From positions 1 through 64,000 of the forward strand of contig JAJVHY010000015.1 in NCBI GenBank assembly GCA_022072455.1: a stretch of 64,000 nucleotides of DNA, read 5' to 3'. Source of the stretch: Verrucomicrobiia bacterium. GTDB lineage: Bacteria > Verrucomicrobiota > Verrucomicrobiia > Palsa-1439. The position numbers and the translations under genes are program-made. The notes beneath the pieces were generated by a model. The model searched no databases. It had not been told where the DNA came from and was given only the letters and a program-made list of their open reading frames with translations. This document shows positions 1-64,000 of the stretch, in pieces. The first letter of the stretch is position 1, and every line of letters starts with the position of its first letter.

Positions 1-52
1 TACGCGAACAACGAAAGGTACAAATGGCACTAGCTGCCTGACCGACGAAAAA

Positions 53-80
53 TTTGCCCCTCCCCTCGGGGAGGGGCAAA
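53..80. terminator. GC-rich hairpin, terminator-like
   Basis: A perfect inverted repeat, TTTGCCCCTCCCC (53-65) with GGGGAGGGGCAAA (68-80), forms a long stem with a tight loop. Read on the minus strand it is followed by a short T run, like a Rho-independent terminator; on the plus strand no T run follows. It probably belongs to a gene left of the window or blocks antisense transcription. Nothing else is recognised in bases 1-199. Confidence 0.45.
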
Positions 81-199
81 CGGGAGAACTACCAACTCAA
101 TTACTGAACTTGACGGACACAACTGGACGCGACGAAGCGTGTCCCTCCGAAATCACTTTTGCGGCTTGGTGTGAGCTTTTTCTTGCGAAAGATTTCCGG

Positions 200-205
200 T
201 ACGAT
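200..205 (+). promoter_or_regulatory. Candidate -10 (TACGAT) of a leaderless alkD-like transcript
   Basis: TACGAT lies exactly 6 nt before the ATG at 212. It fits the TAnnnT-N6-start pattern seen at several other genes here. No clear -35 box is visible. Confidence 0.3.
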
Positions 206-211
206 GCGGAT

Positions 212-898
212 ATGGCACTGAATGAGTTGCGCCGGGATATGCGGCATGCGGCCAACCCCACACGCGCGGTGGTCTCGCAGCGTTTCTTCAAGACCGGGCC
301 GGGTGAGTACGCCGAGGGTGACCGGTTTCTTGGGCTGACCGTTCCGCAAATTCGTTCGTTCGTAAAGCAATACCGGGAGCTGTCGTTCCGTGACACATGC
401 CGGCTACTGCGCTCGCCCATCCACGAAGAACGCCTGCTTGCATTGCTTTTGCTTGTCGAAGCGAACCGGCGCGGGGACGCGACTCAGCGACGACAGATCT
501 ATCGCTGCTATCTGGCGAATACCCGGTACATCAACAACTGGGACTTGGTGGACTCGTCGGCGGAACATATTGTCGGTTCACAGTCGGGTGCGCCATTGTC
601 GAAACTGGCCCGGTCGGCAAGCCTTTGGGAGCGCCGCATCGCGATCATCGCGACGTTTCATTTCATCAAACGCGGCGAGTTTGCGCCCACGCTGCGGATT
701 GCCCGGCAATTGTTAGGCGACGAACACGACCTGATCCACAAGGCCGTCGGGTGGATGTTGCGGGAAGTCGGCAAGCGTGATTTGCCGGCACTCGAAGGTT
801 TCCTGCAGGAACATCACCGGAGGATGCCGCGGACGATGTTGCGGTATGCGATTGAGCGGTTGCCGGAACGGCGCCGGCAATGGTATTTGCTGAGGTAA
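212..898 (+). CDS. DNA alkylation repair protein, AlkD-like
   Basis: About 228 residues. AlkD-family DNA glycosylases are made of HEAT-like helical repeats and remove N3- and N7-alkylated purines in the cytoplasm. The family hallmark RFFKTGPGEYAEGD followed by FLGLTVPQIR is near the N-terminus, and the conserved YINNWDLVDSSAEH segment is in the middle. The frame is open back to a TTG at 110, but the ATG at 212 gives the usual family length and starts just before the conserved region, so it is preferred. The next gene begins 2 nt after the stop, so the two are probably cotranscribed. Family assignment is strong; activity is inferred. Confidence 0.88.
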   Translation: MALNELRRDMRHAANPTRAVVSQRFFKTGPGEYAEGDRFLGLTVPQIRSFVKQYRELSFRDTCRLLRSPIHEERLLALLLLVEANRRGDATQRRQIYRCYLANTRYINNWDLVDSSAEHIVGSQSGAPLSKLARSASLWERRIAIIATFHFIKRGEFAPTLRIARQLLGDEHDLIHKAVGWMLREVGKRDLPALEGFLQEHHRRMPRTMLRYAIERLPERRRQWYLLR

Positions 899-900
899 TC

Positions 901-1203
901 ATGTTTATCCATCATGTCTTCTTCTGGCTGAAACCGGGAACACCGGAGTCGGCAAAACAACAACTGCTCAATGATTGCCGGAATTTGCTGCCGCAAATCC
1001 CCACGGTCCGACACCTGTGGGCGGGACTGCCGGCGATGACGCCGCGCGAGATCGTGGACAACTCGTACGCGGTCGGCTTATCGGTCGTGTACGATGATCA
1101 AGCCGGGCATGACGCGTATCAGGTGCATCCGCTGCACAAGGAGTTTGGCAACCGGCATAAGCAGCATTGGGCGCGGGTGCAGGTATTTGATTTCCTCGCG
1201 TGA
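901..1203 (+). CDS. Dabb (stress-responsive A/B barrel) family protein
   Basis: 100 residues. It opens with FIHHVFFWLKPGT, the first strand of dimeric alpha/beta barrel (Dabb) proteins, and carries the usual Y..H..H pattern near the end (DAYQVHPLHKEF). These small cytoplasmic proteins form dimers; their reactions are mostly unknown. The frame is open from 880, but the ATG at 901 is preferred: it starts the domain, follows GAGG a few bases upstream, and sits 2 nt after the previous stop. Confidence 0.85.
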   Translation: MFIHHVFFWLKPGTPESAKQQLLNDCRNLLPQIPTVRHLWAGLPAMTPREIVDNSYAVGLSVVYDDQAGHDAYQVHPLHKEFGNRHKQHWARVQVFDFLA

Positions 1204-1312
1204 GTTGGGCGCGGAAGATTTTTTGGAGTTTGCGCTCGCAAATTTGCACTGAGGAGGTCACTATAATGTCCGTTGCAGCTCCGGCCGGAGCGGAAACGGG
1301 GGTGAGCGGCAA

Positions 1313-1393
1313 ATGGCAGCGAAGAAAAAAGCAGCGAAGAAGAAGGTAGCGAAGAAGAAGGTAGCGAAGAAGAAGGGTGGCAAGAAGAAGTAG
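1313..1393 (+). CDS. Tiny Lys/Ala-rich basic peptide (26 aa)
   Basis: After MAA the reading frame is a chain of KKK triplets separated by AA, VA, VA and GG, ending in KKK-stop. More than half of the residues are lysine. Such tails resemble the C-termini of histone H1-like or Hc1-like bacterial DNA-binding proteins, so nucleic-acid binding is plausible but unproven. A TATAAT hexamer lies at 1262-1267 without a well-spaced -35, and no strong ribosome binding site precedes the ATG. It could be a relic of a longer protein. The antisense Phe-rich frame is a shadow. Confidence 0.45.
   Translation: MAAKKKAAKKKVAKKKVAKKKGGKKK
1316..1390 (+). repeat. 15-bp in-frame tandem repeat, five units
   Basis: Five consecutive 15-nt units of the form GCAGCGAAGAAGAAG, with small changes (first unit A-richer, GTA or GGT in later units), encode the AAKKK/VAKKK/GGKKK pentapeptides of the small basic peptide. 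Such arrays expand and contract easily. Confidence 0.8.
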
Positions 1394-1462
1394 CCCCCCA
1401 CAGTTGCGGGTTTCACTGGTTGCGCGGTTTTTTGGCGTTGCCAGTGAGGCCCGCTGGGGTCA

Positions 1463-2272
1463 ATGACCACAGTTGACCCGACAGCCGGCATTGCGGCTGC
1501 TAGTAGTTGCAGTGTGAAGGAATCTCTCATTGTTGCAAATCCCGCCAGTTCGTTGACCGCCATTCCCTCCATTCGTCGCCGGCTATACGGCTTGTGCGTC
1601 GTGGTGAGTCTCGCCGTGCTTTTATTGATTCACCTCAATAACAGTTCCTTGCTTCAGGTGAATGCCTATGTCCCGCTGATTGTGGCGACGATGTTGGCAA
1701 TTGGACTGGCGGGCGCAGAGTGGGAGGTGGCGCTGCAACGTCACGCGGCCGAGCGGCAGGCGCGGCTGGCGGAACTGGAGCGCTCCGAGTTTCACGCGGT
1801 GGAACGGCAGCGGACTTTTAACCGGCTCTGGCAGGTTTTGGCTGACAGTCGTGGCAAGGCCAGCTTGCCGGCGGAGGCGCTGGATATGTTGGCGCAATTG
1901 TTTGGTGCCGATCTGGTGGCGGTCTGGTCGGTCACCGAGGAGAGCGAGGCGTTTCGATTGCGCGGAGTGCAACCGGCGGAGGCGGCGAACGCAAGCCGGC
2001 TGGAAAAAATTGCGCAAGCGTCGCCCTGCTTTGAACGGCTGCGTGGGGTCCAGCGCGACTTGCATGTCACGAATTTCGCGCGCGAGACGTCACAGGCGCT
2101 CGGCCTGTTTTGTGAGGAGCGAAATCTCCAAGAGGCGATGCTGTGTCCGGTGTTGGTCCGCCAAGAGATGGTCGGGGTGCTGGCGTTTTTCTATCAGGGC
2201 AAACCAGAACTCTCCGCGAAGGTGCGGGAAGAGTTGCAGTCGGCTGCCAATCTCTTGCTCTGCGCGTTGTGA
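1463..2272 (+). CDS. Membrane-anchored GAF-domain protein
   Basis: 269 residues. Two adjacent hydrophobic segments (about 42-58 and 68-85) are followed by a charged, probably coiled-coil stretch (about 88-120) and a GAF-like sensory domain (about 125-269). No kinase, GGDEF or other output domain follows the GAF region, so the protein either senses a small molecule for a partner or is a cut-down signalling protein. It starts at ATG 1463 and stands alone, ending 4 nt before the convergent membrane-protein gene. Ligand unknown. Confidence 0.65.
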   Translation: MTTVDPTAGIAAASSCSVKESLIVANPASSLTAIPSIRRRLYGLCVVVSLAVLLLIHLNNSSLLQVNAYVPLIVATMLAIGLAGAEWEVALQRHAAERQARLAELERSEFHAVERQRTFNRLWQVLADSRGKASLPAEALDMLAQLFGADLVAVWSVTEESEAFRLRGVQPAEAANASRLEKIAQASPCFERLRGVQRDLHVTNFARETSQALGLFCEERNLQEAMLCPVLVRQEMVGVLAFFYQGKPELSAKVREELQSAANLLLCAL

Positions 2273-2276
2273 GCGG

Positions 2277-3461
2277 TCAGGCAGGCACAATGACCGGCTC
2301 GACGGCGCTCTTGCCGGTCACCCAGTTCCAGATGGCTTTTAAGCCTTTGAGCAAACCGACATCACGGATGTCGGTGATTCCGTAAATCCGGCCGATTTCG
2401 TCTTCATGACGTTTGTAGCGGGGCGGCATCGCCAATAAACTCCGGGTTTTCTTGTCCTCGACGGTCATGATCTCTGGACAAAACAAGCCGCGGCCAATCG
2501 CATAGCGTCCCGCCGGCAAGGCGACCGTCCGCACCGGCAGAAACAACCAGGGCTTGTACTCAAAGAGCAGTTTCGATTCGGCGTCCTTGCGCAATCGGCC
2601 GTAGGTGCGAATGGGCGTCTTTTCGATTTTGCGTCCGGTAAACATCCAGTTCGCGTCCGGGGCGGGCTTGAAGCGTTTGTGGCGGAACGTAAAGAAATCC
2701 CACGTGTAGACCGAACCGAAGACCATCAACCGGAACGACCACCCGGCAATGAAATATGCGATCACCACAATGATCATCGACAACAACGCGGCCGCGAGGG
2801 GATTGATAAAATTCAACGCAGTGATGAACCCGATGACTGATGTGCGGATCCCTTTCAACGCCGCATCCACCACGCCCCACGGACTCACCAAGATCAAGAC
2901 GTTCGTCACGTGCCCGACCAACCACACCAGCACAAAACACGTCACCGCGAGCGGAATCGTCAAAATGTTCAGCAATGGCGCGAGGCTGAATCCCAAAATG
3001 CTGGCCTGCAGCACCTGTGGGTCCGCTGAACTTGTCAGTTGCGAATGAAAAATCATGGCGATGGACGGCACCACGGCACCCGCCGCGACCAAGCCACTGA
3101 CCTTGCTTTCGACTGTCTCCACCACATCGAACGCCTTCTTCCAGCCGGGCGGGAAGACGGCACCGGCGCTGTCCTTCAAGGCAATGGCCCCGACCAACAA
3201 CAACGCCGGCAACCAGAACTTCACTTGCGCGTACCACGGCATGGCGGCCTTCTTTTCGGCGGGACACGTAAAATAATCATATGCCCCAACCACTCCCACG
3301 CCGAGTAACGGCGAAATCGCGATGCCGGTGATCTTCGTCAACGCTTTGGCCAATTCAAGCCCGTGCTGATTGGTCGCGGCCGGTTGGACTGCTTCGCTTG
3401 CCGCCAAGGCGAGACCACTGCACACCGCCAAGGCCAAGATGAAAAATAGGAGACGTTTCAT
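2277..3461 (-). CDS. Uncharacterised multi-pass membrane protein
   Basis: 394 residues, no family recognised. A signal-peptide-like N-terminus (MKRLLFFILALAVCSG...) is followed by about five more hydrophobic segments up to about residue 240. A soluble basic C-terminal part (about 245-394) contains FRHKRFKPAPD and a repeated PxRxxxLPAGRY-type stretch. It is monocistronic and divergent from rlmN. TAGAAT lies 6 nt before its ATG (3468-3473 on the minus strand), suggesting a leaderless mRNA. No function can be assigned. Confidence 0.7.
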   Translation of the reverse strand: MKRLLFFILALAVCSGLALAASEAVQPAATNQHGLELAKALTKITGIAISPLLGVGVVGAYDYFTCPAEKKAAMPWYAQVKFWLPALLLVGAIALKDSAGAVFPPGWKKAFDVVETVESKVSGLVAAGAVVPSIAMIFHSQLTSSADPQVLQASILGFSLAPLLNILTIPLAVTCFVLVWLVGHVTNVLILVSPWGVVDAALKGIRTSVIGFITALNFINPLAAALLSMIIVVIAYFIAGWSFRLMVFGSVYTWDFFTFRHKRFKPAPDANWMFTGRKIEKTPIRTYGRLRKDAESKLLFEYKPWLFLPVRTVALPAGRYAIGRGLFCPEIMTVEDKKTRSLLAMPPRYKRHEDEIGRIYGITDIRDVGLLKGLKAIWNWVTGKSAVEPVIVPA

Positions 3462-3467
3462 GTTCCA

Positions 3468-3473
3468 ATTCTA
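3468..3473 (-). promoter_or_regulatory. Candidate -10 (TAGAAT), 6 nt before the start
   Basis: On the minus strand TAGAAT-TGGAAC-ATG precedes the membrane-protein gene. No Shine-Dalgarno sequence is visible. This is a good example of the leaderless arrangement. Confidence 0.45.
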
Positions 3474-3494
3474 GCGTAATGGAGGGAAAATTGA

Positions 3495-3500
3495 TAGTCT
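3495..3500 (+). promoter_or_regulatory. Candidate -10 (TAGTCT) of leaderless rlmN
   Basis: TAGTCT lies 6 nt before the GTG start of rlmN. GGAGGG at 3481-3486 is about 20 nt upstream, too far for a normal ribosome binding site. No convincing -35 was found. Confidence 0.35.
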
Positions 3501-3506
3501 CGACCT

Positions 3507-4580
3507 GTGACTGCCAAACCCGACATCAAGTCGCTCTACCGGGATGAACTCGCGAAACTCTGCGATCAGCCTTACCGGGCGGATCAGGTTCTGCAATGGG
3601 TCTATCAGAAGAACGCCGACTCATTTGCCGGAATGTCAAACATGCCGGCGGCGCTGCGTGAGCAACTGGCGGCGCAATTTGAATTGAACGCCGTCCACTC
3701 GGTTCACACGCGCAATGCCAGCGACACAACGGAGAAATTCCTCTTCCAACTCCGCGACCGCTCGCTCATCGAAACCGTCCTCATCCCGGCCACGCCCGGC
3801 CTGACGACGCAAAGCGACCGGCACACCGTTTGCATTTCCACGCAAGTCGGTTGCGCTTACGGATGCAAATTCTGTGCGTCTGGCCTCGAAGGCGTCAAAC
3901 GCAACCTCACCGCCGCCGAGATTGTGGATCAGGTGGTTCACGTGCAACGACTGTCCGGGGAACGCGTCAGCAACATCGTCGTCATGGGCATGGGTGAGCC
4001 ACTGGCGAATTACGACAACGTGTTGCGGGCGCTGCGAATCATCAACGCCGGCTGGGCGCTGGGAATCGGGGCCCGCAAGATGACCATCAGCACCGTTGGT
4101 CTCGCGCCGCGCATCCGGCAACTCGCGGACGAACCCATGCAAATCCGGCTGGCCATCTCGCTGCATGGCGCGACCGACGACGTCCGCAGTCAAATCATGC
4201 CGGTCAACAAGAAACATCCGTTGCAGGAGTTGCTCGACGCTTGCGATTACTACGTCAACACTCGGCAACGCATCTTGACCTTCGAGTACATCCTGATTGA
4301 AGGCGTCAATGATTCCCTCGATCAAGCCCATAAACTTGGCGCGATCGCCCGCCGGCTCCGCGCCAAGGTAAACCTTATCCCCTATAATCCCGTTGATGGT
4401 CTTCAGTGGCGGCGCCCCGGTCGTGACCGGTGTAAAATGTTCGCCCACACCCTCAAATCCCACGGCATCACCGCCACACTCCGCACCGAGAAAGGCACCG
4501 ACATCAATGCCGCCTGCGGCCAACTCCGGCTCCAACGGCAAAACGTCGGGATGCCCGAGCACACCGTCGCAGATCAATAA
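3507..4580 (+). CDS. rlmN: 23S rRNA (adenine2503-C2)/tRNA methyltransferase RlmN
   Basis: 357 residues. This radical-SAM enzyme methylates C2 of A2503 in 23S rRNA and A37 of some tRNAs. The cluster-binding motif CAYGCKFC (C116, C120, C123) is intact, as are the GMGEPLANYDN loop and the C-terminal INAACGQL motif. The cysteine at about 337 in that motif is the expected methyl-carrying residue. Start is GTG 3507. The gene is convergent with the MATE gene about 70 nt away. Length and motifs are those of a complete RlmN. Confidence 0.96.
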   Translation: MTAKPDIKSLYRDELAKLCDQPYRADQVLQWVYQKNADSFAGMSNMPAALREQLAAQFELNAVHSVHTRNASDTTEKFLFQLRDRSLIETVLIPATPGLTTQSDRHTVCISTQVGCAYGCKFCASGLEGVKRNLTAAEIVDQVVHVQRLSGERVSNIVVMGMGEPLANYDNVLRALRIINAGWALGIGARKMTISTVGLAPRIRQLADEPMQIRLAISLHGATDDVRSQIMPVNKKHPLQELLDACDYYVNTRQRILTFEYILIEGVNDSLDQAHKLGAIARRLRAKVNLIPYNPVDGLQWRRPGRDRCKMFAHTLKSHGITATLRTEKGTDINAACGQLRLQRQNVGMPEHTVADQ

Positions 4581-4650
4581 TTCTTTCGGGTCTCAATTGG
4601 TGGACGAATGCGGCTGGCGGCCCGAACCAAGTCCCGGCCGAGGGCCTCAG

Positions 4651-6045
4651 TCAGATTTGAGTTTGTTTCCAACGGCCCCGCCGGAAGAGGACGATGCCGA
4701 TCAAGCCGGCCATGGATTCTGCAATCACGACCGACCAATAAACGCCGCTTTCCCGGAACCCGAGTTTCAACGCCAACACGTATGCCAGCGGAATCTCCAG
4801 CAGCCAGAAGCAGACGAAGTTGATTTTCGTCGGCGTCAACGTATCGCCCGCGCCATTGAACGCCTGCGGCATCACCAGTCCCCACGCATAAAAGACATAC
4901 CCGAGCGCCACGATGCGGAGACATTCCGCGCCCGCCGCCACCACCGCCGGCTCGGTTGTGAAAATGCGAATCAGCCGGTCACTCCAGAAAATGTAAACCA
5001 GTGACACCAGCACCATAAATCCCATCGTGACAAACCCGGTAATCCACACCGACCGTTCCGCGCGGGCCGGTTGTTGCGCGCCGAGATTCTGCCCCACCAA
5101 CGTGGCCGCCGCGTTCGACAAGCCCCAGGCCGGCAGGAACGTGAAAATGAAAATCCGCACCGCAATCGTGTAGCCGGCCAGCGCATCGCTGCCAAACACC
5201 GCCATGATCCGCACCAACCCGACCCACGATGACGTGGCGATGATCAACTGACCAATCCCACCGAGTGAAGTCTTGACCAGATGTCCCATCACCGCGAGAT
5301 CCACGCGTACCTGCGACCACAACACGCGGATGTGTTTCGCGCCGCGGAACAACACCCACAACTGCATCAACACGCCCAACCCACGCCCGATATTCGTTGC
5401 CACCGCCGCACCTTCGATGCCCATTGCCGGAAAGGGCCCCCACCCGAAAATCAAAACCGGGTCCAGCACGATGTTCACGCCGTTCGCCAGCCACAACACC
5501 CGCATTGCCACCGCCGCATCACCGGCACCGCGAAAAATCGCGTTGATGACGAATAGCAGCATGATCACCGCGTTCCCACCCAGCATCCACGCCGTATACC
5601 GGTACCCATGTTCGATGCCCCACGCATCCGCCCCCATCAACGCCAGCACATCCTTCGCGAAAAACGCCCCAACCGCCGCAAACGGAATACAGACCGCAAC
5701 CGATATGATGACGGCCTGCACGGCAACGTCGGCCGCCCCCGCGCGATTCTTCTCCCCGACCCGTCGCGCCACGAACGCCGTCGTCGCCATGGACAACCCG
5801 ATAGCCACGGCGTAGACCAGCGTCAGCAACGATTCCGTCACGCCTACCACCGCAACCGCCGACGCGCCGAGAGATGACACGAAATACACATCCACGACGG
5901 CAAAGATGGATTCCATCGCCATCTCCAACATCATCGGCACCGCCAAGAGCAGAATCGCCCGGCCGAGGCTGCCTTGGGTGTAGTCCATCTCCGTTCCACG
6001 AATCGCATCGCGGAGATCGCGCCACAGAGTTCGGAATCGGCTCAT
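4651..6045 (-). CDS. MATE-family efflux transporter
   Basis: 464 residues with about 12 membrane segments in two similar halves. MATE pumps export organic cations, drugs or metabolites in exchange for H+ or Na+. Family signatures include the N-terminal LAVPMMLEMAMESIFAVVDVYFVSSLG and the mid-protein NAAATLVGQNLGAQQPARAE. The frame extends to a GTG at 6051, but the ATG at 6045 forms an ATGA overlap with the stop of the upstream gene and is preferred. It is the last gene of a leftward run starting with the DoxX gene. Substrate unknown. Confidence 0.92.
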   Translation of the reverse strand: MSRFRTLWRDLRDAIRGTEMDYTQGSLGRAILLLAVPMMLEMAMESIFAVVDVYFVSSLGASAVAVVGVTESLLTLVYAVAIGLSMATTAFVARRVGEKNRAGAADVAVQAVIISVAVCIPFAAVGAFFAKDVLALMGADAWGIEHGYRYTAWMLGGNAVIMLLFVINAIFRGAGDAAVAMRVLWLANGVNIVLDPVLIFGWGPFPAMGIEGAAVATNIGRGLGVLMQLWVLFRGAKHIRVLWSQVRVDLAVMGHLVKTSLGGIGQLIIATSSWVGLVRIMAVFGSDALAGYTIAVRIFIFTFLPAWGLSNAAATLVGQNLGAQQPARAERSVWITGFVTMGFMVLVSLVYIFWSDRLIRIFTTEPAVVAAGAECLRIVALGYVFYAWGLVMPQAFNGAGDTLTPTKINFVCFWLLEIPLAYVLALKLGFRESGVYWSVVIAESMAGLIGIVLFRRGRWKQTQI

Positions 6046-7559
6046 TTCCACAGCGTACTCACTGACAGCTTACCTGACTGGGTGTCAACGACGGCCAGAA
6101 TCGGTTCCGACACCTTGTTCGGCACCGGCGGACGGGTGCCGATAAATGCCGTGAACCGCGTGTCCGGCAGAATTTGCGATAGCTTGAACCGATCAATGCC
6201 GGTATCCACTTGCCAGAGAACCTTGCCGGCCACGTCCACCCGCGCGACCAACAACGTTCCCGCCAGGCCCGGCGTGGAGGTGTGAATCATCAGAAACCCG
6301 TCCGGCTCGGTCAACCGCAGTGGGTCGGCGCCGGCCCCGCCGCACACGAATGCGGCGTTGAGATACTCAGCGTCGGCCACCGGCGTCAGCGCGAGAATCT
6401 CCTGCCGCCCGCCGGGTTGTTCGTCGCCGAGTTCGCCTCGATAGAATCGCCGCAACACCTTCGCGTTCTGGGCAGGGTTGCGCCGCGCGAGCCGGGATTT
6501 CGGTTTGAAATCGCGTTCCGCCTCCTGTGGCGAATGCAGCCCCAGCCATTGATTCGGCGTGGGGCGGACACCGGCGCTCAGAAAGTCGAGCGCGGCGGGA
6601 TCGAACGGCAACGCGGCGGCGGTGCGCTCTACCTCCGCCGGCACCGCTTTGAGCGTGGCCGGTTCAACCTCGAGAACCTGCCGGCGATCCGGACTGGTCA
6701 CGCGCAATCGTTGCGCGAACGAAATCCGCCGCGAATCCTCCCACGTCTCGTCGAATGCTGGGTTCGCGCGCCGCAGTTCGGCCGGGCTAATGAGCTTGCC
6801 GGTCTGGAGATTCACGCCGCCGAGCCCACTGAAGTTGAACCAGACTGTGTGCCCATCGCTGCCGAGAAGTTTCGCCAGATTGAAGTCACCGACGGGACGA
6901 TGCCGGGCAATCGGGATCATTCGCCCCGTCGAACTCCCGTCCACCGGATAAAGAAACAGTGCGAGCCGATACCGGTCTTTGCTCGGGTCGCGATGCAATG
7001 ACGGCACATATGACTCCAAGGTCTGGATAAACGTGGCGATATGCTCCGGCGTGCGGACCGAAAGCGCGAGCGGAGTTCCCGGTGCCGAGCGAACTGAAAA
7101 CAGGCTTTTCATGGCAATAAATGCGAGCGCGCCGAGCAGAACGATGCCGGCCAGAATCAGGCGGAATTTCCAATACCGGGCACGAGCCGACAGAGGATCC
7201 GCCGTGGAGGGGCGGGGCGGCGGCGGTGGCCCAACTTGCCGGATGAGAATACTACCGGTTTGCGCGTCAATCTCAGCACGGCTGGCCGGCGCTTTCTGCC
7301 GGATCACTTCGGCGGCGACGCGCTGCAAGATCTCCGTGCGGCGCGCCAGTGCCCATGTGTGTTGCGCGCGCCACGTGGCTTCGTCGCCGCCGGTAATGAT
7401 CGCCACCGCATCCCCGCCGCCAAATTCCCAGTCGAGGGTGATAACGCCCGCCGGTTCGCGATAGATCACGGAGCCGCAACGTCCTTTTTCCTCGATATCC
7501 ACACGCCAATCCGCCGGTGACTGGTCACGACCGGCCGGACTTGGAGGACTGGAGTTCAT
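6042..7559 (-). CDS. Single-pass membrane protein, possibly PA2928-like
   Basis: 505 residues. A soluble N-terminal part (1-120), ending in a PPPPPRP linker, is followed by one transmembrane helix (about 134-155) and a large, probably extracytoplasmic domain. That domain contains short segments typical of propeller-like proteins (GHTVWFNFSGLGGVNLQTGKLI; VLWQVDTGIDRFKLSQILPD). The arrangement recalls proteins annotated 'PA2928 family', but this is from memory and weak. It overlaps the MATE start by 4 nt and follows the MoaD-like gene by 16 nt, so it is probably in the same operon. Role unknown. Confidence 0.6.
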   Translation of the reverse strand: MNSSPPSPAGRDQSPADWRVDIEEKGRCGSVIYREPAGVITLDWEFGGGDAVAIITGGDEATWRAQHTWALARRTEILQRVAAEVIRQKAPASRAEIDAQTGSILIRQVGPPPPPRPSTADPLSARARYWKFRLILAGIVLLGALAFIAMKSLFSVRSAPGTPLALSVRTPEHIATFIQTLESYVPSLHRDPSKDRYRLALFLYPVDGSSTGRMIPIARHRPVGDFNLAKLLGSDGHTVWFNFSGLGGVNLQTGKLISPAELRRANPAFDETWEDSRRISFAQRLRVTSPDRRQVLEVEPATLKAVPAEVERTAAALPFDPAALDFLSAGVRPTPNQWLGLHSPQEAERDFKPKSRLARRNPAQNAKVLRRFYRGELGDEQPGGRQEILALTPVADAEYLNAAFVCGGAGADPLRLTEPDGFLMIHTSTPGLAGTLLVARVDVAGKVLWQVDTGIDRFKLSQILPDTRFTAFIGTRPPVPNKVSEPILAVVDTQSGKLSVSTLWK

Positions 7560-7575
7560 GGTGCTGCGCTACGTT

Positions 7576-7884
7576 CTACCACCCGCCGGCAATCGCGCCG
7601 ATGATGGCGAAGGGTTCTTGGCCGGTAAGGATCGCTTCCGGCAACGGCGTATCCGCCGGTAAGTTCGACCAATCTTCTTCGCAGACGTAGAAACGCAAGA
7701 ACGGCCGGCGTTTCAGAGAAACATGGTCGCGGATTGTGCCGCGCAAGACTGGATACTTGGCTTCCACCGCATCGAGGACTGAACCGATGGTTACCGGCGG
7801 GGTGACTTCGACGGTGACTTCCCGGCCTTCGATCTTTGTGAGCGTGCGGAGGTGAAATGGGATTTCGACGCGAATCAAGCTCAT
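7576..7884 (-). CDS. MoaD/ThiS-family ubiquitin-like sulfur-carrier protein
   Basis: 102 residues with a beta-grasp pattern. MoaD and ThiS carry sulfur as a C-terminal Gly-Gly thiocarboxylate. This protein ends IIGAIAGGW, that is, Gly-Gly plus one Trp. Activation by a MoeB/ThiF-type enzyme would therefore need removal of the Trp, or the protein is a non-conjugating relative. No MoaE, ThiG, ThiF or MoeB gene is nearby. It follows the BNR gene by 19 nt, suggesting that the propeller is its partner. Confidence 0.8.
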   Translation of the reverse strand: MSLIRVEIPFHLRTLTKIEGREVTVEVTPPVTIGSVLDAVEAKYPVLRGTIRDHVSLKRRPFLRFYVCEEDWSNLPADTPLPEAILTGQEPFAIIGAIAGGW

Positions 7885-7903
7885 GGAAATCCGGATTGCG
7901 GAT

Positions 7904-9064
7904 TTACTTCAATGTTTGCACTTCCACGGACAACACCCCCGGCAAGTCGTGCACGAGGCACTGCCAGTTGTCGCCACCATCGGGCGAACAATAGACCTGG
8001 CCGCCGGTCGTGCCGAAGTAAATGCCGCATTGGTCGAGCGAGTCCACGGCCATCGCGTCGCGCAGGACGTTGACGTAACAATGCTCTTGCGGCAGGCCTT
8101 TGGTGAGAGCTTCCCATTCGTTGCCGCCGGTCTTGCTGCGGTAAACGCGCAGCTTGGCGTCGGGTGGGTAATGCTCGGAGTCGCTCTTGATCGGGACGAC
8201 GTAGATGGTGTTCGGTTCGTGCGCGTGGACATCAATCGGAAAACCGAAATCGCTCGGGAGATTGCCGGAGACTTCGGTCCAGTTGTCGCCGGCGTTGTCG
8301 CTGCGGTTGACGTCCCAGTGTTTTTGCATGAACAGCACGTTCGGGCGCGACGGATGCATCGCAATCCGGTGGACGCAGTGGCCAACTTCGTTGGATTTGT
8401 CCGGCAACTCGTATTGCATGTTCAACCCTTTGGTGGCCGGCTTCCAAGACTTGCCGCCGTCTTCGGTGCGGAACACACCGGCAGCGGAAATGGCGACCCA
8501 GATTCGATTCGGGTTGGTTTTATCGAGCAAGATCGTGTGCAAGCCCATGCCGCCAGCGCCGGGCTGCCAGAGTTCACCTTTCGTATGCCGCAACGCCGGT
8601 AATTCGTTCCACGTGTGACCACCATCGGTTGTTTTGAACAACGCGGCGTCTTCCACGCCGGCATAGCACTCGTCGGGATTGGTCAACGATGGTTCGAGAT
8701 GCCAGACGCGTTTGAATTCCCAGGGATGTTGCGTGCCGTCGTAGAACAGATGCTTGCCGACTTCGCCTTCGTAGACAAACTTGTTGCTCTCGCCCATCGG
8801 AAAACCCATCTCATTCGTCCCGCCACCGCCGCCGGGCGGATTCCAAGTCTTGCCGCCATCGTCGGAGCGCTGGATGATTTGCCCGAACCACCCACTCGTC
8901 TGCGAAGCGAAAATCCGGTTCGGCTCAACCGGCGAACCTTTCACGTGGTAGACCTCCCAGCCCACGAAATGCGGTTCGCTCACTTTCCAATTCTTGCGCG
9001 CGCCATCTGCCGTCAAGATAAACGCGCCCTTTTTCGTGCCGACCAACACTCGGACGCTGCTCAT
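7904..9064 (-). CDS. BNR/WD40-like beta-propeller protein (VPS10/sialidase-like repeats)
   Basis: 386 residues, no signal peptide. Asp-box-like repeats recur: [45 protein letters not shown]. These mark BNR propellers of the sortilin/YCF48/sialidase fold. Sialidase catalytic residues could not be identified, so a binding or scaffold role is as likely as hydrolysis. ATG 9064 overlaps the DoxX stop (ATGA), and a MoaD-like gene follows at once. Confidence 0.82.
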
Positions 9065-9486
9065 GACTTTCCTCGTCGAAAAATCGCCGTATCGAGCGCC
9101 AACTTGCCGGGGCCGGTCAGCAACAGCAAGACCGCGACAACCAGATAAATGAGCGCGAGTTCATATGAACCGTCCTTGCCGACGAACGGCTGTTTGAGTG
9201 TCACCGCGTGCAAATGCACCGCTTTGGCCATCGTGCAGAGGATGCCGAACGACGCGAGGGGAGTCAGCAAGCCCAGAATCCACGCTGCGCCACCGCCAAA
9301 TTCCGACAGCGCCGCCAGCGCCTGCAACCAGCCGGGAATACTCGCGCCATCGCCCATCCAACTGAACGGCTGCTGAATCTTACCCCAGCCGTGAAACATC
9401 ATCCCCACGCCGGCCACCACGCGAAGAAGCAACAATCCCAACGCCACCCGCCCGCCGACAAAATCATTGAAAAGTAATTTCTGCAT
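9061..9486 (-). CDS. DoxX-family membrane protein
   Basis: 141 residues, four membrane segments. The core motif [19 protein letters not shown], then [19 protein letters not shown] and the C-terminal [21 protein letters not shown], are typical of the DoxX/YphA family, usually linked to redox or membrane stress. The frame is open to 9669, but ATG 9486 has GGAGG 9 nt upstream and starts at the usual position. First gene of the leftward operon DoxX-BNR-MoaD-unknown-MATE. Confidence 0.9.
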
Positions 9487-9681
9487 CGCGTCATTCCTCC
9501 GTGGCCGGTGCGACCCGTGCCGCGCACAATGTGCCATGACCCCGCCGTCGCCGGCAAGTTCTGGTTGGCGGTGCTTGCGCCTGTGCTTGGAGCGTCCTAG
9601 GGGGCGCCGCAACGGGAGTGTCACGCTGAAAAATCCTTCCCCGCGGTGCCCAGCGTGAAGCGCATCCAACTGAAAGGGGCG

Positions 9682-9710
9682 TTGTTGTCCCCAGCGGCAA
9701 CTGATATAAT
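9682..9710 (+). promoter_or_regulatory. Promoter TTGTTG-17-TATAAT for the semialdehyde dehydrogenase gene
   Basis: TTGTTG (9682-9687) and a consensus TATAAT (9705-9710) are 17 nt apart. The ATG at 9720 is 9 nt after the -10, so the mRNA would have a leader of only a few bases. Confidence 0.6.
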
Positions 9711-9719
9711 GTGAAAACC

Positions 9720-11162
9720 ATGGAACTTCCCATCCTGATTGCCGGTAAGTGGCGGACGCCGGCCGCCAAAACTTTCGGTGACGTCCATAATCCCTCCACC
9801 GGCGAAGTCATTGCGCGGACGCCGTTCTGCGGCGCGGCGGAAGTGGACGAAGCTGTTCAAGCAGCGCAAAAAGCGTTCGTGAGTTGGTCACAGACGCCGG
9901 CGCCAAAACGCGCGACGGTCTTGTTCAAATATCGGAGCCTCCTTGAGGCGCATTTGGAAGAACTGGCGAAGTTGGTGACGCGCGAGAACGGCAAGACGCT
10001 CGATGAAGCGCGCGGGGATGTGCGGCGCGGTTTTGAAGTGGTCGAGTTCGCAACCGGGATCGCGCACCTCCAGAAAGGCGAGTCGCTCCCGCAAGTGGCG
10101 GAACACATTGATGGTGTGACGATGCGCGAACCGCTCGGCGTTTGCGCTGGGATTTCGCCGTTCAACTTCCCGGCGATGGTGCCGATGTGGATGTATCCGC
10201 TGGCCATTGCCTGCGGGAACTCATTCATCCTGAAACCAAGCGAGAAGGTGCCGTTGACCGCGATCCGGTTGGCCGAACTCTTCATCGAAGCGGGACTGCC
10301 GGAAGGCGTGTTCAGTCTCGTGCACGGTGGTGCAGAAGTCGTGGACGCGCTTTGCACGCATCCCGGGATTGCCGCGGTGAGTTTTGTCGGTTCGTCGAAA
10401 GTCGCAGCGCACGTTTATGCACTCGGCGCACAGCATGGTAAACGTGTGCAAGCCGGTGGTGGGGCGAAGAATTTTCAGATCGTCATGGAGGATGCGGAGC
10501 CGGATTCCACGATTCGCGCGGTCATGGGCGCATCCTTTGGCTGTGCCGGGCAGAGGTGCATGGCCGGGTCGGTGTTGGTTGGCGTCGGTGCGGCCGGTGA
10601 GCCATTGCAGAAGCGGATGCTGGCGGCAATGGACGCGTTGAAGGTGGACGACACATCGGCGAACCCGGCGGCGGAGATGGGGCCGGTTATTGATGCAAAT
10701 TCACAGAAACGCGTGTTGGGTTTCATCGAACGCGGTGGTGCGAAATTGTTGCGCGATGGACGACAGGGGATTCCCAAACGCGGTTTTTTTGTCGGGCCGA
10801 CATTGTATGACGGCCTGCTGACGCAGGAGGAGATTTTTGGGCCGGTGCTTTCGCTGGTGCGACCGGCTTCGCTCGATGAGGCGATTGCGCTGGCGAACCG
10901 GAGCGCGTTCGGTAACGGCGCGACGTTATTCACGACGAGTGGCAAGCATGCCCGGCAATTCGCACTCGATATTCAATGTGGCATGGTCGGCATCAACGTC
11001 GGCGTGCCGGCACCGATGTCCATTTTTCCGTTTACCGGCTGGAATGCGTCGTTCTTTGGTGATTTACATATGCAGGGGACGGAAGGCGTCCAGTTTTACA
11101 CTCGGCAACGGGTCGTGCTCTCACGGTGGGACGCGGCCTACCGCCGACAACAAGGTTGGTAA
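9720..11162 (+). CDS. mmsA: Methylmalonate-semialdehyde dehydrogenase (CoA-acylating)
   Basis: About 480 residues. The family oxidises methylmalonate or malonate semialdehyde to propionyl- or acetyl-CoA in valine, beta-alanine or inositol breakdown. Visible signatures are the PFNFPAMVPMWMYPLAIACGN substrate/NAD region, KPSEKVP, the GGGAKNF segment and the catalytic cysteine in FGCAGQRCMAG. The track of the aldehyde-dehydrogenase fold is complete. GTG 9711 is an alternative start in the same frame, but it directly abuts the -10 box. No other valine or inositol genes are nearby. The next gene, glutathione peroxidase, starts 6 nt after the stop. Confidence 0.92.
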   Translation: MELPILIAGKWRTPAAKTFGDVHNPSTGEVIARTPFCGAAEVDEAVQAAQKAFVSWSQTPAPKRATVLFKYRSLLEAHLEELAKLVTRENGKTLDEARGDVRRGFEVVEFATGIAHLQKGESLPQVAEHIDGVTMREPLGVCAGISPFNFPAMVPMWMYPLAIACGNSFILKPSEKVPLTAIRLAELFIEAGLPEGVFSLVHGGAEVVDALCTHPGIAAVSFVGSSKVAAHVYALGAQHGKRVQAGGGAKNFQIVMEDAEPDSTIRAVMGASFGCAGQRCMAGSVLVGVGAAGEPLQKRMLAAMDALKVDDTSANPAAEMGPVIDANSQKRVLGFIERGGAKLLRDGRQGIPKRGFFVGPTLYDGLLTQEEIFGPVLSLVRPASLDEAIALANRSAFGNGATLFTTSGKHARQFALDIQCGMVGINVGVPAPMSIFPFTGWNASFFGDLHMQGTEGVQFYTRQRVVLSRWDAAYRRQQGW

Positions 11163-11168
11163 ACGAAT

Positions 11169-11705
11169 ATGAAAGTCATCGCACTGCTTGGAATTCTCAT
11201 CACCATGAACACATTCGCCGGCTCGCTCGACTCGATCGCCGTGAAGGACATTGATAAAAAGGACACCACCCTCGGCGCGTACAAGGGCAAGGTGTTGCTC
11301 GTGGTGAACGTCGCGTCGAAATGCGGCTACACCAAACAATATGCCGGCTTGGAGGCGCTGTATCAGAAGTACAAAGGCCAAGGCATGGTCGTCCTCGGGT
11401 TCCCGTGCAATCAATTCGGCTCGCAAGAACCCGGCACGAACGAAGAGATCAAGAAATTTTGTTCAACCAAGTACAACGTCACCTTCCCGCTGTTCGACAA
11501 AATCGAGGTGAACGGCCCGAACCGGCATCCGCTCTACACCGCGCTGGCCGGCAAGGAGTCGCCGTTCCCGGGCGACATCAAATGGAACTTCAACAAGTTC
11601 CTCATCGGGCGCGACGGCAAGATTCTCCAGCGGTTTGACTCCAAGGCCGCCCCGGAGTCGCCCGAAGTGACCGCGGCTGTCGAAGCCGCGTTGGCCGCCA
11701 AATAA
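11169..11705 (+). CDS. Glutathione peroxidase family protein, exported
   Basis: 178 residues. A short signal peptide (MKVIALLGILITMNTFAGS) precedes a complete GPx/thioredoxin-fold domain. The peroxidatic cysteine is in NVASKCGYT (Cys form, not Sec), the second conserved cysteine in GFPCNQFGSQEPG, and the WNFNKFLI motif supplies the catalytic Trp/Asn. Such Cys-GPx proteins usually use thioredoxin-like donors rather than glutathione. It follows mmsA by 6 nt and ends in a hairpin shared with the convergent cytochrome gene. Confidence 0.92.
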   Translation: MKVIALLGILITMNTFAGSLDSIAVKDIDKKDTTLGAYKGKVLLVVNVASKCGYTKQYAGLEALYQKYKGQGMVVLGFPCNQFGSQEPGTNEEIKKFCSTKYNVTFPLFDKIEVNGPNRHPLYTALAGKESPFPGDIKWNFNKFLIGRDGKILQRFDSKAAPESPEVTAAVEAALAAK

Positions 11706-11707
11706 CA

Positions 11708-11743
11708 AACCGCCGGACGCGGTTGGCACCACGGCCGGCGGTT
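11708..11743. terminator. Hairpin between convergent genes
   Basis: AACCGCCGG (11708-11716) pairs with CCGGCGGTT (11735-11743) around an 18-nt loop. It lies between the convergent gpx and tetrahaem cytochrome genes. There is no T run on either side, so bidirectional termination is plausible but not certain. Confidence 0.5.
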
Positions 11744-11763
11744 CGCCTGTCGGAATTGACTGG

Positions 11764-12309
11764 TTACTTCTTCACCTTCGGATTCGGGTGGGCGATTTTC
11801 TCGCTGTATTCCTTCTCATTGAATCCCTTGAAGGTCGGGCTTTCCGAGTTGTGGCAGAGCGTGCAAGTCTTCGTGGCGGGATAGATCATGCCGGCGGCGA
11901 TGGATTTCTCGCGGCTTTCCATCGTGGACTTGGCCATGTATTTCTTACCGGGGCCGTGGCAGGACTCGCAGCTCACGCCTTCTTCGACTTTGATCTTCTC
12001 GGTCGCAACCACCTCGGTGAAATTATAGGCGGTGGAATGGCACTTCAGGCATTTGCCGGATTTCTGGGGGTCATCAATGCCGAGCTTCTTGGCGGCTTCT
12101 TTGGCCGCCGGTGTGCCGAGGGTCTCGAAAGCTTTGGCATGCGGGCTGGCTTGCCACTTGCCGAGTTGATTGCCGGAGGCTTCGGCTTTATGGCAGACGC
12201 CGCACATCTTCGAGCCAATGTAGTTGGCCGGATCGGGTGGGTTGGCGGTGACGGTTACCGCCAAAGTCACAAGGGCGGTCAGAATTGTGATTGTGGTGTG
12301 CTGTTTCAT
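11764..12309 (-). CDS. Periplasmic tetrahaem cytochrome c
   Basis: 181 residues. A signal peptide (1-22) precedes four CXXCH haem c sites: CGVCH, CLKCH, CESCH and CTLCH. The spacing and the CESCHGPGKKY segment resemble the cytochrome c554-type family, which moves electrons in the periplasm. ATG 12309 has GGGAG upstream and begins the signal peptide; the frame is open to 12396 without support. The gene lies downstream of a membrane heptahaem protein on the same strand, which is a likely electron partner. Confidence 0.9.
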   Translation of the reverse strand: MKQHTTITILTALVTLAVTVTANPPDPANYIGSKMCGVCHKAEASGNQLGKWQASPHAKAFETLGTPAAKEAAKKLGIDDPQKSGKCLKCHSTAYNFTEVVATEKIKVEEGVSCESCHGPGKKYMAKSTMESREKSIAAGMIYPATKTCTLCHNSESPTFKGFNEKEYSEKIAHPNPKVKK

Positions 12310-12467
12310 CGTTCGATCTCCCGGTTGTTCGGTTTGAACTCCTGACAGGCAACTCCCATGCCGTCCCAGTATAGACTTTTGATTACTGGCGTACATTCAA
12401 ATTATTACCGCCCGGTGGTCGGCTCGGTATGCGCGATTTCGCGCGCGGTGCTGCGCGATTCTGCGAG

Positions 12468-13940
12468 CTACTGGCCCGCCAAGCCGCCGGTATGACATTC
12501 GGCGCAGTTCTGCTCTTTCCACATGTCGCCGATGTCAACGGGGTGGATAAATTCCAGCCCGGCCGCGCTGATTTTACGGCCTTCGGTGCCGCTGCCTTGG
12601 GCGATGATCGAGTGACAGGAGTTGCAGTCATGACTGATGACTTTGCCGGTGGTGCTCTTGTGTTTGCCATCGTGGCACCGGTAACAGCCGGGGAAAATCG
12701 TGTGGCCGATGTTGTTCGGGTATTGCCGCCAGGTGGCTTTCATTTCCGGGAAGAAGTTTTCCTGGAAGATCTTTTGGACTTCCGCCACTGCGGCCGGCGG
12801 GACTTTGGTCGCAATGCTTTGGAGAGCTTCGGCGGTGGACTTGTAGTCGCCGGTCAGAGCTTCGACGGCGAGTTTTTTGAGGTTCGGGATGGTGGGGTCG
12901 AGTCGGCCAGCACTGAGCGCGAGGTCAACCGACTTGGACGGGGAGACGTAGTTGTGCGCGGGCCGGTTATGGCAATCAATGCAATCCATCCGGCGCGGCG
13001 TGGTATTGGCGATGGTTTCCGCCGACAGTTTTCCTTCTTCGGCTTCGAAAATCGTGGTGGTGCCGTCGGCGTTGTTGACGCGCACCCAGGGGATGGTCTG
13101 CCGTTTCTCGTCGGTGGCGATGTAATCAATCGTGTGATCGGGGCTGACGTGCCAGTGGATGCCGCCGGCTTCGCCATGCTTGGGATTGGCGCCGCCGATC
13201 TTCATCAGGAGCTTGATGTTCCAGACGGTATTGCTCTCGTCAGCCATGTAGTGGACGTTGTCGCGCACCGCCTCGCCGTAGAACTTCTGCGGCCAGTGGC
13301 ATTGTTCGCAGGTGTCTTGGGCCGGGCGAAGGTTCTGGATGGGGGTGGGGATGGGGGTCGGATATTTGTCGGCCAGCGCCGCATACACTTGATAGCTGCC
13401 GGAGAGCTTTGATTTTACGAACCAGCCGGCCCCGGCCCCGATGTGACATTCGGCGCACGTCACGCGGGCGTGTGCGCCGTGTTGATGGGCGGTGAACTCC
13501 GGCTTCATGATTGTGTGACAAACCTGCCCGCAAAACTGCACGCTCTCCGTGAAGTGATATGTCTGATAACTCCCAAACGCCGTCAGCATCAAAAATACAA
13601 ACGTGACGACTGAGACCACGATGAAGACGCGCCGGTGTTTGGGGAGGTTGAAATCAATCCGTGGGTGCGCGGGGATTTCACCGGGGGCGAGGCGGCGGCG
13701 GCGTTGGCGTTCCCAGAGTGCGCCAATCGAAACCAGCAACAGGCCGGCCACCAGAAATGCCGGCGCGACCACGTAGGTCAGAATCCCCATGTACGGGTTC
13801 CCGAACCCGGCCATGCTATCAATCACGATTAAACACAAGACGGCGAAAAAAGCGCACGTCGCTAGGATGATCCCGGTCAGGCTGATCCAATTTTGCAGTA
13901 ATGATGGCTTGGTGGACGGAATGGGGGTGGTCGTGCTCAC
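12468..13940 (-). CDS. Membrane-bound multihaem cytochrome c (NapC/NirT-like)
   Basis: About 490 residues from GTG 13940; a TTG at 14006 would add 22. Three hydrophobic segments (two near the N-terminus and one just before the first haem) are followed by a periplasmic domain. This has one CX3CH-type site (FCGQVCHT) and six CXXCH sites (CAECH, CEQCH, CIDCH, CYRCH, CNSCH, CAECH). The FCGxVCHxxMKPEFTAH segment is common to NapC/NirT-like quinol-oxidising cytochromes. The likely role is passing electrons from quinol to periplasmic acceptors. Start choice is uncertain. Confidence 0.86.
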   Translation of the reverse strand: MSTTTPIPSTKPSLLQNWISLTGIILATCAFFAVLCLIVIDSMAGFGNPYMGILTYVVAPAFLVAGLLLVSIGALWERQRRRRLAPGEIPAHPRIDFNLPKHRRVFIVVSVVTFVFLMLTAFGSYQTYHFTESVQFCGQVCHTIMKPEFTAHQHGAHARVTCAECHIGAGAGWFVKSKLSGSYQVYAALADKYPTPIPTPIQNLRPAQDTCEQCHWPQKFYGEAVRDNVHYMADESNTVWNIKLLMKIGGANPKHGEAGGIHWHVSPDHTIDYIATDEKRQTIPWVRVNNADGTTTIFEAEEGKLSAETIANTTPRRMDCIDCHNRPAHNYVSPSKSVDLALSAGRLDPTIPNLKKLAVEALTGDYKSTAEALQSIATKVPPAAVAEVQKIFQENFFPEMKATWRQYPNNIGHTIFPGCYRCHDGKHKSTTGKVISHDCNSCHSIIAQGSGTEGRKISAAGLEFIHPVDIGDMWKEQNCAECHTGGLAGQ

Positions 13941-14029
13941 GTTATCATCCAGAGACTTGCAGTGTTTGTGCCACCATCGGTTAAAACAGCGTAACCAGCT
14001 CAACAAGAAGAGTTTTTACGCCCAAAGAC

Positions 14030-14094
14030 CCACGCGCGTCAATGTCAGACTGTCAGCTTCGCGGTTTCCGCCTGACAGCCTGTCACCCGCGTGG
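14030..14094. promoter_or_regulatory. Long interrupted palindrome between divergent haem genes
   Basis: CCACGCG (14030-14036) pairs with CGCGTGG (14088-14094), and CTGTCAG (14050-14056) with CTGACAG (14072-14078). Further TGTCA copies lie between the arms. The element fills most of the gap between the heptahaem cytochrome and siroheme decarboxylase genes. It could be an operator for both or an RNA hairpin in the leader of the latter. Confidence 0.5.
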
Positions 14095-14106
14095 TAAACC
14101 AAAACC

Positions 14107-15087
14107 GTGAACGATGCCCAACTTTTGACTGCGCTTCAGACCGAAATTCCCTGTGTGGAACGGCCCTTTGCGGAACTTGCCGGCAAGCTCGGTGCGACTG
14201 AGACCGAAGTACTCGCCCGCCTCCGTCAGTTAAAAGCCGACAAGATCATCCGGCAAATCAGCGCCATCTTCGACACGCGCAGTCTCGGTTACGCATCGAG
14301 TCTTGTCGCCGCGCGCGTTGACCCGGCCCGCGTGGACGAAGCGGCAGCGCTCATCAACCAACATCCCGGCGTCAGCCACAACTACCTCCGTAATCACACC
14401 TTCAACCTCTGGTACACGCTTGCCGTCTCGCCGTTGAGCAAGTTCGGGTTGGAAAAAACCGTCGAGATCCTCCACCGGCAATCCGGCGCAGAATCCACGC
14501 GACTGCTCCCGACGCTCAAGCTTTTTAAGATCGGCGTGAAGTTCGATTTCGGCGTCGAAAGCGATGCTCCCACCTACACCGAAAAGAACCGCGCCGGTAT
14601 CACGCCGCTCACGGCGCGCGAAATCGAATTCGTCCGGTACATGCAACGCGATTTGCCGGTAACCGAGATGCCGTTCGCCGATGCGCCGTTTCCCTTGGCG
14701 GAAATGCACCGGCAATTTCTGGAGTCGGGTCGAATGCGTCGGTTCGCGGCGGTGCTGCATCATCGCAAGGCCGGCTTCAGCGCCAACGCGATGGGCGTCT
14801 GGGCGGCGCCGGAGAGTGAGATTGACCGGCTCGGTGAGTTGATGGCGACGTTCCGCGAAGTCAGCCACTGTTACCGGCGGCCGGCGTATCCGGATTGGCC
14901 GTACAACATTTTCACGATGGTGCATGCGAAGTCACAGGCTGAGTGTGAACAGGTGCTCGCCGCCATCGCCGCCAAAACGGGCATCCACGAGCGCGGTGCC
15001 TTGTATTCGTCCAAGGAATACAAGAAAGTCCGGGTCCGCTATTTCACACCCGACGAAGCAGAGTGGGAACGCCGGCAGCCTCAGTAA
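14107..15087 (+). CDS. ahbAB: Siroheme decarboxylase, fused AhbA-AhbB type
   Basis: 326 residues made of two related Lrp/AsnC-like halves. The first (about 1-165) has an N-terminal winged helix and the motif SHNYLRNHTFNLWYTL; the second (about 170-326) has SHCYRRPAYPDWPYNIFTMVH. These His/Tyr/Arg-rich motifs are those of AhbA/AhbB (NirDLGH) enzymes, which decarboxylate siroheme to 12,18-didecarboxysiroheme on the way to haem d1 or haem b. AhbA and AhbB are usually separate chains; here they are joined. The start is GTG 14107. It is divergent from multihaem cytochromes that need haem. Confidence 0.88.
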   Translation: MNDAQLLTALQTEIPCVERPFAELAGKLGATETEVLARLRQLKADKIIRQISAIFDTRSLGYASSLVAARVDPARVDEAAALINQHPGVSHNYLRNHTFNLWYTLAVSPLSKFGLEKTVEILHRQSGAESTRLLPTLKLFKIGVKFDFGVESDAPTYTEKNRAGITPLTAREIEFVRYMQRDLPVTEMPFADAPFPLAEMHRQFLESGRMRRFAAVLHHRKAGFSANAMGVWAAPESEIDRLGELMATFREVSHCYRRPAYPDWPYNIFTMVHAKSQAECEQVLAAIAAKTGIHERGALYSSKEYKKVRVRYFTPDEAEWERRQPQ

Positions 15088-15179
15088 TTTCCCTGAGGCA
15101 CAAAATACACACTTCTCCAACTGGCGCAGCGGCGGCGGCTGCGTATTCTGTCACCAGTCAACCATAGGAGGCCCAAACC

Positions 15180-15365
15180 ATGCGTCGCCAGCAACGATCA
15201 TTGACCCTCGGAGAATTGATTCACGTCGTCGCGCAGTATTCGCGGAACGATCACGAAGTTGGGCTGGTGGTTGCGGATTTGATGCAACGGGGTGTCGTCA
15301 TCCGCGCCCGGCCCGCCGCAATTCATGCGGCGTTGCGGTCGGTTGGGCGTGTTCGCAAGTTGTAA
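15180..15365 (+). CDS. Small conserved-looking hypothetical protein (61 aa)
   Basis: 61 residues, basic, no membrane segment. An AGGAGG ribosome binding site 7 nt before ATG 15180 argues that the frame is real. The sequence LGELIHVVAQYSRNDHEV..VVADLMQRGVV is mostly helical and may fold as a small DNA- or protein-binding unit. It follows ahbAB by 92 nt and is followed by a terminator. No family is recognised. Confidence 0.65.
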   Translation: MRRQQRSLTLGELIHVVAQYSRNDHEVGLVVADLMQRGVVIRARPAAIHAALRSVGRVRKL

Positions 15366-15413
15366 TCGGGACGACAAAACAATTTCGAGTCTGGTGAGGT
15401 CGGGTGCACGACG

Positions 15414-15439
15414 GCGGCAGGTTTCTCAAAACCTGCCGC
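15414..15439 (+). terminator. Terminator with 11-bp perfect stem
   Basis: GCGGCAGGTTT (15414-15424) pairs perfectly with AAACCTGCCGC (15429-15439) around a CTCA loop, followed by TGTTAGTTT. It ends the ahbAB/small-protein unit. Confidence 0.75.
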
Positions 15440-15463
15440 TGTTAGTTTGGGCGGGGCGGCGCT

Positions 15464-15566
15464 GAGATTAGGTTGCTTGCGATTGGTAGCGATTTCCTGG
15501 GTGAGGTCAGGTCAGGCTAGGAGAAGCAAAACCGCCAACCGTGGAGTTCGCAAGCAACCGAATCTC
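15464..15566. repeat. 103-bp element with 19-bp terminal inverted repeats
   Basis: The left end (15464-15482, GAGATTAGGTTGCTTGCGA) matches the reverse complement of the right end (15548-15566) at 18 of 19 positions. The inner 65 nt contain a GGTCAGGTCAGG reiteration. No target-site duplication is evident. It may be a MITE-like or REP-like repeat, or a structured RNA. Confidence 0.65.
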
Positions 15567-15736
15567 ATGCCATCACCTTCGACCGCTGTGATGGTCAACT
15601 GTTCAATTTATTTATTCTTTACCGGTCGAGCTGTCAAGACAGTGTAAAATTTTTTAACACTGTGGCCGATGGGCTGCTCCCTGACTTCTGTCGGTATCCA
15701 GCTTGATTGCAAAAGGTTGTCTTTTTCGGTGACATT

Positions 15737-15749
15737 GTGGTCTGACCAC
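15737..15749. promoter_or_regulatory. 13-bp palindrome, candidate operator
   Basis: GTGGTCTGACCAC is a perfect palindrome around a central T, 18-30 nt before the cysteine desulfurase start. A related sequence, GTGGTCTAACTAG, lies at 21802-21814 before the first cupredoxin gene. It could bind the Crp/Fnr-type protein encoded in this operon, although it is not a classical Crp or Fnr site. Confidence 0.4.
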
Positions 15750-15766
15750 TGCTAAACCGTGTGTCG

Positions 15767-16894
15767 ATGAAACGAGTTTATTTGGATTACAACGCCACTA
15801 CGCCGGTTGATCCGCGCGTTGCGGAAGCGATGTGGCCGTATTTGCAGGAGCTTTTTGGCAACCCGTCGAGCCTCCATACTTTCGGGGTCAACGCCAAACA
15901 GGCCGTCGAGACTGCCCGCGCACAAGTTGCCGGGTTAATCGGCAGCCACGCTGACGAAATCGTCTTCACCAGCGGCGGGAGCGAATCCAACAACACCGCC
16001 ATCAAAGGCGTCGCGTTCACCCTCCGGCAACAGGGCTACCACGTCATCACCACCACCATCGAACATTCCGCGGTCATCAGCCCGTGCCAATTTCTCGAAC
16101 GCCTCGGGTTCTTTGTAACCTACCTGCCCGTTGACCGGAATGGCATGGTCAGCGTGCGCGACGTCGAAGCGGCGATCCGCCCCACCACGATCCTGATTTC
16201 GATCATGCACGCCAACAACGAAACCGGCGTCATTCAACCCGTCGCAGAAATCGGCAAGCTCGCCCGTTCACGCGGCATCCTTATGCACACCGACGCCGCC
16301 CAATCCGCCGGCAAGATTCCCGTTCGCGTGGATGACTTGAATGTGGATTTACTCACGCTTGCCGGCCACAAGTTTTACGCGCCGAAAGGCGTCGGCGCGT
16401 TTTACATCCGGCGCGGCGTCGAGATCGATCCGCTGATCCACGGGGCCAGCCATGAGTCCGGCCGCCGCGCCGGCACGGAGAACGTCCCGCTCATCGTCGC
16501 CCTCGGCAAAGCGTGCGAACTGGCCACGGATGAGTTGGATTCCCGGTATGCGCATGTCGTGACGTTGCGCGACTACCTCTACGACAACCTGAAAAAAATG
16601 TTCGGCGACAAACTCCACCTTAATGGCCACCCGACCGAACGCGTCCCCAACACCTTGAACGTCAGTTTCGAAGGTTATACCGCGCCGGAACTTTTGCAGA
16701 AGCTGCCGGAAGTTGCCGCGTCCACCGGCTCGGCTTGCCACGCGGCCAGCCTGGAGATGTCACACGTGCTCAAATCCATGGGCGTACCAGAACGCGTCGG
16801 CTACGGCGCAGTGCGGTTCAGTCTCGGCCAATGGACCACGACCGGTGATATTGATTACCTTTTGGAATTGCTCCAACTCCACGTGCTGAAATGA
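15767..16894 (+). CDS. Cysteine desulfurase, NifS/IscS type
   Basis: 375 residues. This PLP enzyme releases sulfur from cysteine for Fe-S cluster assembly. The PLP lysine is K202 in LAGHKFYAPKG, and the catalytic cysteine is C324 in STGSACHAAS, a short NifS-like active-site loop. The N-terminal VYLDYNATTP and the HGASHESGRRAGTENVP segments are typical. A GTG at 15761 is an alternative start. Its stop overlaps the start of the Crp-type regulator (ATGA), tying sulfur supply to the nitrosative-stress genes downstream. No IscU-like scaffold is in the window. Confidence 0.93.
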   Translation: MKRVYLDYNATTPVDPRVAEAMWPYLQELFGNPSSLHTFGVNAKQAVETARAQVAGLIGSHADEIVFTSGGSESNNTAIKGVAFTLRQQGYHVITTTIEHSAVISPCQFLERLGFFVTYLPVDRNGMVSVRDVEAAIRPTTILISIMHANNETGVIQPVAEIGKLARSRGILMHTDAAQSAGKIPVRVDDLNVDLLTLAGHKFYAPKGVGAFYIRRGVEIDPLIHGASHESGRRAGTENVPLIVALGKACELATDELDSRYAHVVTLRDYLYDNLKKMFGDKLHLNGHPTERVPNTLNVSFEGYTAPELLQKLPEVAASTGSACHAASLEMSHVLKSMGVPERVGYGAVRFSLGQWTTTGDIDYLLELLQLHVLK

Positions 16895-17553
16895 CTCTCA
16901 CTTTCCTGCTCAAGAATTGCCGGCTGTTCTCCGATCTTGATCCGGCAGAAATCTCCCTCATCGAACCGCTGGCGGCGCGCAAAGAATTTCGCAAAGGGCA
17001 ACTCATCTTCAGCGAAGGCGCGCCGACCCGCGGCTTCTATCTCGTCGTTTCCGGGGCCGTAAAAATCTTCCGCATCGGACCGGACGGGCGTGAACGCGTG
17101 CTGCACGTGGTCGAAGCCAACGAATCCTTCGCCGAAGCGGCACTGTTCATGACCGAATATCCCGCCAGCGCCGAGGCTCTGGCCGCGACCGTCGTTATCG
17201 TGGTGGACAAAAACAGTTTCAAACAACTGCTCGCGCACGACGCGAAACTGAGTTTCAAAATCATGGGCGCGCTCGTCCAATGGCTCGCCCAGATGCGCAA
17301 CGCCTTGACCGATCTCACCACCAAAGAAGTCCCGGCGCGCTTTGCGAGCTACGTCCTCAGCTTGCCGGAGCCGTTGACAGTGCACATCAGCAAAACCACC
17401 GTCGCGCAAATGCTCGGCACCACCAAAGAAACTTTCTCGCGGTTGCTCAACCGGCTCGCCCGCGCCCGCGTCCTCACCTACCGGGGCCAGCAAATCAAAA
17501 TCCTCAACCGGCCCCGCCTCGAAGCCATCGCCGCCGGACAAGAAAAAATCTGA
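16891..17553 (+). CDS. Crp/Fnr-family transcriptional regulator
   Basis: 220 residues. A cyclic-nucleotide-binding-like beta barrel (about 10-120) and a dimer helix lead to a winged helix-turn-helix (about 165-200, VAQMLGTTKETFSRLLNRL). There is only one cysteine (C10), so it cannot bind an FNR-type 4Fe-4S cluster. The layout resembles DNR/NNR regulators, which sense NO through haem. Given the NnrS and DUF542 genes downstream, an NO-responsive role is a reasonable inference. It overlaps the genes on both sides (ATGA and TGATG). Confidence 0.9.
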   Translation: MTLTFLLKNCRLFSDLDPAEISLIEPLAARKEFRKGQLIFSEGAPTRGFYLVVSGAVKIFRIGPDGRERVLHVVEANESFAEAALFMTEYPASAEALAATVVIVVDKNSFKQLLAHDAKLSFKIMGALVQWLAQMRNALTDLTTKEVPARFASYVLSLPEPLTVHISKTTVAQMLGTTKETFSRLLNRLARARVLTYRGQQIKILNRPRLEAIAAGQEKI

Positions 17554-18245
17554 TGCCCACCGTTTTGGTCCTCCAACACGCCGACATCGAAACGCCCGGC
17601 GCGATTGCCGACGCGCTCACCGCGGCCGGTATCCAACTCCAAACGATTCGCTGTCATGCCGGTCAGCCGGTGCCGCGCGACGCGCGGAAGTTCGCCGGCC
17701 TGCTCGTGATGGGCGGACCGCAAAGCGTTTACGAGCAAGACAAAGTTCCGCACCTGCGCGACGAGTTGCGGTTGATCGAAGCCACGCTCAAAGCCGGTAA
17801 GCCAATCCTCGGCGTTTGTCTCGGCAGTCAACTGCTCGCCGCGGCGCTCGGGGCGCGTGTTTATGCCGGTAAACTGAAAGAGATTGGCTGGTATCCGGTC
17901 ACGCTGGCGAAGGACGCTTACTGGAAAGGCGTGCCGGCGAAGTTCACGGCGTTACACTGGCACGGCGACGTGTTCGACGTGCCGGCGGGCGCGACGCCGC
18001 TCGCGTCGTCGGAACTGACGGCCTGTCAGGCGTTCCGGTACGGCGCGAACGCGGTCGGCCTGCTGTTTCACATGGAAGCCACGCGCGCCCTCGTCGGCGG
18101 CATGGTGACGGCGTTCGCTGACGAACTGCACGCGGCCGGCATTGATGCGCGGCGGATTTTGCGCGGCGCGGAGGAACACTTGCCGGCGTTACAGAAGGCC
18201 GGCGCGGTGATTTACCGGCGGTGGGCCGAAAGCGTCTTGGTTTGA
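17553..18245 (+). CDS. Class I glutamine amidotransferase
   Basis: 230 residues, GMP-synthase-like amidotransferase fold. The nucleophilic cysteine is in GVCLGSQLLAAALG, followed by LHWHGDVFDVP and the His-Glu pair in LLFHMEAT. The synthase partner is not fused or adjacent, as in stand-alone family members that may act on gamma-glutamyl compounds. ATG 17553 overlaps the regulator stop (TGATG). Its substrate, and why it sits in a nitrosative-stress operon, are unknown. Confidence 0.88.
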   Translation: MPTVLVLQHADIETPGAIADALTAAGIQLQTIRCHAGQPVPRDARKFAGLLVMGGPQSVYEQDKVPHLRDELRLIEATLKAGKPILGVCLGSQLLAAALGARVYAGKLKEIGWYPVTLAKDAYWKGVPAKFTALHWHGDVFDVPAGATPLASSELTACQAFRYGANAVGLLFHMEATRALVGGMVTAFADELHAAGIDARRILRGAEEHLPALQKAGAVIYRRWAESVLV

Positions 18246-18277
18246 CCTGCATCAACTCCTGATTCCTATCGACCGAG

Positions 18278-18283
18278 TATTAT
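18278..18283 (+). promoter_or_regulatory. Candidate -10 (TATTAT), 6 nt before nnrS
   Basis: TATTAT followed by GCCGGC and ATG 18290. There is no clear ribosome binding site or -35 box. It could drive a leaderless nnrS transcript in addition to readthrough from upstream. Confidence 0.4.
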
Positions 18284-18289
18284 GCCGGC

Positions 18290-19978
18290 ATGATTCATCA
18301 TTCGATGTTGGTGTCGGACATCAACCGGGAGTTCCCGCAATGCCGGCCGGTGTTCGAGAAATATGGGATTGCCGGGTGCGGCGGGGCGGACGGACCGCCG
18401 GAGCCGCTCTTTATTTTTGCCGCCGCCCATCGCGTCGCGCTACCGGAGTTGGTGAACGAATTGAATCAGGCGCTGCGCGGCGAATGGCGCGAGGAAGCGA
18501 AACTCTCGGCCGGCGACGTGGCGGTGGAAGAGGCGAAGGCGGAGCAGTTGTACAAGCGGTTCATCGCGGCGGCATTGCTCGTGGCGTTGACGGTCGGGTT
18601 CACGCTCGGCGCGATCAATCTCACCCGCATCGCAGTGGCGCGGTCATACTCGGACATCAGCGGGGTGCTGAAACAGATTCACGGGCATGCCCAGATTTTC
18701 GGCTGGGTCGGTTTGTTCATCATGGGGGTGGCGTTTCACGCGGTGCCGCGGTTCAAGATGGTCGGCCTGCCGTCGTTGCGCGCCGCGAACGCTTGTCTGG
18801 CGTTGCTGGTGGCCGGGATCGTTGTGCGGACGTTCGCCCAACCGTTCGGTTGGCGCTGGTTGCTCCTCGCGTCGGGACTCATGGAACTGGCGAGTGTGGG
18901 GATTTTCGTCGGGCTGCTCGCGCTGATTGCCCGGCAATCGAAACAAAGCCGGGAGTTCTACGAAAAATTCATCGCGGCCAGCGTCGCGTGGTTTGCAGTG
19001 CTGGCGGTGTGGAACATGATGGCCGTTGCGCAGATGTTCGCGCGCCGCTCGACCGGGATCCCGCCGGTCTTGGATGCGTGGATGATTCAGGTCGGTTTGT
19101 TCGGGTTCATCTCGAACATGATTTTTGCGTTTGCGTTGCGGGTCTTGCCGCATTTTCTCGGCCTGCGGGCCACGAAAATTTGGGCGGCCAACGCGGCCTT
19201 CTGGCTTTGGAACGCCGCCATCCTCTGCCGGTATCCCGTCGCCTGGCAACGCGACCGGCTAGATCTGGTCGCTTCGTGGTTGGAATTGATCGCGGCGTTG
19301 CTGTTCGTCTGGGCGGTCGGGATTTTCGCGAAGCGGCGGACGAAGATCGAGATTGCCGGCGTGGATAACACGTTTGCGTGGTTCATTTATCTCGGCTTCG
19401 GGTGGCTTGTGCTCAACGTACTGCAACCGTTCCACGCGGACTTGCCGCGGTTGACCGCGTCGGCCCGGCATGGGATGGCGGTGGGCTTCATCATGAGCAT
19501 CATCCTGGGCGTGGCGTACCGGATTCTGCCGATTTTCAACGGCGTGAATTTGCACAGTCCGTGGGCGATGCGCCTCTCGTTCTGGCTACACGCCGCCGGT
19601 ACGTCGCTGATTCTGGCGATGGCTTACAGTGCCCGGCGCGAGCAGCCGTGGATGTTCAATTGGGCGGCAGCGAGCGGGTGGTGCGTCGCGGCGGCGAGTG
19701 CGTTGTTCGCGTGGAATCTCTGGCTGACGCTTCGCACGAAAGCGGAAAAATTCACGAAGGACTCGGTCGCCAAACTCAACACGCGGGTGACTGAGTTGCT
19801 CGAAGTGTACCCGGACTTGCGGCCGGTGCTGATACACGGCGGGCTTGGCGGACTGGCTTCGATGCGGCACAACCCGCCCCGGTTCGTCACGCTCGAATTT
19901 GCCGCGCGCCGGCACGGGATTGATCCCGCGCCACTGCTGAAACTTCTGAACGAAGAAATCCAACGGAGGAAACCATGA
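18290..19978 (+). CDS. nnrS: NnrS-family haem/copper membrane protein with flanking DUF1858-like domains
   Basis: 562 residues. The core (about 95-480) has about 12 membrane helices and the NnrS-type signature IHGHAQIFGWVGLFIMGVAFHAVPRF. NnrS proteins are made in response to NO and protect cells during nitrosative stress. The N-terminal 65 residues (PVFEKYGIAGCGGADGP) and the C-terminal 65 (VTELLEVYPDLRPVLIHGGLGGL) resemble DUF1858/ScdA_N helical domains. That is an unusual arrangement related to the next gene, with which it overlaps by 4 nt. Confidence 0.85.
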   Translation: MIHHSMLVSDINREFPQCRPVFEKYGIAGCGGADGPPEPLFIFAAAHRVALPELVNELNQALRGEWREEAKLSAGDVAVEEAKAEQLYKRFIAAALLVALTVGFTLGAINLTRIAVARSYSDISGVLKQIHGHAQIFGWVGLFIMGVAFHAVPRFKMVGLPSLRAANACLALLVAGIVVRTFAQPFGWRWLLLASGLMELASVGIFVGLLALIARQSKQSREFYEKFIAASVAWFAVLAVWNMMAVAQMFARRSTGIPPVLDAWMIQVGLFGFISNMIFAFALRVLPHFLGLRATKIWAANAAFWLWNAAILCRYPVAWQRDRLDLVASWLELIAALLFVWAVGIFAKRRTKIEIAGVDNTFAWFIYLGFGWLVLNVLQPFHADLPRLTASARHGMAVGFIMSIILGVAYRILPIFNGVNLHSPWAMRLSFWLHAAGTSLILAMAYSARREQPWMFNWAAASGWCVAAASALFAWNLWLTLRTKAEKFTKDSVAKLNTRVTELLEVYPDLRPVLIHGGLGGLASMRHNPPRFVTLEFAARRHGIDPAPLLKLLNEEIQRRKP

Positions 19979-20244
19979 GTCTGATCACCACCATCAAGAA
20001 CAAATTCACCAAACACGAAGGTTGCGGCTGCGGTCAGCACGCGCCGCTGGCGCTGCCGATCACCCAAGACATGATCGTCCGCGACGTCACGAACCGCTGG
20101 CCGGAGACGATCAACGTATTCGGCAAACACAAGGTGGACTTCTGTTGCGGCGGCGCGCACTCCATCGAGCAAACGGCGCGGGCAAAAGGTTGCCGGGACG
20201 TGGCCGCGCTCGTGGCGGATTTGAATGCAGCGGTCAAAAATTAG
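19975..20244 (+). CDS. DUF542/ScdA N-terminal domain protein (short RIC-like)
   Basis: 89 residues. It contains the ScdA_N (DUF542) motif VTNRWPETINVFGKHKVDFCCGGAHSIEQ with its CC pair. In RIC/YtfE/ScdA, which repair NO-damaged Fe-S centres, this domain precedes a di-iron hemerythrin-like domain, which is absent here. A second cysteine pair (EGCGCGQH) lies near the N-terminus. It overlaps nnrS (ATGA) and its stop overlaps that of the convergent barrel gene by 4 nt. It may act with NnrS and the desulfurase. Confidence 0.85.
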   Translation: MSLITTIKNKFTKHEGCGCGQHAPLALPITQDMIVRDVTNRWPETINVFGKHKVDFCCGGAHSIEQTARAKGCRDVAALVADLNAAVKN

Positions 20245-21686
20245 AAGCTGATTACCGTTTGCACGAAGCCGAAGTCGGCGTCATCGTCGGCCCCGGTCGC
20301 TTGGAGGTAATCGCCACGGAAGAAGTGGCTGTAACCGGCTTGAAGCTTGACCCATTTGACCGGGGAGTAGTTGACGGTCAAGTCGAGTTCGGAGCCGACA
20401 AAGCGGTTGGCGTTGCGGCCCGCCGCGGTGGGCGTGCGGACGGTGGCGACGCCGTTGGCGCGGTACCACGCGTCTTCGTTGGTGAAGAGCCAGAAGGCGT
20501 GGTAGTCGAGTTGCACGGTCAGGTTTTTCCACGCGGCAGTCTTGTCCTGATACGGGGTGAGTTTCAGTTGGACAGATGGGTTGTGAATGTTCTTCCAGGC
20601 GAAGAAATCCATGGAGCCGTAAAACTTGTGGTTCGTGGGGAAGAGGTTGAGGAATGATTCGTCGGTGTTGTCGTCTTGGCTCTTGTCGCCAGACGCGAGG
20701 TCATAGGCAACGCCGAGGCGTGGTTTCCAAGCGAGATCGGCCCACGTGTAGCCGAGCTTGGTGGCGATGGCGAACGCTTCATGATCCAACATGACGCCGC
20801 CGGCATTGGGGAAGGAATTGGTCAGCCGCCCACCGGCACGCCCCCATTGGTAAGCGCCTTCGAATTCGTAGTCGAACCCGTGCAGTTTGCCGGGGGTGGA
20901 TTTGAGGCGGAGACCGACGGTGTAAACTTCCTGTTTGATATCATAGGCACGCGCCGTGTTGCCGGCGTCGTCGGTGTAAAGTGGGTTGCCATCGGATTTG
21001 CCCCGGTAAAGAAAATACGCCTCGGTGGTTTGAAAGGGCAGTTTGGTGGTGCCGGCATAGAGGCCGGCAAAGTTGTCGTTGCCGTCGGAGTCGTTGAAGT
21101 GGACGCCGTAATTTCCCTGTGGCCCGACATCGTGGACATTGACGACGCGCGCGCCGAAGAGGTCCACCCAGAATTTGTTGGGTTTGTCGTCGTAGCGGAG
21201 TTTGAGGGCGTCGAAGGTGCGGGCGAAATTATTCCAGTCGAACGCGCCGACGAGCCGTTCGTCGCCGCAGCTCAATTCTTGCCGGCCGAGCTTGAGGCCC
21301 CAAGGGCATTCGGCGGGGTTGCTGATGTCGAGGTAGGCTTGCCGGAGATCGAAGGAGTCATCGCCTTCGGCGCCTGCGACAAATGGGACGTTGTCGCGAT
21401 CGGAAGTCAGCTCGCGCGAGTCCTGGCCTTGCGCGTAAATTTTCAGCCAACTGACCGGCTTGGCAAGCAGGCCGAGACGGAGGCGCTGGAGCAGGAAGAG
21501 ATCGTCGGTGCGGGCGTTGACTTGGTTGTTGAAGTCGAAGTTATTGCTGCGTTCTTCGAGGCGGAGGCGTTCCTGGACGTCGAAGACGAGACGACCGTCG
21601 GCCAAGCTCAGGGGATTGGGTTCCGCGCCGGCTTGCGAGGCCAAGGTTGCGCCCAACAGAAGTAGTATTCCGGTATGTAAGTGCAT
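20241..21686 (-). CDS. Outer-membrane beta-barrel, alginate-export (AlgE) family
   Basis: 481 residues. A signal peptide (1-21) is followed by alternating amphipathic strands and a C-terminal aromatic residue (VQTVISF), as expected for an outer-membrane barrel. Family motifs include RLRLEERSNNFDF, LKLGRQELSCGDERLVGAFDWNN and the long DALKLRYDDKPNKFWVDLFGARV stretch of 'alginate_exp' proteins. The name does not prove alginate transport; no alginate genes are near. A GGAG ribosome binding site precedes ATG 21686. It is divergent from the cupredoxin gene. Confidence 0.86.
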   Translation of the reverse strand: MHLHTGILLLLGATLASQAGAEPNPLSLADGRLVFDVQERLRLEERSNNFDFNNQVNARTDDLFLLQRLRLGLLAKPVSWLKIYAQGQDSRELTSDRDNVPFVAGAEGDDSFDLRQAYLDISNPAECPWGLKLGRQELSCGDERLVGAFDWNNFARTFDALKLRYDDKPNKFWVDLFGARVVNVHDVGPQGNYGVHFNDSDGNDNFAGLYAGTTKLPFQTTEAYFLYRGKSDGNPLYTDDAGNTARAYDIKQEVYTVGLRLKSTPGKLHGFDYEFEGAYQWGRAGGRLTNSFPNAGGVMLDHEAFAIATKLGYTWADLAWKPRLGVAYDLASGDKSQDDNTDESFLNLFPTNHKFYGSMDFFAWKNIHNPSVQLKLTPYQDKTAAWKNLTVQLDYHAFWLFTNEDAWYRANGVATVRTPTAAGRNANRFVGSELDLTVNYSPVKWVKLQAGYSHFFRGDYLQATGADDDADFGFVQTVISF

Positions 21687-21846
21687 GGTTGCTCCGTATT
21701 GTTGCCAGTGTGTAGCATGGCGTTGGTTCAGTGGGTTTGATGCAAGTCAATTCTCCAGGCCGGGTTGGGTAACGATAGAATTTGAATTTATTCTTCACAT
21801 CGTGGTCTAACTAGGCGATAAGTTGAACCAAACAGGAGATCCAGTA

Positions 21847-22566
21847 ATGCAATTCGTTAAAATTGTCAGTCTGAGTGTGGTGACGATGGTTTTGGCCGGG
21901 GCAGTTGCCCGGGCTGAGGACAATGCCTCGATCAGTGGAAAAGTCGCATTTGAAGGCGATGCTCCCAAGGCGAGAAAACTTAAGATGGATGCCGACCCGC
22001 AGTGTGCGGCGATGCATTCGGAGAAAACACCCGTGAGCGAGGAAGTAATCATCAACTCGAACGGGACGCTAAAAAATGTGTTTGTCTACGTCAAAAGCGG
22101 CGTGACCGGCACGTATGAACCGCCGAAGACGCCGGTAACGATTGACCAACATGGTTGCACCTACCAGCCGCACGTATTTGGGATGCAGGTGAAGCAATTG
22201 CTCCTCATCAAAAATAGTGATGACACGCTCCATAACATCCATGCGTTACCGACCGCCAACAAGGAATTCAACAAAGGCCAACCGGCTGGCAGCACGGAGC
22301 TGAAGACGACCTTTACCCAGCGGGATATCATGGTGAAGTTTAAGTGCGACGTGCATCCCTGGATGACGGCGTATGTGGGCGTGCTGGAACATCCGTTCTT
22401 CGCCGTGACGGGCGACGACGGCACGTTCAGCATCAAGGGCTTGCCGGCGGGTGATTACGAAGTCGAGGCGTGGCACGAGAAGTTCGGCACCCAGACGGCC
22501 AAAGTCAAAGTTGGCGCCGGCGAAGCAAAGACGGCGGATTTCAAATTTGCCAAGAGCGCGGAATAG
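21847..22566 (+). CDS. Exported amicyanin-like cupredoxin with C-terminal Ig-like domain
   Basis: 239 residues, signal peptide about 1-24. The copper site is C167-x2-H170-x2-M173 (CDVHPWM) plus H129 or H132 in LHNIH, the same spacing as amicyanin. The C-terminal 60 residues (FSIKGLPAGDYEVEAWHEKFGTQ) form a carboxypeptidase-regulatory-like beta-sandwich. It probably carries electrons in the periplasm. AGGAGA precedes ATG 21847. A close paralogue lies at 28464-29207, at the other end of the oxidase operon. The oxidase lacks a cytochrome c domain, so this protein is a candidate electron donor. Confidence 0.82.
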   Translation: MQFVKIVSLSVVTMVLAGAVARAEDNASISGKVAFEGDAPKARKLKMDADPQCAAMHSEKTPVSEEVIINSNGTLKNVFVYVKSGVTGTYEPPKTPVTIDQHGCTYQPHVFGMQVKQLLLIKNSDDTLHNIHALPTANKEFNKGQPAGSTELKTTFTQRDIMVKFKCDVHPWMTAYVGVLEHPFFAVTGDDGTFSIKGLPAGDYEVEAWHEKFGTQTAKVKVGAGEAKTADFKFAKSAE

Positions 22567-22595
22567 TTCGCGTTCCCGGCAAGCTGTTGACCTGA

Positions 22596-22637
22596 GGTTT
22601 CCCCTCTGCTAAAGAGGGGAAACCTTTCGGGTTTTTT
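22596..22637 (+). terminator. Strong Rho-independent terminator between cupredoxin gene and ctaD
   Basis: GGTTTCCCCTCT (22596-22607) pairs perfectly with AGAGGGGAAACC (22613-22624), followed by TTTCGGGTTTTTT. It separates the cupredoxin mRNA from the oxidase genes, or attenuates readthrough into them. Confidence 0.85.
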
Positions 22638-22659
22638 GGTGGCAATTCGGAGACATTTC

Positions 22660-24462
22660 ATGGCGACAGACACGCATCATCATCATAACGAACATCACGA
22701 CGAACCGAGTTGGATTCGGAAGTATGTTTTCTCGACCGACCACAAGGTCATTGGGATTCAGTACGGGCTGACGAGCCTGGTATTTTTGTTTTTTGGGTTT
22801 TGTTTGTTGATGATGATGCGTTGGCAGCTCGCGTATCCCGGTGAGGCGCTGCCGTTGTTGGGAAAATGGCTCGGTGAAGCGCGCATGCCAGGCGGGGTGA
22901 TGGCGCCGGAGTTTTACAATCAGCTCGGGGCGATGCACGGCACGATTATGGTGTTCCTCGGGGTGGTGCCGCTGGCGGTCGGCGCGTTTGGGAACTATCT
23001 GGTGCCGTTGCAGGTGGGGGCGCAGGACATGGCGTTCCCGAAGCTCAATATGTCGAGCTACTGGGTGTATTTCGTTGGTGGGGTGGTGATGTTCGCGAGT
23101 TTCTTCGTGCCGGAAGGCGCGGCGCAATCCGGGTGGACGTCGTACGCGCCGTTGTCAATCGTGACGACCCCCGCGCAATCCATTTTCCGCGGGCAGACGA
23201 TGTGGTTGATTGGGATGGTGTTTTTGATTACCTCGTCGCTCCTTGGGTCGGTCAATATCATTGTGACGATTGTGCAGTTGCGCGCGCCGGGTTTGACGTG
23301 GATGCGGTTGCCGTTTTTCTGTTGGGCGCAGTTGGTGACGTCGTTCCTGTTGTTGTTGGCGTTTCCGCCGTTGGAGGCGGCTGGGGTGATGCAGTTGATG
23401 GATCGGTTGGCGGGTTCGAGTTTCTTCATGCCGGCCGGCTTGGTGATCTCCGGCAAGCCATGGGAGGGGAGCGGTGGCGGGAGTGCGCTGTTGTGGCAAC
23501 ATCTGTTTTGGTTTCTGGCGCATCCGGAAGTTTACGTGTTGATCTTGCCGGCGATGGGGATTGTGGCGGAGGTCATCGCCAATAACACGCGGAAGCCGTT
23601 GTGGGGCTACAGCGCGTTGGTGTGGGCGTCGGCGATTCTTGGGTTTCTGTCGTTCGTGGTGTGGGCGCATCACATGTATCTGACCGGGATGGGGACGGCG
23701 ATCAGCGCGTTTTTCCAGACGACGACGATGTTGATATCAGTGCCGTCGATTATCATTTTGACGGCGCTGATTTTGTCGCTGTGGGGCGGTTCGATTCGGT
23801 TTACGACGCCGATGCTGTTTGCGTTGGCGTTTTTGCCGATGTTCGGGATTGGGGGGTTGACCGGCTTGCCACTCGGGTTGGCGACGTCGGACATTCAATT
23901 ACATGACACGTACTATGTCATTGGGCACTTCCATTATGTGGTTGCGCCAGGAACGATTTTCGCGTTGTTTGCCGGAATTTATTATTGGTATCCGAAGGTT
24001 ACCGGGCGACGGATGTCAGAGACGCTTGGAAAATGGCATTTCTGGGGGTCGCTGGTGTTTATGAACACGGTCTTTATGCCGATGTTCGTCCAAGGCATGG
24101 CCGGGATGTCGCGGCGCATGTACGACGGCGGCGAAGCGTATTTGCACAACCAGCACGTGCTCGGGTTCAACCGGATGATTGGGGTTGGGGCGTGGGGCTT
24201 GGGGTTGTTCCAGCTCTTTTTTATCATCAACTTTTTCTGGAGTCTCAAACGCGGCGAGAAGGTGAACGACAACCCGTGGAAGGCCACGACGCTCGAATGG
24301 AATACCCCCACGCCGCCGCCGCACGGGAATTTCACCAAGATCCCGGACGCGTATCGCGGGCCGTACGAATACAGCTTGCCGGGCTCAGACACGCACAAGG
24401 ATTATTACCCGCAATGGGAGCCGGACCACGTGGCCAAAGCCGGCCCGAAGGAGACTAAGTAA
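22660..24462 (+). CDS. ctaD: Cytochrome c oxidase subunit I
   Basis: 600 residues, 12 or more membrane helices. The haem-copper core is complete: MHGTIMVF, the H288-P-E290-V-Y292 loop that carries the CuB His, the proton-path Glu and the cross-linked Tyr, WAHHMYL for CuB, and the HDTYYVIGHFHYVV pair for haem a3 and haem a. The usual GHPEV motif reads AHPEV here. The N-terminus is His-rich. ATG 22660 with GGAG upstream is preferred over GTG 22636, which lies in the terminator T run. It starts the oxidase operon and overlaps subunit III by TAATG. Confidence 0.95.
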   Translation: MATDTHHHHNEHHDEPSWIRKYVFSTDHKVIGIQYGLTSLVFLFFGFCLLMMMRWQLAYPGEALPLLGKWLGEARMPGGVMAPEFYNQLGAMHGTIMVFLGVVPLAVGAFGNYLVPLQVGAQDMAFPKLNMSSYWVYFVGGVVMFASFFVPEGAAQSGWTSYAPLSIVTTPAQSIFRGQTMWLIGMVFLITSSLLGSVNIIVTIVQLRAPGLTWMRLPFFCWAQLVTSFLLLLAFPPLEAAGVMQLMDRLAGSSFFMPAGLVISGKPWEGSGGGSALLWQHLFWFLAHPEVYVLILPAMGIVAEVIANNTRKPLWGYSALVWASAILGFLSFVVWAHHMYLTGMGTAISAFFQTTTMLISVPSIIILTALILSLWGGSIRFTTPMLFALAFLPMFGIGGLTGLPLGLATSDIQLHDTYYVIGHFHYVVAPGTIFALFAGIYYWYPKVTGRRMSETLGKWHFWGSLVFMNTVFMPMFVQGMAGMSRRMYDGGEAYLHNQHVLGFNRMIGVGAWGLGLFQLFFIINFFWSLKRGEKVNDNPWKATTLEWNTPTPPPHGNFTKIPDAYRGPYEYSLPGSDTHKDYYPQWEPDHVAKAGPKETK

Positions 24463-25073
24463 TGTCAGCCCACATCGAGATTCCGTACAACATGGACGAG
24501 CGGCCGGATACCGGCTTGTATAATGCGAAGCTGGGCGTCTGGTTGTTTTTGGCGAGTGAAGTGATGCTCTTTGGCGCGTTGTTTTCCAGTTATGTGCTGT
24601 TGCGAACGGGTGCAAGCACGTGGGAGGCCGGGCATTTGATCTTGAACTGGAAGCTCGCGATGGTGAACACGTTCGTGCTCATCGGTTCGAGTGTCACGAT
24701 GGTCATGTCGTGGGCTGCGTTGAAGATGAATAATCTCGCGAAGTTCAAGCTGTACATGGGGCTGACGGTCCTGTGCGGGATTGCGTTTCTGGTGATCAAG
24801 GGTATTGAGTATGCCGCGAAGTTTGAGCATGGGCTGTTGCCAAATCAGAGTACGTTCATGGCGATCTATTTCACGATGACCGGGTTGCATGGGTTGCACG
24901 TCATTGGCGGGATGATTGTCAACGGCTACCTGCTTGGCCCAGGTTCGAAAATGTGGGCAACCGAACCGCAACGGTTCACCAATCGGATCGAAGTGGCCGG
25001 GCTGTACTGGCACTTCGTGGATCTGGTCTGGATTTTCCTCTTCCCAACGTTATATTTGTTGCCCGGAAAATAA
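24462..25073 (+). CDS. ctaE: Cytochrome c oxidase subunit III
   Basis: 203 residues, five membrane helices. Typical motifs are KLGVWLFLASEVMLFGALFSSYVLLR near the start, TGLHGLHVIGGMI and the C-terminal WHFVDLVWIFLFPTLYL. This short, five-helix form is usual in bacterial aa3/caa3 oxidases. It supports proton uptake and stability of subunit I. Start ATG 24462 overlaps the ctaD stop. Confidence 0.95.
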   Translation: MSAHIEIPYNMDERPDTGLYNAKLGVWLFLASEVMLFGALFSSYVLLRTGASTWEAGHLILNWKLAMVNTFVLIGSSVTMVMSWAALKMNNLAKFKLYMGLTVLCGIAFLVIKGIEYAAKFEHGLLPNQSTFMAIYFTMTGLHGLHVIGGMIVNGYLLGPGSKMWATEPQRFTNRIEVAGLYWHFVDLVWIFLFPTLYLLPGK

Positions 25074-25085
25074 GGAGATGACGCA

Positions 25086-25433
25086 ATGAGCGAAGCGGTT
25101 CAAAAACAAATCAAACAGTACCTGATTATTGGGCTGGCCTTGTTCATCGGTACGGTGCTGACGGTCTGGGTGGCTGAACTGAAGGTCACGATCCTGACCG
25201 GCATCATCATCGCCGTGATTATCGCCACGATCAAAAGCACACTGGTGGCCGGCTACTTCATGCACTTGCTGCATGAACGCAAAATAATCTATCAAATCCT
25301 GTTGTTGACCGCGGTTTTCACGGTCGTCATGGTTGGGTTGGTACTCTTTTCGCACAGCGACCAACAGGGCGCCCAGCACGGCATCTTCAATGTCCCGGCC
25401 AAACAAGTCCCGGCTGCCGCCGACCACCACTAA
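25086..25433 (+). CDS. ctaF: Cytochrome c oxidase subunit IV (prokaryotic type)
   Basis: 115 residues, three membrane helices. The segment KVTILTGIIIAVIIATIKSTLVAGYFMHLLHERK is the hallmark of COX4-pro proteins, which stabilise the CuB site in bacterial oxidases. A His-rich tail (AAADHH) ends the protein. GGAGATGACGC precedes the ATG. Confidence 0.9.
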   Translation: MSEAVQKQIKQYLIIGLALFIGTVLTVWVAELKVTILTGIIIAVIIATIKSTLVAGYFMHLLHERKIIYQILLLTAVFTVVMVGLVLFSHSDQQGAQHGIFNVPAKQVPAAADHH

Positions 25434-25438
25434 CCGCC

Positions 25439-25639
25439 ATGTCACTCAAAATTTTCCATCTGATCTTTGTCATCATCGCGGCGCTGTTCTGCATCGGGTT
25501 CGGAATTTGGTGCTTTACGGCGGAAACGGCGCGCGGTCAGGTTGTGTATACGTGGGTTGGAATTGTCTCGTTGGCGACCGTCGTGGCACTGGCGGTATTC
25601 GAAGTCAACTTTCTGCGCCGGATGCGGGGGGTGCGATGA
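25439..25639 (+). CDS. Small two-helix membrane protein in oxidase operon
   Basis: 66 residues: two hydrophobic helices (about 5-27 and 37-56) and a basic C-terminus. It lies 5 nt after subunit IV and overlaps the next small gene by ATGA. No family recognised; position and size suggest an accessory oxidase subunit or assembly factor. Confidence 0.7.
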   Translation: MSLKIFHLIFVIIAALFCIGFGIWCFTAETARGQVVYTWVGIVSLATVVALAVFEVNFLRRMRGVR

Positions 25640-25830
25640 GTTTCGCGGCTATCCTGATTGCGTGCGCCGTTTGTTTTGGTGATCCGAATTCCTCCCAAGT
25701 GAAGGGCCAAAACGCGGCCATTATTACCTTGTTGGGCATCACCGCAGTGGTGCTGACCGGCTTTGTGGCGATCATCATCCGGTTCGCCCGGCGCGCGCGG
25801 CAGATGAAATCACTTTCCCAAGTAGGATAA
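25636..25830 (+). CDS. Small membrane protein in oxidase operon (64 aa)
   Basis: 64 residues from ATG 25636, which overlaps the previous stop by ATGA. The N-terminus (MSFAAILIACAVCFGDPNSS) looks like a signal or anchor segment with two cysteines, and is followed by one transmembrane helix (about 28-49) and a basic tail. No family recognised. Translation coupling on the left and a 4-nt gap to subunit II mark it as part of the oxidase operon. Confidence 0.65.
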   Translation: MSFAAILIACAVCFGDPNSSQVKGQNAAIITLLGITAVVLTGFVAIIIRFARRARQMKSLSQVG

Positions 25831-25834
25831 GACC

Positions 25835-26776
25835 ATGCTTCAAAAACTCCTCGGCTTACCCATCAATGCCTCGGCGCACGGCGGCGAAATTGACAGCCTG
25901 ATTGGCTGGGTCCATCTCTTGATGGTCGTGTTGTTCATTGGCTGGATTCTGCTGTTTTTCTGGATGCTCGTCCGCTTCCGCAAAGGGCGGCAACCACGGG
26001 CTGACCACGAAGGCGTCAAATCCCACGCCTCATCCTACGTCGAAGCCGTGATTGTCGTGCTGGAAATCATCTTGCTCGTCGGCATCTCGATTCCGTTCTG
26101 GGCCAAAAAAGTCAACGCCTTCCCGACTGCGGCCGAGGATCCACTGCGCATCCGGGTCATCGCGCAACAATTCGCGTGGAACATCCACTACCCCGGCCCG
26201 GACGGAAAATTTGGCAAAACTGAAATCAACAAGATTGCCTCGGATAATCCCATCGGTCTCATCCGCAAGGGCGACGGCGCGGACGACGTCGTCGAAGTCA
26301 ACCAACTGTACATTCCGGTCAATCGCCCGATCATACTCGATACCACCACAATGGACGTGATTCACAGCGTGTTTCTCCCGCTGTTTCGGGTGAAGCAGGA
26401 TACGATTCCCGGCATGATCATTCCGATCTATTTCACCGCGACGCAGACCACCGAGGAAATCCGCCAACAGATGAAAGAGACGTTGCCGCTCGATTCGAAA
26501 CGCAACTTTGAGCTGTACGCGCCGGCGGCCGATGTCAAAAACGATAGTGGTGCCGTCATCGTCAAAAAAGGTGTTCGGATCAACGCCAGCGCGAAAAAGC
26601 GGCTCATTGACGCCGGTATCACCACACTCGAAGTCGTGCCGGCGAATCCGACGGAAATCGCCTGCGCCCAGCTCTGCGGCCTCAACCATTTCCGCATGAA
26701 AGGCTACGTCAATGTGTTGACCGCCGATGAGTTCAAGAAGTGGTACGCCGAGGAAGTCGAAAACCAGAGCGAATAA
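25835..26776 (+). CDS. ctaC: Cytochrome c oxidase subunit II with expanded CuA domain
   Basis: 313 residues: two membrane helices (about 23-45 and 70-90) and a periplasmic CuA domain. CuA ligands are H177 and the C277-x3-C281-x3-H285-x2-M288 motif (CAQLCGLNHFRM). The electron-entry segment QFAWNIHYPG is present. The spacing H177 to C277 is 100 residues against 35 in well-known homologues. An extra segment of about 65 residues (about 205-270, with KKGVRINASAKKRLIDAGI) is therefore inserted in the copper domain. There is no fused cytochrome c domain. It lies last among the subunits, an unusual order. Confidence 0.92.
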   Translation: MLQKLLGLPINASAHGGEIDSLIGWVHLLMVVLFIGWILLFFWMLVRFRKGRQPRADHEGVKSHASSYVEAVIVVLEIILLVGISIPFWAKKVNAFPTAAEDPLRIRVIAQQFAWNIHYPGPDGKFGKTEINKIASDNPIGLIRKGDGADDVVEVNQLYIPVNRPIILDTTTMDVIHSVFLPLFRVKQDTIPGMIIPIYFTATQTTEEIRQQMKETLPLDSKRNFELYAPAADVKNDSGAVIVKKGVRINASAKKRLIDAGITTLEVVPANPTEIACAQLCGLNHFRMKGYVNVLTADEFKKWYAEEVENQSE

Positions 26777-28467
26777 TGACGTCCCGCTGGCTTCATCGCT
26801 TGTGCTGGGTCACCGCCGGCGCGACGTTCCTCTTGATCGTTGTCGGCGCCACCGTCACGAGTAATCGGGCCGGTCTCTCCGTGCCTGATTGGCCGGAAAC
26901 CTACAGTCACCCGCTCTGGCGTTTTCCGCTCACCAAAATGGTCGGAGGTATTTTCTACGAGCACGGCCACCGGTTGCTTGCCAGTGTCGTTGGCTTGCTG
27001 ACCACGGCGATCACGGTTTGGACCTTCTTCTGGCAAAAAGACAAAACTCTCCGGCGACTCGGTTTGGCGGCGCTGGCCGGGGTTTTACTCCAAGGCTTGC
27101 TGGGTGGGTTGACAGTGAAGTTTCTCCTGCCGCCCGTCATTTCGGTCGCGCACGCGGCCTTGGCGCAGGCGTTTTTTTGCGTCACCATCACCCTCGCCCT
27201 GCTGACCTCAAGCAAAGCGTCGGCGGCTCCCGGTGCGACCACCGGTAGCGCGCGCGGTCTGGCCTTGGCTGCCACAATTGCCGTCTATCTGCAATTGATC
27301 CTTGGCGCGTCCATCCGGCACTCCGAGCGCGGTGAACTTGCCCATATCTGTGGCGCGATCGCGGTCATCGCTTTGGCGATCTTCATTGTTCGGCATCTCC
27401 GCGAATTTCGCGGCCCGGTGTTGACTCTGGCCGGCCTCATCATTTTCCAGGCCGGTCTCGGTATCCTCACTCTTTACACCCGGCAACCGAAACTTGCCCC
27501 CGGTCAACTCACTCCGCTGCAAACGTGGTTGCCGACACTGCATCTGGCGACCGGCGCCCTGATCTTGGCGGTAAGTTTTGTGCTGACCCTGCGGATTTTT
27601 CGCCAGACCGCGCCGACCCCACAGGCCACCTCCGTCGGTGATTTGATTGACCTCACCAAGCCGCGGATTGTCCTGATGGTGCTTGTGACAACCGCGCTGG
27701 GATTTTTTCTGGGCGGCAATTCGGCCGGGGAGATTTTGATTTTGGTGCTCGTGGGAGTCGGGTTGGCAACCGGCGGCTCGGCGGTTCTCAACAACTACCT
27801 CGACCGTGACGTGGACGCAAAAATGGCGCGCACTCGCGACCGCGCGCTACCGGCGGGGTTGGTGGCGCCGGCTCATGCGCTTGCGTTGGGCGTCACGCTT
27901 GTGCTGATCGGAGTTTTGACGCTCGTTTGGGCTGTCAATTTGCTGACCGGCTTTTTGGTGTTGCTCGCGGCTTTTCTCTACGTCCTGGTCTACACCCCGC
28001 TCAAGCGCGTCAGTTGGTTCAACACCACTGTTGGTGCGATTCCCGGCGCGATTCCGCCGTTGTGCGGGTGGGCGGCGGCGACGGGGCGACTTGATCTCGG
28101 CGCGTGGGTCTTGTTTGCGATCATGTTCGTCTGGCAACACCCGCATTTTTACGCCATCGCGTGGATGTTCAAGGACGACTACCGGGCGGCTGGGCTGAAA
28201 ATGCTGCCCACCATTGATCCGCCGGCCACGTTTCGACATACGCGCATTTACTCGGTCATCCTCATCGGCATCTCAGTCTTGCCGGCGGTGGTGGGGATGG
28301 TGGGGGTAATTTACATCTGCGGCGCGGTCGCGCTGGGCGTTGGGATGCTGGCTGTGGCGGTGGTTTTTGCGCGGACACAAACCTTCCTCGGCGCCAAGCG
28401 CTTGCTCAAAGCCTCGGTGATTTACTTGCCGTTGCTCGTGGTTTTGATGATTGTGGACCGGTTATGA
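26776..28467 (+). CDS. ctaAB: Fused haem A synthase (CtaA) and haem O synthase (CtaB)
   Basis: 563 residues from ATG 26776 (TAATG overlap with ctaC). The first half (about 1-285) is CtaA/COX15-like, with haem-binding histidines in EHGHRLLAS, VAHAALAQ, LAHICGA and LHLATGA. The second (about 293-563) is CtaB/CyoE, a UbiA-type prenyltransferase with NNYLDRDVDAKMARTRDR and the YTPLKR...WQHPHFYAIAWMFKDDY motifs. CtaB farnesylates haem b to haem O, and CtaA oxidises this to haem A. Joining them would channel the intermediate. Similar fusions are known in a few phyla. Confidence 0.92.
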   Translation: MTSRWLHRLCWVTAGATFLLIVVGATVTSNRAGLSVPDWPETYSHPLWRFPLTKMVGGIFYEHGHRLLASVVGLLTTAITVWTFFWQKDKTLRRLGLAALAGVLLQGLLGGLTVKFLLPPVISVAHAALAQAFFCVTITLALLTSSKASAAPGATTGSARGLALAATIAVYLQLILGASIRHSERGELAHICGAIAVIALAIFIVRHLREFRGPVLTLAGLIIFQAGLGILTLYTRQPKLAPGQLTPLQTWLPTLHLATGALILAVSFVLTLRIFRQTAPTPQATSVGDLIDLTKPRIVLMVLVTTALGFFLGGNSAGEILILVLVGVGLATGGSAVLNNYLDRDVDAKMARTRDRALPAGLVAPAHALALGVTLVLIGVLTLVWAVNLLTGFLVLLAAFLYVLVYTPLKRVSWFNTTVGAIPGAIPPLCGWAAATGRLDLGAWVLFAIMFVWQHPHFYAIAWMFKDDYRAAGLKMLPTIDPPATFRHTRIYSVILIGISVLPAVVGMVGVIYICGAVALGVGMLAVAVVFARTQTFLGAKRLLKASVIYLPLLVVLMIVDRL

Positions 28468-29207
28468 AAATCTTTTTGACTGGCTTCTTGTTGCTGGTCA
28501 TCGGTTGCGGCAAACCGAGTGAGCCACCGGCGGCGGCGCCTCTCGCGACCCCGGCTCAACCGGCCCCGCCCGGGACCGCTGTCATCACCGGCAAAGTGAC
28601 CTACCGGGGAGATGCTCCGCGCTTAAGCCCCTTGCGCATGACGGCGGATCCGTACTGTGAATCCACCCACAGCGGCACGGCCCCGAATAGTGAGGAGATT
28701 CTCGTCAATGCCGACGGCACCCTGCGAAATGTTTTCGTGTATGTGAAAGAGGGCATCCGCGGCACCTATCCGCCCCCCGCCGCGCCGGTGATTCTCGATC
28801 AGCTTGGCTGTCTCTACCGGCCGCGCGTGCAGGGTTTACAAATCGGGCAGACGTTGCTGATCCGCAATAGCGATGACACCCTGCACAATGTCCACGCGCT
28901 GGCCGACAAAAACCCAGCCTTCAACCTTGGCCAACCCAGCCGCGGCATGGAGGCAAAAAAAGTTTTTACAAAGCCGGAGGTCATGTTGCGCTTCAAATGC
29001 GATGTTCATCCGTGGATGAGCGCCTACCTCGGCATTGTCGCGCATCCGTTCCACGCCACCACCGGAGACGGCGGCGTGTTCACCCTCAAGAATCTGCCCG
29101 CCGGTAAGTACGTCGTCGAAGCCTGGCATGAAAAACTCGGCACCCAGACCCTTACGTTGGAATTGGCCGACGGCGAGACGAAGCCGGTGGAGCTGGCGTT
29201 TCCGTGA
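28464..29207 (+). CDS. Amicyanin-like cupredoxin lipoprotein (second paralogue)
   Basis: 247 residues. A lipobox (LLVIGCGK, lipidated Cys about 15) and a Pro/Ala-rich linker anchor the protein to a membrane. The domain closely matches the gene at 21847: VFVYVKEGIRGTYPPP, LHNVH (H141/H144) and C179-x2-H182-x2-M185 (CDVHPWM), then the same beta-sandwich C-terminus. It overlaps ctaAB by ATGA, so it is made with the oxidase. It may bring electrons to CuA or supply copper. Confidence 0.85.
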   Translation: MKIFLTGFLLLVIGCGKPSEPPAAAPLATPAQPAPPGTAVITGKVTYRGDAPRLSPLRMTADPYCESTHSGTAPNSEEILVNADGTLRNVFVYVKEGIRGTYPPPAAPVILDQLGCLYRPRVQGLQIGQTLLIRNSDDTLHNVHALADKNPAFNLGQPSRGMEAKKVFTKPEVMLRFKCDVHPWMSAYLGIVAHPFHATTGDGGVFTLKNLPAGKYVVEAWHEKLGTQTLTLELADGETKPVELAFP

Positions 29208-30169
29208 CCGCCGTTGTCGCCATCGATAATCTCACGCACCGGTATCCGCCTTCGCCGGGGCTACGGCGGACAGGTGGCGACCGGGTGGCGCTTGATCGGG
29301 TCAGCTTCGCCGTTCAACCGGGCGAAATCTTCGGTCTGCTCGGGCCGAACGGCGGCGGCAAGACCACACTGTTCCGCATCCTCAGCACGTTGGTTCGCCC
29401 ACAAGAAGGCAACGTGCGCGTGTTTGGCCAGGATGTCATCACTCAGCGTAATCAAGTCCGGCGGCGGATCGGCGTCGTTTTCCAGGCGCCAAGTCTCGAC
29501 AAGAAATTGACCGTCCGCGAAAACCTCCGGCATCACGGACACATTTTTGGATTGAGCGGCGCGCCGCTCCGGCAACGAATTGATGAATTACTGAATCGAT
29601 TTGGGATTGCCGACCGGGCGGACGAGCGCACGGAGAAACTGTCCGGTGGTTTGCGCCGGCGCGTTGAAATCGCCCGCGGCCTGTTGCATAAGCCGGAACT
29701 GCTCCTGCTGGATGAACCGAGCACCGGTCTCGACCCGCGGGTGCGTCGGGAAGTGGGCGATTACTTGGAAGAACTGCGTTCCAAGGATGGCGTAACGATT
29801 TTGGTGACGACGCACATCATGGAGGAAGCCGAACGCTGCGACCGGCTCGCGCTTCTCGATCAAGGCAAGCTGATCGCTCTCGACAAGCCGGCCACGCTGA
29901 AAGATCGAGTCGGCGGCGATGTCATCACGGTCAGTGCCAAAGCCCCTGAGTCTCTCAGTGCTCAAGTGCGGGAGAAATTTGGCATTGAAGCGCAGCTCGT
30001 CGATGGTGCGGTCCGGATTGAACGCCCGCGTGGTCACGAGTTCATCCCGCAATTAGTCGAGGCGTTTCCGGGTGCGATTGAATCGGTCACGGTTGGCAAG
30101 CCGACGCTGGAAGACGTGTTCATCCATTTGACCGGCCATCGGTTGGACGACGCACCTTCCAACCTGTAG
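29204..30169 (+). CDS. ABC transporter ATP-binding protein, permease absent
   Basis: 321 residues. Walker A is GPNGGGKTT (47-55), followed by the signature LSGGLRRRVEIARG, Walker B LLLLDEPSTGLD and the switch TTHIMEEAE. The C-terminal extension (about 230-310) is of the DrrA/multidrug export type. The GTG start overlaps the cupredoxin stop (GTGA). No permease gene follows on this strand. Residues 15-23 (PPSPGLRRT) are extra to the normal first strand and are encoded by a palindromic repeat (29245-29271). Neighbours suggest a role in haem or copper-protein maturation. Confidence 0.9.
   Translation: MTAVVAIDNLTHRYPPSPGLRRTGGDRVALDRVSFAVQPGEIFGLLGPNGGGKTTLFRILSTLVRPQEGNVRVFGQDVITQRNQVRRRIGVVFQAPSLDKKLTVRENLRHHGHIFGLSGAPLRQRIDELLNRFGIADRADERTEKLSGGLRRRVEIARGLLHKPELLLLDEPSTGLDPRVRREVGDYLEELRSKDGVTILVTTHIMEEAERCDRLALLDQGKLIALDKPATLKDRVGGDVITVSAKAPESLSAQVREKFGIEAQLVDGAVRIERPRGHEFIPQLVEAFPGAIESVTVGKPTLEDVFIHLTGHRLDDAPSNL
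29245..29271 (-). repeat. 27-bp palindromic element, in frame in the ABC ATPase
   Basis: On the minus strand it reads GTCCGCCGTAGC, then nine bases, then GGCGGA. The outer TCCGCC/GGCGGA arms pair. It matches the element at 60022-60048 at about 22 of 27 positions. Confidence 0.7.
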
Positions 30170-30386
30170 ACAGAAACCCCCACTTGCAATTCATTCTATC
30201 AGTCCTATCTTTCGGTAGAGAGTCGAGCAACCTCTCAGCAGCAACGCCCGCTAGGGCGGAAAAGTGTCCCCGAGCAGTCTTGGGGCAGCAGCGAGAATGA
30301 GAGACAGTTACTCGGCTCTCGATTTATTTGTGGTGCCGCGATTGTCAGCTCTTGCTGCGTGCGTTGCGACCGGCGAAACACTTCGG
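30170..30386. other. 217-nt intergenic region with hairpins
   Basis: This gap separates convergent transcripts. Short hairpins are visible: CGCCC/GGGCG (30245-30258) and a CCCC...GGGG stem around 30278-30294. None has a clear T run. No open reading frame is credible. Confidence 0.5.
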
Positions 30387-31157
30387 TTAGCGGTGTTTGC
30401 CCATCTCCGTCCAGAAGGTGTGATTGGGTAGTTCGTTGACACCGGTCTTCCACCACGAATCATACAGATTGAAGTGCCGCAACCAGTCGGGATAAATCGT
30501 GGCACCGCCATCCGTCCACCCAAGCGTGATGGATTTCAGTCCGTTGTGGACGTTCAGGTGATACGGACGTGACCACGGATAGCTATGGCAGTCCGCTGTC
30601 CACGGCACGCCAACTCGCCCGAGTTGGGCGAAGGTATTGAGTTCCCAAGTCGGATACGTGGGGGTCGCCCCGGTGTAGCGATAGTATGCCAACGCGTAAT
30701 CCTGCATCGGCCGGTTGGCGGACGCATAGGAATAGGAGTTGAAATTGCGGCGAAACGAGGTGCGGGCGTGATCCCCGGAATTGAAGCCCCAATTCGGCCC
30801 GGTTGCCTTCGGGCGACTGGCCGGACAGAAGAACGTTTCCCAGTTCGGCGCGTACTTGAGCTGGTGCAATATGCCGAATCCGATTGGCTGATTGTCTTTG
30901 CTAAAATTGCGGGTTTCCCAGTCGCCAAAGGCCGCGGTCGGTGGCAGGGCATCATTCCAGTCCTGCGTGTAACTGTACAACGACAGATAATTCTGGCGCA
31001 CGTTGTTCAGGCAAACGGTCTGCCGCGCTTTCTGGCGCGCCTGGTTGAGCGCCGGCAACAGCAGTGCCGCTAGTACCGCAATGATCGCCACGACGACCAA
31101 CAACTCAATGAGGGTAAACCCGTTCGCCCCGCGGAGTGGTGACTGCCGCAAGCGCAT
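30387..31157 (-). CDS. Prepilin-type N-terminal domain protein (DUF1559-like)
   Basis: 256 residues. The class III prepilin signal [28 protein letters not shown] is at residues 10-36, followed by [25 protein letters not shown], typical of the large pseudopilin families expanded in Verrucomicrobiota and Planctomycetota. After cleavage the helix would anchor the globular, Trp- and Tyr-rich domain in the membrane or a pseudopilus. It follows the PEP-CTERM gene by 7 nt in an operon with the carbohydrate regulator, suggesting that it is exported with that locus. Confidence 0.88.
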
Positions 31158-31164
31158 GACTTCT

Positions 31165-33363
31165 TTACGCCACTCCTTTGTCCGACTTCCGCCGCCGCCA
31201 GTAGAGAACCCAACCGCCGGTCACCAATAACAGCAGCGTGCTGGGTTCGGGAATCACGACCAACTGATGAAAGCCGGCGCCCGGCAGCAACAGCACGTTA
31301 GCTCCAAGGTTATCCGTCCAATCCCCAAACGCCAGACCAGTCACGCCGTTGGTGCCGCGAAAATACAGGTGGACGTTGTTGCTGATGATCAATTGCGCGC
31401 CCGCGTCCAGCGCGAGCGACGTCACATACAACCCGCTCGTCGCCCCGCCAAACACATTGTCGGCCAGCCGCAACGTTGTGTTCGCTCCGATTGCGAGTGT
31501 TTGCAGCGAAAAATTGTTCGTGAACGCCGGCAGGCTGCCGAGCGACAGATACTCAAACCCGTTGGTCGAGTACGAATTGCCAACGTGCGTAAAGAAGACT
31601 GGATCAGGGGCGAGACTAGACGTTCCCGGTGCGCCGAGACTGAGGCCGGCCACTTGGTAGAGTTGCGTGCCACTGCCGCCGTTGAAGATGAACTTCGTGG
31701 TCAAAGTGTCATACTTGGTCGGGTCGGTGATCTGATTGATGAAATTGGACCGAAAGATGTAGGTGTCGTTGGCGGTCAGGAACGTCGCCGCGGGCGCGTT
31801 CGAGTAGATTCCGTTGAAGGTGAACGTGCTCGGATCGGTGATCCACGTGCCGGCATTGACCACCGTGCTGTTGAAGGTGCCGTGCGCGTTGGACAGATTC
31901 AACGTGCCGGTATTGGTGAACACGCCGGTCACTATCACCCGTCCGCCGGCGCCGAGAATGGTGCCGTTGCCGGTATTGCGGAGGTTGTTGACTGTGAGCG
32001 TGCCGCCATTGAGCGTCAGGGTGCCGTTGCCCGACGAACCGACGAGCAACTGCGCCGTGCCGGCGGAATTGGTGATGAACATTTGACCAGTGCCGCCCAC
32101 CGTGAGTGAGCCGGCCGTGCCGGTGGCTGACCCCAACGTGACATTGCCGGTGGAGCGCAAGACACCGCCGGTGACAATCATGCTCGCCACCGCAGTTCCA
32201 CCCGCGCCCAGCGTGACATCGCCCTGCTGGATCCACGTCCCACCGCTCTGGATGAATGTGCCTTGGGACGCGCCGATAAACCCGAATTGCAGGGCCGCGG
32301 TATTCGTGACCACGCCGCCGGAAACCGTGACCGTGCCGAAGCCCGGTGTTGTGCCCCCGCCCCGCCCGACAAAAATGCCGCCGCTGGCGCTCACGTTCAG
32401 ATGGCCGTTGGTGACGAGCAACGTGCCCTGACCGGTCGAGCCGACAATCATCGTCCCCGAACCGCTCAGGATCAGATTGCCGCCGCCCACGATCACGCGG
32501 CCGAACTGCGGGTTCGATTGCACCCCGATCGTCATGGCCCCAGATGTTTGCTGGTACGTGCCGCCCTGCACGCTAAGCGTCCCTTGGCCGGGCGCGCCGC
32601 CCCCGCCTTGGCCAAGAATGATGTCTGCTTGTTGGACCCAGTGGCCGCCGCTGATGAGCAGATTGCCGTGATTCGAGCCAATCGTGGTGGCCACAGTGTT
32701 GGTGACAACACCGCCGTTGACAGAAATCGTTCCCGTCCCCGGTCCCCCGCCTGTTTGTCGTCCGACAACGAGACTGCCGTTCTGAATCACGAGCGTGCCG
32801 TTACTGACCTGCAGCCAGCCCGTGCCGCTGCGGCCGACGGCCATCTCCGAACCGCTGCCGTTGATCCGCACGTCGCCGCCGCTGATGGTCATGGTGCCGG
32901 ATGCGCCGGTGGCGCGCGAAATGAGAAACGTACCGGTCGAGGTCATGGACGCGCCCTGCTGGATGTCCAACCGGCCTTCGATTACCGTGCCATTTTTCAC
33001 GTGGAAACCGCCGTTGGTCACGGTCACAAAGCCGCGCGCGAAGTTGGTGAATGTACGGATGATCTCCAGCGAGTTGCCGTTGATGAACAGCGTGTTCTCT
33101 GAACCGACCGGGGCTGATACCGTCAAATTGCTAATTGTCAGATTCCCGCTCGGTGTGCTGCTATCAATCGTCACCGTCTTGGTCGTCGCGTTGGTTAAGA
33201 ACACCGCGGTCTGTGTCCCGTCCGGCGCGACGCCGAGTGACCAGTTCCCACCCGTTTGCCAAATCCCGCTGCTGCCGCTGATATAGCTGTTGTTTTGCGC
33301 GTGACTGCCCGCGATCGCAACCACGACCGCCGCAATTACACTGATGGTTTGTCTGATCTTCAT
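31165..33363 (-). CDS. PEP-CTERM beta-strand-repeat surface protein
   Basis: 732 residues. A signal peptide (1-22, ending GSHA) is followed by about 600 residues of Gly/Thr/Val-rich repeats of the autotransporter-associated type (units such as [21 protein letters not shown]), expected to form a right-handed beta-helix. The C-terminus is a PEP-CTERM sorting signal: [11 protein letters not shown], a hydrophobic helix and WRRRK. Export therefore needs an exosortase, which is not in the window. There is no autotransporter barrel. ATG 33363 has GGAG upstream and overlaps the regulator stop (ATGA). Confidence 0.88.
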
Positions 33364-34487
33364 ACGCGTACTCCTGTATTCTGGCCGGCGCGGATCAACT
33401 GTGGACCGAGCGTGACCTGCGCGCCAGCATCCACTTCCCCGCGCAACCGTCGCCGCAGCAATTCCGCCAGCGCCACCGCCACTGTTTGTGGGTCGAATTC
33501 CAGCCGCGCCGCCGGCCAACCAACCTCCGCGGACACCGCCCGGTTGAAATGGGTCACCACCTGCAACTCGTCGGGCACCCGCACCCCCAACTCCCGCACC
33601 GCCAGCGCCACATCCGGTAACAACGCGTCGTCGGTAATCAACAATCCATCCGGTTTGGCTGTGTGTGCGGTCCACAATTCCCGGAACTGGCTCCACCCTG
33701 TTCCGGGTAACGCCGGGTTCAAATCCACCCGCACCCATTCCGCCTGATAGTCACCGCCGCGCGCGGCAAATTCCTCCGCAAAAATCCGCGCGCAATCCGT
33801 CGTCCCCATTTTTCCCAACGTCCCGCCACCGTAGCCCGTCAACGCCAATCGCCGGCAGCCCTGCTCCCACAGCCATGCCACCCCTTGGCGCACCAATGCC
33901 GCATAATCCAAATTCACCGTTCCTGGCCGCCGCGTATAATCGAGATGCACCACCGGCAATTCGCGCTCCCGTAAAACATCGAGCCACTGTCCCAGCAGCG
34001 AGTACGGCAACGCCACCACCCCGGCTAACCGGCCCGCCTGCACATCGGCCACAAATTCCGGATACGGCGCCTCGACTGGATTCTGCCGCCACTGTTCTTC
34101 CCCGCAATACACCCGCACCTCATAACCGCTCTCCCGCAATGTGGAGCGCAGCAAGCCAATCACCCGGTGTTGAAATGGGTACGCCAACGGCCCAAATAAA
34201 TCCAAATCGGTAAAAATACCAATGCACGCGGTGACCGGACTGACCGGCGCAGTGACATAACACCCGCTCCCATGCCGAAGCGTCACGAGTCCTTCGTGCG
34301 CAAGCGTCAGCAACGCCGACCGGATGCTGCTGGTGCTGACATCGTATTGCTCAGCCAATTCTGACAAAGTTGGTAGACAATCGCCGGCCTGAAATCGCGA
34401 CAACACCTCGCTCCGCAGAACCTTGACCATTTGTTCATGAAGAGTAGTACGACGTTTCATCTTACGCGCTTTCCTGCTGATTCTCAC
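33360..34487 (-). CDS. GntR-headed, LacI-type sugar-responsive regulator
   Basis: 375 residues. An N-terminal GntR winged helix (about 15-80, LPTLSELAEQYDVSTSSIRSALLTLAHEGLV) is joined to a LacI/PBP1-like ligand-binding domain (about 85-360). Such hybrids respond to sugars or sugar acids. It is divergent from the 16-kb carbohydrate operon and is translationally coupled to the PEP-CTERM gene. The start is GTG 34487, which fits a promoter giving a leaderless mRNA; ATG 34460 is an alternative. Ligand unknown. Confidence 0.88.
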   Translation of the reverse strand: MRISRKARKMKRRTTLHEQMVKVLRSEVLSRFQAGDCLPTLSELAEQYDVSTSSIRSALLTLAHEGLVTLRHGSGCYVTAPVSPVTACIGIFTDLDLFGPLAYPFQHRVIGLLRSTLRESGYEVRVYCGEEQWRQNPVEAPYPEFVADVQAGRLAGVVALPYSLLGQWLDVLRERELPVVHLDYTRRPGTVNLDYAALVRQGVAWLWEQGCRRLALTGYGGGTLGKMGTTDCARIFAEEFAARGGDYQAEWVRVDLNPALPGTGWSQFRELWTAHTAKPDGLLITDDALLPDVALAVRELGVRVPDELQVVTHFNRAVSAEVGWPAARLEFDPQTVAVALAELLRRRLRGEVDAGAQVTLGPQLIRAGQNTGVRV

Positions 34488-34494
34488 CGGCCAC

Positions 34495-34524
34495 TACATA
34501 ACCTCACTTGAAAACAAAAGTCAA
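34495..34524 (-). promoter_or_regulatory. Promoter TTGACT-18-TATGTA of the regulator gene
   Basis: On the minus strand TTGACT (34524-34519) and TATGTA (34500-34495) are 18 nt apart. The GTG start at 34487 is 7 nt after the -10, so transcription would begin at or next to the start codon. Confidence 0.5.
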
Positions 34525-34542
34525 AACAAACTTTTCACAAGT
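34506..34542. promoter_or_regulatory. Imperfect inverted repeat, candidate operator
   Basis: ACTTGAAAACAAAAGT (34506-34521) mirrors ACTTTTCACAAGT (34530-34542) with small gaps. It overlaps the regulator promoter in an AT-rich stretch between the divergent transcripts, suiting autoregulation. Confidence 0.4.
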
Positions 34543-34570
34543 TATTGCTTGCAAGGATACTAAATAATAT

Positions 34571-34590
34571 GTAACCGAAGTCAAAGTTAC
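34571..34590. promoter_or_regulatory. GTAAC-N10-GTTAC inverted repeat, candidate operator
   Basis: GTAAC (34571-34575) and GTTAC (34586-34590) form a 20-bp dyad about 90 nt before the first gene of the carbohydrate operon. The spacing suits a dimeric GntR-type protein. Confidence 0.4.
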
Positions 34591-34678
34591 GCCAGAACCA
34601 GATACATCAACCGCAGCGAATTACTCAACCCCACCACCCAACTGCTACTCACTTTCCGATTACCATCGCGAAGAATTA

Positions 34679-35677
34679 ATGAATCAGACGCAACTAGGCA
34701 AAACAGGATTATCCGTCAGCCGGCTTGGTTTTGGCGGATTGTTTGTCGCATCGTTCGCCACCCAATTCGCTGACGCCCAACGCGCCGTTGCGTGTGCGGT
34801 CGAACTGGGCATCAACTATTTCGACACCGCACCCGGCTACGGCAACAGTGAAGAAGTCCTCGGTCAAGCGCTGCGCGGGATGCCACACCCGGTCATCCTT
34901 TCCACCAAACTTGGCGGCCGGCCTCAGCCCTTTAACCCCCAAAACAAAGCCGGCCTCCGTGCCAGCGTCGAGGAAAGCCTCCGCCTGCTCGGTCGTGAAC
35001 ACATTGATCTCCTGATGATCCATGAACCCGACCGCCCCGGCCAGTACGCGTGGTGGACTGACATGGTCAACGTCACCGGCCCCGTCTTGGAGTTGCTCGA
35101 CGAATTGAAAGCCGAGGGTAAGATTCGCTTTACCGGCTTGGGCGGGACGACCACCACCGAAATGGCGCACCTCTGCCGCAGCGGCAAGTTCGACGTTGTT
35201 TTGACCGCGTTCAACTTCAGCCTCCTCTACCGGGAAGCCGCGCTGGAAGTCTTCCCGGCGGCGCGGGCGGCAGGCATGGGCGTCATCGTCGGCTCGCCCC
35301 TCCAACAAGGCGCACTCGCCCGCCGGTATGATCAAGAACTCGATTCCCCGGCTGCCTTCTGGATTTCGCAAGCGCGCCGGGAACAGTTCAAGGCGCTCTA
35401 CCGGTTGAGCGACGAGTGCGGGCTGTCGTTGCCAGAACTGGGAATTCGGTTTGTGCTGAGTCATCCCGCCGTGGATTGCGTATTGATGGGCGCGCGGTCG
35501 GTCGCCGAGGTCAAACAGAATGTCGCCGCCACCGAGCGCGGGCCGTTGCCGGCGGATCTGTTGCGGCGGTTGGATGAAATTGCGGCGCGCGTGCCGTACC
35601 GGCCATTTGGCGAACCGTTCGGCCTCGGTTGGCATCTCGGTAATCCCGCCGGTTACAAAGGCCAAGGAGCCGGATGA
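34679..35677 (+). CDS. Aldo/keto reductase (sugar dehydrogenase-like)
   Basis: 332 residues, TIM-barrel AKR. The catalytic tetrad is visible: Asp and Tyr in INYFDTAPGYGNSEEVLG, Lys in ILSTKLGG and His in LLMIHEPD. The NADP-side segment MGARSVAEVKQNV is near the end. The group resembles L-galactose/L-fucose dehydrogenase-type AKRs, which oxidise free sugars to lactones; this is an inference. It is the first gene of the carbohydrate operon and overlaps the MDR gene by ATGA. Confidence 0.87.
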   Translation: MNQTQLGKTGLSVSRLGFGGLFVASFATQFADAQRAVACAVELGINYFDTAPGYGNSEEVLGQALRGMPHPVILSTKLGGRPQPFNPQNKAGLRASVEESLRLLGREHIDLLMIHEPDRPGQYAWWTDMVNVTGPVLELLDELKAEGKIRFTGLGGTTTTEMAHLCRSGKFDVVLTAFNFSLLYREAALEVFPAARAAGMGVIVGSPLQQGALARRYDQELDSPAAFWISQARREQFKALYRLSDECGLSLPELGIRFVLSHPAVDCVLMGARSVAEVKQNVAATERGPLPADLLRRLDEIAARVPYRPFGEPFGLGWHLGNPAGYKGQGAG

Positions 35678-36672
35678 AAGCGGCCATCGTTGAAAATGCC
35701 GGGGCGGTGGTGGTGCGTGAGTTGCCGGCCCCGGTGCCGGGCGAGTACGAGGCGCAATGCCAGATGCTCTTCGGCACCATCTGCGCCGGCACGGACAATC
35801 ATTTGGCGTTGGGACATCCACCGTTCTGCTACTGGATCAAGCCGCCGTTCATCCTTGGCCATGAAAGTGTGGGGCGCGTGGTCACCGTCGGCGCGAAAGT
35901 CCGGCATCTCCGGGTGGGCGATGTGATTACGCGGGTCGGCTGTCCGCCGGTCGGTGGCGTGAATTGTGGGTGGGGCGGCTTTGCGGAAACCGGTATCGCC
36001 ACCGATTGGCGTGCCCTGCAGGAAGACGGACTGACCGGCTGGGAAGACAAGACCGTCCAGCAGATCTTGCCGGCCGACATCGAGCCGGCAATCGGGACAT
36101 TGTTCATCACCTGGCGCGAGACCTTGAGTTATGTCCGGCGCATGGGGGTGCGGACTGGGGCGGCGGTATTGATCCTTGGTTCGGGTGGCAATGGCCTGGC
36201 GTTTGCCGCGCATGCGCGGAATCTTGGCGCGACGCGGATTGCAGTGGTCGGTTCTGGAGCGCGCGCGGCGGCCGCCACGCTGGCCGGGGCGACGGAGACG
36301 CACGATTACCGCCGGGACGATGCTTGGGCCGGGCTGGCAAACGGGTTTGATTACGTGATTGATTCGGTCGGCAAGGCGCGCAACGTCCAATGCGGACAGC
36401 AATGTCTGAAGGCTGGTGGCACCCTCGGCATCTATGGCTTGGATGAAGCCGGCCAACTTACCTTGGCCCCCGGCAAAACGTTCACCTTTTACAACAGCGG
36501 CTATGACGAAGCCGAAGCGCACGATGCCGTGCTCAGCTATTACCGGCAAGGCAAACTCAACCCCGCCATCTGGCTCGACCGCCGGCAAGTCTTCGCGCTG
36601 GCTGACATCAATGCCGCGTTGAACGCCGTTCGCACCCGTACTTTGATCAAACCATTGGTGCGATTAAACTGA
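35674..36672 (+). CDS. Zinc-type medium-chain (MDR) dehydrogenase
   Basis: 332 residues. The GroES-like half has the zinc-site motifs CAGTDNHLALG and ILGHESVGRVVTVG. The Rossmann half has VLILGSGGNGLAFAAHARNLGATRIAVVG. The usual four-cysteine structural zinc lobe is not evident. It probably oxidises a hydroxyl of a sugar or polyol with NAD(P). It is coupled to the upstream AKR, suggesting consecutive oxidations. Confidence 0.86.
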   Translation: MKAAIVENAGAVVVRELPAPVPGEYEAQCQMLFGTICAGTDNHLALGHPPFCYWIKPPFILGHESVGRVVTVGAKVRHLRVGDVITRVGCPPVGGVNCGWGGFAETGIATDWRALQEDGLTGWEDKTVQQILPADIEPAIGTLFITWRETLSYVRRMGVRTGAAVLILGSGGNGLAFAAHARNLGATRIAVVGSGARAAAATLAGATETHDYRRDDAWAGLANGFDYVIDSVGKARNVQCGQQCLKAGGTLGIYGLDEAGQLTLAPGKTFTFYNSGYDEAEAHDAVLSYYRQGKLNPAIWLDRRQVFALADINAALNAVRTRTLIKPLVRLN

Positions 36673-36733
36673 GATCCTTGCTTCGTTTTCCCAGCACCTC
36701 CATAGCGAATTTTGGCAGAGCACGAGCACGACT

Positions 36734-38095
36734 ATGACGACCACAATGTTGTTCTTCGACGACGAATCGTTGACCTGCCGCGACAATGTCCAGCGCAAAC
36801 TTGGCCGGGCGCGTCGACTCGAACCATCGGTTTATCACGACCCGCGCGGGAATTGCACGTGGGGTTACCCGGCTGTGTTCCGCGATCCGACCACGGGCGA
36901 GTGGTTGCTCCTCTACGGCGTCAACTTCAACCCGCAATGGGATGCCGGGGGCGGTTCAGTTGCGCTCGCGACCAGTCGCGACGGCCTCCAATGGCAGCCG
37001 GCCGGCGTGGGGCCGGTTTGCCCGGCGACCGGCGGGCTGTTTGCCTCGGCTTTTGAGGCCAACCCGGCCGTGCCAGGACTCGAGCGGTTCAACCTGCTGT
37101 ACCACGCACATCCGGGCGGCCAACTGTGGACTTCGTCCGATGGCCAGCAATGGCGCTTGGTTGAAGGCGCGGCGTGGCAAGAACCGAATCCCGACCCGCC
37201 CACGTTCGTCCACTGGAATCCGCGCCGGCAACGATACGTGCTGAGCACCCGACCGGATTACTGCGACCGGCGGATTGCGTTGTTCGAGACGACGGATTTT
37301 CGGAGTTACACCCCGCTCGAACTCGCTTTGCACACCGACTCGCTCGACCGGTCGCTGACGCAGATTTACGGGATGCCGATTTTCTTCTACGACGGCTGGT
37401 TCATCGGATTGCCGTGGATGTTTGACATTTCCGCGACAGAAACCGGCAGCTTGCCGCACAAGTATCGCGGCGGAAAACAAACCGCGCAGGTCGCCTACAG
37501 CCTCAACGGCTGGCATTGGCAACGCAGCCTGCGCGAACCGTTATTTCCCAACGGCGAACCGGGTGAGCCTGACGGCGGGTGTCTTCAACCGTCGAGCATG
37601 ATTCGCCTCGGCGACGGGACGTTACGGTTTTACGCCAGCACCAGCCGGCATGAACACAGCCATTGTCCACCCGACGACGGTTACATCGTCAGCTACGAAC
37701 TGCGCCGGGACGGCTTCGTCTATTTGGAGAGCGACGGTGGCACCGGCATCGTCGGCACGCGTCCGTTGTTTTGGCTCGGTGGCGAAGTCGAGTTGAACAT
37801 CCAAGCGCCCGCCGGCTGGGTGCGCGTGCAGGTCACCGACCCGCGCGGGCAGCCGTTGCCGGGTTACACTTTTTCCGACAGCGAGGTCCTCCATGCCGAC
37901 CGGCCCGCGTGGACGCCGACGTGGAAAGACGGCAAGACACTCGCCGCGCTCGCCGACAAAATGATTCGGATCGAGATCCAACTGGAGAACGCCCGACTCT
38001 ACGCCTTGCGCGGCGATTATGTGGAATGCCGCCTCAGCGACCTGATACGACTCGAAAAGTCCGGCATCCGCCCCACGCGCGAGCCAAGAAAATGA
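36734..38095 (+). CDS. Five-blade propeller glycosidase-like protein (GH32/GH43/GH68-like)
   Basis: 453 residues, no signal peptide. The N-terminal part (about 1-330) has propeller motifs such as GYPAVFRDPTTGEWLLLYG, VALATSRDGLQWQPAG and STRPDYCDRRIALFETTDFRSY, as in GH32/GH43/GH68 fructosidases or arabinanases and related phosphorylases. A C-terminal beta-sandwich (about 335-440) has GEVELNIQAPAGWVRVQVTDPRGQPLPGY. The catalytic acids cannot be assigned with certainty. It lies 61 nt after the MDR gene and overlaps the GH39 gene by ATGA. Confidence 0.72.
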   Translation: MTTTMLFFDDESLTCRDNVQRKLGRARRLEPSVYHDPRGNCTWGYPAVFRDPTTGEWLLLYGVNFNPQWDAGGGSVALATSRDGLQWQPAGVGPVCPATGGLFASAFEANPAVPGLERFNLLYHAHPGGQLWTSSDGQQWRLVEGAAWQEPNPDPPTFVHWNPRRQRYVLSTRPDYCDRRIALFETTDFRSYTPLELALHTDSLDRSLTQIYGMPIFFYDGWFIGLPWMFDISATETGSLPHKYRGGKQTAQVAYSLNGWHWQRSLREPLFPNGEPGEPDGGCLQPSSMIRLGDGTLRFYASTSRHEHSHCPPDDGYIVSYELRRDGFVYLESDGGTGIVGTRPLFWLGGEVELNIQAPAGWVRVQVTDPRGQPLPGYTFSDSEVLHADRPAWTPTWKDGKTLAALADKMIRIEIQLENARLYALRGDYVECRLSDLIRLEKSGIRPTREPRK

Positions 38096-39597
38096 ATAAT
38101 CAACTTATGAACATCTCCGCTACTGCATCCAGTACTCCCCTCATTCACCACTGGAGCCGGTGCGTCGGTGCAGGCCGGGCGCGCGAGGGGCTCGACGCGC
38201 TCTGGCAACAACAACTCACCGCCGCCGCGCGTGAGTGCGGGTTTCAATATCTCCGCTGTCATGGGTTGTTCCACGACGACATGTTCGTCTATCGCGAGCG
38301 CAACGGTCAGCCGGTTTACAACTGGCAGTACGTGGATGCATTCCTCGACGCGCTCCTCGAACGCGGGGTGCGCCCGTTCGTTGAACTCAGCTTCTGCCCG
38401 CGCGATCTAGCCGCCGATCCGACGAAGGCGATTTTCTGGTGGCGCGGCATCACCTCGCCGCCGAAAGATTTCGCCCGCTGGGGTGAACTCGTGGCCGCTT
38501 TCGCGCGCCATTGCATCCGCCGGTACGGCGCGGCCGAAGTCCGGCAGTGGTATTTTGAGGTGTGGAACGAGCCAAACCTCGTCGGCGGTTTCTGGCACGG
38601 CACGCGGGATCAGTATCTGGAGCTCTACCGGGTCAGCGCGCAGGCTTTGAAAGCCGTGGACCGGCAGTTGCGTGTCGGCGGCCCGTCGAGCAGCGGTTTG
38701 GTGCAGGACGACGACAAGAATTTCATCAGCCACTGGACGAAAGAATATCTCGCGCTGGACGCGCCGATGGATTTCGTCGCGGCGCATTCCTACCCGTGCT
38801 ACAGCCAGTTGGTCGGCTTCGGCAAATTCTCTCCGGCCAAAAGCGCGTTCGAGACCACGCGCACCGACCTCGAACACATCCGCGGTCTGATGCGCGCTGC
38901 CGGCAAGTCCGACCTCGAACTGCACATCACCGAGTGGAACATGAGCGTCAACCCGCGCGACTTGCTCCACGATTACCTACCGGCGGCGGCGTTCATCCTC
39001 AAAGCCAATCTCGATGTGCCCGGCCTCTGCGATTCGTTGTCGTGGTGGACGTTCACCGATATCTTCGAGGAAGGTGGTGCCGGCGACACGGTGTTTCACG
39101 GCGGGTTCGGGCTGATTCATTATCAAGGCATCGTCAAACCGGCGTATCACGCGTACCGGTTTCTCCACCGGCTCGGCGATGAACTGCTCACGAAAACCGA
39201 GAGCGGGGCAGTGACCCGTCATTCCGCCACCGGCAAGCTCGCGGCGGTCATGTTCCACTATCCCGAAGTCGAAAACATTCTGCCGTATTGCCACACCCAC
39301 GCCGAAGCCGATGCCGTGCTGCGACGCGGTCAGCCGGTGACACACGAACTGACGATAACCGGCCTGCTGCCACACGCGGAGTTTGTCGTCGAGATTCTCG
39401 ACCGGCAACACGGCTGGGCGCTACCGGCTTGGCAGGCGCAGGGTTCACCCGAACCGCCGACGCGCGAGCAGACCGACGCGCTCCGGCAACACGCCCGTGC
39501 GACCTTGCGGGAAACCGTCCGCGCCGACGCCGCCGGCACGCTTGCTTACCGGCGCGTGTTACAGCCGTGGGATTGCGTGTTGGTGGAGCAAGCATGA
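38092..39597 (+). CDS. GH39-like glycoside hydrolase
   Basis: 501 residues from ATG 38092 (ATGA overlap). A clan-A (beta/alpha)8 barrel with FQYLRCHGLFHDD at the start, acid/base E160 in WYFEVWNEPNLVGGFW and nucleophile E281 in LHITEWNMS. These are the positions and contexts of GH39 beta-xylosidases and alpha-L-iduronidases. A beta-sandwich tail follows (about 390-501). No signal peptide is seen, so the substrate is probably a cytoplasmic oligosaccharide. The exact sugar is unknown. Confidence 0.9.
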   Translation: MNNQLMNISATASSTPLIHHWSRCVGAGRAREGLDALWQQQLTAAARECGFQYLRCHGLFHDDMFVYRERNGQPVYNWQYVDAFLDALLERGVRPFVELSFCPRDLAADPTKAIFWWRGITSPPKDFARWGELVAAFARHCIRRYGAAEVRQWYFEVWNEPNLVGGFWHGTRDQYLELYRVSAQALKAVDRQLRVGGPSSSGLVQDDDKNFISHWTKEYLALDAPMDFVAAHSYPCYSQLVGFGKFSPAKSAFETTRTDLEHIRGLMRAAGKSDLELHITEWNMSVNPRDLLHDYLPAAAFILKANLDVPGLCDSLSWWTFTDIFEEGGAGDTVFHGGFGLIHYQGIVKPAYHAYRFLHRLGDELLTKTESGAVTRHSATGKLAAVMFHYPEVENILPYCHTHAEADAVLRRGQPVTHELTITGLLPHAEFVVEILDRQHGWALPAWQAQGSPEPPTREQTDALRQHARATLRETVRADAAGTLAYRRVLQPWDCVLVEQA

Positions 39598-40886
39598 GCA
39601 ATCGCCATGCGCTCACGCCCCGGCCGCCACTCGGCTGGAACAGCTACGATTGTCTCGGCTGTGTTGCCAATGAACGCCGGTTGCTGGAAAATTTGCGGGT
39701 CTTTGTCGAACGGTTGCAACCGCACGGGTACGAGTATTTCGTGCTCGATGGCGGCTGGTACCGGCAGCACGAGTTGGGCGACCGCGAGTTCCCGGTACCG
39801 GGCGAACCTTGCACGGTCGGCGTGGATGAATTTGGCCGGCCGCAGCCGGCGCCGGTCTGGTTTCCCAATGGCGTCGCCGCCATCGCCGCGGCGTGCCATG
39901 CGCACGGAGTGAGATTTGGGATTCACATGATGCGCGGCATCCCGCGCGTCGCGGTCGAACGCAACCTGCCCATTGCCGGCACGGCTTGGCGGGCGCGCGA
40001 CGTGGCCAACCCGGCCGATGGTTGCAGTTGGTGTCCCGACAACTGCGGCGTCAACGTCGCCCATCCCGGCGGGCGCGCGTATTACGCCAGCGTGATCGTG
40101 CAACTCGCGGACTGGGGCGTGGATTTCATCAAGTACGATGACATGATCCCTGCGCCTGATGAAGTGGATGCGGTGGCAGACGCGCTGGCGGCGTGTCCGC
40201 GCCCGATGGTGTTGAGCTTGTCGCCCGGTGACGGTCATCATTCCGACCGGTGGGCGACCTATCAACGCGCCAATCTGATTCGGCTTACCGGCGACATCTG
40301 GGATGATCGTGATGGGTTCGCGCAGGTGTTCGAGCGGTGGCAGAAGCTTCAGGACCGGCTGGCGACGTGGCCGGCGGGGTGTTGGGTGGATCAGGACATG
40401 ATTCCGTTCGGCGAGCTGTGTCTCTGGAATCCGGACCGCGGCGTGCCGGTGGGCCATGTGGCGTTTGCCGGCAAAGGCGTTCACCGGCGCTGCCAGTTCA
40501 CGCCGGCGCAGCAGCGAACATTTCTCACGATGCGCGCGCTCGGCGCGTCGCCGCTGTTCATGGGCGGTCATCTGCCGGGCACGGACGACGCGACGTTTGC
40601 CTTGTTGACCGATCCCGACCTGCTCGCCTGCAATCAAAACGCCACGCCGGGCCATGTGACGATGTTGTCGGACACGCTGGCGTTGTGGCAATCGCCCGAA
40701 CGCGACGCGCCCCAGCGCGGCTGGCTCGGGTTGTTCAATCGCGATCCGCAGAACGTGCAAACTGTTTCACTCGACCCCGTCCGGCTGGATTTGCCGCGGA
40801 AAACCGAGTTTCACGTGATCTGGGGAGAAACCCAACTACTGCCGGATGACGTGCTGTTCGTCCGCTACGAATCGGCTTCCCGATGA
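39594..40886 (+). CDS. Alpha-galactosidase-like glycoside hydrolase (GH27/GH36 clan)
   Basis: 430 residues from ATG 39594 (ATGA overlap). The GH27-type barrel start PPLGWNSYDCLG, the VLDGGWY strand (canonical DDGW), the nucleophile D182 in FIKYDDM and the acid/base D234 in RLTGDIWDD are all visible. The long insertion with CSWCPDNCG is unusual. A short C-terminal beta domain is present. No signal peptide. Likely removes alpha-linked galactose-type sugars, but related alpha-sugars are possible. Confidence 0.85.
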   Translation: MSNRHALTPRPPLGWNSYDCLGCVANERRLLENLRVFVERLQPHGYEYFVLDGGWYRQHELGDREFPVPGEPCTVGVDEFGRPQPAPVWFPNGVAAIAAACHAHGVRFGIHMMRGIPRVAVERNLPIAGTAWRARDVANPADGCSWCPDNCGVNVAHPGGRAYYASVIVQLADWGVDFIKYDDMIPAPDEVDAVADALAACPRPMVLSLSPGDGHHSDRWATYQRANLIRLTGDIWDDRDGFAQVFERWQKLQDRLATWPAGCWVDQDMIPFGELCLWNPDRGVPVGHVAFAGKGVHRRCQFTPAQQRTFLTMRALGASPLFMGGHLPGTDDATFALLTDPDLLACNQNATPGHVTMLSDTLALWQSPERDAPQRGWLGLFNRDPQNVQTVSLDPVRLDLPRKTEFHVIWGETQLLPDDVLFVRYESASR

Positions 40887-42019
40887 ATCCATCACCCATC
40901 ACCAACTGCTGGGGCCGGGTCACACCGGTCAGCCTGAACGTCAAACACTTCACCATTTACCGGAGCGTGCCGGGCGCGGCGTATTCACACCAAGCCCAAC
41001 TGACCTCGCTCGACGGCCGGTTGTACGCGACGTGGTCGCTTGGCATCCGCGACGAGGAAGACCCGGGCGAACGAATGGTGTGCGCCACCTCCGACGATGC
41101 CGGGGAAACATGGAGCGAACCGCGCACCATCGCCGCGCCGTACCGGGGCGAGGCGGCCATGTCCGTGGTCGTGTCGTCCGGCATTGTCGTTCATGAAGGC
41201 AAGCTGATTGCGTTCAATGGTGAATGGGAACGCACCGCCGCCGGCTGCACAGCGGATGGCCGGCGCAATGAAGTGAATGATATTTCCGCCAAGTCTCATT
41301 GCCACACCTGCGCGCGCGTGTCCGCCGATCGCGGTGCAACGTGGTCGGCGCCGGTCGAGGTGTCGCCGCGACTGGCCGGCTACATGACGCCCGGGCGCAC
41401 GGCGACCGGGCGGCTCATATTGCCGGGGCATCTGACCTTTCCGTACACGGACGACTTGACCAATTGGCAATGGGCGGGCTTGCCGGGCCTCGATGCCGAG
41501 TTTGTGGACATCTACGACAACATGCACGCCGGCAACAAACGCGCCGGCACCGGCCAGCTTTACAACGAAGCGAGTTTCTTCCAGACCGACGACGGTGTGC
41601 TGCACATGATGTTACGGAATGAAACCGAAGCCTACCGGCTCGGTGTGACCGAGAGTCGCGACAACGGCGTGACGTGGTCGCCGCCGATGTTGACCGATTA
41701 CACCGACAACGTCTGTCGGGCGCATTTTGGCCGGTTGCCCGATGGCCGGTATTTCGGGATGAGTTGTCCGCACCCCGCCGAGCGGCATCAACGCCGCACG
41801 CCGGCGATCCTCGCGTTGAGCAAGGACGGTGTGACGTTTGACCGCCATTACATCATCGGCGACGAACCGGAACCGTCGCCGCGCATCCCCGGTCTCTACA
41901 AACACGGCCGGTACGGCTACCCGTACTTGCACGTCATGGGTGAGCACGGTTTTGTAATCTACTCGGTCGTGAAAGAAGACATCGCTGTCGGCCGGTTCGC
42001 ATTGGGGGATTTGCAGTGA
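40883..42019 (+). CDS. BNR/sialidase-fold protein 1
   Basis: 378 residues, no signal peptide. Three Asp-box motifs (SDDAGETWSEP, SADRGATWSAP, SRDNGVTWSPP) mark a six-blade sialidase-type propeller. It is only distantly similar to the other two BNR proteins of the operon. True sialidase activity is unlikely to be read from this: no FRIP-type arginine motif is evident. Its place among glycosidases suggests a hydrolase or lyase for a charged or deoxy sugar. ATGA overlap with the preceding gene. Confidence 0.8.
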   Translation: MNPSPITNCWGRVTPVSLNVKHFTIYRSVPGAAYSHQAQLTSLDGRLYATWSLGIRDEEDPGERMVCATSDDAGETWSEPRTIAAPYRGEAAMSVVVSSGIVVHEGKLIAFNGEWERTAAGCTADGRRNEVNDISAKSHCHTCARVSADRGATWSAPVEVSPRLAGYMTPGRTATGRLILPGHLTFPYTDDLTNWQWAGLPGLDAEFVDIYDNMHAGNKRAGTGQLYNEASFFQTDDGVLHMMLRNETEAYRLGVTESRDNGVTWSPPMLTDYTDNVCRAHFGRLPDGRYFGMSCPHPAERHQRRTPAILALSKDGVTFDRHYIIGDEPEPSPRIPGLYKHGRYGYPYLHVMGEHGFVIYSVVKEDIAVGRFALGDLQ

Positions 42020-42082
42020 TTCTGCATCACGAATCCACCGCGAGTTTCAACCGTGCGACGCAGCATTGCAGGAGGAGCACTC

Positions 42083-42823
42083 ATGTTTTCATTGGCGAGT
42101 AAGACAGCGTTGGTAACGGGCGCGGGGTCCGGCATCGGGGCCGCGATTGCGGAGACGTTTGCCACGGCGGGCGCGACGGTGTGGGTCACCGATCGCGACG
42201 AGCCGAGCGGGCGCGACGTGGCCGGCAAGATTGGCGGCAGGTTTCTGCAGGTGGACGTGGCGCGGGAAGCCGATTGTGAAGCGGCCGCCCGGCAGGTCGG
42301 TGCGTTGGACGTGCTGGTCAACAATGCCGGGATTGGGCATGTGGGAACGCTATTGCAGACCACCGGCGCGGATCTGGACCGGTTGTACGCGGTCAATGTG
42401 CGCGGCGTGTTCAACATGTGCAAAGTCTTCCTCCCCGGCATGGTCGCCCGCAAAGCGGGTGTCATTGTGAACCTCGCCTCGATCGGGGCCGTGGTCGGGG
42501 TGCGCGACCGGCTGGCGTATTGCACAACGAAATTTGCCGTGGCGGGAATGACGAAGGCCATGGCGCTGGATCATGCGCGGGATGGCGTGCGAGTGAATTG
42601 CATCTGTCCGGGGCGCGTGGCGACGCCGTTTGTGCAGGCCCGGTTGCAGGAATATCCAGACCCGGCAGCGGCGTACCGGGAAATGGCGGCGACGCAAGCC
42701 GTCGGTCGCATGGGTCAACCGGCGGAGATCGCGGCGGCGGCCTTGTATTTGGCCAGCGACGAAGCCGCGTTTGTAACGGGCACGGAATTCATCATTGATG
42801 GAGGCTTCAGCGCAGGAAAATGA
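42083..42823 (+). CDS. Short-chain dehydrogenase/reductase
   Basis: 246 residues from ATG 42083, with GGAGGAG 6 nt upstream, the clearest ribosome binding site in the operon. Classical SDR: cofactor motif TGAGSGIG, NNAG, and the active-site Tyr/Lys in YCTTK. The Asp in VTDRD after the second strand points to NAD. Similar proteins act as fucose or 2-keto-3-deoxyfuconate dehydrogenases, but substrate cannot be read here. It overlaps BNR protein 2 by ATGA. Confidence 0.9.
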   Translation: MFSLASKTALVTGAGSGIGAAIAETFATAGATVWVTDRDEPSGRDVAGKIGGRFLQVDVAREADCEAAARQVGALDVLVNNAGIGHVGTLLQTTGADLDRLYAVNVRGVFNMCKVFLPGMVARKAGVIVNLASIGAVVGVRDRLAYCTTKFAVAGMTKAMALDHARDGVRVNCICPGRVATPFVQARLQEYPDPAAAYREMAATQAVGRMGQPAEIAAAALYLASDEAAFVTGTEFIIDGGFSAGK

Positions 42824-43872
42824 ACAATCTCCCCCGACTCTGGCAGGGCATTCCTGGCATCGAGCGCACGCCGGGTGGCCGTTTGTACATCACGTGGTTC
42901 TCGGGCGGCGAGTGCGAGCCGCAGCCGGCCAACACGATTCTTCTGACCACCAGCGATGACGATGGACGCACGTTCGCTGAGCCGAGCGTCGCGGCGCTTC
43001 CCCGCCCGGACGGTGGCCGGACGTTTGACCCGACCCTCTGGATTGATCCACGCGGCCGGCTTTGGTTGATCTTTAACCGCGCCAACCCGGCAACCGCCGA
43101 GCATGACGTGCATGCGCGGATCTGCGACCAGCCGGACGCGCCCCAGCCAGTTTGGAGCGCGGAGTTTCGCGTCGGGTACGATGCGCCGGTCAGTTTCCGC
43201 ATGAATAAGCCGACGGTGCTCGCGACCGGTGAATGGCTCATGCCGGTCACCCACGCGCAGGTCGTGACCCATGATTGGTTTGCGCACGACTCCCAGTTGC
43301 AGGGAGTGGGCCTCTCGACCGATGAGGGCCGGTCCTGGATGCTGCATGGCGCAGTGGTCGCGCCGCCGAAGGCGCTGGAGAACATGCTGGTGGAGTTGCG
43401 GGATGGCCGGGTGTGGATGTTGACCCGCACGGGGGCCGGCGTGCTGTGGGAGAGTTACTCGACGGATCGCGGCCGGACGTGGTCACCAGGCGCGCCGACC
43501 ACCATCGCCAATCCGGTCGAACCGTGGTCGGGCTCGCGGTTCTTCATCCGCCGGTTGGCTTCGGGAAATCTGTTGCTGATCAACCATTACCGGTTCACCG
43601 GTCGCAGTCACCTGACGGCGCAGCTTTCGACCGATGAGGGGCGGACGTGGAATGACGGGTTGTTGCTCGATGAGCGCGCCAACGTGTCGTATCCCGATGC
43701 GGTGGAGGCGGCCGACGGATTGATCTGGGCGGTGTACGACCGTGATCGGTGTGGCGCAGCGGAGATTCTCTTGGCGACGTTTCGTGAGGCCGATGTGTTG
43801 GCCGGCAAACCGGTGTCAGCGGAGACACGCTTGAAACAAGTGGTCAGCAAACTGAGGGAAACCGCAGCATGA
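42820..43872 (+). CDS. BNR/sialidase-fold protein 2
   Basis: 350 residues, no signal peptide. It begins RLWQGIPGIERTPGGRLY and has Asp boxes TSDDDGRTF, STDEGRSW, STDRGRTWSPG and STDEGRTWN, giving a six-blade propeller. It is a close paralogue of the last gene of the operon (49398-50438); the two align end to end with most residues the same. This type is often annotated exo-alpha-sialidase without biochemical proof. Coupled by ATGA on both sides. Confidence 0.84.
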   Translation: MNNLPRLWQGIPGIERTPGGRLYITWFSGGECEPQPANTILLTTSDDDGRTFAEPSVAALPRPDGGRTFDPTLWIDPRGRLWLIFNRANPATAEHDVHARICDQPDAPQPVWSAEFRVGYDAPVSFRMNKPTVLATGEWLMPVTHAQVVTHDWFAHDSQLQGVGLSTDEGRSWMLHGAVVAPPKALENMLVELRDGRVWMLTRTGAGVLWESYSTDRGRTWSPGAPTTIANPVEPWSGSRFFIRRLASGNLLLINHYRFTGRSHLTAQLSTDEGRTWNDGLLLDERANVSYPDAVEAADGLIWAVYDRDRCGAAEILLATFREADVLAGKPVSAETRLKQVVSKLRETAA

Positions 43873-45203
43873 GTCTGTCCGCGAGCGAACGACGGCAAGC
43901 GCCAGTGGATGTGATGATTTGCGGCGGCGGCTCGGCCGGGTTTGCCGCCGCGGTGCGTGCCGCCCGCGCTGGCGCTCGGGCCGTCTTGATCGAAGCCCAA
44001 TCCGCTCTCGGGGGCGTCTGGTCCACCACCTATTTGGCCGGGCCATCGGATTGGCGACGCAAGACGGCGTTGATGCGCGAGTTCGAAGCGTGCTGGGAGG
44101 AAGTCACCGGCCGCCCTGTGGAACAGGATCGGTGGGGCGAGACGTATCCGTGGGTCAAAGACAGTTTCTTCAGTTCGCCCGAATGGCTCAAGGTCGTGAT
44201 GGAACGACTCGCGTTGGCGGCCGGCGTGCGGCTGCGGTATTACACGCGGCTGGTCGGCGTCGAAATGCGTGCCGGGAAAACCATCGCGGCCATCGTGACC
44301 GAATCGAAGAGCGGCCGGGAAATCTGGCCGGCGGAGGCATTCGTTGACGCGACCGGCGATGGCGATCTGGGCGCGTTGGCCGGGTGCGGGTTTGACATCG
44401 GTCGCCCCGACAGCGGCGCGACGCAGCCGATGAGTTTGCAGGCATTGATTACCGGCGTGCACGAGGAGGAAATCCTGCCGGCTGACGCGACCACGCCGCG
44501 CAAGAAGCTGATCGAGGAATTGAAACAGGCCGGCTTCGAGACGTCGGCAAGCGGGCCGGGATTGACGCGGTTGGGGCCGGGGCTGTTCAAGCTCAGCACG
44601 CATCATGCGTACACGGGGACGGGTTTGGACGCTGATGCATTGACGCGGGCGACGGTGGAAGGCCGGGCGGAACTGGCGGGCGCGGTGCGGGCGTTGCGGC
44701 AGTTGGGCGGCCCGTGGCGCGATGTCGAGTTGGCGGCGACCTCGCCGTTGATCGGCGTGCGGGAGGGCCGGCGATTGCACGGGTTGTACACCGTGACGCG
44801 GGACGATTTGATCGCCGGGCGCCGACACGCGGATGCGGTGTGCCGGGTGATGTTCCCGGTGGACGTGCATTCGACCGACCCGAAGACGCATCAAGGCTAC
44901 AGCAACGAAGGCGTCGCGATGCAGCCGTATGACATTCCGTTGCGGGCGTTGATCGCGCGCGACGTGACCAATCTGACGATGGCTGGGCGCTGTATCAGCG
45001 GCGATTTTTACGCGCACGCAAGTTACCGGGTGGTGGGCAACGCGTTTGCGACCGGCGAGGCGGCCGGGTTGGTCGCCGCCAGGGCCGCGCTCACGCACCG
45101 CGCCCCGGCGGATGTGCCGTTTGCCGAACTGCGGGAACAACTGGGAGAGGTCGAATGGCCGCTGCGCCGCGAACACGGCGCAGACGAATTCAAACAAGGT
45201 TGA
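43869..45203 (+). CDS. FAD-dependent oxidoreductase
   Basis: 444 residues. N-terminal dinucleotide motif VMICGGGSAGFAAAVRAARAG and a C-terminal FAD motif (NLTMAGRCISGD...RVVGNAFATGEAAGL) match the FAD_oxidored family. These proteins are frequent in glycan-degradation loci of Planctomycetota and Verrucomicrobiota, but their substrates are unknown. It has no signal peptide. It overlaps BNR protein 2 by ATGA, and the esterase gene starts 1 nt after its stop. Confidence 0.87.
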   Translation: MSLSASERRQAPVDVMICGGGSAGFAAAVRAARAGARAVLIEAQSALGGVWSTTYLAGPSDWRRKTALMREFEACWEEVTGRPVEQDRWGETYPWVKDSFFSSPEWLKVVMERLALAAGVRLRYYTRLVGVEMRAGKTIAAIVTESKSGREIWPAEAFVDATGDGDLGALAGCGFDIGRPDSGATQPMSLQALITGVHEEEILPADATTPRKKLIEELKQAGFETSASGPGLTRLGPGLFKLSTHHAYTGTGLDADALTRATVEGRAELAGAVRALRQLGGPWRDVELAATSPLIGVREGRRLHGLYTVTRDDLIAGRRHADAVCRVMFPVDVHSTDPKTHQGYSNEGVAMQPYDIPLRALIARDVTNLTMAGRCISGDFYAHASYRVVGNAFATGEAAGLVAARAALTHRAPADVPFAELREQLGEVEWPLRREHGADEFKQG

Positions 45204-45204
45204 T

Positions 45205-46698
45205 ATGAAAACTCTTCTCACCTTTATCCTCATGACTGCCATCATGGCTGTCGCCGAATCGCCGCCTTGCCGGTGGTGGTTGCCCGGTATGTTCTCGGAG
45301 AACATGGTTTTGCAACGCGACGTGCCGATGCCCATCTGGGGCTGGGGGCCGGACGGCGAAAGTGTCACCGTCCAGATCGCCGACCAGAAAGTTTCCACCA
45401 CCGTCACCAACGGTCGCTGGCAGGTCACGTTGAAACCTTTGCCGGCCGGCGGACCGCACACGTTGCTGATCCTGCCGAAAGATGAAACACAGATTCAGAT
45501 GTTCACGCAGGTCATGGTGGGCGATGTCTGGCTGGTCTGCGGTCAGTCGAACATGTTGATGCCGCTCGATGAAACCACTGGTGCGGCTGACGTGATTGCC
45601 ACGGCGCAGCAGCATCCCGGCATCCGCGTCTTCCAAACCGGCCATCGCAACCCCCACACTTTGACCAATGTACTGACCGCGCCCGTGGCGTTCTGGGGCG
45701 CGCCGAAATGGGAAGCCGCGGCGTACCTCGCGCCGCGTTCGTCGAAGACCGACATTCCCGGCGGGCCGGCGGCAATCAGCTATTACTTCGCCCGCGCCCT
45801 CGACCGGCATTTCGAAGGCAAAATCCCGCTTGGCATGATTGAAGTTGGCGCGATCATGCGCGGGGAATGTTGGATTGCCGATGCCGAGATTGCCGGCACG
45901 CCCGAACTGGCCGGCCTGCGTGGCAAGCCCTATCCGAACGCCACCAGCCGCTGTTTCGCCGCCAACATCGCGCCGCTGGCGCCGTTCCCGGTGCGCGGGT
46001 TCATCTATTATCAAGGCGAGATGAATGCCGGCGACGACCACTACCAGCACACATTACCGGCGTTGATTCGCAGTTGGCGGCGGGCGTGGGGCAATGATCA
46101 GTTGCCGTTTCTGATTGTGCAACTGCCCGGCTTTCACAAACACGATCCCGCTGCCGGCGCGCATGCGCTTGACATGCCGGCCGAGTTTCTCGCAAAACTC
46201 CAGCAGGACACCGCCGCGCACGGGTTCATCGTGGTGCGTGAAGCGCAACGGCTCACGCGCGCGACTGTGCCGCACACGGGCCTGGCAGTGACGATTGATC
46301 TCGGCGAACCCTTCAACATTCACCCGCCGCGCAAACGTGAAGTCGGCGAACGCCTCGCGTTGCTCGCGCGACAACTCACCTACGGCGAAACAAATCTGCT
46401 GGCCGAAGCCCCGCTGCCAAAACCGGCGAAGTTCAGCGGCGACAAAGTCGTGGTGCAGTTCGTGAACGCCACCGGCGGGTTGGTCGTGCGTGACGACAAG
46501 CCGGTCGGGTTCGAAATTGCCGGAGCCAATGGCGTTTTTCATCTGGCCGAGGTTACGGTTAGCGGTGACACAGTCACAGCACGCAGTTCGGGCGTCCCAC
46601 AACCGCAGGCCATCCGGTATGCGTGGGCGGGATATCCGCAAGTCAGTTTGTTTAATCAAGCCGGACTACCGGCGACACCATTCGAGATGCGAAAATGA
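45205..46698 (+). CDS. Sialate O-acetylesterase-like (SASA) esterase, exported
   Basis: 497 residues from ATG 45205. It has the only clear signal peptide of the operon (MKTLLTFILMTAIMAVA). The SGNH-type nucleophile is S115 in VCGQSNM, and the catalytic His is in FNIHPPRKREVGERLA; YYQGEMN is the third block (usually YYQGExN). It removes acetyl groups from sugars in the periplasm or outside, opening the chain to other enzymes. ATGA overlap with the cupin gene. Confidence 0.9.
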   Translation: MKTLLTFILMTAIMAVAESPPCRWWLPGMFSENMVLQRDVPMPIWGWGPDGESVTVQIADQKVSTTVTNGRWQVTLKPLPAGGPHTLLILPKDETQIQMFTQVMVGDVWLVCGQSNMLMPLDETTGAADVIATAQQHPGIRVFQTGHRNPHTLTNVLTAPVAFWGAPKWEAAAYLAPRSSKTDIPGGPAAISYYFARALDRHFEGKIPLGMIEVGAIMRGECWIADAEIAGTPELAGLRGKPYPNATSRCFAANIAPLAPFPVRGFIYYQGEMNAGDDHYQHTLPALIRSWRRAWGNDQLPFLIVQLPGFHKHDPAAGAHALDMPAEFLAKLQQDTAAHGFIVVREAQRLTRATVPHTGLAVTIDLGEPFNIHPPRKREVGERLALLARQLTYGETNLLAEAPLPKPAKFSGDKVVVQFVNATGGLVVRDDKPVGFEIAGANGVFHLAEVTVSGDTVTARSSGVPQPQAIRYAWAGYPQVSLFNQAGLPATPFEMRK

Positions 46699-47066
46699 AC
46701 AAGCCCACCGTCGTGCCGGCCACAACCACGGAAACAGCCCGCCGCTTCGAAGACTGGGGTGAGTTGCGCTGGTTGGCGGGACGCAAACAAGGTAACGCCG
46801 CAGGGCTGACGCTCGGGCGAGTCCGGATCAAGCAGGGCGCCAGCAACCCGCGCCACGCGCATTTCAACTGCGAGGAGGTTTTGTACCTCATGACCGGCGA
46901 GTTGATTCACACCATCGGCCCGGACAGCGTGCGGTTGCTGGCCGGTGACACGTTAACCATCCCGCGCGGCGTGTTCCACAACGCCACCAGCGTGGGCGTG
47001 GTGGACGCCGACATGATCGTCGCCTACGACTCCGCCGACCGGGATTTCGTGTTGGAGCAACCATGA
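46695..47066 (+). CDS. Small cupin-domain protein
   Basis: 123 residues, one cupin barrel. Metal-binding motif 1 is PRHAHFNCEEVLYLMTGE (H-x-H...E) and motif 2 is IPRGVFHNAT (final His). Single-domain cupins in sugar loci may be isomerases (KdgF-like) or sugar-binding proteins. Nothing here separates these choices. ATGA overlaps on both sides. Confidence 0.83.
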   Translation: MNKPTVVPATTTETARRFEDWGELRWLAGRKQGNAAGLTLGRVRIKQGASNPRHAHFNCEEVLYLMTGELIHTIGPDSVRLLAGDTLTIPRGVFHNATSVGVVDADMIVAYDSADRDFVLEQP

Positions 47067-48061
47067 ACCAGCGCATCCTCGGCAAGACCGGCGTGGCCGT
47101 GAGTGAACTCGGGCTCGGCACCTGTTTCATGGCCGGGCAGGGGCAGGACGGGATCAACCAGTGTGTGGCGTGGGCGATTGACCAAGGGATTAATTATTTC
47201 GACACGGCGGCGGATTACGGCAAGGGGCACGACGAGAAGATGCTCGGCATTGCGTTGCGCGGGCGCCGCGACCGGGTGTTTCTGGCGACCAAGGTGGGCT
47301 GCGTGGACGAGCCCGGTGGCCACCGGCGGGTCGAGAGTTTGCAGCGGCAACACGCGGCCGGCCTGGCGCGTTTGCAGACCGACCGGGTGGACCTAATCCA
47401 ACTGCACGAAGCCGACCAACGCAAATGGTGGTCGGATGATCCGGTTTCAATTGCGGAAGCCGGCGACCATTGCGGACCGCTGATCCGCGATGATGAGGAA
47501 TATGACTTTGCCAACGCTCCGTGTGTCGAGTTCTTGCGGCGCGCCCAAGCGACCGGCACGGCGCGATTCATCGGGATCACCGGCAAGGACGCCCGGCGAC
47601 TGGCGCGGATTGTCGCGGCGATCGAGATTGACGCCATGATGATGGCACACCAGTTCAATCCGATTTACCGCAATGCCGGGAAGTATCTGCTCCCGGTCTC
47701 GAGTACGAAGAACATCGGTGTGGTCAACGGCGCGGCATTTATGAAAGGCTGGCTGGCCGTGCCGCAGACGGCGTGGCGCGACCTGCGCCCAAGTTGGATG
47801 GACGAGACGTTTTACCGGGCTTACTTCGCGTATCTCGACGTGCACGCCCGCAGTGGTCTGTCGCTGGCGGAATTGTCGTTGCGCTGGCAATTGGCCGAAC
47901 CGCGGCAACACTCGATCGTGGTCGGCTTCAGTTGCCAGCGCGACATCCAGCAAAACATCGCCGCTGTCGAACGCGGCCCTTTGCCGGCGGAATGGCAGGC
48001 GGCAGTGGACGCTGTCGGCATTGTGCTTCCGCTCATCTATCAAGGTCGGTCACGCTTGTGA
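47063..48061 (+). CDS. Aldo/keto reductase (second)
   Basis: 332 residues. Tetrad residues lie in INYFDTAADYGKG (Asp, Tyr), VFLATKVG (Lys) and LIQLHEAD (His). It differs clearly from the first AKR of the operon and has a long acidic insertion (about 125-155, WWSDDPVSIAEAGDH). It probably oxidises or reduces a different sugar intermediate. ATGA and GTGA overlaps join it to both neighbours. Confidence 0.86.
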   Translation: MNQRILGKTGVAVSELGLGTCFMAGQGQDGINQCVAWAIDQGINYFDTAADYGKGHDEKMLGIALRGRRDRVFLATKVGCVDEPGGHRRVESLQRQHAAGLARLQTDRVDLIQLHEADQRKWWSDDPVSIAEAGDHCGPLIRDDEEYDFANAPCVEFLRRAQATGTARFIGITGKDARRLARIVAAIEIDAMMMAHQFNPIYRNAGKYLLPVSSTKNIGVVNGAAFMKGWLAVPQTAWRDLRPSWMDETFYRAYFAYLDVHARSGLSLAELSLRWQLAEPRQHSIVVGFSCQRDIQQNIAAVERGPLPAEWQAAVDAVGIVLPLIYQGRSRL

Positions 48062-49401
48062 TCCGGACCCTCCGCATTGATCCGGAGTTGGCCCACGCCG
48101 GTCGCCCCATCCAAGGCTTGGGCGTGCAGGCGGATCCGCCGCCGTTCTTGTTCCGGCACACGACGCAACTCAACGAGGCGGACTTGGACGAGATCACGGC
48201 ACATGCGGAACGGCGGCTGACGTTGTTGCGCCCCGGGATCGCGCGGTTGTTTTGCTTTCCTGAGTTGACGAATACCGACCGGCTGGTGCGCATGGTGCGG
48301 TTTCTCGACACGCTCGGCTGCGGCGTGAATCTGACGTTGCTGACCGCCGGTCACACGCCGCGCGCACAGTTGCCGGCTTTGGCGGAGCGGGTGGTGGATT
48401 TCGTCGCCGAGTTGCGCGCGGCGAACGGTTGCCGGTCGGTGTGCTGGTTGACGTTGGGGAACGAGCCGGAAACGCAGTTCCCGCATGATTCACCGCTGAC
48501 GCGCGAGATTTTCGGTGCGGATCGCGTGACGCAACGCGCACTCGACTGGGCGGATTACGTCAATTTCAACCGTGCTGCGCTGGCCCGGTTGGCGACGCGC
48601 GGTTTGGCGAATGATGTGCGGTTGGTGGTGGTGGATGCTGCCTGGGGCGGGCAAATGCGCCGGGAACGAATGGCGCTGGGCGCGGCGGCGTTCCCCACAG
48701 AGCCGGTCGGGTTCAGTTATCATCATTACAATCCGGAAGACCCCGCGTTTTACCGGGGCGCGCCGCCCGCGTTTGCGTACCAAGGGATGGCGGAGGAAGC
48801 GGCGCGGTTTCGGCGGTTGGTGGGCGACCGCGAATTGGTGATCTGGGAATTCAACAATGCCGGGAAAGGATTCGGGACGCATGAGCCGGGCACAAACGCG
48901 CGCGGCGAGAATGTCATCGACGCGGTGGAAGCGGGGGCGGAGTTGAGTTGGAAAGTCATCACCGCCCTCGCGCACGGCGTGGACGGGTTGTGTCTCTGGC
49001 ACATGCACGATAGCGATGTGAATCACTTCGGATTGTGGCGCTGGCGCGAAGGGCAGTACCGCTGCAAACCGATCTGGTTTTACTACGCCGCGCTGTGCCG
49101 CTTGTTTCAGCCGGGGCAGATCGTCGTGCCCGTCACGGGCGGAGATTCGTCAGTGGCGGCCGTGGCCACGCGCGCGGCAACCGGAGAATGCCGGCTGGCG
49201 GTGGTGAATTGTGCGCCGACGCCCACCGGCGTGTGGGTGGAGTTGCCGGTCGCCGCCGACTGGCAGCAGCAGCGCATCGCGCCGCCCGGTCTGGCGGAGC
49301 GGGACGAGACACAGGTCACCCACGGCACGCCGGTGACGAGTGCGGAGTTTGAGCTTGCGCCGTGGGAACTGGTGACGTTTTCTTCAAGTTCAAGAAGATG
49401 A
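48058..49401 (+). CDS. Clan GH-A-like glycoside hydrolase
   Basis: 447 residues from GTG 48058 (GTGA overlap). A (beta/alpha)8 pattern with acid/base E136 in WLTLGNEPETQF and probable nucleophile E264 in LVIWEFNNAGKG, about 128 residues apart as in GH-A enzymes. The FSYHHYNPEDPAFY segment lies before the nucleophile. A C-terminal beta-sandwich (about 345-447) resembles that of GH30, GH39 or GH51 enzymes. No signal peptide. Family number uncertain. Confidence 0.78.
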   Translation: MIRTLRIDPELAHAGRPIQGLGVQADPPPFLFRHTTQLNEADLDEITAHAERRLTLLRPGIARLFCFPELTNTDRLVRMVRFLDTLGCGVNLTLLTAGHTPRAQLPALAERVVDFVAELRAANGCRSVCWLTLGNEPETQFPHDSPLTREIFGADRVTQRALDWADYVNFNRAALARLATRGLANDVRLVVVDAAWGGQMRRERMALGAAAFPTEPVGFSYHHYNPEDPAFYRGAPPAFAYQGMAEEAARFRRLVGDRELVIWEFNNAGKGFGTHEPGTNARGENVIDAVEAGAELSWKVITALAHGVDGLCLWHMHDSDVNHFGLWRWREGQYRCKPIWFYYAALCRLFQPGQIVVPVTGGDSSVAAVATRAATGECRLAVVNCAPTPTGVWVELPVAADWQQQRIAPPGLAERDETQVTHGTPVTSAEFELAPWELVTFSSSSRR

Positions 49402-50438
49402 ACACGGCACCGCCGCGACTTTGGCAGGGGATTCCCGGCATCGAACGGACGCCGGGCGGGCGATTGTTTGTGACTTGGTTTTCAGGTGGGGAACGTGAGC
49501 CGGCGCCGGATAATACGATTTTTTTGACCACCAGCGACGACGCCGGCCGCACGTTTGCCGCGCCCGTGGTCATGGCGTGGCCGGAGCGGGGGATGCGGAC
49601 GTTTGATCCGACGCTCTGGTTGGATCCAGTGGGGCGGCTCTGGCTGATTTACAATCGTGGCAACAAGGAGACCGCCACGCATGGTGTGTTCGCCCGGCGG
49701 TGCGATCAACCCGACGCACCCACGCCGACCTGGAGCGCGGAGTGGCGGGTGGGGTTTGACGCTGCGCCATTCAGTTTTCGCATGAACAAACTTACGGTGT
49801 TGGCCACCGGCGAGTGGCTGCTGCCGGTGACCCATGCGCGCGAGGTGACGCACGACTGGTTTGCTCGCGCGACGCAGTTGCAGGGCGTGGCGATTTCCAG
49901 CGATGCCGGTCAGTCGTGGCGGTTGGAAGGCGCAGTGGTCGCACCGCCGTGGGCATTGGAGAACATGCTGGTCGAGTTGCGCGACGGGCGGGTGTGGATG
50001 CTAATCCGCACGGGGGCCGGGGTGGTATGGGAGAGTTTCTCGGCGGACCGTGGACGCACGTGGTCGCCCGGCGTGCCGACGACGATTGCCAATCCGGGAT
50101 CGCGTTTTTTCATCCGCCGGTTGTCTTCCGGAAATTTGCTGTTGGTCAACCATTACCGGTTCACGGGACGCAGCCATTTGACCGCGCAGTTGTCCACGGA
50201 CGACGGGCAGACGTGGAATGAAGGGTTGTTGCTCGATGAACGCGCCAACGTATCGTATCCCGATGGCGTGCAGGACGCCAGCGGGTTGATTTGGCTGGTC
50301 TATGACCGCGACCGGGGTGGCGCCGGCGAAATCCTATTGGCGACCTGCCGTGAGGCGGACATCTTGGCAGGGCGACTGGTCTCATCCGGCGCGCGGCTGA
50401 AAGTGAGCGTGGATCGTCTGTGTCCCGGCACAGGTTGA
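49398..50438 (+). CDS. BNR/sialidase-fold protein 3
   Basis: 346 residues from ATG 49398 (ATGA overlap). It is a close paralogue of BNR protein 2, with the same RLWQGIPGIERTPGGRL start and Asp boxes TSDDAGRTF, SSDAGQSW, SADRGRTWSPG and STDDGQTWN. A few residues (VEPW) of the other copy are missing before GSRFFIRR. It is the last gene of the carbohydrate operon. Two divergent copies suggest two related substrates. Confidence 0.84.
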   Translation: MNTAPPRLWQGIPGIERTPGGRLFVTWFSGGEREPAPDNTIFLTTSDDAGRTFAAPVVMAWPERGMRTFDPTLWLDPVGRLWLIYNRGNKETATHGVFARRCDQPDAPTPTWSAEWRVGFDAAPFSFRMNKLTVLATGEWLLPVTHAREVTHDWFARATQLQGVAISSDAGQSWRLEGAVVAPPWALENMLVELRDGRVWMLIRTGAGVVWESFSADRGRTWSPGVPTTIANPGSRFFIRRLSSGNLLLVNHYRFTGRSHLTAQLSTDDGQTWNEGLLLDERANVSYPDGVQDASGLIWLVYDRDRGGAGEILLATCREADILAGRLVSSGARLKVSVDRLCPGTG

Positions 50439-50524
50439 GGTCGACCATCAAGGACGGGAGGTGGATTGCTGAGTACTAATGTGGCAAGCCGCCAGGCGGC
50501 AACCGTTTGTGCCAATGAAATTGG
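50439..50524. other. Operon end, weak hairpin
   Basis: The gap between the last BNR gene and tRNA-Asp contains GCCGCCAGGCGGC (50488-50500), a short hairpin that could end either converging transcript. There is no T run. Confidence 0.35.
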
Positions 50525-50598
50525 CGGGAGCGACGAGGCTCGAACTCGCAACCTCTGCCGTGACAGGGCAGCGCTCTAACCAATTGAGCTACGCCCCC
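50525..50598 (-). tRNA. tRNA-Asp(GTC)
   Basis: A 74-nt cloverleaf on the minus strand. The acceptor stem GGGGGCG pairs with CGCTCCC, the D arm is AGCTCAATTGGTTAGAGC, the anticodon loop CTGTCAC gives anticodon GTC, and the T arm contains GTTCGAGCC. The discriminator base is G, as expected for tRNA-Asp. CCA is not encoded. Confidence 0.95.
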
Positions 50599-50695
50599 GC
50601 ACAATCAATCTGACCGGCTGAGCCAAAGCTCGCGGCCGAAAACTCGGGCCATGGGCCAAGTTTGCCATCGCTCTCGCGGTGTTGCGAGCGACAGC

Positions 50696-50772
50696 TGGTG
50701 GGCGCTAAAGGACTCGAACCTTTGACCCTCTGCGTGTAAAGCAGATGCTCTAGCCAACTGAGCTAAGCGCCC
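50696..50772 (-). tRNA. tRNA-Val(TAC)
   Basis: A 77-nt cloverleaf on the minus strand. The acceptor stem GGGCGCT pairs with AGCGCCC, the anticodon loop TTTACAC gives anticodon TAC, and the T arm contains GTTCGAGTC. The 3' ACCA is encoded in the DNA. It lies upstream of tRNA-Asp with about 97 nt between them. Confidence 0.95.
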
Positions 50773-50850
50773 AAGCGCCGATACCTCTACCGGCAATCAC
50801 CGCCCTTGTCAACGCCTAACCCAGCCAACCTCTCTGACTACGGCGGTGGG

Positions 50851-51246
50851 TCAGTAATCCTTGAGGACTTGTTTGGCTTTGGCGACATTATCCACGCGGA
50901 TCACCATGGCTGCGGAGTCGGCACCGGGCGGCGTGGCACTGTAGGCGTAGTCAATGTTGATTTTTTTCCGCGCGAGTTTGCGGGCAATTGTGGCCAGTGT
51001 GCCGGGGCGGCTGTGGCTTTCAAGCAACAGGACTTCGCGTTCGACGACAAGAAGGCCGTGCTCTCCGAGGAGGTGGAGTGCTTTGGTGGTGTCATCCACG
51101 ACCATGCGGACGACGGCGTGGTCAACCGCATCGGAGATGGAAATCGCGAGGATGTTGATCTTCTTTTTCGCCAGTGCCTGACAGACGGTGGCGAGAGTGC
51201 CGGGTTTATTTTCCACGAAAAGAGCGAGTTGTTTGACCACTTTCAT
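50851..51246 (-). CDS. Tandem ACT-domain protein
   Basis: 131 residues forming two ACT domains (about 1-68 and 70-131), each beginning with a ligand-loop motif: FVENKPGTLATVCQAL and LESHSRPGTLATIARKL. ACT domains bind amino acids. Stand-alone tandem ACT proteins act as sensors or modulators of amino-acid metabolism. A GGAGG ribosome binding site precedes ATG 51246. It is divergent from the Lrp-gltBD operon, which suits a nitrogen-related role. Confidence 0.9.
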   Translation of the reverse strand: MKVVKQLALFVENKPGTLATVCQALAKKKINILAISISDAVDHAVVRMVVDDTTKALHLLGEHGLLVVEREVLLLESHSRPGTLATIARKLARKKINIDYAYSATPPGADSAAMVIRVDNVAKAKQVLKDY

Positions 51247-51364
51247 CAGACTGCCTCCGTTAGTTTAGGTGGGTTGACTGCGATTGAAAGTCAGCCCGAA
51301 CCAGTTGTTCGTCAATCGCGATTAGTATTTATCACCGGAATTGGTCAATAAACAATCTTTTCCG

Positions 51365-51391
51365 TTGCGTTTAGTTCAAATCTCATATACT
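51365..51391 (+). promoter_or_regulatory. Candidate promoter of the Lrp-gltBD operon
   Basis: TTGCGT (51365-51370) and TATACT (51386-51391) are 15 nt apart, slightly short. The surrounding 177-nt gap between divergent genes is AT-rich. Confidence 0.35.
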
Positions 51392-51423
51392 CATGTCCGA
51401 ATTCGGCGAGTTTATAGGATAGG

Positions 51424-52029
51424 ATGAACCATTCCGACAACGAGCACCGGCAGCCACGTAGCTTGGATGACCAAGAGCGCATGATCATTCGGGCGTTGGT
51501 ACGTGACCCGCGCCTGAGTGATAATCATGTTGGCAATCTGACCGGCGTGCCGACTCCGACTGTGCGGCGCAAGCGCAAAAAGCTCGAGGAGGAAGGGTTG
51601 CTGAATTATTTCTGCGCGCTCGATATGCAGGAATCGGGCACCGGCACCTTTGGGGCGCGGCATTTGTACGTCATCAAGTTTCGCATCGGAGTTACGGTCA
51701 AGCAGGTCGTGGACGAGATCAAGAGCGAGCCGAACATTCGCTCGATCTTCACCGACCTCATCTACGAATCACACATCGCCGAGATTGAAGGTCGCGTCGC
51801 GCTCGTGATGATCATTGAAGGCAAGAATGACGCTGACATTGTGGAGAATGTTCAAGGCAAGATCGTGCCTTCATTGCGCAAGAATCACGGGCCGGACTCC
51901 ATTGAAGAAATCTCGACGATTCGCTTGCTCGAACCAATTCGCATCTTCCATAATTACGTTCCGATGGTGAACATGCGGCATGGCGTGCTGCGTGACGAGT
52001 GGCCGAAGGACGCGATTTTCGTAGGGTAG
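51424..52029 (+). CDS. Lrp/AsnC-family transcriptional regulator
   Basis: 201 residues. The N-terminal winged helix (about 12-65, LDDQERMIIRALVRDPRLSDNHVGNLTGVPTPTVRRKRKKLEEEG) is followed by an AsnC-type RAM domain (about 80-160). A C-terminal extension of about 35 residues is unusual. Lrp proteins bind amino acids and control amino-acid genes. Since gltB starts 6 nt after its stop, it very probably controls glutamate synthase. Confidence 0.88.
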   Translation: MNHSDNEHRQPRSLDDQERMIIRALVRDPRLSDNHVGNLTGVPTPTVRRKRKKLEEEGLLNYFCALDMQESGTGTFGARHLYVIKFRIGVTVKQVVDEIKSEPNIRSIFTDLIYESHIAEIEGRVALVMIIEGKNDADIVENVQGKIVPSLRKNHGPDSIEEISTIRLLEPIRIFHNYVPMVNMRHGVLRDEWPKDAIFVG

Positions 52030-52035
52030 CTATTT

Positions 52036-55000
52036 ATGAGGCATCCTGATTTTCCTGCTAAGCAAGGGTTGTATGATCCCGCTTATGAACACGACGCGTG
52101 TGGCGTTGGTTTTGTCGCCAACATCAAGGGCCGCAAATCACACGCCATCGTGGACCAAGCGCTCCAGATCCTCGTCAACCTCAGTCACCGGGGCGCGTGC
52201 GGATGCGAAGTGAATACCGGCGACGGGGCCGGGATTCTCATGCAGATGCCCCACGATTTTCTCGTCGGCGCCTGCCGGCGCGAAAAGATCAGCTTGCCGG
52301 GGGCGAAGGAGTATGGCGTCGGGATGGTGTACTTGCCGGTGAACAAACAGCACCGGTACAAGTGCGAAAAGCTGTTCGAGGAAATTGTTGAATCGGAAGG
52401 CCAGACCGTGCTCGGTTGGCGGACGGTGCCGACGAATCATTTCGGTCTCGGCAACTGGGCGCGCAAAAACGAACCCGTCGTCCGGCAAGTCTTCGTCGGG
52501 CGCAACCCGAAGTTGAGCGACGACATGGCGTTCGAGCGGAAGCTGTACGTCATCCGCAAACTTGCGGAGAAAGGCATCCGGTACGCAGGGATTACCGGTG
52601 GGGAACGGTTTTACATTCCGAGCCTGTCCTACAAGACCATCATTTATAAAGGCATGCTCCTGCCGGATCAGGTCAGCCCGTTTTACGCCGATCTCGGTGA
52701 GCCGGCTTTGGACACGGCCATTGCGCTCGTACATTCGCGGTTTTCGACGAATACGTTTCCGAGTTGGGAACGGGCGCATCCGTACCGGTACATCGCGCAC
52801 AACGGCGAGATCAATACGCTGCGCGGCAACGTCAACTGGATGTTCGCCCGGCAGGCGACCTTGGAATCGGACGCGTTTGGGGCGGATATCAAAAAACTGT
52901 TTCCGATCGTCAACGAGGACGGCTCGGACTCGGCGATGTTTGATAACGTACTCGAGTTTCTCGTGCTGGCCGGGCGCTCGTTGCCGCAGGCGGTGATGAT
53001 GATGATCCCGGAGCCGTGGTCGGGTCACGAGAGCATGAGCGACGAGAAAAAAGCGTTCTACGAATATCACTCGTGTCTGATGGAGCCGTGGGACGGTCCG
53101 GCGAGCATTGCGTTCACCGATGGCATTCAAATGGGCGCGTGTCTTGACCGGAACGGCCTGCGACCGTCCCGGTATTACGTCACGAAAGACGATCTGGTGG
53201 TGATGGCCAGCGAAGTGGGCGTGCTCGACATCCCGGCGGAGGAAGTGGTGCAAAAGGGGCGGCTGCAACCGGGGCGCATGTTCCTCATTGATACCGAGCA
53301 AGGTCGCATCGTCGCCGATGATGAACTCAAACAGAAAATCGCCACGGAACAGCCGTACCGGCTGTGGTTGAACGAGCATCACGTCGGGCTTGAGGATTTG
53401 CCGGATGTGCCGGTGAAGAAACCGGATCACAAGACCGTCGTGCAACGGCAACAGGCGTTTGGGTACACGTTCGAGGATGTGCGGATTGTGATGTTGCCGA
53501 TGGCGCGCGACAGCGTTCAGCCGCTGGGCTCGATGGGGACGGATACGCCGCTGGCGGTTTTGTCGAACAAGCCGCAATTGCTGTACAGCTATTTCAAACA
53601 ACTTTTCGCACAGGTCACGAACCCGCCGATCGACGCGATCCGGGAGGAAATCGTCACCAGCACCGCGACCGGGTTGGGGCCGGAAGGCAACCTGCTCAAA
53701 CCGGGGCCGGAGAGTTGCAGTCAGATCAAAATTCACAGCCCGATTCTTTCGAACGAGGAATTCGAGAAACTGCACAAGTGCAAACTGCCGAACTTCCGGC
53801 CGGTCACGCTCCCGATTCTCTTCCCGGCCGCGGAAGGTGGCAAGGGGTTGGAGAAAGCCGTCGAACAGTTGTGCAAGAAAGTCAGCAAGGCCATTGCCGA
53901 CGGGAAAACGTTCATCATTTTGTCCGACCGGGGCATTGACAAAGAGCATGCGCCGATTCCGGCCTTGCTGGCGGTGTCGGCGGTCAACCATCACATGATC
54001 CGGGAGGGTACGCGGACCCGCGCCAGTCTCATCCTTGAATCAGGTGAGCCGCGCGAGGTGCATCATTACGCCTTGCTGATTGGGTACGGCGCGGGCGCGA
54101 TCAATCCGTATCTCGCCTTCGAGACGCTCGACGACATGATCCGGGAAGGCATTCTGACCGGGATTGACCACAAGCAGGCGGTCAAGAACTACCTCAAAGC
54201 CGCCGCCAAGGGCGTCGTCAAGACCATGGCGAAGATGGGTATTTCGACGATTCAGAGTTACCGGGGCGCGCAGATTTTTGAAGCCATCGGCATCAACTCG
54301 GCGGTTGTGGACAAGTATTTCACGTGGACGGCGTCACGCGTGGAGGGCATCGGCATTGATGAAATCGCGCGGGAAGTTTTGCTGCGGCACCAGCGCGCAT
54401 TCCCCGACCGGCCGGTCAACGGCGAGGTGCTCGACGCCGGCGGCCAGTATCAGTGGCGCAAAGACGGCGAGTATCATCTGTTCAATCCCGACACGATCCA
54501 CAAACTGCAAATTGCGACGCGGACGAACAGCTACAAGGTGTTTAAGGAATACACCGACGCGGTCAACCAGCAAGCGAAGCACTTGGCGACGTTGCGCGGG
54601 TTGTTTGAATTCAAAGTCGCGCCGCGGCCGATTCCATTGGAGGAAGTCGAGTCGGTCGAGAGCATTGTGAAACGGTTCAAGACCGGCGCGATGAGTTACG
54701 GCTCGATCTCGAAGGAGGCGCACGAGGCGTTGGCGGTTGCGATGAACCGGCTCGGCGGCAAGAGCAATACCGGCGAAGGCGGCGAGGATCCGGCCCGGTA
54801 TGTCCTCGAACCGAACGGCGATTCGAAAAATTCCGCGATCAAACAGGTCGCGAGCGGCCGGTTCGGCGTCACCAGTCTGTATCTGACCAAGGCGAGCGAA
54901 CTCCAGATCAAGATGGCGCAGGGTGCGAAGCCGGGCGAAGGTGGCGAGCTGCCCGGTACGAAAGTGTATCCGTGGATCGCCAAGACCCGCGGGACGACAG

Positions 55001-56625
55001 CCGGGGTGGGGCTGATTTCGCCGCCGCCACATCATGACATTTATTCCATCGAAGATTTGGCGGAACTCATTCATGACTTGAAGAACGCGAATCGCAAGGC
55101 GCGGATCAGCGTCAAGCTCGTCTCGGAAATCGGCGTCGGCACGGTTGCGGCCGGGGTGGCGAAAGCGCATGCGGATGTCGTGTTGATTTCCGGTCACGAT
55201 GGTGGCACCGGGGCGTCGCCGTTGTCGTCGATCAAACATGCCGGCTCGCCGTGGGAACTCGGCCTGGCGGAAACACAGCAGACGTTGCTGTTGAATAATC
55301 TGCGGAGCCGCATCGTGGTCGAGGCGGATGGCCAATTGAAAACCGGCCGGGATGTCGTCGTCGCGGCGTTGCTCGGCGCGGAGGAGTTTGGATTTGCGAC
55401 CGCGCCGCTCGTGGCGCTGGGCTGCATCATGATGCGGGTCTGCCACCTGAACACCTGTCCGGTCGGAGTCGCGACCCAAGATCCGCGGTTGCGCGCGAAG
55501 TTTACCGGCGATCCGCAGCACGTCGTCAACTTCATGAACTTCATCGCGCAGGAAGTCCGGGAACTCATGGCGCAACTCGGGTTCCGCACGATCCCAGAAA
55601 TGGTCGGGCGGGCGGACCGGTTGATGATGAAAAATGCCATTGACCATTGGAAAGCGAAGGGGCTCGATCTGACGAAGATATTGCACCAGCCCGAAGTCGG
55701 AAAAGACGTCGGCCGGTATTGCCTGATGGCGCAGGATCACGGGTTGGATAAGACGCTCGACTGGCAGTTGCTGGTGGAAGTCTGCAAGCCGGCCTTTCAA
55801 CGCGGCCAGAAGGTTTCGATGACGTTGCCGATCCGTAATGTGAATCGCGTCGTCGGGACGATTGTCGGCAACGAGATCACGAAGAAGTACGTCGCGGCGG
55901 GGTTGCCGGCGGACACGATTCAGTTGAACTTCCACGGCAGCGCCGGGCAGAGCTTTGGTGCATTTATTCCGCGGGGGATGACGTTGACGCTCGAAGGCGA
56001 CGCGAATGATTACGTCGGCAAGGGGTTGTCCGGCGGCAAGATCGTGGTGTTCCCGCCGACTGGTTCGACTTTTGCCGCGGAGGAGAACATCATCATTGGC
56101 AATGTTGCGTTCTACGGCGCGACGGACGGCGAAGCATACATCCGCGGCGTGGCCGGCGAGCGGTTCTGCGTGCGGAATTCCGGCGTCAATGCGGTGGTCG
56201 AAGGCGTGGGCGATCACGGTTGCGAATACATGACCGGTGGTCGGGTTGTGGTGCTGGGGCAGACCGGCCGCAACTTCGCAGCGGGGATGTCGGGTGGCGT
56301 GGCGTACGTGTTCGATGAACAAGGTGATTTCGCGACGCGGTGCAATCTGGCAATGGTGGGCTTGGAGAAATTGACGGACGCGGATGAGATTGAAGAGTTG
56401 CGGCAGATGATTTCGCGGCATGGGGATTACACCAAGAGCAAACAGGCGTGGCGGATTCTCGCGAACTGGACCCCGCAGAAATTTGTGAAAGTGTTGCCGA
56501 AGGACTACAAGCGGGCGCTCGCGTCGTTGAAGCGCGCGGAAGCGGCCGGCTTGAGTGGCGATGAGGCCGTCAACATGGCGTTCGAGGAGAATGCCCGCGA
56601 CTTGTCGCGCGTGGGTGGAAATTGA
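52036..56625 (+). CDS. gltB: Glutamate synthase, large (alpha) subunit
   Basis: 1529 residues, full length. The glutaminase nucleophile is C22 in [12 protein letters not shown], to be freed by removing a 21-residue propeptide. The FMN/synthase domain includes [31 protein letters not shown] and [10 protein letters not shown], and the 3Fe-4S cysteines are in [17 protein letters not shown]. The C-terminal GXGXG beta-helix domain ([26 protein letters not shown]) is complete. It makes glutamate from glutamine and 2-oxoglutarate with GltD. Long antisense frames here are shadows. Confidence 0.97.
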
Positions 56626-56626
56626 C

Positions 56627-58105
56627 ATGGGTAAGCCGACTGGATTTTTAGAGATTCAACGCGAGTTGCCGGCGGATCGGTCGCCGGTGGGGCGCGTCAA
56701 GGATTGGAACGAGTTCCATGAGCACATGCCGGAGCCGAAGCTCCAAGCGCAAGGGGCCCGGTGCATGGATTGCGGGATTCCATTTTGTCATACCGGAACT
56801 TTGATTGCCGGGATGGCGAGCGGGTGCCCGATCAATAATCTGATCCCGGAATGGAACGATCTGGTTTACCGCGGGCTGTGGCGCGAGGCGCTGGATCGGT
56901 TGCACAAGACGAACAATTTCCCGGAATTTACCGGCCGCGTCTGTCCGGCGCCCTGCGAAGGGTCGTGCGTGCTCGGGATGAACAACCCGCCGGTCACGAT
57001 CAAGAATATTGAATGTGCCATCATTGACAAAGGGTTCGCAGAAGGGTGGGTCACACCGCATGTGCCAGCGAAGCGGACCGGCAAGAAGGTCGCGGTGGTC
57101 GGGAGCGGGCCGGCCGGGTTGGCGTGCGCGGCGCAGTTGAATCGGGTGGGGCATACGGTGACGGTGTTCGAGCGGGCGGACCGGCCGGGCGGCTTGCTGA
57201 TGTATGGCATCCCGAACATGAAGCTCGATAAACGGGAAGTCGTGTTGCGCCGCTTGAAGGTGCTGGAGCAGGAGGGCGTGAAGTTCGTGTGCAACACGGA
57301 AGTCGGGAAAGACTACCCGGCGGAGAAACTTCTCAAAGAATTTGATGCGACGGTGTTGTGTGGCGGCGCGACGAAGCCGCGGGATTTGCCCATCGAAGGC
57401 CGGCAACTCAAGGGCGTGCATTTCGCAATGGAGTTTCTGACGGCAAACACGAAGCACGTCCTCGACAAAAAGGAAGCCTATGTTGACGCCGCCGGCAAGG
57501 ATGTGATCGTCATTGGTGGCGGTGATACCGGGACGGATTGCGTGGGGACTTCGCTGCGGCATGGGTGCAAGAGTCTGATTCAGTTGGAGATCTTGCCGAA
57601 GCCGCCGCTGGAACGTGCCGCCGATAATCCGTGGCCGCAGTGGCCGAAGGTTTACAAGATGGATTACGGCCAGGAGGAAGCCGCGGCGAAATTCGGCGCG
57701 GATCCCCGGCAATATCTGGTGACGGCGAAGCGGTTGATTGATGATGGCCACGGGGCGGTCAAGGCCATTGAGATTGTGAAGATTGAGTGGGTGAAGGATG
57801 AGAAGGGGCGCTTCACGCCGAGGGAGATTGCGGGAACGGAACAGGTGTTGCCGGCGCAGTTGGTTTTGTTGGCGATGGGGTTTGTGGGGCCAGAGGAGAC
57901 AGCTCTCAAGCCCTTGGGCGTCGAGCGGGATGAGCGATCGAATGCAAAAGCCGAACTGGGGAAGTTTTCGACAAATATTCCCGGTGTTTTTGCGGCTGGT
58001 GATATGCGGCGGGGGCAGAGTTTGGTGGTTTGGGCCATCAACGAAGGTCGCGGCGCCGCAAGGGAATGCGACCGGTATTTGATGGGGCAGACAGACCTTC
58101 CGTAA
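56627..58105 (+). CDS. gltD: Glutamate synthase, small (beta) subunit
   Basis: 492 residues from ATG 56627, one base after the gltB stop. The N-terminal Fe-S cysteines are in [17 protein letters not shown] and CPAPCEGSC. The FAD motif is [19 protein letters not shown] and the NAD(P)H motif [21 protein letters not shown]. The C-terminal [22 protein letters not shown] motif is typical. It feeds NAD(P)H electrons to GltB. Confidence 0.97.
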
Positions 58106-58227
58106 TTCATCCGCGTTAGTTGGTGGCCACGGAGTTGGACGGCGTGCGGCAGGCGCAGAACGGTACTCCATTTCTAATCGACGCACGCCTACCTCCCTTG
58201 CCGCTAACCAAAAGTGCTAAAAACCTG

Positions 58228-58256
58228 TTGACGTCGTTGTATGTCTTATGTATATA
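58228..58256 (+). promoter_or_regulatory. Promoter TTGACG-17-TATATA of the toxin-antitoxin operon
   Basis: TTGACG (58228-58233) and TATATA (58251-58256) are 17 nt apart, close to consensus. Seven bases on, at 58263, is an in-frame GTG. The -10 box lies inside the palindrome TGTATATACA (58249-58258), a likely operator for the BrnT/BrnA complex. The 120 nt before this contain no recognised gene. Confidence 0.7.
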
Positions 58257-58262
58257 CAGGGT

Positions 58263-58547
58263 GTGGACTTTGACTGGTCAGACCCGCCGTTCAGCGGGAA
58301 AGAGGCTCCGACGTCAAGGGAGATCGAAGAGGCGTTTGAGGATCCGCATAGTTTGCGGTTATTTCCCGATGCGCCACGGTTCGCGGAGGAGTCGCGGGCG
58401 TTTTGCTTGGGGAAGACGTTGACGGGGCGGGGGATTTTTTCGGTGTTTCGAGCGGATGGGAAAAAGGTGCGGGTGATTAGCGCGCGGCAGATGACCGAGG
58501 AAGAGGATTACTTCTACGAAAGGAAGTTGCAGGAATGGATGTCGTAG
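58263..58547 (+). CDS. brnT: BrnT-family ribonuclease toxin
   Basis: 94 residues from GTG 58263. BrnT toxins are RelE-like ribonucleases that block translation until bound by BrnA. The N-terminal DFDWSD and the C-terminal VRVISARQMTEEE motif are characteristic, with the TLTGRGIFSVFRADGKKVRVIS strand pair between. The frame also opens at ATG 58248, but that ATG overlaps the -10 box. The family normally starts with the FDW segment, so the GTG on a leaderless mRNA is preferred. It overlaps the antitoxin by 13 nt. Confidence 0.82.
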   Translation: MDFDWSDPPFSGKEAPTSREIEEAFEDPHSLRLFPDAPRFAEESRAFCLGKTLTGRGIFSVFRADGKKVRVISARQMTEEEDYFYERKLQEWMS

Positions 58548-58819
58548 CCAAATGGCAGGATATTCCGCCGTTCGCCTGTGAACATGATGAGGCGAAGTTT
58601 TGGATGTTGCATCGGCTCGATGCGAAGTTGATGGAGTCGTCGTTGGCGGGAGCGGACCAAAGTGAGTCCACGGCCATTTCGTTGCGGCTTGATCCGCGAA
58701 TGCTCGCGCGCATCAAACGGCTGGCACGCTCCCGTTACCTGAATTATCAGAGCATGATCAAGCAGTGGTTGAGCGAACGGCTCGAACAGGAATTGCAGGG
58801 GAGGGCGGGACGACAATGA
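58535..58819 (+). CDS. brnA: BrnA-like ribbon-helix-helix antitoxin
   Basis: 94 residues. The C-terminal half is a CopG/BrnA-type ribbon-helix-helix: strand AISLRLDPRM, then two helices (LARIKRLARS and YQSMIKQWLSERLEQEL). The N-terminal half (WQDIPPFACEHDEAKFWMLHRLD) probably binds the toxin. It would neutralise BrnT and repress the promoter. Its stop overlaps the start of the first pseudopilin gene (ATGA), which is an unusual tie to a secretion cassette. Confidence 0.8.
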   Translation: MDVVAKWQDIPPFACEHDEAKFWMLHRLDAKLMESSLAGADQSESTAISLRLDPRMLARIKRLARSRYLNYQSMIKQWLSERLEQELQGRAGRQ

Positions 58820-59382
58820 GGACTGTGAACAACGGTCAGTGGTCAGGAGTCAGCGCTTGGTTGAAAGCCGAGAGCCGAAAGCTGAGAGCCTCGCCGGCCT
58901 TTACGCTGATTGAAATCCTGACGGTGATTGTGATCATTGGGATTTTGGCGGCGCTGTTGTTGCCGGCGATCAAGGCAGCTACCAATAAGGCCAAATCCGC
59001 TCAAGCCCGGACGATGATTCAGCACACCGGCGCGGCTTTCCGGTCGTATTTTGCAGAGTTCAGTGTCTGGCCGACGAATTCTGATCACACCACTGTCTTT
59101 AATTTGACGACGAATCTTTTTCGCAACACAGCCAGCATAACCTTTCTGGACGTCCCGTCGAAAAGTGTGATCACGGGCGGGATTGTGGTTGATCCTTGGA
59201 AGAACCCGTATAAGTGCGTGGTGGATGGATCAAGTTATGGCGGGTTTGTGAACAACCCGTTTTCGGGTGGCGGCACAATCAGCAGCGGCTACGCGGTTTG
59301 GTCCGATGGACCCGACGGGACGTATAACACAAGCTTGGCCCAAGATGCGGGCGTGAATAAGGACAACATCCGAAGTTGGTGA
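58816..59382 (+). CDS. GspG-like pseudopilin 1
   Basis: 188 residues from ATG 58816, overlapping the brnA stop. A long leader (1-28) precedes the prepilin helix [24 protein letters not shown]. The residue before the cleavage Phe is Ala (SPA|FTLIE) instead of the usual Gly. The globular part has VDPWKNPYK and SDGPDGTYN, matching the DPWGNPY and SDGPDG motifs of type II secretion major pseudopilins. The leader DNA is built of reiterated GGTCAG and GCCGARAG units. Confidence 0.87.
   Translation: MRTVNNGQWSGVSAWLKAESRKLRASPAFTLIEILTVIVIIGILAALLLPAIKAATNKAKSAQARTMIQHTGAAFRSYFAEFSVWPTNSDHTTVFNLTTNLFRNTASITFLDVPSKSVITGGIVVDPWKNPYKCVVDGSSYGGFVNNPFSGGGTISSGYAVWSDGPDGTYNTSLAQDAGVNKDNIRSW
58834..58890 (+). 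repeat. Reiterated GGTCAG/GCCGARAG tract in a prepilin leader
   Basis: GGTCAGTGGTCAGGAGTCAG is followed shortly by GCCGAGAGCCGAAAGCTGAGAGCC. Both tracts are in frame and encode part of the cleavable leader of pseudopilin 1. Confidence 0.6.
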
Positions 59383-59996
59383 TGATGAAAACGACACGGA
59401 GAGGTCAGCGGTCAGTGGGCAGCGGTCAGAAGTCAGGCGGCGGTCTGAGCGCTGGGCGGGCGCGACCTGTGCGTCATCGCTTGAGTGGCAGCGGATTTAC
59501 CTTGATCGAGTTGCTGACGGTGATCGTGATCATTGCGATTCTGGCGGCGTTGCTGTTCCCGGCGGTCAAAAAAGTCCTCCAGAAAGCCGAAATCAACCAG
59601 GCTCGGGGTGACGTGAAGAACATCGAGCACGCCATTAAAGCGTTTGTGACGGAATACGGCTATTTGCCGGCCACCGCAACGGTCGATACTTGGTACGATT
59701 CGGGTTCGGCCAGCAGCATTTACAACGTCTTGCGGGCGACGACGGCGAGCACGCTCAACCCGCGGAAAATTGTTTTCTTGGAGACCCCCAGCCGGAAGGG
59801 CGCGTTCGACGGCAGTGGCAATTTTCTGGATCCTTGGGGGCAGGTTTATTATCTGAAATTGGACAATGATTATGATGGGGTAATTGATCACCACGGCACC
59901 CGGCGAATGTCGGTGGTGGTGGTCAGCTATGGCCCGAACAAAATCCAAGATGATCCCAACCTGAGTCAAAGCGATGATATCGTCAATTTTCAATAA
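59382..59996 (+). CDS. GspG-like pseudopilin 2
   Basis: 204 residues from ATG 59382 (TGATG overlap; ATG 59385 is an alternative). A basic leader of about 36 residues precedes [26 protein letters not shown]. The body has FLETPSRKGAFDGSGNFLDPWG and ends SDDIVNFQ. It is a tandem paralogue of the next gene. The leader contains GGTCAG reiterations (59403-59437). Probably an exported pseudopilus or secretion subunit. Confidence 0.87.
   Translation: MMKTTRRGQRSVGSGQKSGGGLSAGRARPVRHRLSGSGFTLIELLTVIVIIAILAALLFPAVKKVLQKAEINQARGDVKNIEHAIKAFVTEYGYLPATATVDTWYDSGSASSIYNVLRATTASTLNPRKIVFLETPSRKGAFDGSGNFLDPWGQVYYLKLDNDYDGVIDHHGTRRMSVVVVSYGPNKIQDDPNLSQSDDIVNFQ
59403..59437 (+). repeat. GGTCAG reiteration in the leader of pseudopilin 2
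   Basis: Four GGTCAG/GGGCAG/AGTCAG units in a row, in frame, of the same type as in the preceding gene. Confidence 0.6.
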
Positions 59997-60600
59997 ACGC
60001 CGGGGACTTGTGCACCGTCGTGTCCGCCGTAGCTTTCGCGGAGGCGGAAGCTTTAGTTGTGGCGGGTTTACTCTCGTCGAACTGCTGACGGTTATCGTCA
60101 TCATCGCGATACTTGTGGCGCTGTTGTTCCCGGCCATCAAGACCACAATTCTCAAGGCGGAGACGAACCAGGCGAAGGCTGACACCGAGGCCATTGAGAA
60201 CGCAATCCAAAGCTATCGGAATGAGTATGGCAAGTTGCCGACGCAGACCTCTGACCAAGGCGGTGCTGATCAACTCTATGACTCGAGCAACGCCTATCAC
60301 ATCTACAACACACTGCGCGCTATTTCATCGGGTTGGAATAGTGGCGCCACAGCGTTAAATCCGCGGGGGATTGCTTTCTTGGAAACGCCGTCACGCAAGG
60401 GAGCATTTGATGGAAATGGCAATTTCCTTGATCCGTGGGGCGGGACGTATCTGCTCGTGTTTGACTGTAATTATAATGGGTTAATCTCAGTCGGGTCATA
60501 TACGAACCTCCCCGGCCCGGCCTTGGTAATAAGTTATGGACCAGATCGAGTCTCCAGCAACGTCGCTACAGCCGCCGATGATATCGTCAACTACAAATAA
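59974..60600 (+). CDS. GspG-like pseudopilin 3
   Basis: 208 residues from ATG 59974, overlapping the previous gene by 23 nt. The leader (about 31 residues, Arg/Gly-rich) precedes GG|FTLVELLTVIVIIAILVALLFPAI. The body repeats FLETPSRKGAFDGNGNFLDPWGG and ends ADDIVNYK, clearly a duplicate of pseudopilin 2. The leader carries the 27-bp palindromic element at 60022-60048. Confidence 0.87.
   Translation: MISSIFNKRRGLVHRRVRRSFRGGGSFSCGGFTLVELLTVIVIIAILVALLFPAIKTTILKAETNQAKADTEAIENAIQSYRNEYGKLPTQTSDQGGADQLYDSSNAYHIYNTLRAISSGWNSGATALNPRGIAFLETPSRKGAFDGNGNFLDPWGGTYLLVFDCNYNGLISVGSYTNLPGPALVISYGPDRVSSNVATAADDIVNYK
60022..60048 (+). repeat. 27-bp palindromic element, in frame in a prepilin leader
   Basis: GTCCGCCGTAGC, nine variable bases, GGCGGA. 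The TCCGCC/GGCGGA arms pair. It is the same family as the element in the ABC ATPase (29245-29271, opposite strand). Confidence 0.7.
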
Positions 60601-61324
60601 ACGGGGGTTCACCCTCATTGAATTACTCGCCGTCATTGTCATCATGGCGTTGATCGCCGCGATTGGCTTTCCGGCGATGAAGGCTATGTCGGGTACTGCA
60701 TTGCAGACCGCTTCCCGCCAATTTTCCAACGCGCTCATTCTGGCCCGGCAATATGCCATCAACATGCGCACCCCGGTCCGGGTCACCATCGCGGTGGACT
60801 CCACCAAAATGGGGGCCGCCAGCAGCAATCTGATTTGCCGGGCCTACGCGATATATTGGGCCTCCAATGATCTAAATGGAGCGACCATTGCGTGGTGGCC
60901 CTTGCAGGATTGGCGAGTTTTGCCGACCGGGGTCATTTTTTCGGATCACAATACTTCGTCGTATAATTGGGTAACCCCCGACCCAGTGCCGGCGCCTGGC
61001 CAGCAAACTCGTACTCTGGGAAGCGGCTCACCGGAATGGCAGTACTTCAATAATGCCAGCAGTACCATGCCATTGATTACCAATGTTGCGTTGGCCAGCT
61101 CGACGAATAACATAACGACCAGCTACATTGAATTCCGGCCAACTGGGGCCGCGGCGGAAATCGCTTCATCCAGCGGAGTCGGGGGCGTCCGTTTGGCGCT
61201 CGGAACTGTGACCATTCCCGGCAATCGCACACTCGTACTCAATAACACGAGTAACTGGGTGTGTGTGGAGTACGACAACCGGATCGGTCGCGTGCGAGTT
61301 CGCAACCCGGAGAGTTACCAATGA
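60578..61324 (+). CDS. GspH-like prepilin, Verru_Chthon cassette protein D type
   Basis: 248 residues from ATG 60578; the frame is open from ATG 60536. The 60578 start is preferred because it reproduces the 23-nt overlap of the preceding junction (both use the ATG within GATGATATCGTCAA) and gives a short leader: [34 protein letters not shown]. The following ALQTASRQFSNALILARQYAINMRTPVRV segment matches protein D of the cassette as remembered. Confidence 0.85.
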   Translation: MISSTTNKRGFTLIELLAVIVIMALIAAIGFPAMKAMSGTALQTASRQFSNALILARQYAINMRTPVRVTIAVDSTKMGAASSNLICRAYAIYWASNDLNGATIAWWPLQDWRVLPTGVIFSDHNTSSYNWVTPDPVPAPGQQTRTLGSGSPEWQYFNNASSTMPLITNVALASSTNNITTSYIEFRPTGAAAEIASSSGVGGVRLALGTVTIPGNRTLVLNNTSNWVCVEYDNRIGRVRVRNPESYQ

Positions 61325-61836
61325 GAAGCCAGCAACTTTTCACCGCTTCCTCAAGTCGTCGGCGCCGAACATGGGGTCAGGCGGGATTCAATTTGATCGA
61401 GGTGTCGCTGGCCATTGCCATTTGTTCGATTGGTTTGATTGCCTTGATGGGGTTGTTGCCGACCGGCACCGAGGCGAGCCGGCGCGCGGGGGATGATACG
61501 TTGGCGACATCACTGGCTAGCGATATCCTGCATTGGCGGCGGATTTCGCCCTATACCAATTCGACCTATTTGCCGATGGGCAGTCCGCCGTTAAACACCC
61601 GGGCCACCGTGCAGATGTACAACGATTCGATGGGCAATTTTGCCGTGGACGAATACAACAACCCGAATCCTTTCTTCTCGGGTAATTATTTTCTCACGAC
61701 ATACAGTGTCATTGACCACCCCATGTATCCCGGTGTTCTTGATGTGGCGCGGCTGGTGGTTACCATCGAATGGCCGGCGCTGAGTACCAACCGGACGAAA
61801 CGGGTTTTCGTCAGTGACTATGCGAGGTGGCAATGA
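61321..61836 (+). CDS. GspI-like prepilin, Verru_Chthon cassette protein B type
   Basis: 171 residues from ATG 61321 (ATGA overlap). A 21-residue leader precedes AG|FNLIEVSLAIAICSIGLIALMGLLPTG, a form with Asn in place of Thr. This and the GTEASRRAGDDTLATSLASDIL segment are typical of cassette protein B. It probably forms a minor pseudopilin with proteins C and D. Confidence 0.85.
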   Translation: MRSQQLFTASSSRRRRTWGQAGFNLIEVSLAIAICSIGLIALMGLLPTGTEASRRAGDDTLATSLASDILHWRRISPYTNSTYLPMGSPPLNTRATVQMYNDSMGNFAVDEYNNPNPFFSGNYFLTTYSVIDHPMYPGVLDVARLVVTIEWPALSTNRTKRVFVSDYARWQ

Positions 61837-62858
61837 ATTGGCTAGGTTTCGGAGGGCCACGCCTTGTCGTGGCCGCGACGGTGGAACCAATGCAAAGGTC
61901 GCGCAGAAGTGCGACCCTCCGAAGTACCGGGTTCACCTTGGTTGAATTACTGGCCGCGATGGTGGTGCTCGCGCTGCTCATGTCCATCATCTTTGGGATT
62001 TTCAACCAAGCCTCGAAAGCCTGGATTTTGGCCGAGAGCCGCACGGAGAATTTCCAAGGTTCGCGTGCGGCGCTCGACATCATGTGCCGGGAATTGGAAG
62101 GCGCGATGGTCGGTGTGCGCACCAATGCCAACGGAACACAAACCCGGGTCAATCTTGTTACCTTTGAAAACTCCGGCGCGGCCGCAATCCCGACCGGTTC
62201 CGGGACAATCACTCCAACCTTCGCCACCGGCTACGGCAATCTCAGCGTCACTTCGCCAAATGACGCCATTTTTTTCATTACTCAGGCTCCTGATTCGAAG
62301 TCGAGCAGTAGTGACTATATTGATTTAGCCGAATGTGGCTACTTTGTCGGCTTCTCAACAGCCACGAGCGGCAATGGTGGTATTCCCCGGGGCTACTATG
62401 GGCTATTCCGGCATTATGCGCGAAGTAGTGCCACAGCTAGTTGGGATTTCTTCGGCAACACGGCCAATTGGTGGAGCACTGTCCAAGCGGTTAAAACACC
62501 ATTCTTGGATAATGTGATCCGCTTCGAACTCCGGTATGAGTATGCGAATCCTGATGTCGGTGTGACCAATGGCACCTCGATCGTCGAAAACTGGAACACC
62601 ACGTCAGGTGGTCCATTGTCTTCCATCGTCCCCGACCCAACCACTCAATTGCCGCGCGCCTTTCACCTTCGGCTCTCCGTGATTGATCGCCGGTACGCCG
62701 CCCGGTTGGCTGTGATCCTCAACAACGGATCGCTCGGGAGCAATCTCAACAATGTCCCTTACAACTTGGATGCGATTTCAAATACCGCACTCCAACGAAC
62801 TCTGAAAGAAGGGATGCGGACCTTCTTCCGGACGGTTTATCCGCGAGGTGCCTCGTGA
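61833..62858 (+). CDS. GspJ-like prepilin, Verru_Chthon cassette protein C type
   Basis: 341 residues from ATG 61833 (ATGA overlap; a GTG lies 6 nt upstream). The leader of about 34 residues precedes TG|FTLVELLAAMVVLALLMSIIFGIF. The body has ESRTENFQGSRAALDIMCRELEGAMVG and a C-terminal LPRAFHLRLSVIDRRYAARLA, matching protein C. Nearly the whole leader is encoded by the palindromic element at 61848-61923. Confidence 0.86.
   Translation: MNWLGFGGPRLVVAATVEPMQRSRRSATLRSTGFTLVELLAAMVVLALLMSIIFGIFNQASKAWILAESRTENFQGSRAALDIMCRELEGAMVGVRTNANGTQTRVNLVTFENSGAAAIPTGSGTITPTFATGYGNLSVTSPNDAIFFITQAPDSKSSSSDYIDLAECGYFVGFSTATSGNGGIPRGYYGLFRHYARSSATASWDFFGNTANWWSTVQAVKTPFLDNVIRFELRYEYANPDVGVTNGTSIVENWNTTSGGPLSSIVPDPTTQLPRAFHLRLSVIDRRYAARLAVILNNGSLGSNLNNVPYNLDAISNTALQRTLKEGMRTFFRTVYPRGAS
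61848..61923 (+). repeat. 76-bp compound palindrome in frame in a prepilin leader
   Basis: TTCGGAGGG (61848-61856) pairs with CCCTCCGAA (61915-61923). Inside are two hairpins, GGCCACG...CGTGGCC (61855-61874) and GGTCGC...GCGACC (about 61898-61916). The folded form would be a three-way junction. It encodes about 25 residues of the cleavable leader. Confidence 0.75.
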
Positions 62859-64000
62859 AGACCCGCATCCTGAAATCTCAACGCAGTATCGCCTTGGTGT
62901 TGACCTTGGCGGTCTTGGCGGTGCTCTCGTTGATTGTTATTGGTTTTCTGGTGAGCATGCGCACCGAGCAATCGGCAGCGCGCAACGCGGTTCATGTCAC
63001 GGTGGCCCGTCAGATGGGGCAGGCGGCCGTGGATAATGCGGTCTACTTGATGCGTGCCAACATGCCAGCCTTAGGGCCCAGTAATTCGTTTGTGACCATG
63101 GCCGGGGCCGCGGTTGCCTGGCCAACAGCGCCGCCAGCCGGCGGACAGCTCTTTTCTGTATCCAGCGCCGGCACGATTGACCTGAATGCTGACCAGGTGA
63201 TCGTTTCCGCCAGCAACAGCCTCTATGCCACAGCCGCTGACCGGCAAATTGTCGCCAATTGGGTTAATGTAGCTACCAACGGAACTGACGGGTCCGGGGG
63301 GCACCCGTTGATTGGCCGGTTTGCATTCTGGGTGGATGATGAGGCGGCGAAACTGAATATCAATGTCGCCAAAGAACGCTTTGACGCCCTCGGTAACACT
63401 ACGTCAAATCTGGATCTGACCGTGCTTTTGAACATTGCCTCCAGTCGCGCGGCTGCGACGCATGAATATGCCCGGACGAATGGCTTCTTCAGCCCAGAAC
63501 AATGGCAAATGGCCGGTAGCGGTGGCAGCGCCATCACCTACGGGTTTTACCAACAGCATCAGTTTTCCATCACCCCGTTCAGCACCGACGCCGGTCAAAC
63601 CCCGTGGGGTAGTCAGAAATTTTACCTCAACACTGACTTCGCTTCTTTCCAAGCCGAAATTGACGGCGGCGCAACAAACACCTTGGCCGCCCCGGTCTTG
63701 GTCAACTGGTTTGGTCAGACCTTCGCCGACAAGTATGGCGGCAATGTGAATCTCGTCAAACAAATGCTGGCCAACATGTGCGACTTCCGTTACTCACCCA
63801 GCGGCCCCACCAATACCTGTACCGGGGCCCAAGGCGGCTACCTCGACGCCAACGGCATTCCGCTCCATTACCTCGGGTTGAAACGGTACCCGCACCTCAA
63901 CGAAATTGGCGTCCAAGCCACTTACTTCCGCCCCAATGCCAATGAAATCCAATGCAAGCTCTGGTTTCTTGTCGAAGTGGTCAATCCCTACGATCAACAG
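62855..64000 (+). CDS. Verru_Chthon cassette protein A-like (PilX/GspK-like), partial
   Basis: At least 382 residues from GTG 62855 (GTGA overlap), open to the window end. The N-terminus (about 10-32, SIALVLTLAVLAVLSLIVIGFLVSM) is a membrane helix without a normal G|F...E prepilin site, as in PilX/GspK-like proteins. The RFAFWVDDEAAKLNINVAKER segment is typical of cassette protein A. The family is usually much longer, so more than half may lie outside. It would cap or organise the pseudopilus made by D, B and C. Confidence 0.85.
   Translation, partial: MKTRILKSQRSIALVLTLAVLAVLSLIVIGFLVSMRTEQSAARNAVHVTVARQMGQAAVDNAVYLMRANMPALGPSNSFVTMAGAAVAWPTAPPAGGQLFSVSSAGTIDLNADQVIVSASNSLYATAADRQIVANWVNVATNGTDGSGGHPLIGRFAFWVDDEAAKLNINVAKERFDALGNTTSNLDLTVLLNIASSRAAATHEYARTNGFFSPEQWQMAGSGGSAITYGFYQQHQFSITPFSTDAGQTPWGSQKFYLNTDFASFQAEIDGGATNTLAAPVLVNWFGQTFADKYGGNVNLVKQMLANMCDFRYSPSGPTNTCTGAQGGYLDANGIPLHYLGLKRYPHLNEIGVQATYFRPNANEIQCKLWFLVEVVNPYDQQ

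Follow-up and report, generated by a model that had tools for sequence, protein, structure and literature searches.

Palindromic repeats that insert in frame

The closest described systems are the GTAG and CGTC REPs, of which in-frame copies are on record for both Rickettsia and the verrucomicrobium Opitutus terrae (Di Nocera et al. 2013, PMC3733652). CGTC REPs are imperfect hairpins of 20-40 bp with a loop of 4-5 nt. They occur in several phyla, Alphaproteobacteria and Bacteroidetes among them, and are mostly extragenic, with some copies in frame in genes and no flanking transposase gene; they have been noted as repeats without a transposase (PMC3733652). Their superfamily is recognized by an unpaired terminal CGTC (or TGTC/CCTC) head (PMC3733652). 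GTAG REPs, with RAYTs and REPINs, are short hairpin repeats with an extragenic bias (PMC3733652, PMC3116915), and intragenic GTAG copies have been reported in O. terrae (PMC3733652). The Rickettsia palindromic elements RPE-1, RPE-4 and RPE-6 are palindromic insertions that lie in frame in likely functional genes; RPE-4 and RPE-6 are CGTC repeats and RPE-1 is longer (PMC3733652).

Here, in-frame palindromic insertion, best known from Rickettsia and a few REP-rich genomes, is extended to a repeat that is nearly unchanged across phyla. We analysed a 64,000-nt stretch of DNA (the window) that contains an ABC ATPase gene interrupted by ten additional codons. With high probability, these codons stem from the insertion of a 30-bp REP-like palindromic element that is widespread among bacteria. 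The relevant features of the window are as follows:

29204..30169, plus strand: ABC-2-type ABC transporter ATPase (DrrA/CcmA-like), 321 aa (Pfam ABC_tran, 2e-37; alignment; AF2 model)
29245..29274, minus strand: REP-like element, full 30-bp unit (empty-site comparison with L051; logo; covariance-model match of 49.0 bits)
59974..60600, plus strand: pseudopilin gene, with the second element copy in its N-terminal leader
60019..60048, plus strand: second element copy, reading frame RVRRSFRGGG, which differs from that of the ATPase copy

A 30-bp insertion in an ABC ATPase gene

The original prediction held that two similar 27-bp palindromes lie in the window, one of them inserted in the ATPase. 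The pattern TCCGCCGTAGC-N-GGCGGA was present at both places (29245-29270 on the minus strand and 60023-60048 on the plus strand) and nowhere else in the window, and 100 shuffles gave 0 matches. By inspection, the two 27-mers were alike at 22 of 27 bases, exactly as predicted. The second copy lies in the pseudopilin leader, ahead of the GFTLVELL prepilin cleavage motif.

The ATPase ORF (29204-30169) begins with a GTG that overlaps the stop codon of the upstream neighbour gene. Its closest orthologue (L051, 75% identity, from genome G001 of the same genus) reads CACCGGTACGGCGACC at the site, whereas the window gene reads CACCGGTA-insert-TGGCGACC, with exactly 10 extra codons. The insert, TCCGCCTTCGCCGGGGCTACGGCGGACAGG, spans 29245-29274 (30 bp); on the minus strand this unit reads CCTG-TCCGCCGTAGC-CCCG-GCGAAGGCGGA, with a boundary uncertain by ~1 bp. 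The insertion is in frame because 30 is 10 × 3. The element encodes residues 15-24 of the ATPase (PPSPGLRRTG). The residues and their position had been anticipated correctly; the length had not, as the insertion is 30 bp and 10 residues rather than 27 bp and nine. The ten residues directly follow Y14, at the end of strand 1, and Y14 corresponds to the A-loop aromatic residue of ABC ATPases. They were absent from all 19 aligned homologues, one of which (L060) is longer by three residues there.

The motifs of the ATPase are conserved, namely Walker A (GPNGGGKT), the LSGG signature, Walker B (LLLLDEP) and the H-loop histidine. Comparison with G001 gave a dN of 0.185 and a dS of 1.78 (dN/dS ~0.10), which indicates that purifying selection has acted on the gene, for the most part before the insertion. 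The ATPase gene is followed by an ABC-2 permease gene in relatives; here, a 65%-identical permease is encoded on contig C18 instead. The motifs, the dN/dS ratio and this permease together make ATPase function plausible, as judged from sequence. In the AlphaFold2 model (mean pLDDT 92), residues 15-24 form a lower-confidence loop between strands 5-14 and 27-37, and the insert is thus predicted to be a flexible beta-hairpin loop at the surface of the protein. The motifs, the ratio, the permease partner in the genome and the confidently modelled fold agree with the proposal that the element is tolerated in a mature enzyme. Overall, what had been observed at this locus is confirmed and most of its interpretation supported; neither of the two checks proposed with it, on homologues and on repetition in the genome, refuted it.

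The surrounding operon (24462-30169) is a cytochrome oxidase operon that encodes subunits III, IV-like and II, a CtaA-CtaB fusion, a plastocyanin-like protein and the ATPase as the last gene, with no ABC-2 permease gene adjacent.

Among the copies in its own genome, the ATPase copy is the nearest to the consensus, and its insertion may therefore be recent.

Structure of the element

On the GTAGC strand, the consensus is 5'-CYTG-TCCGCC-GTA-GC-N4-GC-GAA-GGCGGA (30 bp). It folds into a hairpin in which a 3x3 internal loop separates a basal stem of 6 bp from an upper stem with a small loop. The element had been termed a palindrome, which holds for the hairpin; the palindrome is imperfect, however, with the internal loop (GTA/GAA) conserved. 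Folding of the minus strand of the ATPase copy as single-stranded DNA gave the same hairpin (-7.8 kcal/mol, z -1.9).

A logo was built from 133 strict copies, all taken from other genomes. Its information rose above background from position -4 (C-Y-T-G) and dropped just past GGCGGA. The ends of the logo coincide with those obtained from the empty site, and these separate estimates define one 30-bp unit. The loop was 4 nt long, corresponding to the 30-bp unit, in 101 of the 133 copies. We observed covariation at the outermost pair (U-A, C-G) and at the innermost pair (22 C-G and 19 U-A, n=44), and the covariation score of the hairpin exceeded those of all 500 shuffles and all slid registers. 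The consensus form is free of stop codons in five of six frames. In general terms the element is REP-like: it is 30 bp long, forms a hairpin, is repeated in the genome and is mostly extragenic.

Distribution across genomes

A search of 84,980 genomes for an exact 22-base match yielded at least 117 stretches in at least nine phyla. Matches came from Verrucomicrobiota (with Kiritimatiellae and Lentisphaeria), Planctomycetota, Acidobacteriota, Bacteroidota, Alphaproteobacteria, Geomonas, Omnitrophota, Patescibacteria and others; the isolate genomes of Bradyrhizobium, Geomonas and Flaviaesturariibacter contain the element. In an even sample of Verrucomicrobiota, the strict consensus was found in 41 of 388 genomes and the reversed-pattern control in none. 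Copy number is patchy, with 0 copies in G001 of the same genus, 10-95 in several family members and at least 121 in G034. Fifteen stretches with the element were present in a collection of 2.9 million viral contigs. A 32-bp blastn query, a weak test, had no match in plasmids, and Rfam contained no match to the element.

Other copies in this genome

The genome surveyed comprises 4.82 Mb in 36 contigs. Exact matches to TCCGCCGTAGC-N-GGCGGA were limited to the two in the window. A pattern with three mismatches was too loose (26 matches versus 19 for the reversed control), and a covariance model of 44 copies was used instead. It gave 22 matches at E<0.01, which bears out the prediction that the element is repeated; the E-values are rough, and several copies from this genome were in the training set. 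The logo and the strict-pattern evidence are independent of this model.

Copies lie within genes in both orientations. The hsdM copy is read as PPSPGLRRAS, in the same frame as the ATPase copy, and at this insert the protein is ~12 residues longer than most homologues and five longer than L303. An apparent in-frame copy in hsdR encodes NPADVKAMAGT, and a C-terminal tail on contig C20 is another case. A capK-like match (C1:458566) is possibly not a genuine insertion. More apparent in-frame copies were seen in other genomes (L361, G040 hsdS; L363, G005 larC-like; L365, G023 helicase), and type I R-M genes (hsdM, hsdR, hsdS) recur as hosts of the element.

In ychF, the insert encodes GLPAEALAKAG in this genome. 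Eroded copies fill this site in G004 and G010, and it is empty in G009, G005, G008, G002 and G007. In both G004 and G010 the stem is broken and the frame retained, as predicted by neutral decay within a constrained gene. An insertion common to three genomes and eroding in two indicates that such inserts can persist; the case for long-term persistence rests on ychF, not on the ATPase gene. Together, ATPase and ychF are clean natural experiments in conserved enzymes, with exact empty and filled sites and a later erosion series, and they make it testable how selfish DNA gives proteins new loop segments.

A duplicated 3'-end fragment of glnS contains several copies, and the intact glnS ~1 kb upstream has none. 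This region (G000:C1, about 63500-66500; L242) is a natural filled/empty pair. By inspection, no target duplication was visible at the ATPase, glnS-copy and ychF sites.

Placement inside and outside genes

Only 32 of 132 strict copies (24%) fell inside ORFs of at least 180 aa, whereas 76% of positions drawn at random from these loci did so (p about 1e-31). The element is thus REP-like, with a tolerated intragenic minority. The intragenic copies used at least four reading frames (SAVAxAKA, VRRSxxEGG, SAFAxATAD and PPSxxLRRT), and the frame with the TAG stop was not used. It follows that DNA spreads here, not a peptide. Loop lengths that shift the frame were less frequent in ORF copies (4 of 32 versus 28 of 100), a difference that was not significant (p=0.098). 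In other phyla, Pfam placed copies within a protein kinase, an FAD oxidoreductase, which has two in tandem, and an AIRS C-terminal domain, as well as in the linkers of two fusion proteins (AIRS-CMD and 2-oxoacid dehydrogenase). In L105 and L186, a hydrophobic N-terminal stretch is followed immediately by the reverse frame SAFAxATAD, and the element may supply the signal-peptide cleavage region there.

Comparison with known repeat families

The 30-bp element shares with CGTC REPs the length and form of the hairpin, the loop size, the occurrence in several phyla, the extragenic bias with some in-frame copies and the lack of a flanking transposase gene (PMC3733652). It differs in its conserved GTA/GAA internal loop and apparently in its head, which reads CYTG/YTGT rather than CGTC. 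Instead of the two A-T pairs and the CCA tail of CGTC REPs (PMC3733652), it has a stem that starts with T-A and C-G pairs and a weak 3' flank (A/T, G, C). In the logo, the head C-Y-T-G is followed by TC; reading TGTC would require the first two stem pairs to count as unpaired, yet the first pair covaries. The element also extends to Verrucomicrobiota, Planctomycetota, Acidobacteriota, Omnitrophota and Patescibacteria.

With GTAG REPs, RAYTs and REPINs it has the short hairpin and the extragenic bias in common. Here, however, GTAG is part of a hairpin arm and not an unpaired terminal tag, and no element-flanked Y1_Tnp gene was found among ~21 loci. Like the Rickettsia elements, it is inserted in frame in likely functional genes (ATPase, hsdM, ychF, hsdR and Pfam-domain cases elsewhere); judged by their description it would belong to a different sequence family, and it is present in many phyla. 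A literature search of main texts for core strings matched 24 papers, and the 20 among the matches listed were off-topic by title and abstract. The family belongs to an already known, REP-like kind of short and probably selfish repeat and is itself apparently undescribed.

Alternative explanations

Could the decapeptide have been selected for a role in the protein, for example in regulating ATP binding, with the DNA likeness secondary? It adjoins the A-loop tyrosine, and its frame recurs in hsdM as PPSPGLRRAS. We consider this very unlikely in view of the four or more different frames across genes and phyla, the majority of copies outside long ORFs, the low confidence of the predicted loop and the absence of the insert from the homologues. 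An mRNA hairpin kept for its effect on translation, stability or attenuation of the cytochrome oxidase-ATPase operon would explain the covarying pairs, and the copy is close to the beginning of the operon's last gene; copies are also mostly intergenic, as for REPs. Such a role is nevertheless unlikely: both orientations occur within genes, the stem was lost and the frame kept in ychF of two relatives, orthologues of the operon lack the hairpin, and Rfam has no match.

Hairpin loops of ABC ATPases do vary in length, as the three extra residues of L060 illustrate, and a GC-rich loop might merely resemble the repeat. But all 22 core bases equal the consensus seen across phyla, shuffles and the reversed pattern in 388 genomes gave no match, and the exact unit boundaries, with insert ends identical to those of the family logo, refute chance or ordinary loop variation, whose probability we regard as negligible. 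The genome is metagenome-derived, is in 36 contigs and may be incomplete. An assembly artefact is still extremely improbable: the frame is preserved across an insertion of exactly one unit, the same element family occurs in isolate genomes, and the ychF insertion is common to three independent genomes. Insertion of the REP-like element remains the preferred reading, and the ten ATPase residues are most likely functionless in themselves.

Mobility of the element

We infer that the unit moves as single-stranded hairpin DNA and that the imperfect stem and the unpaired 5' CYTG head serve for its recognition. The enzyme that moves it would most likely be a Y1/HUH (RAYT- or IS200-like) transposase acting in trans, and Y1/HUH transposition would leave no target duplication. 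By analogy, the exact-unit insertion, the lack of a visible target duplication, the unpaired head and the patchy abundance resemble Y1/HUH REP transposition. Insertions in coding sequence would persist only if they preserve frame and fold, and would then erode as neutral spacer.

Of 29 relatives, 22 have Y1_Tnp genes. These include every one of the 11 relatives with five or more copies of the element, as against 11 of the 18 that are poor in it (p=0.02), a correlation confounded by both kinship and genome size. The element is absent from three genomes that have 4, 11 and 48 Y1 genes. None of ~21 distinct Y1_Tnp loci in element-bearing genomes was flanked by copies on both sides; five had an element match within ~3 kb, only mildly above density. 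The element clusters examined enclosed no transposase and no common enzyme. Since the Y1 genes are unflanked and the clusters lack a common enzyme, the evidence lends only moderate weight to a trans-acting Y1 transposase, a guess to which we assign somewhat less than an even chance. It is possible, if rather doubtful, that the family represents a cross-phylum, coding-compatible form of selfish DNA in which the 10-codon length and the stop-free frames allow survival in genes and which an enzyme in trans still moves both within genomes and from one to another. The family is well suited to a search for the mover of CGTC-like repeats.

No RAYT-flanked 'REPtron' was found in the Y1 loci or element clusters. 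DUF559 is not supported as a mobiliser of the family; among the matches listed, it was present at one of 117 element-bearing loci, and the element there lies inside the loop of another repeat. This locus, on an alphaproteobacterial contig (L152:2177-3400), has two DUF559 genes amid CCCTCCC...GGGAGGG palindromes, one of which holds the 30-bp element in its loop.

A possible separate in-frame mobile element with DUF559

A DUF559 (Vsr-like endonuclease) ORF was observed between the two halves of another palindrome (PSPQPSPSGRG ... GRGAGGEG), in frame within type I R-M genes at several different sites. The insertions are:

L324: G000:C16:2586-2894
L321: G036 hsdM
L322: G052 hsdR
L323: G029 hsdR
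L325: G034 hsdM

In L310 (G024 hsdM), the palindrome alone is present at the site occupied by DUF559 in G036. DUF559 with its palindrome and the palindrome alone look like the autonomous and solo forms of an in-frame mobile element.
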